IMG/VR virus record: IMGVR_UViG_3300036785_000740
Coordinates: 1-27,792 of that record
From: a virus
Reading direction: 5' to 3' (one strand)
Length of the DNA stretch: 27,792 nucleotides
Positions within the stretch are counted from its first letter, which is position 1. Every line of letters starts with the position of its first letter. The translations under genes were made by a program, and so were the position numbers. Below are positions 1 to 27,792 of this stretch, one piece after another. The notes beneath the pieces were generated by a model. It was not told the origin of the DNA. It searched no databases and worked only from the letters and a program-made list of their open reading frames with translations.

Positions 1-1
1 C

Positions 2-436
2 TACGAGGGCTGGCACGCCGCCTACCCCGGTGTCAGGAGGTGGGGCGCCGGGGTCAAGCGCTCCTGCTGGAGCAAGGGCTACGTCGAGACCCTGTGGGGG
101 CGCAAGCGTCGCCTGCCCGAGATCCTCTCCAGCGACTGGAAGGAACGGAGCTACGCCGAGCGCCAGGCCGTCAACCACCCCATCCAGGGCACCGCCGCCG
201 ACATCGCCAAGGTGGCCCTGGTGGAAGTCCATAGGGTACTACGTCCCTTTGATGCCGTTATCACCCTTCAGGTCCACGACGAGTTTGTCATCGAGTGCGC
301 CAAGCGCCAGGTGGACGACGTCCTACCCTTGATCAAGACAGCCATGGAGGACATCCAGCTAGAGGGACGCCCGGTCCTGGACGTGCCCCTGGAGGTCAAC
401 ATCGGCGTGGGCATGAATTGGTCGGAGGCTAAATAG
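2..436 (+). CDS. polA: DNA polymerase I (family A), C-terminal part, cut by window edge
   Basis: This is the C-terminal 144 residues of a family-A DNA polymerase, which extends the primer strand at the phage replication fork. The frame is open from base 2 to a TAG stop, and the start lies outside the window. The fingers/palm signatures are clear: GYVETLWGRKRRLPEI, then AVNHPIQGTAADI, then motif C, LQVHDEFVIE, whose His-Asp-Glu holds a catalytic carboxylate. These belong to the polymerase domain; any 3'-5' exonuclease domain would be upstream. The next gene begins two bases after the stop, and RecA and two resolvase genes follow, so this is the end of a replication/recombination operon. The family call is secure. 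Whether the complete protein is intact cannot be judged here. Confidence 0.95.
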   Translation, partial: YEGWHAAYPGVRRWGAGVKRSCWSKGYVETLWGRKRRLPEILSSDWKERSYAERQAVNHPIQGTAADIAKVALVEVHRVLRPFDAVITLQVHDEFVIECAKRQVDDVLPLIKTAMEDIQLEGRPVLDVPLEVNIGVGMNWSEAK

Positions 437-438
437 CG

Positions 439-945
439 ATGTCGGATGTCAGTTGGTGGGAGCGGCAGCTTTCTCGGGCAGTACCCCAACGCCCGGCGGC
501 GCCAGTACCACGGTCCCAGCCCGTGGCCTACCCCCAGAAGGCGGTCCGTTGGCAGCCCCAGTACCCCCCGACCGGTCCTCGCGGTGAAGCGGCGGGGGTG
601 GACCAGCCGGGGAGCGAGTCGGACGATAACTGGCACCAGGTGAGGAGGCAAGGATTTTTGTCCAAGGCCCCCTCCAGCGTGGGCAAGGACGGGCACTGCC
701 CCGGCTGTGGGGGCAACAACTACTTCCAACGCAAGATCGGCCAGTTGGAGGCGGCTCCCCTCTGCACTGAGTGTGGGTACAACGGCGAGCACTTCACCCA
801 GAGCGGCACCCTGCTGAGTGCGGTGGGGATGAAGTCGTCTGGGCCGACCCAGTTCGCTCGCAGCGACAACCCCGGGGCTGAGAGCCGCTTCAGCGTCGAT
901 CCCAGCGTCAACAGCACCGACTTCAGTTGGAGCAACGTGAGGTGA
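439..945 (+). CDS. Zinc-ribbon phage protein of unknown role
   Basis: A 168-residue protein that I cannot assign to a function. The N-terminal ~75 residues are rich in Pro, Gln and Arg and look disordered. The middle holds a likely zinc ribbon, CPGCGGNNYF followed by LCTECGYNGE, i.e. two CxxC knuckles about 22 residues apart. The C-terminal ~50 residues are Ser/Asn-rich. The ATG start has GGAGG about 10 bases upstream, inside the polymerase gene's last codons. Its position just after the polymerase suggests a nucleic-acid-related accessory role, but that is inference only. Confidence 0.8.
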   Translation: MSDVSWWERQLSRAVPQRPAAPVPRSQPVAYPQKAVRWQPQYPPTGPRGEAAGVDQPGSESDDNWHQVRRQGFLSKAPSSVGKDGHCPGCGGNNYFQRKIGQLEAAPLCTECGYNGEHFTQSGTLLSAVGMKSSGPTQFARSDNPGAESRFSVDPSVNSTDFSWSNVR

Positions 946-1364
946 AACTCGCCAGACTGTGCCCACGACCATCCTGGTCATATATCAAGAGCCTCGTCAC
1001 CAGCTATAGCCACGGACCAGTACATGGACGAAGAGACCCAGCTACCTCAGCAGAAGCGGAAGAGGAGCTTGGTGAGGGACGATCAACGGGTCGCGTCGAG
1101 GCGGCACGGCTGCTTTGGGAGCATTGGGGGGAATGGGTAGATGGCCGCAAACTGGAGGATGTTGGCGGTTCCGAGGGTCGTAGAAGGCAACGAGAAGTAC
1201 GCATCGCCTTAGAAGCCAGCAGCGACTACACCGTAAACAGACGGTCAGCAGGGGGTGGACCGTGGCAATACCGGATGTGGTGCCAGCACGAAGGAGGAAA
1301 TAAGTGCCAGGAGGTAAAGACCCAGGACCATCCATCAAAAAGGTGGATTCTTACGAGGCCCTGA
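942..1364 (+). CDS. Possible small basic protein (weakly supported)
   Basis: A 140-residue open frame starting at GTG, whose GTGA overlaps the previous stop by 4 bases, the coupling used throughout this operon; GGAG lies about 9 bases upstream. Against it, third-position GC is lower than in neighbouring genes, the sequence has no recognisable domain, and the end overlaps the next gene by about 60 bases. The middle (VEAARLLWEHWGEWVDG) could form a helix. If this is not a gene, 946-1303 is a ~360-base non-coding gap in which I see no RNA gene or clear terminator. Confidence 0.4.
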   Translation: MKLARLCPRPSWSYIKSLVTSYSHGPVHGRRDPATSAEAEEELGEGRSTGRVEAARLLWEHWGEWVDGRKLEDVGGSEGRRRQREVRIALEASSDYTVNRRSAGGGPWQYRMWCQHEGGNKCQEVKTQDHPSKRWILTRP

Positions 1365-1555
1365 AGGACAAGGGTTTTAGCAAGAGCAAGGCGGCTGCCA
1401 TCTCCAACGCCCAGGCCCAGGGCAAGGGCAGGCGTCACGCCATGGGCGAGAAGGCGGCTGAGACCCGTGAGTCCGACCGCAAGCCCATCTCCAAGACGGG
1501 TGAAGCCAAGCCGACCAAAAGCCGCTACAACAAGCCCGAGAACAGAGGGAAGTGA
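1304..1555 (+). CDS. Small basic KGxSKxKAAxI-type protein
   Basis: An 83-residue, strongly basic protein of unknown molecular function. The N-terminus, GPSIKKVDSYEALKDKG, runs into FSKSKAAAISNAQA. This pattern (GPSIK, then YEALxxKG, then SKxKAAxIxNA) recurs in short actinobacterial and actinophage proteins. The rest is Lys/Arg/Gly-rich and probably disordered. The GTG start has a perfect Shine-Dalgarno, AAGGAGG, with a good spacer, which decides the start. It overlaps the next tiny gene as TGATG. The charge suggests nucleic-acid binding, which is inference. Confidence 0.85.
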   Translation: MPGGKDPGPSIKKVDSYEALKDKGFSKSKAAAISNAQAQGKGRRHAMGEKAAETRESDRKPISKTGEAKPTKSRYNKPENRGK

Positions 1556-1686
1556 TGGCCGAAAAGAAGACGCCGTTCGGGGGCAAGAAGGCCGCACCGT
1601 TCGGTAGCAAGCAGGGGGCCAAGGAGGACACCAGGGCCAAGAAGGCCACCACACCCAAGAAGATCCCCAGTCAGAAGAGGAAGTAG
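1555..1686 (+). CDS. Tiny Lys-rich protein (43 residues)
   Basis: A 43-residue protein, almost a quarter lysine, starting MAEKKTPFGGKKAAPFGS and ending SQKRK. It contains the internal near-repeat PFGGKK / PFGSKQ. The ATG overlaps the preceding stop (TGATG), AGAGGGAAG sits just upstream, and its TAG shares one base with the GTG of recA, so translation is probably coupled on both sides. The composition resembles small DNA- or RNA-binding tails. No family is recognised, and the function is unknown. Confidence 0.7.
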   Translation: MAEKKTPFGGKKAAPFGSKQGAKEDTRAKKATTPKKIPSQKRK

Positions 1687-2783
1687 TGCCATCGACCAAG
1701 GTCGACACCATCACCACGGTGATGGCCGAGATCAACAAGGAATTGGGGCCGGAGACGGTGATCTGGGGGAGCCAGATCCGGTACTCGGACCTGCCCCGAA
1801 TCTCCTCGGGCAGCTACGCCCTGGACGTGGCCCTGGGGGGTGGCTGGCAGACCAACGCCTGGCACGAGCTATACGGCGACGAGTCGAGCGGCAAGACCAC
1901 CGTCATCCTGAAGACCATCGCCACCCAGCAGGCCCTGAACCCCGACTACACCACCTTCTGGGTCGCCGCCGAGGAGTTCGTGCCTCAGTGGGCCACAGAC
2001 CTGGGCTGCGACACCGACCGGATCCTGGTCATGCAGACCAACATCCTAGAGGAGGCCACCAACGCCGCCATCCGGGTACTGGAGACCAGGACGGTAGACG
2101 CCCTGGTCATCGACAGCCTCCCAGCCCTCTCACCGGTAACCGAGTCGGAGGGCACGATGGACGATCAGCAGATCGCCCTGGTGGCCCGGTTGCTGCCCAA
2201 GTTCTTCCGCAAGGCGTACACCGCCATGAAGCGCTCCCTGGTGGAGGACGACCGGACGGTGACCTGCTTCATGGTCAACCAGTGGCGGGAGCGCCCGAAC
2301 ATGCCCTTCGGTGACCCCCGCATAACCCCAGGTGGGAGGGCCAAGAACTACTGGTTCACATCCAGGGTCGAGTTGAAAAGAGACAGTTGGCTCACTGAGG
2401 GTGACCGGAAGAACGAGCGGAAGGTCGGTCTCACCATCAAGGCCCTGACCAAGAAGAACAAGAGCTTCCCGCCCGAGCGGGTGGCCGTGTTCGACTTCTA
2501 CTTCGACCACAACGAGATCGGGATCTCACCGGGGGACTACGACCGGGCGAAGGAGTTGGTCACGCTGGCCCTGCTCTTGGACCTGATCAAGGTCAAGAGC
2601 AGCTACTACAGCCTGGGGGACGAGACCTGGCACGGCCGAACCGCCCTGGAAGAGCAGATCAGATGGGACTTGACACTCCAGGAGAGGCTGCGAGATGCTA
2701 TACGAGATCAAGTCACGAAGGGTAAGCGTCCTGAGGAGTCCCGCCCCTCACCACGGCACCTGGAGAGGGTGAAGACGCCGTGA
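1686..2783 (+). CDS. recA: RecA-type recombinase
   Basis: A 365-residue ATP-dependent strand-exchange protein that would coat ssDNA and drive homologous recombination of phage DNA. Walker A is YGDESSGKTT (residues ~63-72), Walker B is VDALVIDS (~138-144), and the AAEEF stretch near residue 96 matches the RecA catalytic-glutamate region. MVNQWRERPNMPFGDP followed by TPGGRAKNY matches the region after loop L2 in bacterial RecA. The length is close to that of cellular RecA (about 350). The GTG start is preceded by AGAGGAAG and overlaps the upstream stop by one base. A GTGA overlap links it to the resolvase-like gene downstream. The C-terminal ~25 residues are basic. UvsX would be an alternative name, but the motifs favour RecA. 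Confidence 0.93.
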   Translation: MPSTKVDTITTVMAEINKELGPETVIWGSQIRYSDLPRISSGSYALDVALGGGWQTNAWHELYGDESSGKTTVILKTIATQQALNPDYTTFWVAAEEFVPQWATDLGCDTDRILVMQTNILEEATNAAIRVLETRTVDALVIDSLPALSPVTESEGTMDDQQIALVARLLPKFFRKAYTAMKRSLVEDDRTVTCFMVNQWRERPNMPFGDPRITPGGRAKNYWFTSRVELKRDSWLTEGDRKNERKVGLTIKALTKKNKSFPPERVAVFDFYFDHNEIGISPGDYDRAKELVTLALLLDLIKVKSSYYSLGDETWHGRTALEEQIRWDLTLQERLRDAIRDQVTKGKRPEESRPSPRHLERVKTP

Positions 2784-3382
2784 GGGTGGGGAAGCGGCTC
2801 CTGCTGAGTCGGCAGCAAGAGACGAAGGGAATGGAGCGGTTTGGAGGTACACGGTCGCCACGTTCTGGTGCGCGTTGGGACCGTCGCAACGACGGTCGTA
2901 CCGACACAGAGCTTGTCGAGTTCAAGCGCACCGACAACCGCAGCACCATCACGCTCCACTACACCGACCTCATCGCCCTCTACCAACATGCCGTGGCAGA
3001 GTCTCGCCTCCCTGTTCTCGTCTTTGAGTTGGGTGGAAGGGAGTGGGTCGTACTCCCAGAACCCGATTACCACGAACTGGTTCTTCATCGACCGTCACCA
3101 GACTCTCCCGGCGATCTACGAACGGGTGTTCCCAAGCTGGTTCGACCACGCCAAGTGCAAAGGGCTGCCCGGAACCCTGTTCTACGCCGAGTACCAGCAC
3201 AACAACTCTCAGGTCAGCGAGGCCAAGTCGGTGTGCCTGGGAACCCACCAGGACCACCCAGGTGTCTGCCCGGTCCTCCAGGAGTGTCTCGACTACGCCA
3301 TAGCGAACGGGGAGAGATACGGCGTCTGGGGCGGAACCAGCGAAAGGGAGCGGCGCCGGATCAAACGCCAGAGGCACCGTGA
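2780..3382 (+). CDS. Holliday junction resolvase-like nuclease (restriction-endonuclease fold); 3' end uncertain
   Basis: The first ~100 residues look like a phage Holliday-junction resolvase or similar endonuclease of the restriction-endonuclease fold. They contain SRQQE near residue 10, FGGTRSPRSGARWDRRNDG (~21-39), then DTELVEFKRT with an E-x-K pair (E47, K49), followed by a helix and LPVLVFEL. The GTG start overlaps the recA stop as GTGA. After residue ~105 the frame stays open to 3382, but that part is Pro/Arg/Gly-rich and reads like the shadow of the WhiB gene in the next frame. No frame contains a stop between about 3060 and 3303, so the domain cannot end where homologues would be expected to. 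A long overlap, a frameshift fusion or an indel are all possible. Confidence 0.75.
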   Translation: MRVGKRLLLSRQQETKGMERFGGTRSPRSGARWDRRNDGRTDTELVEFKRTDNRSTITLHYTDLIALYQHAVAESRLPVLVFELGGREWVVLPEPDYHELVLHRPSPDSPGDLRTGVPKLVRPRQVQRAARNPVLRRVPAQQLSGQRGQVGVPGNPPGPPRCLPGPPGVSRLRHSERGEIRRLGRNQRKGAAPDQTPEAP

Positions 3383-3557
3383 GGCGGCTCTCGCGAACGG
3401 GAACGTCATCTCGATCACATCCGGTCATCGACAAGAACCTGCGGATGCTGCTGGACACGACCAAGCGAGAGACCCGACTCCTTGGGGAGATTCAAAGGTC
3501 CTTCTTGCAGCCTGGCGAGCAGAACGGGCTGCGGAACGACGCACTGCATCCCTCTGA
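3033..3557 (+). CDS. WhiB-family Fe-S transcriptional regulator with widened Cys spacing
   Basis: WhiB proteins are actinobacterial [4Fe-4S] regulators that bind the principal sigma factor, and actinophages often carry one. From a GTG at 3033, cysteines fall at residues 42, 68, 79 and 85. The second and third are ten residues apart (VCLGTHQDHPGVCPVLQEC) instead of the usual two. The family turn is complete: YGVWGGTSERERRRIKR. The start is uncertain: GTG 3033 or GTG 3126 could serve, and neither has a good ribosome-binding site. The last ~45 residues lie over the next gene's start and are probably not conserved. The gene overlaps the resolvase-like frame by 350 bases. The family call is firm; the borders are not. 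Confidence 0.85.
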   Translation: MEGSGSYSQNPITTNWFFIDRHQTLPAIYERVFPSWFDHAKCKGLPGTLFYAEYQHNNSQVSEAKSVCLGTHQDHPGVCPVLQECLDYAIANGERYGVWGGTSERERRRIKRQRHREAALANGNVISITSGHRQEPADAAGHDQARDPTPWGDSKVLLAAWRAERAAERRTASL

Positions 3558-4410
3558 GATCGCCCACTCCGACTGGTGCCCCCGGGCCAGCTACTACCGG
3601 ATGAGCGGGGCGATCCCCAGAAACGACGAGCCCAGCCTGCACTGGCAGATGCAGATGATCTTCGATGAGGGCCACGAGATCCACCACAAGTGGCAGAAAA
3701 GGATCTGGGATCTGGGCCGGTTGTGGGGCACGTTTTACTGCGAGAGGTGCCACTACGCCTGGCCCGCCACCGCACCCAGCGAATGCGAGAAGTGCCATGC
3801 CAGGAGAGAGTTCCTGCGCTACCACGAGATCCCCCTCTTCGACCACAAGCTCTCCCTGGTCGGTCATGCCGATGGTGGCGTCGAGGACAGCCTGGTGGAG
3901 ATCAAGAGCGTCGGCCTGGGCACCCTGCGCTTTGAGGCCCTGGATCTCCTCCAGACCCACACCTACAAGCTCAACATCAACGGAAAAAAGAGAGAGTTCA
4001 TCGACTACGACGGCCTGTGGGATTCCATCCGCAGGCCCTTCCCCTCACACGTTCGACAGGGCGACCTCTACTGCTACCTGGCCCACAAGCAAGAGGTGAT
4101 CTTCCTCTACGAGTGCAAGTGGAACCAGAAGGTGAAGGAGATGATCGTCCGGTACCGGGTGGAGCGCATCCAGGATCGGCTAGACCAGTGCAGCAGAGTC
4201 ACGACGGCCCTGGGCGGCGGCACGGTTCCAGAGTGCCCGTTCGGGGGCTGCGCTGATTGTCAACGATACGAGGAGAAGCATGCCGCCAACGGAAGAGTCC
4301 TCGTCCGAAGGGCGACGTCTGACCCGCAGACCACCCCTGAACCTGCACGAAGTGGTGCAGAAAATGGTCAACGGCCAGCGACGCGACGTCTTTACCGATT
4401 TGGGGATTGA
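3379..4410 (+). CDS. Cas4-like PD-(D/E)XK exonuclease with Fe-S cysteines and an inserted zinc ribbon
   Basis: A probable DNA end-processing exonuclease of the RecB/Cas4 superfamily. From the GTG at 3379, a first cysteine occurs in DWCPRASYYR (C67). The nuclease core has LVGHADGG (D165) and LVEIKS (E174, K176), followed by RQGDLYCYLA and FLYECKWN. A cysteine trio closes the protein, ECPFGGCADC (C286, C291, C294). One cysteine in front and three behind is the Cas4/AddB iron-sulfur layout. An extra CxxC pair, FYCERC and ECEKCH (~121-139), looks like an inserted zinc ribbon. Conserved-looking sequence starts near residue 15, so ATG 3445 is an alternative start. The last ~43 residues overlap the next gene and look like shadow. 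It may pair with RecA in recombination. Confidence 0.88.
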   Translation: MRRLSRTGTSSRSHPVIDKNLRMLLDTTKRETRLLGEIQRSFLQPGEQNGLRNDALHPSEIAHSDWCPRASYYRMSGAIPRNDEPSLHWQMQMIFDEGHEIHHKWQKRIWDLGRLWGTFYCERCHYAWPATAPSECEKCHARREFLRYHEIPLFDHKLSLVGHADGGVEDSLVEIKSVGLGTLRFEALDLLQTHTYKLNINGKKREFIDYDGLWDSIRRPFPSHVRQGDLYCYLAHKQEVIFLYECKWNQKVKEMIVRYRVERIQDRLDQCSRVTTALGGGTVPECPFGGCADCQRYEEKHAANGRVLVRRATSDPQTTPEPARSGAENGQRPATRRLYRFGD

Positions 4411-4843
4411 GGAGCCAGCGGCACCAGACTTCGGCCCACCCACCCTTGAGACCGACATCGATGACCTGACCGACAAGCAGTTGATGGATCAGTTCGTCAA
4501 GTTCACCCGGTGGACCGATTATTTTCAGAGCCAGCTAGCCATCGAGGAGATTTACGAGCATCATGCTGAGATGGAGGTACGGAAGCTGGAGGGGCTGTAC
4601 CTGACCCGCAACCGGCCGGAGCGGGTGTCGGAAGCCGTCACCTGGGTGCGGGCGCAGATGGAGACCGACCACGACATCCAGACGGCCAGGGACACCCTGA
4701 AGCTGTACTACGCCCGCAGGAAGCTAAAGGGCATGCTGTTTGAGTCAACCGAGCGGGACGCCGCCGTGGTCAGCCGGGAACTGACCAGGCGCAACGACAG
4801 CAAGAGTCCAGGCTACCGACGAGCGGATCGAGGAGCACCATGA
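4280..4843 (+). CDS. Helical phage protein of unknown function
   Basis: A 187-residue protein with a disordered, charged N-terminus (~40 residues) and a long helical remainder. The helical part contains LTDKQLMDQFVKFTRW and, near the end, AAVVSRELTRRN. The ending (an aliphatic stretch followed by SRELTRR) recurs in small helical phage proteins encoded near recombination genes, but I know no established function. The start is well supported: GAGGAGAAGC stands directly before the ATG at 4280, although this places the first 131 bases inside the nuclease frame. It is ATGA-coupled to the next gene. Confidence 0.85.
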   Translation: MPPTEESSSEGRRLTRRPPLNLHEVVQKMVNGQRRDVFTDLGIEEPAAPDFGPPTLETDIDDLTDKQLMDQFVKFTRWTDYFQSQLAIEEIYEHHAEMEVRKLEGLYLTRNRPERVSEAVTWVRAQMETDHDIQTARDTLKLYYARRKLKGMLFESTERDAAVVSRELTRRNDSKSPGYRRADRGAP

Positions 4844-5133
4844 CCCAGAAATATATCCGTGATCATCCGCCACAACCGCCCATCGAGTCGAATTGGCCTC
4901 GCATCGAGTGGCGTGACCGAGAAGGGCCCCAAGATGACTGGGGCTCATGGTGCCTCCTCGATGAGGAGGAGGACTACGAGGACATCACGATCATGGGGTA
5001 CCTGCTAAGTGATTCCGTCGTCATAGTCACCCTGACCGAGGCATCTGGCGCCGAGTGGCAGTACCGCATCGCCCACATGGACGCCGACCGGTGCGAAGAC
5101 TGCGGGGCCCTACTCAGTTCAGAGGCACCATGA
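4840..5133 (+). CDS. Small acidic protein with C-terminal CxxC
   Basis: A 97-residue protein of unknown function. The centre is very acidic (LLDEEEDYEDITIMGY), followed by a beta-rich stretch (SDSVVIVTLTEASGAEWQY) and a CEDC knuckle near the end. The ATG overlaps the preceding stop as ATGA, with GAGGAG just upstream. It heads a row of five small ATGA/GTGA-coupled genes running to 5885, so these are probably translated together. Confidence 0.8.
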   Translation: MTQKYIRDHPPQPPIESNWPRIEWRDREGPQDDWGSWCLLDEEEDYEDITIMGYLLSDSVVIVTLTEASGAEWQYRIAHMDADRCEDCGALLSSEAP

Positions 5134-5291
5134 CCGTCAGGACCAAGGTGGTGGAGGGCAAGGTGCAGGGCCACTTCTCCTTTGAGTGCTCCCAGTGCGG
5201 ACCCTGCGGTGGCAACTACCCCACCGTGGAGGATGCCCACCGGTACGCCGACATTCACACCAAGCTGCCCCACCCGAAGGAGGCGTCATGA
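5130..5291 (+). CDS. Mini zinc-knuckle protein (53 residues)
   Basis: A 53-residue protein with a probable metal knuckle, FECSQCGPCGG, followed by PTVEDAHRYADIHTKLPHP, which supplies histidines. It may fold as a very small treble-clef or ribbon domain. ATGA coupling to the previous stop and AGAGGCACC upstream fix the start. The function is unknown. Similar ~50-residue Cys/His proteins commonly form clusters in actinophage genomes. Confidence 0.75.
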   Translation: MTVRTKVVEGKVQGHFSFECSQCGPCGGNYPTVEDAHRYADIHTKLPHPKEAS

Positions 5292-5452
5292 CCACCGACG
5301 CCGAATATGTGTTCGCTGGCTACATTCGCCACCCTAACGCCTCGCCTGCATCCGAGATATTCCGATGCAAGCTTTGTGGATCTCTGGTTGACGGCTGGGA
5401 CCGTGACCTGCACCAGCAATGGCACACGCACACGGAAGAAGAGAGGTCATGA
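5288..5452 (+). CDS. Mini C2H2 zinc-finger protein (54 residues)
   Basis: A 54-residue protein with a near-classical C2H2 finger: CKLCGSLVDGWDRDLHQQWH, i.e. C-x2-C-x12-H-x3-H. The N-terminal half is probably a beta hairpin. The ATG overlaps the previous stop (ATGA) with GGAGGCGTC just upstream. A DNA- or protein-binding role would fit the fold, but no partner can be named. Confidence 0.8.
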   Translation: MTTDAEYVFAGYIRHPNASPASEIFRCKLCGSLVDGWDRDLHQQWHTHTEEERS

Positions 5453-5724
5453 CCCAGTGCCCAGCGATAGACGACAACGGGTTCCCGATCCTGCCACCGA
5501 TGAAGAAGCGGGACATCATCGAGCGGATCATGACCCAGCACTGGGACATCGCCGCTTGTCGTTGCTGGGTGTGTACCGCTGGACGAGCCACAGGCTGCCG
5601 TCCCCGAGAGAACCATCTGGACCACAACCCTGGGATCCTGAAGCTGCCGCACGTCAAAGTCCCAACCCCACCATGGGAGCTTCGACAGCCAGACGCACCC
5701 CGCAGGATGGACGGGTTCCTGTGA
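5449..5724 (+). CDS. Small Cys-rich protein of unknown function
   Basis: A 91-residue protein coupled by ATGA to the previous gene, with AGAGGTC upstream. It has a likely helix (MKKRDIIERIMTQHWDIAAC) leading into CRCWVCTAGRATGC, which holds four closely spaced cysteines, and then a Pro-rich tail (VPTPPWELRQPDAPRR). Metal binding is likely from the cysteines. I recognise no family. Confidence 0.75.
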   Translation: MTQCPAIDDNGFPILPPMKKRDIIERIMTQHWDIAACRCWVCTAGRATGCRPRENHLDHNPGILKLPHVKVPTPPWELRQPDAPRRMDGFL

Positions 5725-5885
5725 CCGAGTCCCTGCAAGAGGCCATCAACGACGTGATGGGGGCCAACGACCAGGTTCAGCACCTGGTCAGCAACGGACA
5801 CTTCATGAACGGCACCACGACCCTGCTCAAGGCACTCAGCGACCTCGACTGGGCCGTTCGTCAGTTGAGCAGGGAGGCGTCATGA
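5721..5885 (+). CDS. Small helical protein (54 residues)
   Basis: A 54-residue, all-helical protein (TESLQEAINDVMGANDQVQ, then LLKALSDLDWAVRQLS). The GTG start overlaps the previous stop as GTGA, and the stop overlaps the next ATG. It has no cysteines, unlike its neighbours. The amphipathic helices could form a bundle or a binding partner. The function is unknown. Confidence 0.75.
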   Translation: MTESLQEAINDVMGANDQVQHLVSNGHFMNGTTTLLKALSDLDWAVRQLSREAS

Positions 5886-6274
5886 CCACCGATGACACCG
5901 ACATGACCAACGAGGAGTTCGACGCCGCCTTGGCCCACTCTCAGCCAGGCTTCGTACTTCGGGCCGGTCAGAACATCGGAACCCCATTCAATCAGAACAT
6001 CGGAACCCCCTTCATCACCCAGGCCGACCGGGAGCGAGACACCTACAAACCAGATCTCGTGAACCACCCGCCCCACTACGGCCACCATCCCTCCGGGGTC
6101 GAGTGCATCACCATCACCGAGTGGTACAACTTCAACGTCGGCAACGCCATCAAGTACCTGTGGCGGGCCGGTCAGAAGGAAGGCGCCGATCCCGTGGAGG
6201 ATCTGAGGAAGGCAGCGTGGTACGTCAACCGAGAGATCGAGAGGATAGAAAATGCCAACCAGCGAGGAACTTGA
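5882..6274 (+). CDS. DUF3310 family protein
   Basis: A 130-residue protein whose C-terminal ~75 residues match DUF3310, a small phage domain sometimes annotated as nucleotide-kinase-like. Key parts are VNHPPHYGHHPSGVECITI, FNVGNAIKYLWRAGQKEG and LRKAAWYVNREIERI. Biochemical function is not established. The N-terminal ~50 residues are acidic and include an exact repeat, QNIGTPF twice, from a ~24-base tandem duplication (5970-6012). The ATG overlaps the previous stop (ATGA), and the last codons overlap the Acb2-like gene. Confidence 0.9.
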   Translation: MTTDDTDMTNEEFDAALAHSQPGFVLRAGQNIGTPFNQNIGTPFITQADRERDTYKPDLVNHPPHYGHHPSGVECITITEWYNFNVGNAIKYLWRAGQKEGADPVEDLRKAAWYVNREIERIENANQRGT

Positions 6275-6473
6275 ACGCCGATTTACCTACTATGCACCAG
6301 ACGAGGCCACCCGTGCCCTCCATGAGGAGTGGCGCACCCACGAACGCTGGTACGCTGATCACATCAACGAGCTACCAGGCGGCGACACCCGGGAGAAGGC
6401 TCTAGCGTTCACTGCACTGGAGGAATGCACGTTTTGGGTTCACGCCCACATCGCCCGCAACCTCCATGAGTGA
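6252..6473 (+). CDS. Acb2-like anti-CBASS cyclic-nucleotide sponge (probable)
   Basis: A 73-residue protein that closely fits the Acb2 / Acb2-Tad1 hook-domain pattern I know: an N-terminal RRFTYYAPDE segment, a helix, then LPGGDTREKALAFTALEE and CTFWVHAHIARN. In the family the second half reads LPxGRExSLAxTxLEEAxxWANAxIAR. Acb2 proteins assemble into small oligomers that bind cyclic di- and trinucleotides, so CBASS effectors are not activated. The start is ATG with GAGAGGATAG upstream, inside the end of the DUF3310 gene. The length matches the family (about 70-95 residues). Conserved Asn-Ala in the WANA motif is His-Ala here. The function is inferred from the family and untested. Confidence 0.8.
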   Translation: MPTSEELERRFTYYAPDEATRALHEEWRTHERWYADHINELPGGDTREKALAFTALEECTFWVHAHIARNLHE

Positions 6474-6693
6474 ACTTGACAGGTACATAGTGGAGAAGGC
6501 TCTCAAAGCCCTGGATGACCTGCTGACTGCCCATGAACCCCACACCTGGGAGCAGATAGGCCGATGCGTGTACTGCGAGTGTGGGGAGCGGCTGTACCAG
6601 GGCTACCTGCCCGCCCACCGTAGGACTGCCAAGAAGGCCCCGCCCGAGCCGAAGGCCACCACCGAGATGCGGAAACAGTGGGGCAAGACGTGA
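6466..6693 (+). CDS. Small Cys/His protein of unknown function
   Basis: A 75-residue protein overlapping the Acb2-like gene by 8 bases. A helical N-terminus (DRYIVEKALKALDDLLTAH) precedes CVYCECGERLYQGYLPAH, a likely zinc knuckle with three cysteines and a histidine, and a basic tail (RRTAKKAPPEPK). Its stop overlaps the RuvC-like start. Functional prediction is not possible beyond probable metal binding. Confidence 0.75.
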   Translation: MSELDRYIVEKALKALDDLLTAHEPHTWEQIGRCVYCECGERLYQGYLPAHRRTAKKAPPEPKATTEMRKQWGKT

Positions 6694-7268
6694 CGGACAT
6701 CTACGTGGGCATCGATCCCGGCACCAAGAACTGTGCCCTGGTGGCGTGGTCCCCCACCAGGGGCCTGATCACCACCTGGAAGCCCAAGGGGGCGATGCCA
6801 ACCGGCGTCATGCGGCTCAGGCGGCTCATGGTGGGCATCAACGACGAGCTAAACAAGCTGGACGAGATCAAGATGATCGCCATGGAGGCGTACTCCATGG
6901 CCGAGAAGTACGGCCAGCACAACTCCGGGGAGGTAGGGGCGGCCATCAAGCTCACCATCCTGGCCCACTTCGCCAGCGATGACCGACGAGCCTTCCCGGT
7001 CCTGGTGGCGCCCCAACAACTCAAGAAGTTCGCCTCAGGCAACGGCAACACCAAGAAGGAGATGCTGCCCAAGGAAATATTCAAGCGCTGGGGCGTGGAC
7101 TTCAACGACATGAATATTGCTGAGGCGTACGTGCTGGCCCGTATCGCCCATGCGGTGAGCGCCAGGCCCGAGATGACCCAGTTCCAGCAGAGCGTGGTGG
7201 ACGCCCTGGACGGCCGTACCGAGTGGATTCCCATCCCCCAGCGGCGGTTGGTCAGGGTGGGGAAGTAG
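6690..7268 (+). CDS. RuvC-like Holliday junction resolvase
   Basis: A 192-residue RNase H-fold nuclease that would cleave four-way DNA junctions made during replication and recombination. From the GTG at 6690 (GTGA overlap with the previous stop) the first strand is VGIDPGTKNCALVAW with the catalytic D9. The second acid is in MIAMEAYSM (E66). The C-terminal site reads DFNDMNIAEAYVLARIAH. Where RuvC has D-x-x-D, this protein has N-x-x-E (N142, E145), with D140 nearby, so the metal site is altered. GTG 6678 is possible but lacks the coupling. It is the second resolvase-like gene in this operon. Confidence 0.85.
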   Translation: MTDIYVGIDPGTKNCALVAWSPTRGLITTWKPKGAMPTGVMRLRRLMVGINDELNKLDEIKMIAMEAYSMAEKYGQHNSGEVGAAIKLTILAHFASDDRRAFPVLVAPQQLKKFASGNGNTKKEMLPKEIFKRWGVDFNDMNIAEAYVLARIAHAVSARPEMTQFQQSVVDALDGRTEWIPIPQRRLVRVGK

Positions 7269-7289
7269 CCCAGCCCTAGGCTTGCAGCT

Positions 7290-7802
7290 ATGGCTGATCA
7301 GAGAGTCGTTGGACACGCCATCAGGCGCCGTATGGGCGCCGCCCCCAGTCACCTTGGTCAGGCTGAGGCCGGTGCCTGGCAGACCCCCTATGCCGCCTCT
7401 CCTGGGGGCGAAGCTGCCCTGGCTGCGGGCGAATCTGAGGCCGGTGGTATCGCAGAGGTTCCCTTCGCAGGAGGTAGGTACTTGGGCAAGCAAGGTCATC
7501 GCAAGGGTGTCCCCGACACCTATGGAACGGGTACTAGCAGCTACGGCAGGGGAGGCCCTCCCCTGGGCGACAACACCGCCTTCGCCAGCGGGGTGAGCGC
7601 CGGGGTTCAGCCCGAGCCCCATCCCGGCCGGGGACGGCTGTCGGAGGGTGAGTCGGCCGGAGCCCGCCTCACGGTCTCACCCAGCATGAAGGTGCCCCAG
7701 GAGTCCCCGGTCCCCACCCAGGCCCAGGGCAGAGTCGTGCCCTCGACACCGGGGCGGCAGGCCTCCTTCGGCCAGGGCCAGGCTGGGGCGTACGGTGGCT
7801 GA
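7290..7802 (+). CDS. Gly/Ala/Pro-rich protein of unknown function
   Basis: A 170-residue low-complexity protein rich in Gly, Ala, Pro, Ser and Gln, probably disordered along most of its length. I recognise no domain. It is the first gene after the RuvC-like resolvase and opens the block that leads into the tail genes, so a virion-related role is possible. No Shine-Dalgarno precedes ATG 7290. A TAGGCT hexamer ends 6 bases before it, which would fit a leaderless start, but no convincing -35 accompanies it. Confidence 0.7.
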   Translation: MADQRVVGHAIRRRMGAAPSHLGQAEAGAWQTPYAASPGGEAALAAGESEAGGIAEVPFAGGRYLGKQGHRKGVPDTYGTGTSSYGRGGPPLGDNTAFASGVSAGVQPEPHPGRGRLSEGESAGARLTVSPSMKVPQESPVPTQAQGRVVPSTPGRQASFGQGQAGAYGG

Positions 7803-7998
7803 CGGGGGCGGCTACGAGTTCGCTGACCACGTCAACAAGGAGCCCCACGGCCCCACCTACAACATGGTGGTCAGCGAAAAGGACTCTGAGATCAGGGATC
7901 CTCAGAACCCTCATTTTCTGGGCCAACTGATGCCCGTGGCTCACTCAAGGTCGGACGAGGTGCGTGGCTTCTTCGATGCTACGTCTGTCCTCGGGTAA
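7795..7998 (+). CDS. Small protein of unknown function
   Basis: A 67-residue protein from a GTG that overlaps the previous gene by 8 bases. It starts MADGGGYEFADHVNKEPHG and contains EIRDPQNPHFLGQLMPVAH. There is no transmembrane segment or metal motif. TAA at the end overlaps the ATG of the HNH gene (TAATG). Function unknown. Confidence 0.65.
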   Translation: MADGGGYEFADHVNKEPHGPTYNMVVSEKDSEIRDPQNPHFLGQLMPVAHSRSDEVRGFFDATSVLG

Positions 7999-8438
7999 TG
8001 GGCCGTCCACCGGTCCCCCTTGGGCAGGGAGTGAACGATGGCCCCTGCTTGATCACAGACTGCCCGAAGAAAGCATTCCACCGTGGGTACTGCCAAGCCC
8101 ACTACAGTCGCTGGCGACGTCATGGCGACCCCCTCGTCACCAAGACTGCGGCCAAGACGCCTGGTATCACCACCGCTTTCAAGAACCAGTGGGTGGACGA
8201 GTACAAGCTCTCCAGGGGATGCGCTGACTGCGGCTACAACGCTCATCCCGCTGCCCTCGACTTCGACCATCTGCCCGGTACCGTCAAGGTCAGGGACATC
8301 AAGAGAGGGACTCAGTTGGGTTGGGTAGCCCTCCAGGCTGAAGTCGAGAAGTGTGACGTGGTCTGCGCCAACTGTCACAGGATCCGCACCGTCAACCGGC
8401 GTCGCAAACGTCGCCTCGTTCGTGTGGGAGGGGGGTGA
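7998..8438 (+). CDS. HNH endonuclease
   Basis: A 146-residue HNH nuclease, either a free-standing homing-type enzyme or a packaging-associated nicking enzyme. The N-terminus has a Cys/His cluster (CLITDCPKKAFHRGYCQAHY) of the small zinc-finger type often fused to phage HNH proteins. The core has CADCGYNAHPAALDFDHLPG followed by KCDVVCANCHRIRT: two zinc CxxC pairs, the metal-binding DFDH and the closing N-x-x... CH. The C-terminus is basic (RRRKRRLVRV). Sitting between small unrelated genes, it may be a mobile homing endonuclease, which is inference. Start ATG by TAATG overlap. Confidence 0.88.
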   Translation: MGRPPVPLGQGVNDGPCLITDCPKKAFHRGYCQAHYSRWRRHGDPLVTKTAAKTPGITTAFKNQWVDEYKLSRGCADCGYNAHPAALDFDHLPGTVKVRDIKRGTQLGWVALQAEVEKCDVVCANCHRIRTVNRRRKRRLVRVGGG

Positions 8439-8444
8439 TGCCCT

Positions 8445-8957
8445 ATGCCTAGAGGAACTTTTACTCCGTTTCAGTATCTGCCTCCGTTTAACATGGGAGC
8501 GCCAGGTAACGCAAATACTGTCGGAGGGGGTGGTGGGATGGGACCGTATTTTCGTGATGCACTAGATGCGAGACGGTCGATGTACAACCAAACCCCAGAA
8601 GCCTCATGGCCTTAGCTTGACGGGTACCTCGGGACTATAAATACTCGTAGAGGCGACAGGCTCCTCGACAGCCTCAAGGCCAGGGCGAACCAGCGGTCCT
8701 ACGTCCGGGGCGTCCACAAGGGTGAGCAGATCGACCAGAGCGACTACTACTGGCCGGGACAGCTACAGCCCACGGCCGGGATCGTGCGCCAGGGCCGCGA
8801 GGCCATGCCCTTCGACACCATGGTGCTGAGCCCCCGCAACGCCCCCCGGCTCGACCTTGTCCCCCAGTTGAGCATGAAGGAGCAGACCATGATGGGTGCC
8901 GAGCCTGGCATCGGACGCACGACCCAGCTTCGCAAGCTGGCCCCACCTTGGAGGTGA
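8445..8957 (+). CDS. Unknown protein interrupted by an in-frame amber codon
   Basis: One frame runs 171 codons from ATG 8445 to TGA 8955-8957 with a single internal TAG at 8613-8615 (codon 57). The first part begins MPRGTFTPFQYLPPFNMG and ends YNQTPEASWP; the part after TAG begins LDGYLGTINTRRGDRLLDSL and ends TTQLRKLAPPWR. GGAGGGGGGTGATG stands upstream of the ATG. After the TAG there is no ATG, GTG or TTG in frame for about 150 bases, yet the sequence is protein-like throughout, so a second gene starting there is unlikely. Nonsense mutation, sequence error or readthrough all fit. GC rises sharply near 8660. No family recognised. Confidence 0.65.
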
Positions 8958-8960
8958 GCA

Positions 8961-9440
8961 GTGAAGGTACGTGGTAGTTGGGGAGATCCAGAGGGCGGTG
9001 ACTCAGAACCGAACACGGGTTTTGGTGGTAGTGACCCGTCCCAGCCCATAACTGGGCCGACACCGCAGACCGGCCAAGGCGGTCCGAAGGTGGGTACCAC
9101 CTTCTCACTGTCAGGCTTCGGCAAATACTACAACCCTAAGAACGTGAGCGGTCAGCAGTTCAACAAGGTCGGCATCCAGGCCGCTCTCAGGAATCCTTCT
9201 AGGGATCCCAACCTCATGAACATCGTCAGAAAGGGCGTGCAGGCGTACGGCGAGGCGCAATATTATCGCCATGCAGGATTCGGAGCAGCCACACGTCACA
9301 TGCTGGGGATGCCCCAGATGCCGTCCCACATGACTGACTACCTCCGGTCACGGCACAACACCAAGAACCCAGGAGTCAATCCCAAATCCATCGAGGGTCA
9401 GTTCGGCATGCAGGATCCTCACGAGTACGAGCACTGGTAG
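8961..9440 (+). CDS. Phage protein of unknown function
   Basis: A 159-residue protein starting at GTG with a strong Shine-Dalgarno, TGGAGGTGA, just upstream. The first ~55 residues are Gly/Pro/Ser-rich. The remainder contains FSLSGFGKYYNPKNVSGQQ and a helical region with TRHMLGMPQMPSHMTDYL. It is immediately upstream of the first tail gene. A structural or assembly role is possible but nothing in the sequence proves it. Confidence 0.75.
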   Translation: MKVRGSWGDPEGGDSEPNTGFGGSDPSQPITGPTPQTGQGGPKVGTTFSLSGFGKYYNPKNVSGQQFNKVGIQAALRNPSRDPNLMNIVRKGVQAYGEAQYYRHAGFGAATRHMLGMPQMPSHMTDYLRSRHNTKNPGVNPKSIEGQFGMQDPHEYEHW

Positions 9441-9446
9441 AGACAC

Positions 9447-10313
9447 TTGGGTAACTTTGACGAGTATTTTCCGTTCGACCCTGGCTTCGGTGCATCTGCC
9501 AACGCCACCCGCTGGCGGAAGATGGCGAAGCTGTGGTGCTCAGACGGGGTGCTGGCGAACTGGCCCTCCGGTGCCACACCAACCGCTAGCCAGCTTTACG
9601 CCACAGCTATATCCGGTAATCAGACGACCATCCAACCCGGTGCGGTTTTTATCCATGGCTACTACGCCGAGCTACTGAATCCTCAGACGATCATTGGGCT
9701 GGGCACCAGCGGAACGATTGTCGCCCGGGTCGATCAGGTCAACGAGGTATGCTCCATCGCCTACCGAGACACGGTTGTCGACTACGGCCCCACCCCCGCC
9801 TCCAACTACGAGCAATCGGCCAACACCTGGGAGATCCCGCTGTGGCTGGTGAGTTCCGGGTCATTGATCGACCTACGCACCCTGGTCGGTCCCTCTGCCC
9901 CTCTGGCCTGGTGGGGCGCTGGCCCTGCGACCACCACGGTGAACCCCAGTGCGACACAGCAGATCAATTTCCCCAGCACGCCCCGGCTCCCCTACGTGGG
10001 GCAGGCGATCCTGAGAGGCGAACTGCTGGTCACCTTCAGCGACTCTAGCGTGGCCCAATCGGCCACCTGCGGGCTGACGTACCAGTACACCCTGGGCGAC
10101 CAGCAGCTAACCCCGACGATCACTCCCGCCAGACCGGCAGGAGGACCGGCCGGAGCCCCCACCGCAGTACCGGTCAGTGTCTCTGGTCAGATCCCCGTCA
10201 CCCAGGGAAAGAAGACCGTGGGATGGCGAGTCACGGCGGGACCAGGACCGCTGCTGACGGTGACCGCACTGTCATTCACCTTGATGATGGTCAGCCCACC
10301 ACCGATAGCGTAG
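9447..10313 (+). CDS. Minor tail/baseplate protein, paralogue of the next gene
   Basis: A 288-residue protein from a TTG start. The start is supported by alignment: FDEYFPFDPGFGASANATRW mirrors TDNYFPFDTGPGAGATPDRW at the beginning of the next gene. Both then carry WRKMAK or WRRMAR, an Ala/Gly-rich beta region and an AVFIHGYYAE or AMWIDGFYGE motif. This domain is found near the N-terminus of minor tail proteins in actinophages. The C-terminal half is a beta-rich sandwich. Location between unknown genes and the gp25-like gene makes a tail-tip or receptor-contact role likely. Confidence 0.8.
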   Translation: MGNFDEYFPFDPGFGASANATRWRKMAKLWCSDGVLANWPSGATPTASQLYATAISGNQTTIQPGAVFIHGYYAELLNPQTIIGLGTSGTIVARVDQVNEVCSIAYRDTVVDYGPTPASNYEQSANTWEIPLWLVSSGSLIDLRTLVGPSAPLAWWGAGPATTTVNPSATQQINFPSTPRLPYVGQAILRGELLVTFSDSSVAQSATCGLTYQYTLGDQQLTPTITPARPAGGPAGAPTAVPVSVSGQIPVTQGKKTVGWRVTAGPGPLLTVTALSFTLMMVSPPPIA

Positions 10314-10324
10314 GAAGCTGAGTC

Positions 10325-11059
10325 ATGAGCCTGACAGACAACTACTTCCCATTCGACACCGGTCCCGGGGCTGGGGCCACGCCCGACCGCTGGCGCCGCA
10401 TGGCCCGCAACTTCTACGGATCCGGTGTCGTGCCCGGCTACTTGAACCAGTGCATCCCCAGTCTGGCCGCTGGCGTGGTGACCATCGGTACCGGGGCGAT
10501 GTGGATCGACGGGTTCTACGGCGAGAACACCGTAGCCAAGACGGTGGGTGTCAGTGGCAACGGAATGGTCGTCGGCCGTATGGACCCGACCGGTCGGACC
10601 ATCCAGTACCTGTTCGTCCCCAACCAGACGGTGCCGAGCCAGGCAGGCGTCACCGGCATCTACGAGATCCCGATCATGCAGGTGGCAGGCGGCACGACTG
10701 GCACCGACATCCGGCAGTTCGCCCCTCCGAATACCAACCTACAAATCCAGGTTTCCAGTCTGTTGGCTGGAGCGCTCCCTGTGAATCCTTCGATGCTCTG
10801 GAAGTTAGGTGCAGGACAGCAGATAACCAATACCGGTGGTATCTTCAACCTCACCTTCCCCGTTGCCTTCCCGCACTGCCTCGCCTACTTCCATATTGAG
10901 CCGACCTTCGGCGGTGGGATCCGGCCGTGGATCCTGGAGTGGGGTGGAGCGGGCACCTATGGTCTGACGGGTGTAGGTGTGACCCTCGTCAACACCACCA
11001 ATGGCGCAGCCGTCGCCAGTACCGCCATTGGCTACGAGTGGTGGGCATTGGGCGCATGA
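10325..11059 (+). CDS. Minor tail/baseplate protein, second paralogue
   Basis: A 244-residue protein with the same N-terminal domain as its neighbour (YFPFDTGPGAGATPDRW, then MWIDGFYGEN) but a different C-terminal part, which ends in a beta-rich segment with IGYEWWALGA. Shared head and divergent tail are typical of duplicated receptor-contact proteins. AGGAAGCTGAG precedes the ATG. It is ATGA-coupled to the gp25-like baseplate gene, which places it in the baseplate assembly operon. Confidence 0.8.
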   Translation: MSLTDNYFPFDTGPGAGATPDRWRRMARNFYGSGVVPGYLNQCIPSLAAGVVTIGTGAMWIDGFYGENTVAKTVGVSGNGMVVGRMDPTGRTIQYLFVPNQTVPSQAGVTGIYEIPIMQVAGGTTGTDIRQFAPPNTNLQIQVSSLLAGALPVNPSMLWKLGAGQQITNTGGIFNLTFPVAFPHCLAYFHIEPTFGGGIRPWILEWGGAGTYGLTGVGVTLVNTTNGAAVASTAIGYEWWALGA

Positions 11060-11487
11060 GCTTCATCGTCCCCGCCAACTTCCGCCAGTTCCCCATGAAC
11101 TGGGAGATGGCGCAGCCGTTCAACATCGACGCCACGGGTGCGGTCGCCTTCGACACTGACCCAGTGCGGTGGGCGACGAACCACATCCTGGCCCTCCTGC
11201 TCACCAACCCGGGCGAGAGAGTCATGCGTCCCGGCTATGGTGTGGGCATCTTCACCATGGTCTGGGAGAACGACAACCCGGTGGTGGAAGCCAACATAGT
11301 CACCACCATCAACTTGGGACTCGCCGTCTACGAGCCCAGCATCAAGGTGATCGACGTCCAGTTCACCCAGGTGCCCATGTATGCCGGGATCATGAACCTC
11401 ATCATCCACTTCACGGTGGGCAACGCGCCAAGCGTGTACACCACCGCCATCAACCTGAATGGTTCTGGAATAGAGATTCAAGCATGA
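11056..11487 (+). CDS. Baseplate wedge protein, gp25-like
   Basis: A 143-residue protein of the T4 gp25 / P2 gpW family, the baseplate wedge component that has lysozyme ancestry and starts sheath assembly. Family marks are RWATNHILALLLTNPGERVM and RPGYGVGIFTM (the conserved NPGERxxRPxxG stretch), followed by beta strands with VPMYAGIMNLIIHF. ATG overlaps the preceding stop (ATGA), so the longer open frame upstream (from 10927) is not the gene. Its ATGA overlap with the J-like gene is the order expected in contractile-tail phages. Confidence 0.92.
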   Translation: MSFIVPANFRQFPMNWEMAQPFNIDATGAVAFDTDPVRWATNHILALLLTNPGERVMRPGYGVGIFTMVWENDNPVVEANIVTTINLGLAVYEPSIKVIDVQFTQVPMYAGIMNLIIHFTVGNAPSVYTTAINLNGSGIEIQA

Positions 11488-13403
11488 GCATCGCACCGGT
11501 CTCCCTGGGCACAATCGCTGACGTCATACCCACCAACGTCGTCGTTCCGCCCATCGACTACACGAGTCGAGACTATTCCTCGCTCATCAACGACATGCTC
11601 ATGCTGATCCCGAGCTATCTGCCAGAGTGGACCGACCGCTCCCCTGGTGACTTCGGGATCGTGCTGCTGGAACTGTTCGCCTACGTGGGCGACATCCTCA
11701 ACTACTACTCCGACCGGATCGCCAACGAGGCGTTCATCGCCACCGCTCAGCAGCGCCAGTCGGTGCTCAACCTGGCGGCGCTACTGGACTACACGCCCTA
11801 TGGCAACGTGGCGGCGACGACCAATCTCCTCTTCACTGTCGGCCAACCGTGCCCGCAGCCCGTTGAGATCCCACCAGGCACCGAGGTCTCCACCACCCTG
11901 GCGGGTAACGACACCGTGATCTTTCAGACCAGCCAGGACCTGTGGATTTACGGGGACGGCATCTACAGCACCTTGAACGCCACCGGCACCGGGCTGGCAT
12001 CACAGCAGTACGTGCTCCAGGATCCCACCCAGCTATGGCCCACCTACATCTATGCCGGGGGAGCCAACTCCATCGTGGTCGTGGGCGGCACCCAGTGGAC
12101 CCTGGCTCCCGGCAACAGCTTCGTCGGTCAGGCCGCGACCGCCACCATGTACACGGTGATCAATGGCAACACCGTGCTGTTCGGCGGCGGCACCACAGCC
12201 AGCCCCGGTGCCATCCCTGGTAGCGGGACGGCCATCCTCATCTACTACTCGACCACGGCACTGACGCCGGGGACACCCGTCACCGCTGCACCCACCCCTG
12301 CCTACCAGTACAGCGGCCAAGTCTCTGCCATCCAGGGAGTCTCCAGCCTGGGCGAAGGCATCGGCATCTCAGACGGCACCCAGAACCAGCAGTACACGCT
12401 GTTCAACACGCCTGTGGTGGACGGCAGTGTGGACATCTACGTCGATGAAGGCGGCGGTCCGACGAAGTGGATCTACCACCCCCGTCTGGTCGACGCCTTC
12501 GCCTCGGAAGCGGCCTACAGCCTGTCAGTGGACGCCAACAGTGTGGTCACCGTGAACTTCGGGGACAACATCGCTGGGCGTATTCCGGCTCCGGGCGGCT
12601 TCATCACGGCGAGTTATCTCATCGGTGGCGGGGCCATCGGGAACGTATCGGTTGGCTCACTCACTCAGTTGGGGGCAGGAACTTCGGGGACGCTGACTTC
12701 AGCGAGTGTCACCAGCGTGACGAACACGGTACCGGCGACGGGCGGTGCCGATGCCGAGTCCATCGATCACATCCGCATCCACGCTCCGATGTCGATCACG
12801 GCCATCAACCGGGCCGTGACCCTGGACGACTACGCCGCCCTGGTCCTGAACAACGCCAGCATCGCCAAGGCCTCCACGCTCTCGACGGCCTTCAACGCCG
12901 TCAACATCTACATCCACCCCACCGGGGATTTCATCCCCAACGCCACCGCTCTGGGCAATAGGGTGGCGGCGCTGATCCCTTCGATCACCAACTCCAACTA
13001 CACCGGCTACATGGACGACAAGAAGATGGTGGGCGTCTCGATCAACATCATCCCACCTCAGTACAACAGGAACGGGGTGCTCCAGACCGGGTACGTACCG
13101 GTAGACGTCGCGGCCACGATCCAAGTCCTACCCCAGTACCACCAGTCCACCATCCAGGCTGCGGCCCAAGCAGCGATTCAGAACCTGCTGCTGTTCTCAG
13201 TGGTGGACTTCGGCTGGCGGGTCACACTGTCCAGCATCTATCACGCACTCATGGAGGTGGAAGGAGTGGACTGGGTCAACGTCACGGTGCTCTGTCGCGA
13301 TGAGGTGACTCCACAGACCTGCGCCGACATCCAGTGTGCGGTCTACGAGATCCCTCAGGCGAACGCCGTCACCGTCAATGCGTCTGGTGGTGTTATTTAC
13401 TAA
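11484..13403 (+). CDS. Baseplate protein J-like
   Basis: A 639-residue baseplate J-like protein, a wedge component at the baseplate periphery. The N-terminus has PPIDYTSRDYSSLINDML and RSPGDFGIVLLELFAYVGD, both typical of the family. The diagnostic TGGADAESIDHIRIHAP, then NRAVTLDDYAALVLN, occurs near residues 418-455. The C-terminal region (DFGWRVTLSSIYHALMEVEG) matches the usual ending. A Ser/Gly-rich beta insertion lies in the middle (~180-300). Length is above that of P2 gpJ (about 300), as in many larger phages. ATG 11484 by ATGA overlap. Confidence 0.93.
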   Translation: MSIAPVSLGTIADVIPTNVVVPPIDYTSRDYSSLINDMLMLIPSYLPEWTDRSPGDFGIVLLELFAYVGDILNYYSDRIANEAFIATAQQRQSVLNLAALLDYTPYGNVAATTNLLFTVGQPCPQPVEIPPGTEVSTTLAGNDTVIFQTSQDLWIYGDGIYSTLNATGTGLASQQYVLQDPTQLWPTYIYAGGANSIVVVGGTQWTLAPGNSFVGQAATATMYTVINGNTVLFGGGTTASPGAIPGSGTAILIYYSTTALTPGTPVTAAPTPAYQYSGQVSAIQGVSSLGEGIGISDGTQNQQYTLFNTPVVDGSVDIYVDEGGGPTKWIYHPRLVDAFASEAAYSLSVDANSVVTVNFGDNIAGRIPAPGGFITASYLIGGGAIGNVSVGSLTQLGAGTSGTLTSASVTSVTNTVPATGGADAESIDHIRIHAPMSITAINRAVTLDDYAALVLNNASIAKASTLSTAFNAVNIYIHPTGDFIPNATALGNRVAALIPSITNSNYTGYMDDKKMVGVSINIIPPQYNRNGVLQTGYVPVDVAATIQVLPQYHQSTIQAAAQAAIQNLLLFSVVDFGWRVTLSSIYHALMEVEGVDWVNVTVLCRDEVTPQTCADIQCAVYEIPQANAVTVNASGGVIY

Positions 13404-14149
13404 TGACTGGGGTCTACCCGAACGCCATCAAGATTTTTCAGGTCTTCCACAACTACACCGACATCATTTGGGCCATTTCGATCAACGAGTGCCACGACGA
13501 GATCCAGCAACTGGAAAGGATGGTCGGGGTCAACCCGTTCCAGAACACTCCCTACACAAGTGTCGGCGGCGCTATCCAGGATCTCTACAACAACAAAGCT
13601 CCGAGCAACCACACCCATGCCCACCGGAATCTGCTGGACGACACCCAGGGCAACGACCATCCCCAGTACATCCTGACCGCCGGACAGCCGGGCTTCACCG
13701 GACCGGTCGGTGGGGTAGCCGGGGCGGCGCCAGCCGACCTTGTGCCCCTCAGCCAGCTTCAGAGCTTCGGGTACCAGAACGGCGCCCAGGTGAACGCTGC
13801 TGTACAGGCTGCACTGGGCAACCTCATGGCCGGAGCCGCAGGAGGCGCTCCGCTGCTAGGAACAGCATCTTCTCCAGCCTGGATTATTCAGGGCGGCGTT
13901 CGATCTGGCCTCACTGATGGGGCTGGCAGGATCTCATTCTGGTTCAGTCCCCCGTACGGACACTGCGTACAGGCCATCACCTGCACCAAGCTGCCGCCTC
14001 AGGGGGGAGGCCCGCCCTACAACTGGATCGAGGCCCAGTTGACGCTGGTAGCTGTGGCGGCAAACGGGGCCGTGGTCCAGTTCTCCCACGACTACTCCTG
14101 GCAGCCATATCAGTGGGTAACCTTCTCCTGGATCAGTATGGGGAACTGA
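13403..14149 (+). CDS. Tail fibre-like protein, first paralogue
   Basis: A 248-residue protein with the fibre signature HTHAHRNLLDDTQGNDHPQY (residues ~72-91), which in tail fibres and spikes marks a trimerising, metal-binding region. An Ala/Gly-rich linker follows, and the C-terminal ~80 residues are aromatic and beta-rich, the likely tip domain. ATG overlaps the J-like stop (TAATG). The next gene is a diverged copy with the same order of parts. Probably a receptor-binding or attachment protein on the baseplate. Confidence 0.85.
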   Translation: MTGVYPNAIKIFQVFHNYTDIIWAISINECHDEIQQLERMVGVNPFQNTPYTSVGGAIQDLYNNKAPSNHTHAHRNLLDDTQGNDHPQYILTAGQPGFTGPVGGVAGAAPADLVPLSQLQSFGYQNGAQVNAAVQAALGNLMAGAAGGAPLLGTASSPAWIIQGGVRSGLTDGAGRISFWFSPPYGHCVQAITCTKLPPQGGGPPYNWIEAQLTLVAVAANGAVVQFSHDYSWQPYQWVTFSWISMGN

Positions 14150-15042
14150 TGCCCACACCACCGCCCGTAGATGTCACCCAGCGCTATCCCCAGGCCATAC
14201 GCGACTTCGTCACCTACATCAACCAGGACGGCCAGACGCACACCATAACCAGCGGGGGTACAACGACCGACCTCACCCTCGATGCCGCTGCGGTCACCCG
14301 TGACCTGGAGACCGAGATCGTGTCCCTGGAGCAGACCCTCGGGGCACAGCCGTTCCTGGTGCCGGGGCAGCCCAACATCGGGCTGTCGATCTCTTGGCTG
14401 AGCAGCAATCTATCCCCTGGTCACATCGATGCCCGCAACGCCGTCAACCCCCTGCCGCCGCCCTCGCACAGCCATCCTCACCAACAGACCAGTGCCAGGA
14501 GCACCGACGATCATCCCCAGTACATGCTGAGGAACGGAGCAAGACCCTTCACCGCCCCGGTCACCGCTCCTGGGGCGGTGCATGGGGGCGATCTCATCAA
14601 CCTGGCTCAGGCCAAGAACGCTGGCTTGACCTGGCAGCAGGTCCAGAACATCATCCAGTCAGACTTACAGCAGGCCCTGACTGGCATCCTTCCGTCACCT
14701 CCGTACCCTCCGAACACTCCCTTCACCTATTCTCCTGTCCTAGGGCCAACCCCAGGGCGATGGAAGATGGCCGGGGGGTGGTACACCGGGTACACCGACG
14801 AAAACGGCATCGTTTTCATCGACTTCGGCCCCGCAGCGTTTTCTGGCGTGCAGAGTTTCGTCTACATGAAGATGCCCTTTCCCGGTACCTCATACTTCTA
14901 CGGCTACAAGTACCAGTATGAGGAGGACCAGTTGATCCTCCTGGGCTTGAGCACCAGGGGGGCCTTGGTCCAGTTCATCGAGGACGTCGTGGTGGACCGG
15001 CGAGCGCTGGTGGCGATGACCTGGATGTGCCTAGGTGTTTAG
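14149..15042 (+). CDS. Tail fibre-like protein, second paralogue
   Basis: A 297-residue relative of the previous gene. It has an N-terminal helical region with VTRDLETEIVSLEQTLG, the signature SHPHQQTSARSTDDHPQY, a Pro-rich linker (LPSPPYPPNTPFTYSP), and a beta-rich tip with FIDFGPAAFSGVQ. The ATG overlaps the preceding stop (TGATG). Two different tips on similar shafts suggest two receptor-contact proteins, though both copies may simply be structural. The TAG stop lies in frame with the next gene, 39 bases ahead of its apparent start. Confidence 0.85.
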   Translation: MPTPPPVDVTQRYPQAIRDFVTYINQDGQTHTITSGGTTTDLTLDAAAVTRDLETEIVSLEQTLGAQPFLVPGQPNIGLSISWLSSNLSPGHIDARNAVNPLPPPSHSHPHQQTSARSTDDHPQYMLRNGARPFTAPVTAPGAVHGGDLINLAQAKNAGLTWQQVQNIIQSDLQQALTGILPSPPYPPNTPFTYSPVLGPTPGRWKMAGGWYTGYTDENGIVFIDFGPAAFSGVQSFVYMKMPFPGTSYFYGYKYQYEEDQLILLGLSTRGALVQFIEDVVVDRRALVAMTWMCLGV

Positions 15043-15068
15043 ACGTAATGCTATCGTCTTGTAAAAAT

Positions 15069-15077
15069 CGGGGGTGG
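15069..15077 (+). promoter_or_regulatory. Shine-Dalgarno-like site deciding a non-standard start
   Basis: The sequence ATCGGGGGTGGTAAT lies between the fibre-gene stop and the likely ACG start codon at 15082. GGGGGTGG is complementary to the 16S rRNA tail at a suitable distance (4-5 bases) from the ACG. It is the only good ribosome-binding site between 15043 and the next in-frame GTG at 15142, and it supports initiation at 15082. Confidence 0.55.
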
Positions 15078-15081
15078 TAAT

Positions 15082-18000
15082 ACGGCGGTCTATGGCATCG
15101 ATTTTTATGGCGTCGGCAAGTTCGGGCGTGATCCAGCCCTGGTGCGCCCCGACTTCTCGGTGGCGCCGTTTGAGTCGATGCCCATCAGCTACTCCAGCCT
15201 GCACCTGACCTGGCACAACCCGGTGTCAGCGGACTGCACCCAGTTACGACTGGTCCGCAACGGTAATAACCTGCCTCAGGATGAGAACGATGGCGCTCAG
15301 GTCTTCGTGGAGAGCAACTACGCCACCACCAACACCAACGACGCCATCCCGACCGGCTTCCTGACCTCGGTCACCGACATCGGTCTGGCTGGTGGCTTCA
15401 TCTACTACACCATGTTCGGCTGGTCCCAGGCCAACAGCCTGTGGATCCGCTGCACCGATCTCATCGCCCTGGTGCCGTTCAACTGGGGTTACGGCTGGCG
15501 GCTCTACAACCTGCTCCCGATGGCCTACCGGGACGCCGACATCGTGCTGGTAGACCCCTACAACCCATGGCCGGTGGAGAGTCCCAACCCACCGCTCCAG
15601 CGCTACCTCCAGCTAATCGGCTTCCAGGTGGACTTCATCCGCACCGAGCTTGAGTCACTGATGAGTATCAGCGACGCCCAGAACTGCTCCGGTGCACTGC
15701 TCCCGCTCATGGCCCAACAACTGGGGCTGCCTCACGAGCCTGAAGTGGGCATGCAGCAGGAGCGACAACTGGTGCAGAGCGCCGTCCATCTCTACAAGCA
15801 GAAGGGGTCACCCCGAGGCATCACCGAGACAGTCTCGATCCTGACCAGCTACCCGACCACCCAACTTGTCCACCACGGCTACAACTGCCTCCTGTGCCTG
15901 GATGACGGCATCATGTATGACGCCATCGGCACCTGGCAGGTCTGGCCTCCCCGGATCCCCAACGCCTACACCGGGGTGCTGGGGCCAATTTTCCCGGCCC
16001 TGGGCGGGCAGGCAACGGGCATCGCTCTCACCTGGATCCCCAACCTGATGACGGTCGGCAGCATGACCAACCCGCTGACGACGTACCCGGGCGGCTTACC
16101 CCTCAGTCTCCAGCCCGTCTACAACAACTCCGGCATGCGAATCCAGGCCACCGGGGCCGGGGATTACAGCGTGACCACGGGCGGTATCCCGATCACCGAC
16201 TTCATGTCCCAGGTCGATGGTCAGGGCCACATCACCTGGCGGATCCAGGTCTGGTCCTCATTGGCTCGCACCGTCTGGCTCTCGGTCTGGGGCGACGTCG
16301 GCAGTGGCGCCAGGGTGAACGTGCTGCCCGAGCAGAGCTTCACCGAGACCGCAGGCCAGTGGACCCAGATGACGATCACGGGCACGATCAACCCGTACCC
16401 GAACTCGGTGCCCGGTGCGGCCGCTCCCACCGGGCCTGCGTCGTACTACACGCTCTACCCCCAGATCCGCATCGCCGGAGCGGGCGCCAACGAGGCCCAC
16501 TACGTCACCCTGTGCGGGCTGTGGCCCTGCACCCCGGCCCAGATCGGCGTCGACACCCCGGCCTACGACTACCCCCGTGACGTCAAGATCCTGCTCCAGC
16601 CCCAGTCGTCCAACCTGCTGTCCAACACGGTCACCACCTTCGCCCGGCCCAACCCCAACCCTCCTCCGACCAACGTGGGCATCGGCTTCGACGGCCTGAG
16701 CAACGCCCAGGATCCCAAGGCACCGATCAGTCATGAACTGCTCACTCCCCAACAGTCCTCGCTTGAGGACGGCACGACCACTGGGTGGGTGAACTACACC
16801 AACGCCACCCTTACCAACTCAACCAATCAGGCGTTCGTCGGTACCCATTCACTAGCGCTGACCGCCCTCACTGCTGCTGACATGGACGTGTTGAACTCGC
16901 CATTCGGCACGGCAGGTATCGCTATCACGCCGGGTATGTCATACACGTTTACGGTGAACTTCCGGGCGACAACAACCAGTCGACTCTGCTACGCCATCAT
17001 CCAATGGCTGGACGGCTCCGGCACCCTGCTTACCAATAACAACGGGACTGCTGTTTCCGACACCACCACCGGATGGACCACAATCACCAACGTCGCTGGC
17101 CCCGCCCCGGCTAACGCTCGCTACGCACAGCTAGCGCCCTACGTTTCCGGGCCCGCTGCCGGTGAAATCCACTACATCGACGGCATGTCGTTTCGGCTGG
17201 TGGCGCCTCCACTCTCCTGCAACATGTCGATCCGGTACGCCAGCATCGAGGATCCCCCGGCCCTCACCCCGGTGAATGGCACCGCTGCCCTCCAGATCAA
17301 CGCCACTAATCCCAATGCCACCATCTGGTGGGGCAAGACAGTCGTATGGTCACCACCGCCTCCCACCCCCTACGGCTGGTTCGCCGGGAGCAGGCCCACT
17401 CCTCCCCCGGCGTACACCGATGGACACACCAACGACTGGTATTTCGGGGCCTCGACTGGCACCAGCCCGAGGAACTGGACCGACCCGACCTACGGCTGGT
17501 TCATGACCAACCAGAGCTTCTTCGGTGTGGGTAGCTCCTTCGTCAACGGCGTGTGGTTCGCCCTCACGGCGCAGCCGCCCAACTACGGCAATCTGAGCGC
17601 CTACAACGTGGCGGCCGGTCAGCCCTTCAACTTCAGCGTCTACGCCCAGTACGTCACCGTCCAGGATCCCTCCAACGCCCAGATGCTCCTGGGTCTGCGC
17701 TGGTACTACCCGGACGGCACCTGGGTTGAAAATACCTACCCGGTCATGCTGACTGACACCTACCAGCGCTACAGCATGCCGAATCCCTCCGACCCCACCA
17801 GCTACTACCTGGGCGAGCCACCTGCCCAGGCCAATCCCCCCACCGGCATCCTGCCCACCCTGGTGTACCCCTTCGTGCGGTTCCCGGCGGCTCAGAACGC
17901 CCAGTTCCTGGTGAACTCGGCCATGCTGTCGCCCGACCTGGCTCTGTCGCCCTACATGGACGCCACGTCTTTTTCCTCAACCAGCGGTGATTTTCTCCCC

Positions 18001-18162
18001 GATCCGGTCACCAACGCCAGCTACATTTACCGGCGCCGCACCCCCAGGGTCGCCCGGCTCAACGAGCAGTTGTACCGTTGGCTGCCCATGGGCAGCACGT
18101 ACACCATCACCTACGCCTCATCAGCCGTCACCCCCCCGCTCGACCCCACCCTGTGGCCGTAG
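15082..18162 (+). CDS. Tail protein I-like adhesin with carbohydrate-binding-like modules (probable ACG start)
   Basis: About 1026 residues. The frame is protein-like from ACG 15082 (AVYGIDFYGVGKFGRD) onward, but no ATG, GTG or TTG occurs in frame before GTG 15142. The N-terminal domain is a tail-tip fold (ISYSSLHLTWHNPVSADC). A tail protein I-like helical region follows near 173-271 (LQRYLQLIGFQVDFIRTELE; KQKGSPRGITETVSIL), the part that joins the baseplate to the fibres. Beta-sandwich modules resembling CBM4/9 or discoidin-type lectins lie near 372-480, 557-708 and 808-961. The middle one has the pattern SSLEDGTTTGW and IIQWLDGSGTLL. This is likely the receptor-contact protein that recognises cell-envelope glycans; the glycan target is unknown. 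Confidence 0.85.
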   Translation, partial: TAVYGIDFYGVGKFGRDPALVRPDFSVAPFESMPISYSSLHLTWHNPVSADCTQLRLVRNGNNLPQDENDGAQVFVESNYATTNTNDAIPTGFLTSVTDIGLAGGFIYYTMFGWSQANSLWIRCTDLIALVPFNWGYGWRLYNLLPMAYRDADIVLVDPYNPWPVESPNPPLQRYLQLIGFQVDFIRTELESLMSISDAQNCSGALLPLMAQQLGLPHEPEVGMQQERQLVQSAVHLYKQKGSPRGITETVSILTSYPTTQLVHHGYNCLLCLDDGIMYDAIGTWQVWPPRIPNAYTGVLGPIFPALGGQATGIALTWIPNLMTVGSMTNPLTTYPGGLPLSLQPVYNNSGMRIQATGAGDYSVTTGGIPITDFMSQVDGQGHITWRIQVWSSLARTVWLSVWGDVGSGARVNVLPEQSFTETAGQWTQMTITGTINPYPNSVPGAAAPTGPASYYTLYPQIRIAGAGANEAHYVTLCGLWPCTPAQIGVDTPAYDYPRDVKILLQPQSSNLLSNTVTTFARPNPNPPPTNVGIGFDGLSNAQDPKAPISHELLTPQQSSLEDGTTTGWVNYTNATLTNSTNQAFVGTHSLALTALTAADMDVLNSPFGTAGIAITPGMSYTFTVNFRATTTSRLCYAIIQWLDGSGTLLTNNNGTAVSDTTTGWTTITNVAGPAPANARYAQLAPYVSGPAAGEIHYIDGMSFRLVAPPLSCNMSIRYASIEDPPALTPVNGTAALQINATNPNATIWWGKTVVWSPPPPTPYGWFAGSRPTPPPAYTDGHTNDWYFGASTGTSPRNWTDPTYGWFMTNQSFFGVGSSFVNGVWFALTAQPPNYGNLSAYNVAAGQPFNFSVYAQYVTVQDPSNAQMLLGLRWYYPDGTWVENTYPVMLTDTYQRYSMPNPSDPTSYYLGEPPAQANPPTGILPTLVYPFVRFPAAQNAQFLVNSAMLSPDLALSPYMDATSFSSTSGDFLPDPVTNASYIYRRRTPRVARLNEQLYRWLPMGSTYTITYASSAVTPPLDPTLWP

Positions 18163-18455
18163 ACCTGGGCTACGCCCTGCTGATCGGGTTCGGGTCCACC
18201 CGGCTCACCGAGCTATGGAAGGAGGTGGCGACCCGCCTGGGCCTGCATCAGACTGCCTGGTGGAAAGCCGCCGTCAACTTGCTTGTCTGTGGGGGCCTGG
18301 CGCTGCTGATCGTGCGCCACTCGTGGGACACCCGTGTACTGGTGGCGGTGGGCGCATCAGGTGTCGCCATGCTGATCCACGCCCTGGACACCTTCCTACG
18401 GCACCACCGGGACCGGCTCGTCGCTGAGGTACTGGGGAGGAGGCCCAGGAGATAG
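18153..18455 (+). CDS. Small membrane protein, possible holin
   Basis: A 100-residue protein with two clear hydrophobic helices, AAVNLLVCGGLALLIV and LVAVGASGVAMLIHAL, and a weaker one near the N-terminus (YALLIGFGSTRLTEL). The C-terminus is strongly basic (RDRLVAEVLGRRPRR). Size, helix number and a charged tail fit a phage holin, and the gene follows the tail genes, where lysis genes can lie. No endolysin is adjacent, so another membrane role is possible. The GTG overlaps the previous stop by 10 bases; the longer open frame upstream is rejected because it lies inside the adhesin gene. Confidence 0.75.
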   Translation: MAVDLGYALLIGFGSTRLTELWKEVATRLGLHQTAWWKAAVNLLVCGGLALLIVRHSWDTRVLVAVGASGVAMLIHALDTFLRHHRDRLVAEVLGRRPRR

Positions 18456-18459
18456 GTGC

Positions 18460-18488
18460 TTGCGCTCGTAGTACCCCGCTGTTATGTT
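18460..18488 (+). promoter_or_regulatory. Sigma70-type promoter-like element
   Basis: TTGCGC at 18460-18465 and TATGTT at 18483-18488 are separated by exactly 17 bases, a good -35/-10 arrangement. It stands in the short intergenic gap after the tail operon. Transcription would begin near 18495 and meet the hairpin at 18531-18571 about 40-75 bases later. This is a sequence match only. Confidence 0.5.
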
Positions 18489-18530
18489 CCAGGACGTCTC
18501 CCTCCTTCCAGCCGGAGTGAGCGGTAGTCA

Positions 18531-18571
18531 GAAACCCTCCCCCCTCCCGGCGGGGAGGGTTTCGACTTTTT
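18531..18571 (+). terminator. Strong Rho-independent terminator
   Basis: GAAACCCTCCCC (18531-18542) pairs perfectly with GGGGAGGGTTTC (18552-18563), giving a 12-bp GC-rich stem with a 9-base loop, followed by GACTTTTT. It would end the long rightward tail operon and any transcript from the promoter-like element at 18460-18488. Confidence 0.88.
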
Positions 18572-18666
18572 GCAGGGGAGAAGATCGTCCACCAGGGTGC
18601 AGCAGCCGCCTGGGGCCACACACAATGGGCCACCAACCGAACGCCCCAAGCAGCAGGAGGCAGCGC

Positions 18667-19623
18667 ATGCCACGAGTCAGCCAAGCCGGGATCACCATCG
18701 GGTTCCTGGGTACTGGCGAGATGGAGGCCGATGCAGCCATCGGCCTCATCGAGCAGTACATCAACGAGTCGGTCAAGCCAGACGAGTCCGTCAAGTTCGT
18801 CTTCCCCGTCACCGAGAGCGAGTTCTCAGACACCTTGGCCCTCCTCGCCACCATGGCGAGAAGGTCCAGCATCACCTACGAGGCGATCACCAACCCCGAG
18901 GACAAAAGCCGCCGCCCCTTCCAGGAGGCCATCGACGGTGCGGCCCACACCCATGTGGTCACCGACATCTGGACCCAGATGGAGCAGATACTGGTCGACG
19001 CATCCAAGTCGGTCCTGTTCGTCCTCTGGGATGAGAAGCGGGACCAGGAGTTGCTGGGGATCTGTGGCCGGTTCAATGACGCTGAGATCGATGTGCTCGA
19101 TCTGACCAACGGTCTGGCCCCCCTGGTGGATCAGGAGGGGCGCGTCCTTCAGGAGGAAGAGGAGAAGGAAGAGGAGCCCGAAGAACCTGAGGAAGAGACC
19201 GAAGAGCCTGAGGAAGACGAGCCTGAGGCCGTCATGGTCTACCACCGTGCCCAACTGATGAAGATGCCCCACTCCGATGTCAAGGCGATTGCCGTAGGCA
19301 TGGGCCTACCTCCCCGCAAGGCCCGCGAGCACATGATCACGGCCATCCTGGAGGCTCAGGGCACCCCTGAAACGGTCACTGCCGGTCCAGCGGAATCACA
19401 GGCGGTTGCTGCCCTCACCGTGGATTCCGACGCCACTACCGACTTCCTGAACGGTCTGGGAGACATCCTGGATAACTTCGGCACCCGCTTCATGACGGGC
19501 CTGGATGAGTGGCTGACCAAGTTCTCCACCGCTGCTGAAGGCTTCGCCTTCAACGTCGAGCCAGAGAAGCCGATGGAGGACGAGCCAGAGCCAGCCGCTC
19601 GTCGCCGTCTCGTTCGCGGCTGA
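18667..19623 (+). CDS. Rossmann-like protein with acidic linker and SAP-like domain
   Basis: A 318-residue protein. The N-terminal ~150 residues look like a Rossmann-type alpha/beta domain (GITIGFLGTGEMEADAAIG; later SVLFVLWDE and EIDVLDLTNGL). A long Glu/Pro-rich linker (~160-188) follows, then a probable SAP/HeH-type DNA-binding unit at ~192-230 (YHRAQLMKMPHSDVKAIAVG). A helical C-terminus completes it. I know similar proteins from actinophages, without an assigned function; a DNA- or nucleotide-binding regulator is possible. The start is decided by CAGCAGGAGGCAGCGC directly before ATG 18667. The open frame begins upstream but there it covers the terminator. Its downstream neighbour shares the acidic repeat. 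Confidence 0.85.
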   Translation: MPRVSQAGITIGFLGTGEMEADAAIGLIEQYINESVKPDESVKFVFPVTESEFSDTLALLATMARRSSITYEAITNPEDKSRRPFQEAIDGAAHTHVVTDIWTQMEQILVDASKSVLFVLWDEKRDQELLGICGRFNDAEIDVLDLTNGLAPLVDQEGRVLQEEEEKEEEPEEPEEETEEPEEDEPEAVMVYHRAQLMKMPHSDVKAIAVGMGLPPRKAREHMITAILEAQGTPETVTAGPAESQAVAALTVDSDATTDFLNGLGDILDNFGTRFMTGLDEWLTKFSTAAEGFAFNVEPEKPMEDEPEPAARRRLVRG

Positions 19624-19862
19624 TGCCCCGCAGGCTGGTCAGGGCTGATGAAGAACCTGAAGAACCTGAGGATCAGCCCGAGGAGCCCGAGCCACTGCTG
19701 TACAGCGCTGAGGCCGCAGCCCGGATCCTGGGCGGAATCAGCACGTCCACGCTCTACCGCTACGTCCAGACCGAGGAGCTACACCCGGTCAAGCTGGGCA
19801 GCCGCTCCATGTTCACCATGGAAGAGCTACAGCGGTTCGTCAGGGCGAAACAACGCGAATGA
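19623..19862 (+). CDS. Small HTH (excisionase/MerR-type) DNA-binding protein
   Basis: A 79-residue protein with an acidic N-terminus (RADEEPEEPEDQPEEPEP) followed by a winged-helix HTH of the excisionase/MerR type: LLYSAEAAARILGG, STLYRYVQTEELHPVKLG, then SMFTMEELQRFVRA. The recognition part fits the helix-turn-helix_17 pattern. Possible roles are repressor, activator or recombination directionality factor; there is no integrase nearby. The ATG overlaps the previous stop (TGATG). The acidic run repeats the linker composition of the preceding protein. Its 3' end overlaps the convergent gene by 23 bases. Confidence 0.85.
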   Translation: MPRRLVRADEEPEEPEDQPEEPEPLLYSAEAAARILGGISTSTLYRYVQTEELHPVKLGSRSMFTMEELQRFVRAKQRE

Positions 19863-20310
19863 AGTCGGTGCTGGTGTCCAGGTAGACCAGGGGACTGCCA
19901 ATCACGTCCACCATGAGATAGCCATCACCTATCTCTGAGATGAATCCTGAGCCAACTTGGCTCGCACCATGAGGACCGGCCGGAGCGGTGCGATATTCTA
20001 CGTACCCCCCCACCTGGAGGGGGGGCAGGTCCCCTGGCTCCCCTTCCAGGATTCCCTCCACCGGCTCCTCGTCCTCTCCGGCGATGGCGTCCCAGACCAC
20101 CGGAGGGGTGACCTCACGGGTCACCACCAGGGAGAGGCCATGGGAGTCCAGCCAGCGCCGAAGTCCTAGGGGCGGCTCCAGGTGATCGAGTAGATCCTCG
20201 CCCGTGATCTCCAGGTAGTCGAGGAGGTGCTCAGTGATGATCTCCAAGCTGCTGCTGGCGTACTCCTCCAGGAGCACACAGATCGAGTCGAAGGTCTCCT
20301 CACGACTCAT
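19840..20310 (-). CDS. Leftward protein of unknown function
   Basis: A protein of 156 residues (ATG 20310) or 161 residues (GTG 20325). The first half is helical (SREETFDSICVLLEEYASS and ITEHLLDYLEITGEDLLD). The C-terminal half has small beta segments (LPPLQVGGYVEYRTAP, then YLMVDVIGSPLVYLDT), suggesting a SH3-like or Tudor-like barrel. ATG 20310 overlaps the upstream gene by 11 bases; GTG 20325 has GGAG 4 bases upstream and is a real alternative. It is the last gene of the leftward operon. Confidence 0.75.
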   Translation of the reverse strand: MSREETFDSICVLLEEYASSSLEIITEHLLDYLEITGEDLLDHLEPPLGLRRWLDSHGLSLVVTREVTPPVVWDAIAGEDEEPVEGILEGEPGDLPPLQVGGYVEYRTAPAGPHGASQVGSGFISEIGDGYLMVDVIGSPLVYLDTSTDFIRVVSP

Positions 20311-20695
20311 GACACCGGCAGTCACAGTGCTCCATCACACTGATCTCCATGCGACACAGATCGTGCTGACCCTGCTGGCACTCCACCGTGGCCCGGCGTC
20401 CGATGGTGCCACCCAGTTCAAGCACGGGCATGACCTCGTCCAGGCTGTCAGGGATGTCCTCTGTCCCGTGTGATGCGTGTGACGGATGATCTTGGGAATG
20501 CCCGCATAGACAGCGGGCTCCTTCGGCATCGGGCGTGAACCTGTGGTAGGTCCAGATGCCCTCAGCATCCGGCTCTTCTGGTGGCGGTCCTGGGTGCGGG
20601 CCATCCACGATCCTTAGCTCGTCATGGATGCGCCACCAGCCCCGCTCGCCACGGTCCTCCCACCGCCAAGGACCGGGGAGGTTACTGAGTGGCAC
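20300..20695 (-). CDS. GPWRWE-domain protein with Cys/His-rich end
   Basis: 131 residues from GTG 20695, which overlaps the preceding leftward gene by 14 bases. The N-terminus SNLPGPWRWEDRGERGWW then RIHDELRIVDGP closely resembles the start of the rightward gene at 26433, so the two share a small domain. The C-terminal half is Cys/His-rich: CLCGHSQDHPSHASHG, and CQQGQHDLCRMEISVMEHCDC, CRCHES, a typical zinc-binding pattern in phage proteins. The open frame extends to 20938 but that part is the shadow of the upstream gene. Function unknown. Confidence 0.75.
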   Translation of the reverse strand: MPLSNLPGPWRWEDRGERGWWRIHDELRIVDGPHPGPPPEEPDAEGIWTYHRFTPDAEGARCLCGHSQDHPSHASHGTEDIPDSLDEVMPVLELGGTIGRRATVECQQGQHDLCRMEISVMEHCDCRCHES

Positions 20696-20963
20696 TGTCG
20701 CCGGTCCTGGCCGCCGCTCGTGCTCTATCCGCCGCCATCTCAGCCCGGGTACGCCGCTTACGCCTCGGGGTACCGGCGACAAGCTCGCCTGCCCACCCGG
20801 ACGCACACTTCCAGGAGCAGAAGACCCGCCCCTCCAGGCTGCCCTCACCCTCCTGGTAGTAGTCGACCAACAGCCACCCATACGGGATCTCGGCACCATC
20901 AGTGGGTGAGTCGAGCTTCCCACAGGACTTGAGATCACACTGCACTGCTGAGATCTTCGCCAT
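20682..20963 (-). CDS. Small treble-clef-like zinc protein
   Basis: A 93-residue protein with AVQCDLKSCGK near the N-terminus and VFCSWKCASGWAGEL in the middle: two cysteine pairs, ~35 residues apart, spaced as in phage treble-clef proteins. The C-terminus is a basic, Arg-rich helix (RRKRRTRAEMAADRARAAA), which suggests nucleic-acid contact. The start has AGGAGCGCTG upstream of ATG 20963, a strong ribosome-binding site. Function unknown. Confidence 0.85.
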   Translation of the reverse strand: MAKISAVQCDLKSCGKLDSPTDGAEIPYGWLLVDYYQEGEGSLEGRVFCSWKCASGWAGELVAGTPRRKRRTRAEMAADRARAAARTGDSATQ

Positions 20964-21004
20964 CAGCGCTCCTGACTCGTTTACGACAAGGCCACTGTAC
21001 GCTC

Positions 21005-21145
21005 CTAGGCCGTGTCGGCCAGGACGCAGTCGCCCTCCACCTCCTCTGGGGAGGAGAGGGGGATGCCATAGCTGTCCACCACCTCCAGGTCACCGTGGGC
21101 GACCTTGATGGCCTCTAACTCAACTTGAAGCTCCGAGATCTTCAC
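21005..21145 (-). CDS. Small acidic protein (46 residues)
   Basis: A 46-residue leftward protein (KISELQVELEAIKVAHGDLE, then VVDSYGIPLSSPEEVEGD). The pattern of a helix with a HGDLEVV turn is recurrent in very small phage proteins of unknown function. GTG start; the frame is intact to a TAG and is protein-like throughout, though too short to be sure. It fills the gap between the Ig-like gene (ending 21158) and the zinc protein (starting 20963). Confidence 0.65.
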   Translation of the reverse strand: MKISELQVELEAIKVAHGDLEVVDSYGIPLSSPEEVEGDCVLADTA

Positions 21146-21157
21146 GCCACTCGGCGT

Positions 21158-21634
21158 TCAAGGCTTGGCTTCCGGCGTACCGGCCACGACGGCGATGTCG
21201 GCCATGACCCCGGCCACCACGTCGATTGCCAGCGAGCCGATGTAGTCGCCCGTGCCGTCGGAGTTGACGTCGTTGCTGACGGTCACGGCCGCTGAGCCCA
21301 CCGGGCCGACAGCCACTGCGGTGGCGTGGGACGAGTCGGTCATGGTCACGGTGACGATGGTCTGGTCGGAGGACGACCAGGAGGTATTGCCGGTGATGGT
21401 CACCGGGTTGCCGTAGGCGTCCTCCCCGGTGATGGAGAGCCCTACCTGCTGGTCGGCGGTCAGTTGCACGGTGGCATCCTCGTTTCCTGTGGGGGGTAGA
21501 CCCAGTGTTCCCGGTTCTGGTTGGTGCAGCTTCTCAGTGACTGGGCCGATGCGCCAACGCCACTTGACGGGCGCTGGTTTGGGGACGACCTCAACGTGGA
21601 CGTACTTGTCGTAACCCCACGTCATCTCCTTCAT
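21158..21634 (-). CDS. Ig-like domain protein
   Basis: A 158-residue protein: a short N-terminal stretch (MTWGYDKYVHVEVVPKP) followed by a bacterial Ig-like (Big2-type) fold at ~50-150, with VQLTADQQVGLSITGEDAYG, SWSSSDQTIVTVT and GSAAVTVSNDVN. Such domains are common as decoration on phage virion proteins, and may bind the cell surface weakly. It lies outside the tail operon here, so a capsid or tail decoration role is uncertain. ATG 21634 overlaps the upstream stop as ATGA. Confidence 0.85.
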   Translation of the reverse strand: MKEMTWGYDKYVHVEVVPKPAPVKWRWRIGPVTEKLHQPEPGTLGLPPTGNEDATVQLTADQQVGLSITGEDAYGNPVTITGNTSWSSSDQTIVTVTMTDSSHATAVAVGPVGSAAVTVSNDVNSDGTGDYIGSLAIDVVAGVMADIAVVAGTPEAKP

Positions 21635-22749
21635 CGCACCAGTGCTCTCACCGTCTCTCGGACCACCAGGGGCTTGTCGGCCGGTCCCTTCTGGTAGCTC
21701 TCTATGAGCTTAGGGCGATGCTCACCAGAGCCCGGGTACCACTGGTTTCGCCAGTGTGCTCCCACGATCCACCGATGGGACCACTCCACCTCATGGCTGT
21801 CACCCTCGTGCTCAGTCCGGGCAGTCGGCTCCCGCAGCCGGATCACCCGTACCTGGGGGATGGACTTCCACCCCTCGCGCTGTGCCCGGCGTCGGATGTT
21901 GCGATCCGGGCTCCAGCTTTCCTCCAGGGCGATCCGCTGGGAGCACAGCGCCCAGAAGGTAGCGAGTACCCGGCGGTCCTCCACCATCGAGGCTTCCATC
22001 TGAGGGTTACTGGCAGGTAACTTGGTGAAGTCTGACGTCTGACTGTCCATCGGCCACTCCATCCCCCCGGTGGGATGTAACCGCAACGGCATGGCAGTCC
22101 GAAACGCATTCCGCTCCTCCATGTCCATCGCCCGCCAGGTGTGGATCAGGTCACGCCAGGCGAAGGTCTCGATCCCCCAACAGGTACCGATCAGGGTCTC
22201 GACGGGGCACCACAGGTAGGCGGTGGTGTAGATCTCGCCCCCCGACTCGGCATCCAGGCCGGGGATAGAGCGGGCGAAGACGACGAACCCGGTCGGACAG
22301 GGAGGCTCCGGGATACAGTCCGGGATGGTGGGGTACATGGCCTTGATCACCTGGGTCATCTCGGTCGAGACCCAGAACAACTCAGCCTGGCGGAAGGCAC
22401 CCTCCATCCAGACACGCGCTGCCTCATCGTCCACCACGCTGGGCGCCCCGCCATCATCCTGAATGGGGCGCCGACCCTGACCGGCGAAGCGGCGCTGCCA
22501 GACACCCGGCTCTGACCACCACTCCACCATCTGGTGGCGGATGTGGACGACGTCAGCGGGCTGGAGCGAGGTCTCCAGCACGCTCTGGGGGATAGGGTTG
22601 CTCTGCTCATGGTCCAGCATGGACTGGTGGATCATCTCCCGTTCCGCCACAACCCGCTCGTTGGCGTCCACCGGGGCCTGGTGGGGACTGAGCAGCACGG
22701 CCGAGGTGTGCTTGCCCCTAGTCCCGACCACCCTCGCATCCCGCTTCAC
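21631..22749 (-). CDS. Conserved actinobacterial protein with SHRWIVxxHWRNQWYP motif
   Basis: A 372-residue protein whose C-terminal part carries EVEWSHRWIVGAHWRNQWYP and ADKPLVVRETVRALVR. I know these signatures from uncharacterised proteins on actinobacterial plasmids, integrative elements and phages. The region VEDRRVLATFWALCSQRIA, followed by a basic RRRAQREGW, also belongs to this family. A replication- or maintenance-related role is only a guess from its company with the ParB-like gene. The open frame extends further up, but GTG 22749 overlaps the ParB-like stop as GTGA and is preferred. Function unknown. Confidence 0.8.
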   Translation of the reverse strand: MKRDARVVGTRGKHTSAVLLSPHQAPVDANERVVAEREMIHQSMLDHEQSNPIPQSVLETSLQPADVVHIRHQMVEWWSEPGVWQRRFAGQGRRPIQDDGGAPSVVDDEAARVWMEGAFRQAELFWVSTEMTQVIKAMYPTIPDCIPEPPCPTGFVVFARSIPGLDAESGGEIYTTAYLWCPVETLIGTCWGIETFAWRDLIHTWRAMDMEERNAFRTAMPLRLHPTGGMEWPMDSQTSDFTKLPASNPQMEASMVEDRRVLATFWALCSQRIALEESWSPDRNIRRRAQREGWKSIPQVRVIRLREPTARTEHEGDSHEVEWSHRWIVGAHWRNQWYPGSGEHRPKLIESYQKGPADKPLVVRETVRALVR

Positions 22750-23645
22750 TCCGGCACCGGCCAGGCCATCCGGTTGGTGGGGGTGTACGTCCACTTCAAC
22801 TGGCGTACCGACTCACCCTGGCGCCATTTATTCCAGGCCGTGAGCACGTAGGCCACGTAGCGGTAGTCCGGGGCACGGCCCCGGGTGTGGCGGGTAGCGG
22901 CGTCCTCCAGACACCACTCCCGCAGCCGCCAGATGGGATTGTCGGCCCTCAGGTCAGTGCCGTCCAGCCAGGACTGGAAGAAGATGCTGACCTCCTGAGC
23001 GATGTTCGGGTCATCGATCTGAAGCAGCCGGTGATAGATGGCGAGGGTGGACCCGGCCCTGACCTTCAGGCTGTTGACGTGCTTGGTGATCCTGGAAGCC
23101 TGATCCGGCAGGTTGCTGTTGCGCTCGTACAGGGCCAGCAACTGGCGGAAGGTGGGCCGCTGGGAGGGCTCCCCATAGTGGGCCACGCCGGTCATCTCGG
23201 CGTACTCCATGCGGTGCAGCCAGACCAGGGCGCCCGCCACGTAGGTGTAGTAGGGCACGCCCCGGCGCTTTAGCTGGTCGCCCAGGGACCGAGCCAGGCC
23301 GGTGTCCATGACCTCCTGCGCTTTGGCGGGTACCCCCCGCAGGACGATGAAGCGAGCAGGTATGCCCGCCACCACCACGGCCGAGAGCCGGTGCTGGCCG
23401 TTGAGCAGGGTGCCGTTCTCATCGAAGACGATGGCATCCCCGGTCAGTTCCCACTCCCCACGCTGGAGTATCTGGGCGTACTGGAGGACACGGGTCTCCC
23501 GCAGGTCACGGTTGTCCACGTTCCCCTCCAACCACTTCTGGGCTTGAGCCGGTGTCACGTCCATGATGCGGACGGTCTCCTTGCCGGTGACCTTCCCGGC
23601 GATCTTCCCGTTCTGGTTCGTGCCAGTAGTGGTTGTGGTAGTCAT
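22746..23645 (-). CDS. ParB-like nuclease-domain protein
   Basis: A 299-residue protein with a ParB/Srx-like N-terminal region: IMDVTPAQAQKWLEGN, a helical LQYAQILQRGEWELTG, then the hallmark LLNGQHRLSAVVVAGIPA and FIVLRGVPAKAQEVMDTG. The GQHRL-type motif is the CTPase/nuclease box of the ParB-like phage family. The C-terminal half is helical. Such proteins are usually tied to DNA metabolism in the phage, but no ParA partner is visible, so partitioning is not implied. The ATG overlaps the upstream stop (ATGA) with GAAGAGGGCAGG upstream. Confidence 0.85.
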   Translation of the reverse strand: MTTTTTTGTNQNGKIAGKVTGKETVRIMDVTPAQAQKWLEGNVDNRDLRETRVLQYAQILQRGEWELTGDAIVFDENGTLLNGQHRLSAVVVAGIPARFIVLRGVPAKAQEVMDTGLARSLGDQLKRRGVPYYTYVAGALVWLHRMEYAEMTGVAHYGEPSQRPTFRQLLALYERNSNLPDQASRITKHVNSLKVRAGSTLAIYHRLLQIDDPNIAQEVSIFFQSWLDGTDLRADNPIWRLREWCLEDAATRHTRGRAPDYRYVAYVLTAWNKWRQGESVRQLKWTYTPTNRMAWPVPE

Positions 23646-23998
23646 CCTGCCCTCTTCCGTGTCTTCTTGACCGGCTCAGGTATCTCCCCGCCGATCTGGT
23701 TGATCTCCTCCAGTCTGCCACGCAGCACAGAAAATAGGGACTCACGGAAGATCACCTTCGGGATGCCTTTTTGCATGTAGCCATCCACGTACAGGTAGCG
23801 CCGCCCCATGACCTGACCCTTGAAATCCACGTTGTCGTGGCGCTCAGTGCCACAGCGGGTGCAGCGCAGGGACAGCCGCCAGCCGTACAGGGGCGGTGCC
23901 AGATCGATGGGGGCGAACTCGTCCCAGGCGTGCCCGTAGCTGCGACAGCGGACGTAGGTGTTGTCCAACGGAGTGTCGATCCGGGTCACAGTCGCCAT
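23642..23998 (-). CDS. Zinc-ribbon phage protein
   Basis: A 118-residue protein, first gene of the leftward operon. It has YVRCRSYGHAWDEFAPIDL followed by LRCTRCGTERHDNVDFKG: a Cys with RSYGHAWD, then CxxC, a zinc-ribbon signature frequent in actinophage proteins. The C-terminus is helical and basic (VKKTRKRAG). The start is decided by CTGGAGGGATC directly before ATG 23998; the open frame extends to 24166 but that part is upstream noise. Function unknown. Confidence 0.85.
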   Translation of the reverse strand: MATVTRIDTPLDNTYVRCRSYGHAWDEFAPIDLAPPLYGWRLSLRCTRCGTERHDNVDFKGQVMGRRYLYVDGYMQKGIPKVIFRESLFSVLRGRLEEINQIGGEIPEPVKKTRKRAG

Positions 23999-24056
23999 GA
24001 TCCCTCCAGGTTCCAGCCTCGGCGGATTTTTCGCGGATGCTAGCAGCCGGAGCCAC

Positions 24057-24086
24057 TGGACAGCCGTCCGGTTAGCGTGTAAGGCT
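24057..24086 (+). promoter_or_regulatory. Promoter-like element upstream of the LysM lipoprotein
   Basis: TGGACA (24057-24062), one mismatch from the -35 consensus, is followed after 17 bases by TAAGGC(T) at 24080-24086, a weak -10. It points rightward to ATG 24181, leaving a ~90-base leader, and lies in the divergent gap between the leftward operon (starting 23998) and the lipoprotein gene. On the opposite strand TAGCAT (24037-24042) could be a -10 for the leftward operon, but I see no good -35. Confidence 0.35.
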
Positions 24087-24180
24087 GCCGGACCAACTAC
24101 GGAGAGGAGACGCCCCTCACACCTACCTGGGTTCGCACACGCGTTCCCGCCTCGCAAGTCCCCCAAGTGATCGGAGACCC

Positions 24181-24873
24181 ATGAAGCGGCTCACTTTACT
24201 TGCCGCTGGCGCTCTGGGCGCCAGCGTCTTCTTTGCCACAGGTTGCGGAGGACGATCCACAGCTTCTGCACACCCTGTGGAAAACCTTGTGGAAAACCCA
24301 CCTGCCTCTACCAGCGTGAGCACCGTGGTCCCGGCCAGTGGTTCGCCCCCAAGGGCTGTCCCGATCCTGACGGCGCAGACCCCGACCCTCCCACAGGTGA
24401 CCGTTGTGGCAGGCGATACCTTATGGGGGATCGGGATCCGCACCTCTCGGACGTGGCAAGCCCTGGCGAGCTTCAACCACATACCGAATCCCAATCTCAT
24501 CTATGTGGGTCAGGTGGTCACGATCCCCGATGGATCCGCCGTACCTGCCCCCGTCGTCGTACCCGCTCCTGCACTCCGCTACACCCCTCCTGTGTCCCAC
24601 TCGGCTCCTGTGGTGACTTATACACCACCTCCGAAGCCTGCGGTACGCAGTGCCGGGGCGCCTGGCAGCTTCCAGGCGTGTGTGGCGATGAGGGAGTCAG
24701 GAAACGGGTCGGGGTCCAGCAACATCTACGGCTTCCTCCAAGGCACATGGAGCAGCCTGGGCCTTTCCGGCTCGCCCGGATCCGCCTCCAGGGGGCAGCA
24801 GGACGCTGCCTTCGCCATGCTGTACGCCAAGGACGGGAAGGCGCCTTGGGGTCCCTACGATGGATGCAGCTAG
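24181..24873 (+). CDS. Lipoprotein with LysM and Rpf/transglycosylase-like domain
   Basis: A 230-residue secreted lipoprotein that would cut or remodel peptidoglycan. The signal region has a basic start (MKR), a hydrophobic core, and a lipobox ending FATGC (C22 is the lipidation site). LysM at ~72-116: VTVVAGDTLWGIG, then LIYVGQVVTIP. A Pro-rich linker follows. The last ~65 residues form a resuscitation-promoting-factor/transglycosylase-like domain: ACVAMRESGNGSGSSNIYGF, then GTWSSLG and APWGPYDGC. E172 in the RESGNG box is the expected catalytic acid, and C167 with C229 may form a disulfide. It could serve infection, lysis or surface modification of the host (superinfection effects). Monocistronic: divergent from the upstream genes and closed by a terminator. 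Confidence 0.9.
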   Translation: MKRLTLLAAGALGASVFFATGCGGRSTASAHPVENLVENPPASTSVSTVVPASGSPPRAVPILTAQTPTLPQVTVVAGDTLWGIGIRTSRTWQALASFNHIPNPNLIYVGQVVTIPDGSAVPAPVVVPAPALRYTPPVSHSAPVVTYTPPPKPAVRSAGAPGSFQACVAMRESGNGSGSSNIYGFLQGTWSSLGLSGSPGSASRGQQDAAFAMLYAKDGKAPWGPYDGCS

Positions 24874-24895
24874 CATCCATCGTATAGTCTGATGG

Positions 24896-24936
24896 AAAAT
24901 CCCCCCTGGCTGGCGCTCAGTTCAGGGGGGATTTTT
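24896..24936 (+). terminator. Strong bidirectional-type terminator
   Basis: AAAATCCCCCCTG (24896-24908) pairs with CAGGGGGGATTTT (24923-24935), a 13-bp stem with a 14-base loop. The T-run follows on the + strand; on the opposite strand the AAAA foot makes a T-run too. It closes the lipoprotein gene and lies 17 bases before the next ATG. Confidence 0.88.
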
Positions 24937-24940
24937 CCCG

Positions 24941-24952
24941 TACACTGAGACC
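24941..24952 (+). promoter_or_regulatory. TANNNT -10-like box immediately upstream of ATG (leaderless start)
   Basis: TACACT (24941-24946) ends six bases before ATG 24953. The spacing to the ATG places the transcription start at, or within a few bases of, the ATG, as in leaderless mRNAs common in actinobacteria. No Shine-Dalgarno sits before the ATG, which is consistent. A -35 would fall inside the terminator stem-loop and is not evident. Confidence 0.4.
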
Positions 24953-25750
24953 ATGAGCGCCAGCCCGGAGACCCGCTTCTCGGTCATCGCTGAGATCACC
25001 CGTCGCATGAAGACCGACAAGGTCCACCAGTTCGGGGACGACCCCGACGAGTCCCTGTCCGACCTCATGAACTTCTGCGTGGGGGTGCGGAGCGGCCAGC
25101 AGTTGTTCATCGTCTACAACGGCCCCGGCCCCCTGAGCGCCCGCTACTGCGGCTACTGGAGTGCTCTGTTCCTGGGCTGTGACGAGATCTTCTGCGTGGC
25201 CGACACCCGCATGAAGACCTATGACCCTGAACCCGATGACCCGCACGCGCTGGTGCCCCAGAGTGACGAGGTGCGGCAGGAGGAGTTCTACCGCAACCAC
25301 CCGGAGTTCTATCCTGGCTCCCTGAGCGACGAGTGGGAGAGCGGGCAGCGGGAGGGCATCCAAGAGGCCATCCAGATCTGCCGCTACCCCTTCCTGGGAC
25401 CGGCCACCATCGCCACCTACGAGTACGTCCGCACCGGCAGCAAGATCGTGTGGGGCAAGGTGTGGGAGCACAGCGACAACACCGGGGCCATCGATGACTA
25501 CATCAAGGAGGGCTACCGCAAGCGGCGCCAGGTCCAGCCCGAGATGACCGACTTGATCGGCCGCATCCACGCCGACATGGCGAAGGAGGGCTTTCCGCCG
25601 GAGGAGCGGCCCTACTGGACCGACCGGGGTGTGGCGAAAATGGTGTCGAGCCTGGAGGGCGTCTTCTGCGTCCAGCACCTGAGCCAGATCCCGGGACTGC
25701 CCGACGTCACCTTCAGCCAGGGCGAAGAGATCGACCCCGACAGCCTGTGA
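24953..25750 (+). CDS. Protein of unknown function, first of a four-gene rightward operon
   Basis: A 265-residue acidic protein, with no domain I can name. Features: a helical N-terminus (TRFSVIAEITRRMKTDK), a hydrophobic segment (QLFIVYNGPGPLSARYCGYW) and an alpha/beta pattern throughout, with LGCDEIFCVADTRMKTY and DLIGRIHADMAKEGFPPEER. It has no transmembrane helix. It is GTGA-coupled to the next gene and lacks a Shine-Dalgarno. It could be an enzyme, but no catalytic motif is obvious. Confidence 0.8.
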   Translation: MSASPETRFSVIAEITRRMKTDKVHQFGDDPDESLSDLMNFCVGVRSGQQLFIVYNGPGPLSARYCGYWSALFLGCDEIFCVADTRMKTYDPEPDDPHALVPQSDEVRQEEFYRNHPEFYPGSLSDEWESGQREGIQEAIQICRYPFLGPATIATYEYVRTGSKIVWGKVWEHSDNTGAIDDYIKEGYRKRRQVQPEMTDLIGRIHADMAKEGFPPEERPYWTDRGVAKMVSSLEGVFCVQHLSQIPGLPDVTFSQGEEIDPDSL

Positions 25751-26073
25751 GACTACCAGTCCTCATCTACCCCACCCTGTGGTGGTCCTCGGACCGCCGC
25801 CAGTTCGGTTGCCCGATAGAGGTGAACATCCACACCGCCCGCCACCATGTGCTATGGCGTCCGTTCTCGGGGTCACAGGCGTACGACTGGGAACGAGGCT
25901 GCTGGACGGGGATCATCGACCCGGCCCGGTTGAGAACTGACGGCTTCGACCAGGATAACTTTGACCTGAACCTGATCCGGGTCAAACGATGGGTTGTCTC
26001 CCCACAACAACCCGAGGTGTGGGAGACCCTGCACCGGGCTTGGCCTCACTGGCCCCGCCGACGCCTCCCATGA
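25747..26073 (+). CDS. Small Trp-rich protein of unknown function
   Basis: A 108-residue basic protein with many tryptophans (LIYPTLWWSSDRRQFGCPIE, LWRPFSGSQAYDWERGCW, then VWETLHRAWPHWPRRR). GTG overlaps the upstream stop as GTGA, and ATGA couples it to the next gene. I recognise no family. The compact Trp pattern suggests a folded domain rather than disorder. Confidence 0.75.
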   Translation: MRLPVLIYPTLWWSSDRRQFGCPIEVNIHTARHHVLWRPFSGSQAYDWERGCWTGIIDPARLRTDGFDQDNFDLNLIRVKRWVVSPQQPEVWETLHRAWPHWPRRRLP

Positions 26074-26426
26074 GCGGGAGCAGCGGTCCGAGCTACCGGA
26101 TCTCCCGACCCCGTGACCCGGTCGTCTGGGAGTACACCACCAAGACCAGACGCCACCTGGCCCTGGACAACGTGGGACACACCGCCTGTGGCCGGAGCGT
26201 GGCGGGCATGGAGGTGGTGGAACAGGCCCGCTTCCCCTGGAACTGGGACATGCCACTCGGCTGTGGCACCTGCTGGCGGGTGATGAACAGTGGGGGCCTG
26301 GGCTTCTGGGTCACCCCCCGGGGCACCATCTTGACGAGGGACTTCGTATGTCTCCGGGAGCCAGTACAGGTACCAGAGCAGGAACCGGGCATCGACGCCA
26401 TGCACTGGTACCCCCTGGATGACTGA
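26070..26426 (+). CDS. Small protein with CGxxxC-type cysteines
   Basis: A 118-residue protein coupled to the previous gene by ATGA. Segments include WEYTTKTRRHLALDNVGH, HTACGRSVAGMEVVEQAR and MPLGCGTCWRVMNSGGLG. The spaced Cys and His residues (H-x2-CGR, then CGTCW) resemble a zinc-binding motif seen in small actinophage and actinobacterial proteins. No molecular function can be given. Confidence 0.75.
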   Translation: MSGSSGPSYRISRPRDPVVWEYTTKTRRHLALDNVGHTACGRSVAGMEVVEQARFPWNWDMPLGCGTCWRVMNSGGLGFWVTPRGTILTRDFVCLREPVQVPEQEPGIDAMHWYPLDD

Positions 26427-26432
26427 GCCCCG

Positions 26433-26885
26433 ATGAGTAACCCCCCCGGCCCCTGGCGGTGGGAGAAGCGTAACGGCTTCTGGTGGCACATCCACCCGGA
26501 GCAGAACATCCACGATGGCCCCTACACCTGGACCGAACTGAACCTGGGTCTGGGCCACGACGTCCACTACTACGACCGTGACGGTGAACCGATTCCGGCC
26601 CTGGTGGCCTCCGAGTTGCTGGCCGACTACGAGTACAAGGTGGTGGCGAAGGATGTCTTCGTCATGGCCGACCAACCAGTGGAGGTGTCCACCGTGTGGC
26701 TGGGCCTGGATCACAACTTTTGGCCCGATTGGCCCGGGGGGCCGGTGAAGATCTTTGAGACCATGATTTTCGGCGGCAAGCTCGACCTGGAACAGTGGCG
26801 CTACTCCAGTGAGGGGGAGGCCATAGCCGGTCACACCGACGCCGTCAAGCTCCTCCACGCCGCCTACGCATCTCCAGATCGATGA
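26433..26885 (+). CDS. GPWRWE-domain protein fused to a phage FETM-domain
   Basis: A 150-residue protein. The N-terminal ~35 residues (NPPGPWRWEKRNGFWWHIHP) match the start of the leftward gene at 20300-20695. The C-terminal ~75 residues contain STVWLGLDHNFWPDWPGGPV, KIFETMIFGGKLDLEQWRYS and EAIAGHTDAVKLLHAA, the core of a small conserved phage family (STVWLGLDH, FETMxFGG, RYxxExxAxxGH) of unknown role. Start ATG 26433 is not coupled to the preceding gene (7-base gap). Last gene of the operon; it converges with the leftward gene at 26927. Confidence 0.8.
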   Translation: MSNPPGPWRWEKRNGFWWHIHPEQNIHDGPYTWTELNLGLGHDVHYYDRDGEPIPALVASELLADYEYKVVAKDVFVMADQPVEVSTVWLGLDHNFWPDWPGGPVKIFETMIFGGKLDLEQWRYSSEGEAIAGHTDAVKLLHAAYASPDR

Positions 26886-26926
26886 CTGAGCCCTGTCCCC
26901 TAGTTGGTCACGTCCGATTCTCTCCC

Positions 26927-27319
26927 CTACTTCTTCTTCTTCACCTGGGTCCACTCGGTGACGTGGAACCTCCCGAAGCCCTGAGACCGGGCCGCTCCAA
27001 TGCCCATCTGCTCAGCCTTGAGCCAGATGATGGCCCACTCTTTTTCGGTGAAGAGGTAGTCGGTCCAGACCGAGGCTGACACCTTGGCGTCGTAGACGAC
27101 TTCCTCCACCGTGATGCCAGCCTTGTGGTTGTAATCGGCGGGGATGAACCGGGTGTGGAGATCGTCGTGCTCAGTGCGGCCCAAGGGCAGGATGTCGTCC
27201 TGCACCATGATGTGCTCAGCCGAGAAGGAGATGACGCCCTTGCCGGTGGTGCCGAACTTCTTGTCCAGCAGGTTGGCGGCACGGGCGACCGAGACCGCCT
27301 CCTTGAGACACGCCTTCAG
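26927..27319 (-). CDS. C-terminal half of a frameshifted phage protein with RAMP-like Gly loop
   Basis: About 130 residues from a CTG at 27319 that overlaps the upstream stop (CTGA); no ATG, GTG or TTG occurs earlier in the frame, and the first ATG (27208) would discard well-formed sequence. It begins GRHLKACLKEAVSVARA if read back into the frame, and ends GIGAARSQGFGRFHVTEW then TQVKKKK. In the phage family I recall, this part continues directly from the upstream gene's product: a GR-x-LKA-x-LKEA helix follows an ...FLxG turn. The Gly-rich loop resembles that of RAMP proteins. See the finding on the split gene. Confidence 0.7.
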   Translation of the reverse strand: MKACLKEAVSVARAANLLDKKFGTTGKGVISFSAEHIMVQDDILPLGRTEHDDLHTRFIPADYNHKAGITVEEVVYDAKVSASVWTDYLFTEKEWAIIWLKAEQMGIGAARSQGFGRFHVTEWTQVKKKK

Positions 27320-27633
27320 ATGTCGGCCCTCAGGAAGATCTCATCGGTGCCGTTGCGCCTGATCGGCCGGAAGCCATTTACGTGGCGGTCGGCCATCTCT
27401 TTGGTGGCTTCAGTGGCGGCAGCTTCGTCGGAGACCAGGGGATCCTGGGCGAAGATGCGGGTGACCTCAGCCTCGATCTCAAGCTCGTCGGTGAATCCCG
27501 CCTTGGCCCTCAGCCAGTTCCTGACCACGTCAGGGTTGCGAGGGGTGCCACCGTGGAGATTAGCCACGGTGAACGCCACTCGGTACTGGTAGGGCCAAAC
27601 GAGATCAATATATTCGTCAAAGGGTCCGGGCAT
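27316..27633 (-). CDS. N-terminal half of the same frameshifted protein
   Basis: A 105-residue protein from ATG 27633 (CGAGAGGAAAAAACC upstream). It reads YQYRVAFTVANLHGGTPRNP, then VVRNWLRAKAGFTDELEIEA and HVNGFRPIRRNGTDEIFL. The end (RADI) is reached just before the other half begins in the -1 frame. The gene at 26927-27319 appears to be the missing C-terminus, so the two would make a ~235-residue protein. First gene of a leftward transcription unit reaching the window's right end. The longer open frame up to 27720 is Pro-rich repeat sequence and is not preferred. Confidence 0.75.
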   Translation of the reverse strand: MPGPFDEYIDLVWPYQYRVAFTVANLHGGTPRNPDVVRNWLRAKAGFTDELEIEAEVTRIFAQDPLVSDEAAATEATKEMADRHVNGFRPIRRNGTDEIFLRADI

Positions 27634-27651
27634 GGTTTTTTCCTCTCGGGT

Positions 27652-27763
27652 TGGATTGTCGGGGTGGGGCTGGGGCGGCCTGGCCCGGTCAGTCAGGAGG
27701 GGCTTGGGACGGGCTGGCACGGGTTGTCAGGAGCAGGAAGGGTGGGACTGGGGCGGGTTGTCA
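27652..27763 (-). repeat. 34-bp imperfect tandem repeat, three full units and a partial fourth
   Basis: On the reverse strand the units start at 27763, 27729, 27695 and 27661, an exact 34-base period. Core of each: TGACAACCCG (units 1 and 2), TGACTGACCG (unit 3) and CGACAATCCA (unit 4), followed by xxCCAG and C-rich sequence ending YTCC or ACCC. The last unit runs into the ribosome-binding site of the leftward gene at 27633. The + strand carries G-runs in every unit. Confidence 0.75.
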
Positions 27764-27781
27764 GGGTGGGGGTGGGTCGGG
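27661..27781 (+). other. Cluster of G-quadruplex motifs
   Basis: On the + strand, four runs of at least three G with loops of at most seven bases occur at 27699-27723, 27740-27757 and 27764-27781. A fourth site at 27661-27678 has three GGGG runs but ends in GG. These lie in, or just upstream of, the 34-bp repeats, on the template-opposite strand of the leftward gene. Sequence potential only; folding is not shown. Confidence 0.6.
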
Positions 27782-27792
27782 TCGGTCTAGGG

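Follow-up and report, generated by a model that had tools for sequence, protein, structure and literature searches.

A PF24729 hairpin gene in a 27,792-base virus record and its possible role as a cyclic-nucleotide sponge

A 73-residue protein is encoded between a DUF3310 gene and a Cys/His mini-protein gene in a virus record of 27,792 bases, the whole of which is the window analyzed here. A sequence-only reading had taken this protein for an Acb2-like anti-CBASS protein of an apparently uncharacterized actinophage lineage. The locus raises the question of whether the protein is an Acb2 at all, which of the residues that serve the known Acb2s it has kept, and what kind of signal molecule it would bind.

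The hairpin gene and its operon

The 73 residues quoted in the sequence-only reading are the exact product of the ORF given in Table 1. The protein matches PF24729 (Acb2_Tad1_hairpin) with an E value of 4.9e-14 and 52.7 bits along profile positions 2-58 of 58, the curated cut-off of the family being 27 bits, and it matches phrog_1454 (function unknown) with an E value of 3.7e-14. At E <= 0.001, the hairpin gene is the single PF24729 match in the record, and the control genomes gave none (0/14). The dN/dS values (Nei-Gojobori) of the gene are 0.133, 0.032, and 0.058 against L009, L010, and L011, contigs that reappear below as L001, L002, and L003; since the synonymous sites are near saturation against L010 (pS 0.745) and L011 (pS 0.741), only the value for L009 is a fair one and the other two are rough. 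The direction is clear, and the gene is under purifying selection in a real reading frame. A spurious ORF, or a resemblance by chance, is hardly tenable: the ORF is short and one other forward frame crosses the same stretch with a single stop, but chance would have to account for the PF24729 score, the purifying selection, and relatives in 318 phage records and at 215 viral-contig loci. We rejected it on the family match and the selection. NCBIfam returned nothing for the hairpin protein, PADLOC returned nothing for it or for three neighbors, and a PDB search with the single sequence gave one irrelevant match (E 1.1), so that a profile search was needed to find relatives there.

Table 1. Positions of the hairpin gene, its neighbors, and the codons discussed in the text (window coordinates).
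Feature	Position	Strand	Basis or remark
DUF3310 gene	5882..6274	+	PF11753, E 1.6e-11; 23-base overlap with the hairpin gene
Putative ribosome-binding site AGAGG	6240..6244	+	Read from the sequence; 7 bases ahead of the ATG
Acb2/Tad1-hairpin gene	6252..6473	+	ATG start, 73 aa; PF24729, phrog_1454, predicted helices, dN/dS
Tyr13-Tyr14 codons	6288..6293	+	Region aligned with the cyclic-dinucleotide-binding Tyr (T4 Acb2 Y8, PaP2 Y11)
Arg28 codon	6333..6335	+	Arg in 66/66; aligned with PaP2 Acb2 Lys26 (Lys in 27/27)
Arg47 codon	6390..6392	+	Arg in 66/66; aligned with PaP2 Acb2 Arg67 (Arg in 23/27)
Thr54 codon	6411..6413	+	Thr in 66/66; aligned with T4 Acb2 Thr68
WVHA codons, residues 62-65	6435..6446	+	His64 in place of the subfamily Asn
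75-aa Cys/His mini-protein gene	6466..6693	+	8-base overlap with the hairpin gene
RuvC-like Holliday junction resolvase gene	6678..7268	+	phrog_159, E 6.7e-17; 16-base overlap with the mini-protein gene

The short overlaps that link the DUF3310, hairpin, and mini-protein genes, with the RuvC-like gene following, are as first described (23, 8, and 16 bases). The mini-protein shows no significant family match (best E 0.19 in Pfam and 0.13 in PHROGs), and the RuvC-like protein is without a Pfam match. In a related 75.5-kb contig, L001, the DUF3310, hairpin, mini-protein, and RuvC genes follow one another as they do in the window, with RecA upstream. Among the window ORFs matching L001, conservation is highest in the hairpin protein (86% identity), followed by DUF3310 over its C-terminal part (79%), RecA (72%), the mini-protein (66%), and RuvC (63%); in the whole L001 record, RecA is 73% and the baseplate J protein 58% identical. 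In L002 and L003, the hairpin proteins are 82% and 77% identical to that of the window and are flanked by other genes. When 20 window ORFs were used as queries (one of which, 11058-11487, was out of frame and uninformative), the hairpin ORF alone matched in the L002 and L003 stretches compared. The whole L002 and L003 records, which may be fragments, gave no match to the window RecA or baseplate protein; both carry DUF3310, but elsewhere.

This gene order bears on one alternative, in which the protein would have the hairpin fold but serve the phage as a regulator or as an accessory of replication, the binding of nucleotide signals having been lost or never present. The overlaps that embed the gene between the DUF3310 and RuvC-like genes, the neighbors kept in L001, and the absence of the canonical Arg85 discussed below would all suit such a role. 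We nevertheless hold it to be very unlikely, as the homologs in L002 and L003 have other neighbors and the settings in phage records are varied, including terminase genes, a ClpP-like protease, lysin A, and others. The hairpin gene behaves as a movable accessory rather than as a component tied to a replication complex.

Predicted fold and place within the superfamily

The 215 relatives in viral contigs were confirmed from one motif pattern, and the 80 loci listed among them contain 66 distinct proteins of an actinophage/Bacillota-phage subfamily. Our alignment of this subfamily, A2, contains the window protein and 65 relatives (66 rows); L076 was omitted as near-identical to L073, and the starts of L010, L011, and L027 were shifted to nearer start codons. 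All 66 members match PF24729. The AlphaFold2 model built with the 66 aligned sequences (pLDDT 92.6) contains one short helix (residues 4-10) and two long helices (18-39 and 47-70), the latter forming the long antiparallel pair that is the trait of PF24729. The same protomer layout is described for Acb2 in two reviews (PMC12043709, PMC10419184). The want of a significant HMM match, or a different fold, had been named as what would refute the first interpretation; given the family match and the confident model of one short and two long helices, neither applies.

Structure searches were made with this model. In BFVD, which collects structure predictions for viral proteins, the name Acb2/Tad1 hairpin is given to 13 of the 17 best rows and to none of the other four; the top row is an uncharacterized Mycobacterium phage protein (TM 0.84, rmsd 1.4), and none of the best 50 of 83 rows reaches E <= 0.001. 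Foldseek gave 10 matches against the PDB (best E 6.3), with no Acb2 entry among them. A second PDB fold comparison (VIA) aligned 38 chains, 31 of them at Z >= 2. The Tad1 entries have Z values of 4.3-5.5, the best hairpin match being at Z 5.5 with an rmsd of 2.6 over 48 aligned residues, and they are mixed with unrelated helical proteins, including an unrelated kinase domain in the top row (Z 6.0); the rows listed contain no Acb2 entry. As a control, a model of PaP2 Acb2 recovered 8h2x (Z 10.7), 7uq2 (Z 9.9), and 8h2j in the PDB fold search, and the fold library therefore contains Acb2.

Against the PDB, the A2 profile finds the six chains of 9ptq, "Acb2 homolog 43", with an E value of 3.2e-11; six Tad1 chain sequences have E values of 5.6e-4 to 2.2e-3, and T4 Vs.4 comes in at just 0.24. 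A profile of canonical Acb2 (A4) finds PaP2 p26 (8h2j, 8ixz) and T4 Vs.4 (7uq2), with 9ptq absent at E <= 1; A4 comprises 27 of the 94 distinct canonical sequences taken from 69 of 80 loci (67 distinct) and 29 of 35 loci (27 distinct). Compared with a mixed PaP2/T4 profile, A2 aligns along residues 41-70, the third helix only, with a probability of 52%. With the two canonical groups taken separately, the profile-profile probability of the subfamily is 2.4% for PaP2 and 64.6% for T4; the PaP2 and T4 groups find each other at 97.9%, along residues 7-92 of 93. Full-length profile similarity to the canonical Acb2s of PaP2 and T4 was not found, and BLASTP with the window protein gave no alignment with PaP2 Acb2 and an E value of 0.1 for T4 Vs.4. 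The scores for 9ptq, Tad1, and T4, together with the third-helix-only alignment, therefore assign the protein to the superfamily, as a member of a subfamily set apart from the canonical Acb2s. By its sequence, the window protein is best described as a PF24729 hairpin protein and not as a canonical Acb2. The Acb2-like identity first proposed thus holds as far as membership of PF24729 goes, but this family takes in the Tad1 hairpin as well as Acb2, and the subfamily is remote from the Acb2s known in complex with cGAMP.

Among proteins with a solved structure, 9ptq is the best match and appears by sequence to be the closest relative. Like the window protein, it has Phe11, REK at 47-49, T54, LEE, and a basic residue (Lys) at position 28; it differs in having Phe62 for Trp and in lacking both WANA and WVHA, and it has His14, as do 64 of the 66 subfamily members. 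We found no paper on 9ptq in the open literature, and tblastn with a 58-residue piece of it gave nothing among the phage records at E 1e-5. The canonical Acb2s, PaP2 p26 and T4 Vs.4, match the same PF24729 at 66.1 and 71.4 bits, and they share with the window protein the long helical hairpin, the basic residue at 28/26, and the Thr at 54/74. In contrast, the window protein has a shorter hairpin loop and Ala65 for the invariant Arg85, and is without the GY...N..K signature and the C-terminal Pro.

Tad1 (7uav, 8kbb, and others) has in common with the window protein the helix-3 motif RExxxAxTxxEExxxW, through which the six Tad1 chains score better than T4 Vs.4. The protein may thus be a hairpin-only relative of Tad1, which would sequester a Thoeris-type signal (cyclic ADP-ribose) or only cyclic trinucleotides, a CBASS dinucleotide not being its main target. 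The Tad1 hairpins among the structural matches agree with this possibility, but their Z values are not above those of unrelated helical proteins, and the window protein does not have the N-terminal beta-sheet of Tad1; on balance, we think it unlikely. According to a review (PMC12043709), Tad1 has this N-terminal beta-sheet, and its conserved loops help to build the ADP-ribose pocket. The Tad1 chains listed have 123-138 residues with the beta-sheet, whereas the window protein has 73 and its model contains helices only. A full Tad1 was rejected on the length (73 residues against about 125) and on the model, which is without strands.

Putative pocket residues and the WVHA variant

Seven residues, R28, R47, T54, L56, E57, E58, and W62, are invariant in all 66 rows of A2, in which the window protein is one row. 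Two of them align with K26 and R67 of the PaP2-type Acb2, residues that, along with Y11, have roles there. Thr54 aligns with PaP2 T74 (Thr in 22/27) as well as with T4 Thr68, and the mutation T68M is described as reducing binding by T4 Acb2 (PMC12657230). The register at the N-terminal tyrosines is ambiguous: MAFFT (A3) pairs Tyr14 with T4 Tyr8, and the ungapped Pfam register pairs Tyr13 with it. The window protein has Tyr at both positions, and position 14 is His in 64/66 subfamily members. The mutation Y8A disrupts dinucleotide binding by T4 Acb2, as stated in another report (PMC12657218).

The canonical Acb2s (27 sequences) have the invariant set I8, G10, Y11, I19, N23, K26, M81, R85, and P90. 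This set is not present as a whole in the window protein, which keeps a Tyr and a basic residue and replaces R85 with Ala65, P90 with Asn70, N23 with Glu25, and M81 with Phe61. The residue F82 of T4 Acb2, which stacks on the ligand according to the same report (PMC12657218), aligns with A68 of the window protein, and 23 of the 27 canonical members have Ala there too.

We consider it probable, with moderate confidence, that the gene product is a cyclic-nucleotide sponge of the Acb2/Tad1 hairpin superfamily acting against CBASS-type signaling. In its favor are the PF24729 match shared by all 66 members, the AlphaFold2 model, the names of the best BFVD rows, the profile matches to 9ptq and Tad1, the purifying selection, and the invariant R28, R47, and T54, which align with residues that matter in the studied Acb2s. 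The replacement of Arg85 by Ala65, the profile alignment confined to the third helix, the BLASTP result, and the lack of a BFVD match at E <= 0.001 count against it, as does the lack of an Acb2 entry among the 10 Foldseek matches, although the PDB fold search was uninformative for this model. The monomer, predicted as a two-helix hairpin with one short helix ahead of it, would assemble into a hexamer by analogy with the solved members and would presumably be produced alongside the replication genes. Signal molecules would lie between the subunits, held by residues 13-14, Arg28, Arg47, and Thr54. Cyclic di- or trinucleotides, presumably from a CBASS-type enzyme, would be bound without cleavage, and the effector of host death would thereby stay off.

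The WVHA box had been presented as a difference from the WANA box of Acb2. The variant is real, but WANA is a motif of the subfamily and not of Acb2 at large. Position 64 in A2 is Asn in 59/66 rows and His in 7/66; the window protein and those of L009, L010, and L011 (4/66) are the sole members in which His64 is joined by His66 and by two inserted residues ahead of R47, and WVHA is a clade variant of the subfamily WANA. The 27 canonical sequences contain neither WANA nor WVHA; position 64 is occupied in them by Val, Ile, Cys, or Thr and therefore varies across the superfamily. An effect of WVHA on ligand choice, as first suggested, is speculation from sequence. With Ala65 in place of the canonical Arg, and with the His64, His66, and insertion of the clade, the protein may sequester a different signal. 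On that account, the subfamily pocket would be differently built, as in a hairpin-only form standing between Acb2 and Tad1, and the signal may be a trinucleotide or one of actinobacterial defense systems; we regard this as a rather doubtful possibility.

Host, occurrence, and meaning for the family

The phage RecA of the window (1686-2783, +; PF00154, E 2.6e-44) has its best phage-record relatives in 112-116 kb Streptomyces phages (39-41% identity), and an actinobacterial host is likely on this indirect evidence. The protein at 24181-24873 (+) matches LysM (PF01476, E 2.1e-11) and, below threshold, a transglycosylase-like family (PF06737, 22.6 bits against 27); it gives a hint of the same host. 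Baseplate J-like (PF04865) and Tail_P2_I (PF09684) matches lie at 11169-13403 and 15142-18162 (+), and suggest a contractile-tailed phage.

At E <= 1, a relative of the hairpin protein is present in 318 phage records out of 50,697, with RefSeq copies counted as separate records, namely 201 of Mycobacterium, 57 of Paenibacillus, 38 of Gordonia, and others. The 20 loci in genome contigs belong, by our reading of their titles, to Actinomycetota (13), Bacillota (5), and others (2). In the Mycobacterium phage StellaBean, tblastn found gp101, named "cyclic nucleotide sequestering protein", with 43.5% identity along 92% of the protein (E 6e-3); it has other gene neighbors and WANA for WVHA. Putative anti-CBASS/CBASS-antagonist genes, assigned by similarity, are described in reports on the cluster E mycobacteriophages Xandras and BigBubba (PMC11953737) and on the Microbacterium phage Statler (PMC13348362); we liken these genes to the window gene by the published descriptions alone. 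Marshawn gp5 (L006 936-1178) and Ibantik gp60 (L007 2998-3216) are "hypothetical" in their records, yet they are hairpin relatives, and similar records could be re-annotated.

As for the claim of an anti-defense gene in an uncharacterized actinophage lineage, the RecA relatives favor the actinophage part, but Acb2-like genes of actinophages have already been reported. Since a large group in phages of soil bacteria has been named before, the window gene adds an example to that group more than it amounts to a discovery. The role of the hairpin gene in mycobacteriophage infection is called unknown in one of these reports (PMC11953737), and we found no biochemistry of the subfamily in the open literature, outside which most subscription papers lie. 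In the literature that we found, binding data cover the Acb2 sponges of T4 and Pseudomonas phages, and beside these stands a large subfamily in phages of actinobacteria and Bacillota, mostly labeled hypothetical among the records listed. The identity of its ligand would reveal the nucleotide signals that actinobacterial hosts employ in phage defense, and would show whether the hairpin serves generally as a scaffold with a pocket retuned from clade to clade.

Follow-up and report, generated by a model that had tools for sequence, protein, structure and literature searches.

The repeat that ends this phage contig is, in all likelihood, a guide-RNA array of a phage-borne VIPR-like system, of which the contig includes only the part nearest the gene, and the array very probably encodes guide RNAs that are read by the CRISPR-like (RAMP) protein encoded next to it. 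What the analysis shows directly is the array with its code, the association with RAMP and accessory genes, the predicted fold of the RAMP protein and the hypervariability of the words in the array. The system resembles VIPR in architecture, in the class of its protein and in the period of its RNA, but not in its code; we have named the system a VIPR-like variant because the GG of VIPR is absent and C alone is fixed. By analogy, it would be the same kind of system as VIPR and work like it, as a variant with its own five-letter code.

VIPR (Viral Interference Programmable Repeat) is the subject of a 2026 preprint (PMC13142463, bioRxiv 2026.04.26.720920v2). There, VIPR loci are described as comprising a phage RAMP protein, Vipr, an accessory gene, vap, and pentanucleotide vrRNAs. 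Each vrRNA has 9-16 YNNGG pentanucleotides, in which NN specify the DNA target and one base is skipped between words; DNA binding is sequence-specific and represses transcription of competing phages. The preprint gives seven types, a consensus of GGY/NN 'or a related consensus' and, for some types, 'staggered arrays with overlapping vrRNAs' (PMC13142463).

A five-base phase in the terminal repeat

The window, that is the whole stretch of DNA that was analysed, is 27,792 bases long and comprises all of IMG/VR record IMGVR_UViG_3300036785_000740. It derives from a large tailed phage of high GC content, as a linear fragment that encodes UvsX, a RuvC-like protein, an exonuclease and baseplate proteins and, as judged by reading, the end of a family A DNA polymerase at its left edge; a relative of the window phage is 114 kb long. 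The repeat lies in the last 145 bases, and its 34-nt units start at 27648, 27682, 27716 and 27750, followed by 9 nt from 27784 to the record end. An earlier note had described 34-base units of exact period at this place. The repeat is real, as the self-match at offset 34 is 67/107, a value reached by 0/2000 dinucleotide shuffles either at that offset or at any period from 10 to 70. The period is also exact, but the copies are imperfect (approximately 63% alike), and TRF calls just two of them (27666-27733).

The earlier note missed the 5-nt phase of the repeat. On the minus strand of 27648-27790, C is found at 29/30 anchors spaced 5 nt apart, with an extra short 'TGA(C)' step roughly every 34 nt, and six pentamers with one four-base step make up the 34-base period. 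In its best phase the array has a mean C fraction of 0.993; among 98 segments of the same window that are as rich in C, none exceeds 0.746. Read on the minus strand, the array runs CCC TAGAC CGACC CGACC CACCC CCACC CTGAC AACCC GCCCC AGTCC CACCC TTCCT GCTCC. A TGAC step is followed by AACCC GTGCC AGCCC GTCCC AAGCC CCTCC, and a double step (TGAC TGAC) by CGGGC CAGGC CGCCC CAGCC CCACC CCGAC AATCC AACCC. The features of the array and of the gene that it precedes are as follows.

27648..27792, minus strand: putative NNNNC guide-RNA-type array, ended by the contig edge (z = 7.7 against dinucleotide shuffles; 29/30 anchors C; 34-nt units with TGAC step)
27755..27765, minus strand: unit boundary motif CCTGACAACCC, handle-like
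27721..27731, minus strand: unit boundary motif CCTGACAACCC, with a phase step from 27730 to 27726
27686..27697, minus strand: degenerate unit boundary CTGACTGACC, with phase steps at 27696, 27692 and 27688
27653..27663, minus strand: last boundary-type motif, CCCGACAATCC, ahead of the gene
27642..27646, minus strand: AGAGG, Shine-Dalgarno-like sequence of the leftward gene, read in the sequence
27316..27633, minus strand: N-terminal part of the vipr-like RAMP gene (105 aa open frame, P0001), from the family alignment
26927..27328, minus strand: C-terminal part of the vipr-like RAMP gene, in another frame, with G-loop GIGAARSQGFGRF

There is no further copy of the repeat elsewhere in the 27,792-base window, a check that the earlier note had proposed for the phage. 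BLASTN of the repeat region against phages and an Rfam search of the window gave no match, and G-rich stretches in relatives of the window phage were coding sequence wherever they were inspected. Two other candidates were tried and rejected: the Cluster A stoperator GGTGGATGTCAAG was never matched with fewer than two mismatches, and a search of IMG/VR for paired GGTTGTCAGG gave 16 matches that were unrelated and represent chance or other repeats.

The adjacent gene encodes a predicted Cas7-like RAMP protein

The array lies directly upstream of the leftward RAMP gene, and its minus strand is the sense strand of the gene. The claim that a repeated non-coding element belongs to this gene is right, and the proposed start at 27633 is plausible (ATG at 27633-27631, with the Shine-Dalgarno-like AGAGG at 27646-27642). 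No database family was matched by the gene product; the entry point to the family was a 248-aa protein encoded by phage Mae-JY09, to which the product is weakly similar. Homologues were found in three actinobacterial genomes, in one phage and in 27 viral contigs, and the family profile has one match each in 21/21 records.

The family alignment contains a Gly-rich loop, GIGASRSQGFGRY (GhGxxRSxGhG), and a Csm3-like LYIEGRQLKAAIKEA motif. PADLOC and NCBIfam gave weak matches, mostly to Csm3, Cas6 and Csx10, and five of the six PDB profile matches were CRISPR RAMPs (Cas5, Cas7, Csm4 or Cmr6). The AlphaFold model of the RAMP protein (pLDDT 79, pTM 0.71) matches type VII Cas7 and Csm3, with a Foldseek E of 7.6e-7 and a VIA Z of 11.8 over 166 residues (8yhe chain F). 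The modelling indicates that the leftward gene encodes a Cas7-like RAMP protein with a predicted Csm3/type VII Cas7 fold. Fold search, alignment and profile match together give the arrangement of Vipr, an RRM-type core with G-loop and thumb and no second RRM; the thumb and the lack of a second RRM were judged from length (approximately 225 aa) and secondary structure alone.

In the window this gene is split. Its closest homologue, at locus L054, served as the reference for comparing the two frames: the N-terminal part is 58% identical to residues 6-89 of this homologue and the C-terminal part, in a different frame, is 55% identical to residues 100-223. Relative to all intact homologues there is a frame change between about 27328 and 27370 on the minus strand, where no obvious slippery heptamer was seen. 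The split gene may be broken in the window phage, as a pseudogene, or the split may be a sequencing or assembly error; function in the window phage is uncertain because of the frame change. The RAMP gene was not found in eight relatives of the window phage (up to 114 kb; several are fragments), so the module is probably accessory in this phage.

We regard it as possible, though not the favoured reading, that the locus is a decaying remnant, an inherited VIPR-like module with a frame-changed RAMP gene and an array that is now inert. This would be compatible with the identity of the array but not with function here. The two frames, the lack of a visible slippery heptamer and the presence of the gene in 0/8 related records are all consistent with decay. 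However, the array code is intact, with C at 29/30 anchors, which argues against long decay, and the frame change could not be told from an error of one base in sequencing or assembly.

The same code adjoins RAMP genes in other phages

The reading of the element as a guide-RNA array draws on the homologous loci. Nearly every RAMP homologue is adjoined, upstream or downstream, by a C-rich, G-poor non-coding stretch of 200-1100 bases on the sense strand. The pooled autocorrelation of 21 arrays (approximately 11 kb) shows peaks at 5, 10, 15, 20 and 25, and further peaks of the 5n+3 series at 18, 23, 28, 33, 38, 43, 48, 53 and 58, with z up to 17.5. A logo anchored on CGACNWNCC has C at +13 (94%), +18, +23, +28 and +33, and also from -5 to -30, with a three-base phase step at GAC. 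The array units measure 33, 38, 43 or 48 nt, each being n x NNNNC with one GAC added. The longest homologous arrays reach approximately 1 kb, in keeping with the suspicion that the repeat continues past the window edge.

We parsed the arrays with two moves, the pentamer and the GAC step, and tested the parse against dinucleotide shuffles, which it beat in 22/22 arrays (z 5 to 46; 7.7 for the window). When 382 kb of phage genomes were scanned, the arrays ranked top and the only other segments were three weak ones; no array was found by the parser in relatives that lack the RAMP gene. Within the pentamer, P1 and P2 are fully variable (entropy about 2.0 bits). P3 has 1.5-2.0 bits overall (1.75, rising to 1.97 in low-GC phages), P4 has about 1.6-1.8 bits with G avoided, and P5 is C in 95-97%. 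Close relatives have almost no units in common, showing that the words are hypervariable. In the units that are shared, substitutions by pentamer phase number 8, 7, 13, 9 and 0 of 61 pentamers, too few to tell which letters are read. As a sequence pattern, these are the flanking tandem pentanucleotides with fixed and hypervariable positions that characterize VIPR. At L054, C-rich segments are present upstream of the accessory gene (2063-2379), between both genes (2716-2956) and downstream (3581-3870), and the locus is possibly one system surrounded by several separate arrays.

The C-phase code is identical in more than 20 loci at 46-72% GC, which is not what would be expected of low-complexity drift. 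It also bears on whether the C-rich, G-poor leader is a Rho-utilisation (rut) site or attenuator of the leftward gene, which we consider very unlikely. The sense strand of the window array is 55% C and 16% G and is predicted to be weakly structured, as in rut sites. Such a site would not be expected to hold C strictly to a 5-nt phase, to have 5n+3 units or to keep the same code at 46% GC, however, and the same applies to the arrays that lie downstream of the gene in several loci and to the exclusive association with RAMP genes.

The earlier note suggested that the repeat could be sites for one regulator, a replication origin element, phased G-quadruplexes or another RNA or DNA structure. The three + strand G-quadruplex motifs do lie where they were described (a regular expression merges the last two) and, with the phased repeats upstream of a gene, might favour iterons, operators or G-quadruplexes. 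They are hardly above composition: the 141 nt contain 2 merged motifs against a mean of 1.3 in dinucleotide shuffles of the same sequence. The motifs are thus a by-product of composition, because shuffles give nearly as many, and the arrays of low-GC phages have no G runs. Moreover, the conserved part is C at one base in five plus the GAC step, and the rest is hypervariable even between closely related phages, which fits neither operators for one regulator nor an origin. The element is almost certainly not of this kind; the feature is real and unusual but its reading as a DNA structure is wrong. The RNA reading came closest, since what the element encodes is very probably RNA in the form of an array; for the C-rich RNA of the window array, however, folding predictions give less structure than in shuffles (z = +1.6).

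An accessory gene accompanies the array

In 21/21 loci with enough upstream DNA, the array or the RAMP gene is immediately preceded by a gene for a helical protein of approximately 180 residues, and the minimal locus of VIPR, vipr plus a vap accessory gene, is therefore present in all loci with room for it. In the three loci without an accessory gene, the RAMP gene is less than 500 bases from the contig edge. In the window, the accessory gene would lie beyond the contig end. The accessory protein has no detectable similarity to the accessory protein of SUSP1, and its model had no PDB match with E below 5; the model has a pTM of 0.46 and therefore little can be said of its fold.

Comparison with VIPR, CRISPR and TIGR systems

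As a positive control, YNNGG arrays were recovered from the raw SUSP1 sequence around ALH47069.1, which from its size and place we take to be SUSP1 vipr. The window family profile matches ALH47069.1 with E 4.4e-5 (a search of one sequence), and hhalign of the family against SUSP1 Vipr gave E 0.013 over the same motifs with a probability of only 3.4%. In common with VIPR (SUSP1; P. fulva type II), the loci have a phage-borne single RAMP protein with a G-loop and one accessory gene, and long intergenic pentanucleotide arrays with fixed and hypervariable letters on the gene strand (checked for SUSP1). The code differs: it is NNNNC here (frame C-NN-n-h) and Y-NN-GG in VIPR, and the strict GGY/NN (YNNGG) consensus is not seen in the present arrays, in which variable or C-biased letters stand where GG would be. 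The units also differ, being 33-48 nt and bounded by GAC here, whereas vrRNAs are approximately 100 nt with a structured tail. In the SUSP1 clade each vrRNA has a structured 3' tail; here the GAC step alone is common to the units, and in the four arrays tested for such a tail, folding was no better than in shuffles, apart from z -1.6 in one. The accessory protein differs from that of SUSP1, and the system is found here in actinobacterial and marine phages. In a SUSP1-type relative (L068, 3562-4500), the arrays are longer than those of SUSP1: YNNGG runs, rich in CNNGG, number at least five and extend over 12-18 pentamers each.

The interspersed array adjoining a RAMP gene, with unit sizes near 36 nt, also brings to mind a conventional CRISPR or TIGR array. 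In predicted fold, G-loop and LYIEGRQLKAAIKEA motif the RAMP protein is similar to Csm3 of the type III/VII CRISPR Cas7 backbone (Csm3, Cas7), and RNA contact by that backbone is likewise periodic, at 6 nt in CRISPR compared with the 5-nt period here. TIGR-Tas (PMC12045711) likewise has a phage-borne array of approximately 36-nt units adjoining a single effector gene; in TIGR systems, two repeats of 8-12 nt alternate along the array and the proteins have a Nop domain (PMC12045711). However, C is fixed at every fifth base in the present arrays, and no CRISPR array or other cas genes are present in the loci seen. Repeat analysis and the logo gave no conserved 25-36-nt repeats, and neither 8-12-nt dual repeats nor a Nop-domain Tas protein was found in the arrays or the family; what the units have in common is GAC plus a C per five bases. 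The RAMP family had no Cas1, Cas10 or Nop-domain match (Pfam matches for Nop). We therefore consider it extremely unlikely that the element is an array of either sort.

Proposed mechanism and target searches

If the VIPR-like reading is correct, transcription of the minus strand would yield an RNA of NNNNC pentamers, rich in C and mostly without structure, with units of about 33-48 nt set by the GAC step. Vipr-like protomers would align on this RNA, one per pentanucleotide, each holding the fixed C, a register suggested by the Cas7 fold and the preprint. The variable letters, the first and second of each pentamer and perhaps the third, would be displayed and serve as a guide with gaps. If VIPR is a good analogy, the ribonucleoprotein, assisted by the helical accessory protein, would then bind dsDNA that it matches in competing phages or prophages, with repression of transcription as the result.

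We searched 720 kb of DNA from related phages and hosts for targets of 183 units, applying ten word/skip rules, and found no excess over shuffled guides. One gapped guide had no match in IMG/VR, and two gapped guides had none in 346 host-family genomes. TA is depleted at P1P2 (20 compared with 39.6 expected), which is weakly compatible with coding targets. Stop words at P1P2P3, taken as in-frame codons, are also depleted (8 compared with 17.5 expected), a hint at coding targets that is suggestive only.

These results would place a gapped-guide system of the VIPR kind in phages of actinobacteria, the sea and soil; its code is simpler, with one base of each five fixed, and its accessory protein is a different one. 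A bolder proposal, which we think rather unlikely, is that this is a new type of the VIPR lineage in which four (or three) letters of each pentamer are read, C is the one fixed letter and the GAC-delimited units are staggered. Such a code would be denser, lying between two-in-five VIPR and five-in-six CRISPR guides, and possibly an intermediate in the origin of CRISPR-type recognition. Should the reading rule prove to be other than the 1-nt skip rule, the system would document the evolution of RAMP-guide codes towards CRISPR. C at each fifth base with GAC steps is, in addition, a cheap signature for arrays beside any RAMP gene, including ones dismissed as low-complexity intergenic DNA.

Distribution and neighbouring genes

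Like VIPR, the system is mainly encoded by phages or proviruses (27 viral contigs and one phage, with the RAMP gene in only 2/346 Streptomycetaceae genomes). A first profile scan of genome contigs gave no confirmed homologue; a single Streptomyces-type query found the gene in Streptacidiphilus carbonis and in an Actinomadura genome. One locus, L094, has the full order accessory gene, array, RAMP gene. The Microcystis phage Mae-JY09 (PP395641.1; L014/L031) is GC-rich and has the same RAMP-array module as the actinobacterial phages; its host label, the cyanobacterium Microcystis, may be questionable.

Two further observations were made in the window. A near-perfect 24-bp in-frame tandem duplication (QNIGTPFN) is present at 5968-6014 (+), inside the ORF at 5882-6274. 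The RAMP gene is adjoined by a gene for a 150-aa GW-rich protein (26433-26885, +), homologues of which are found in relatives at a site matching 20.7 kb of the window, where a matching stretch of about 110 bases (20585-20696) has been kept. From this comparison of sequences, the gene for the GW-rich protein appears to have moved or been duplicated.
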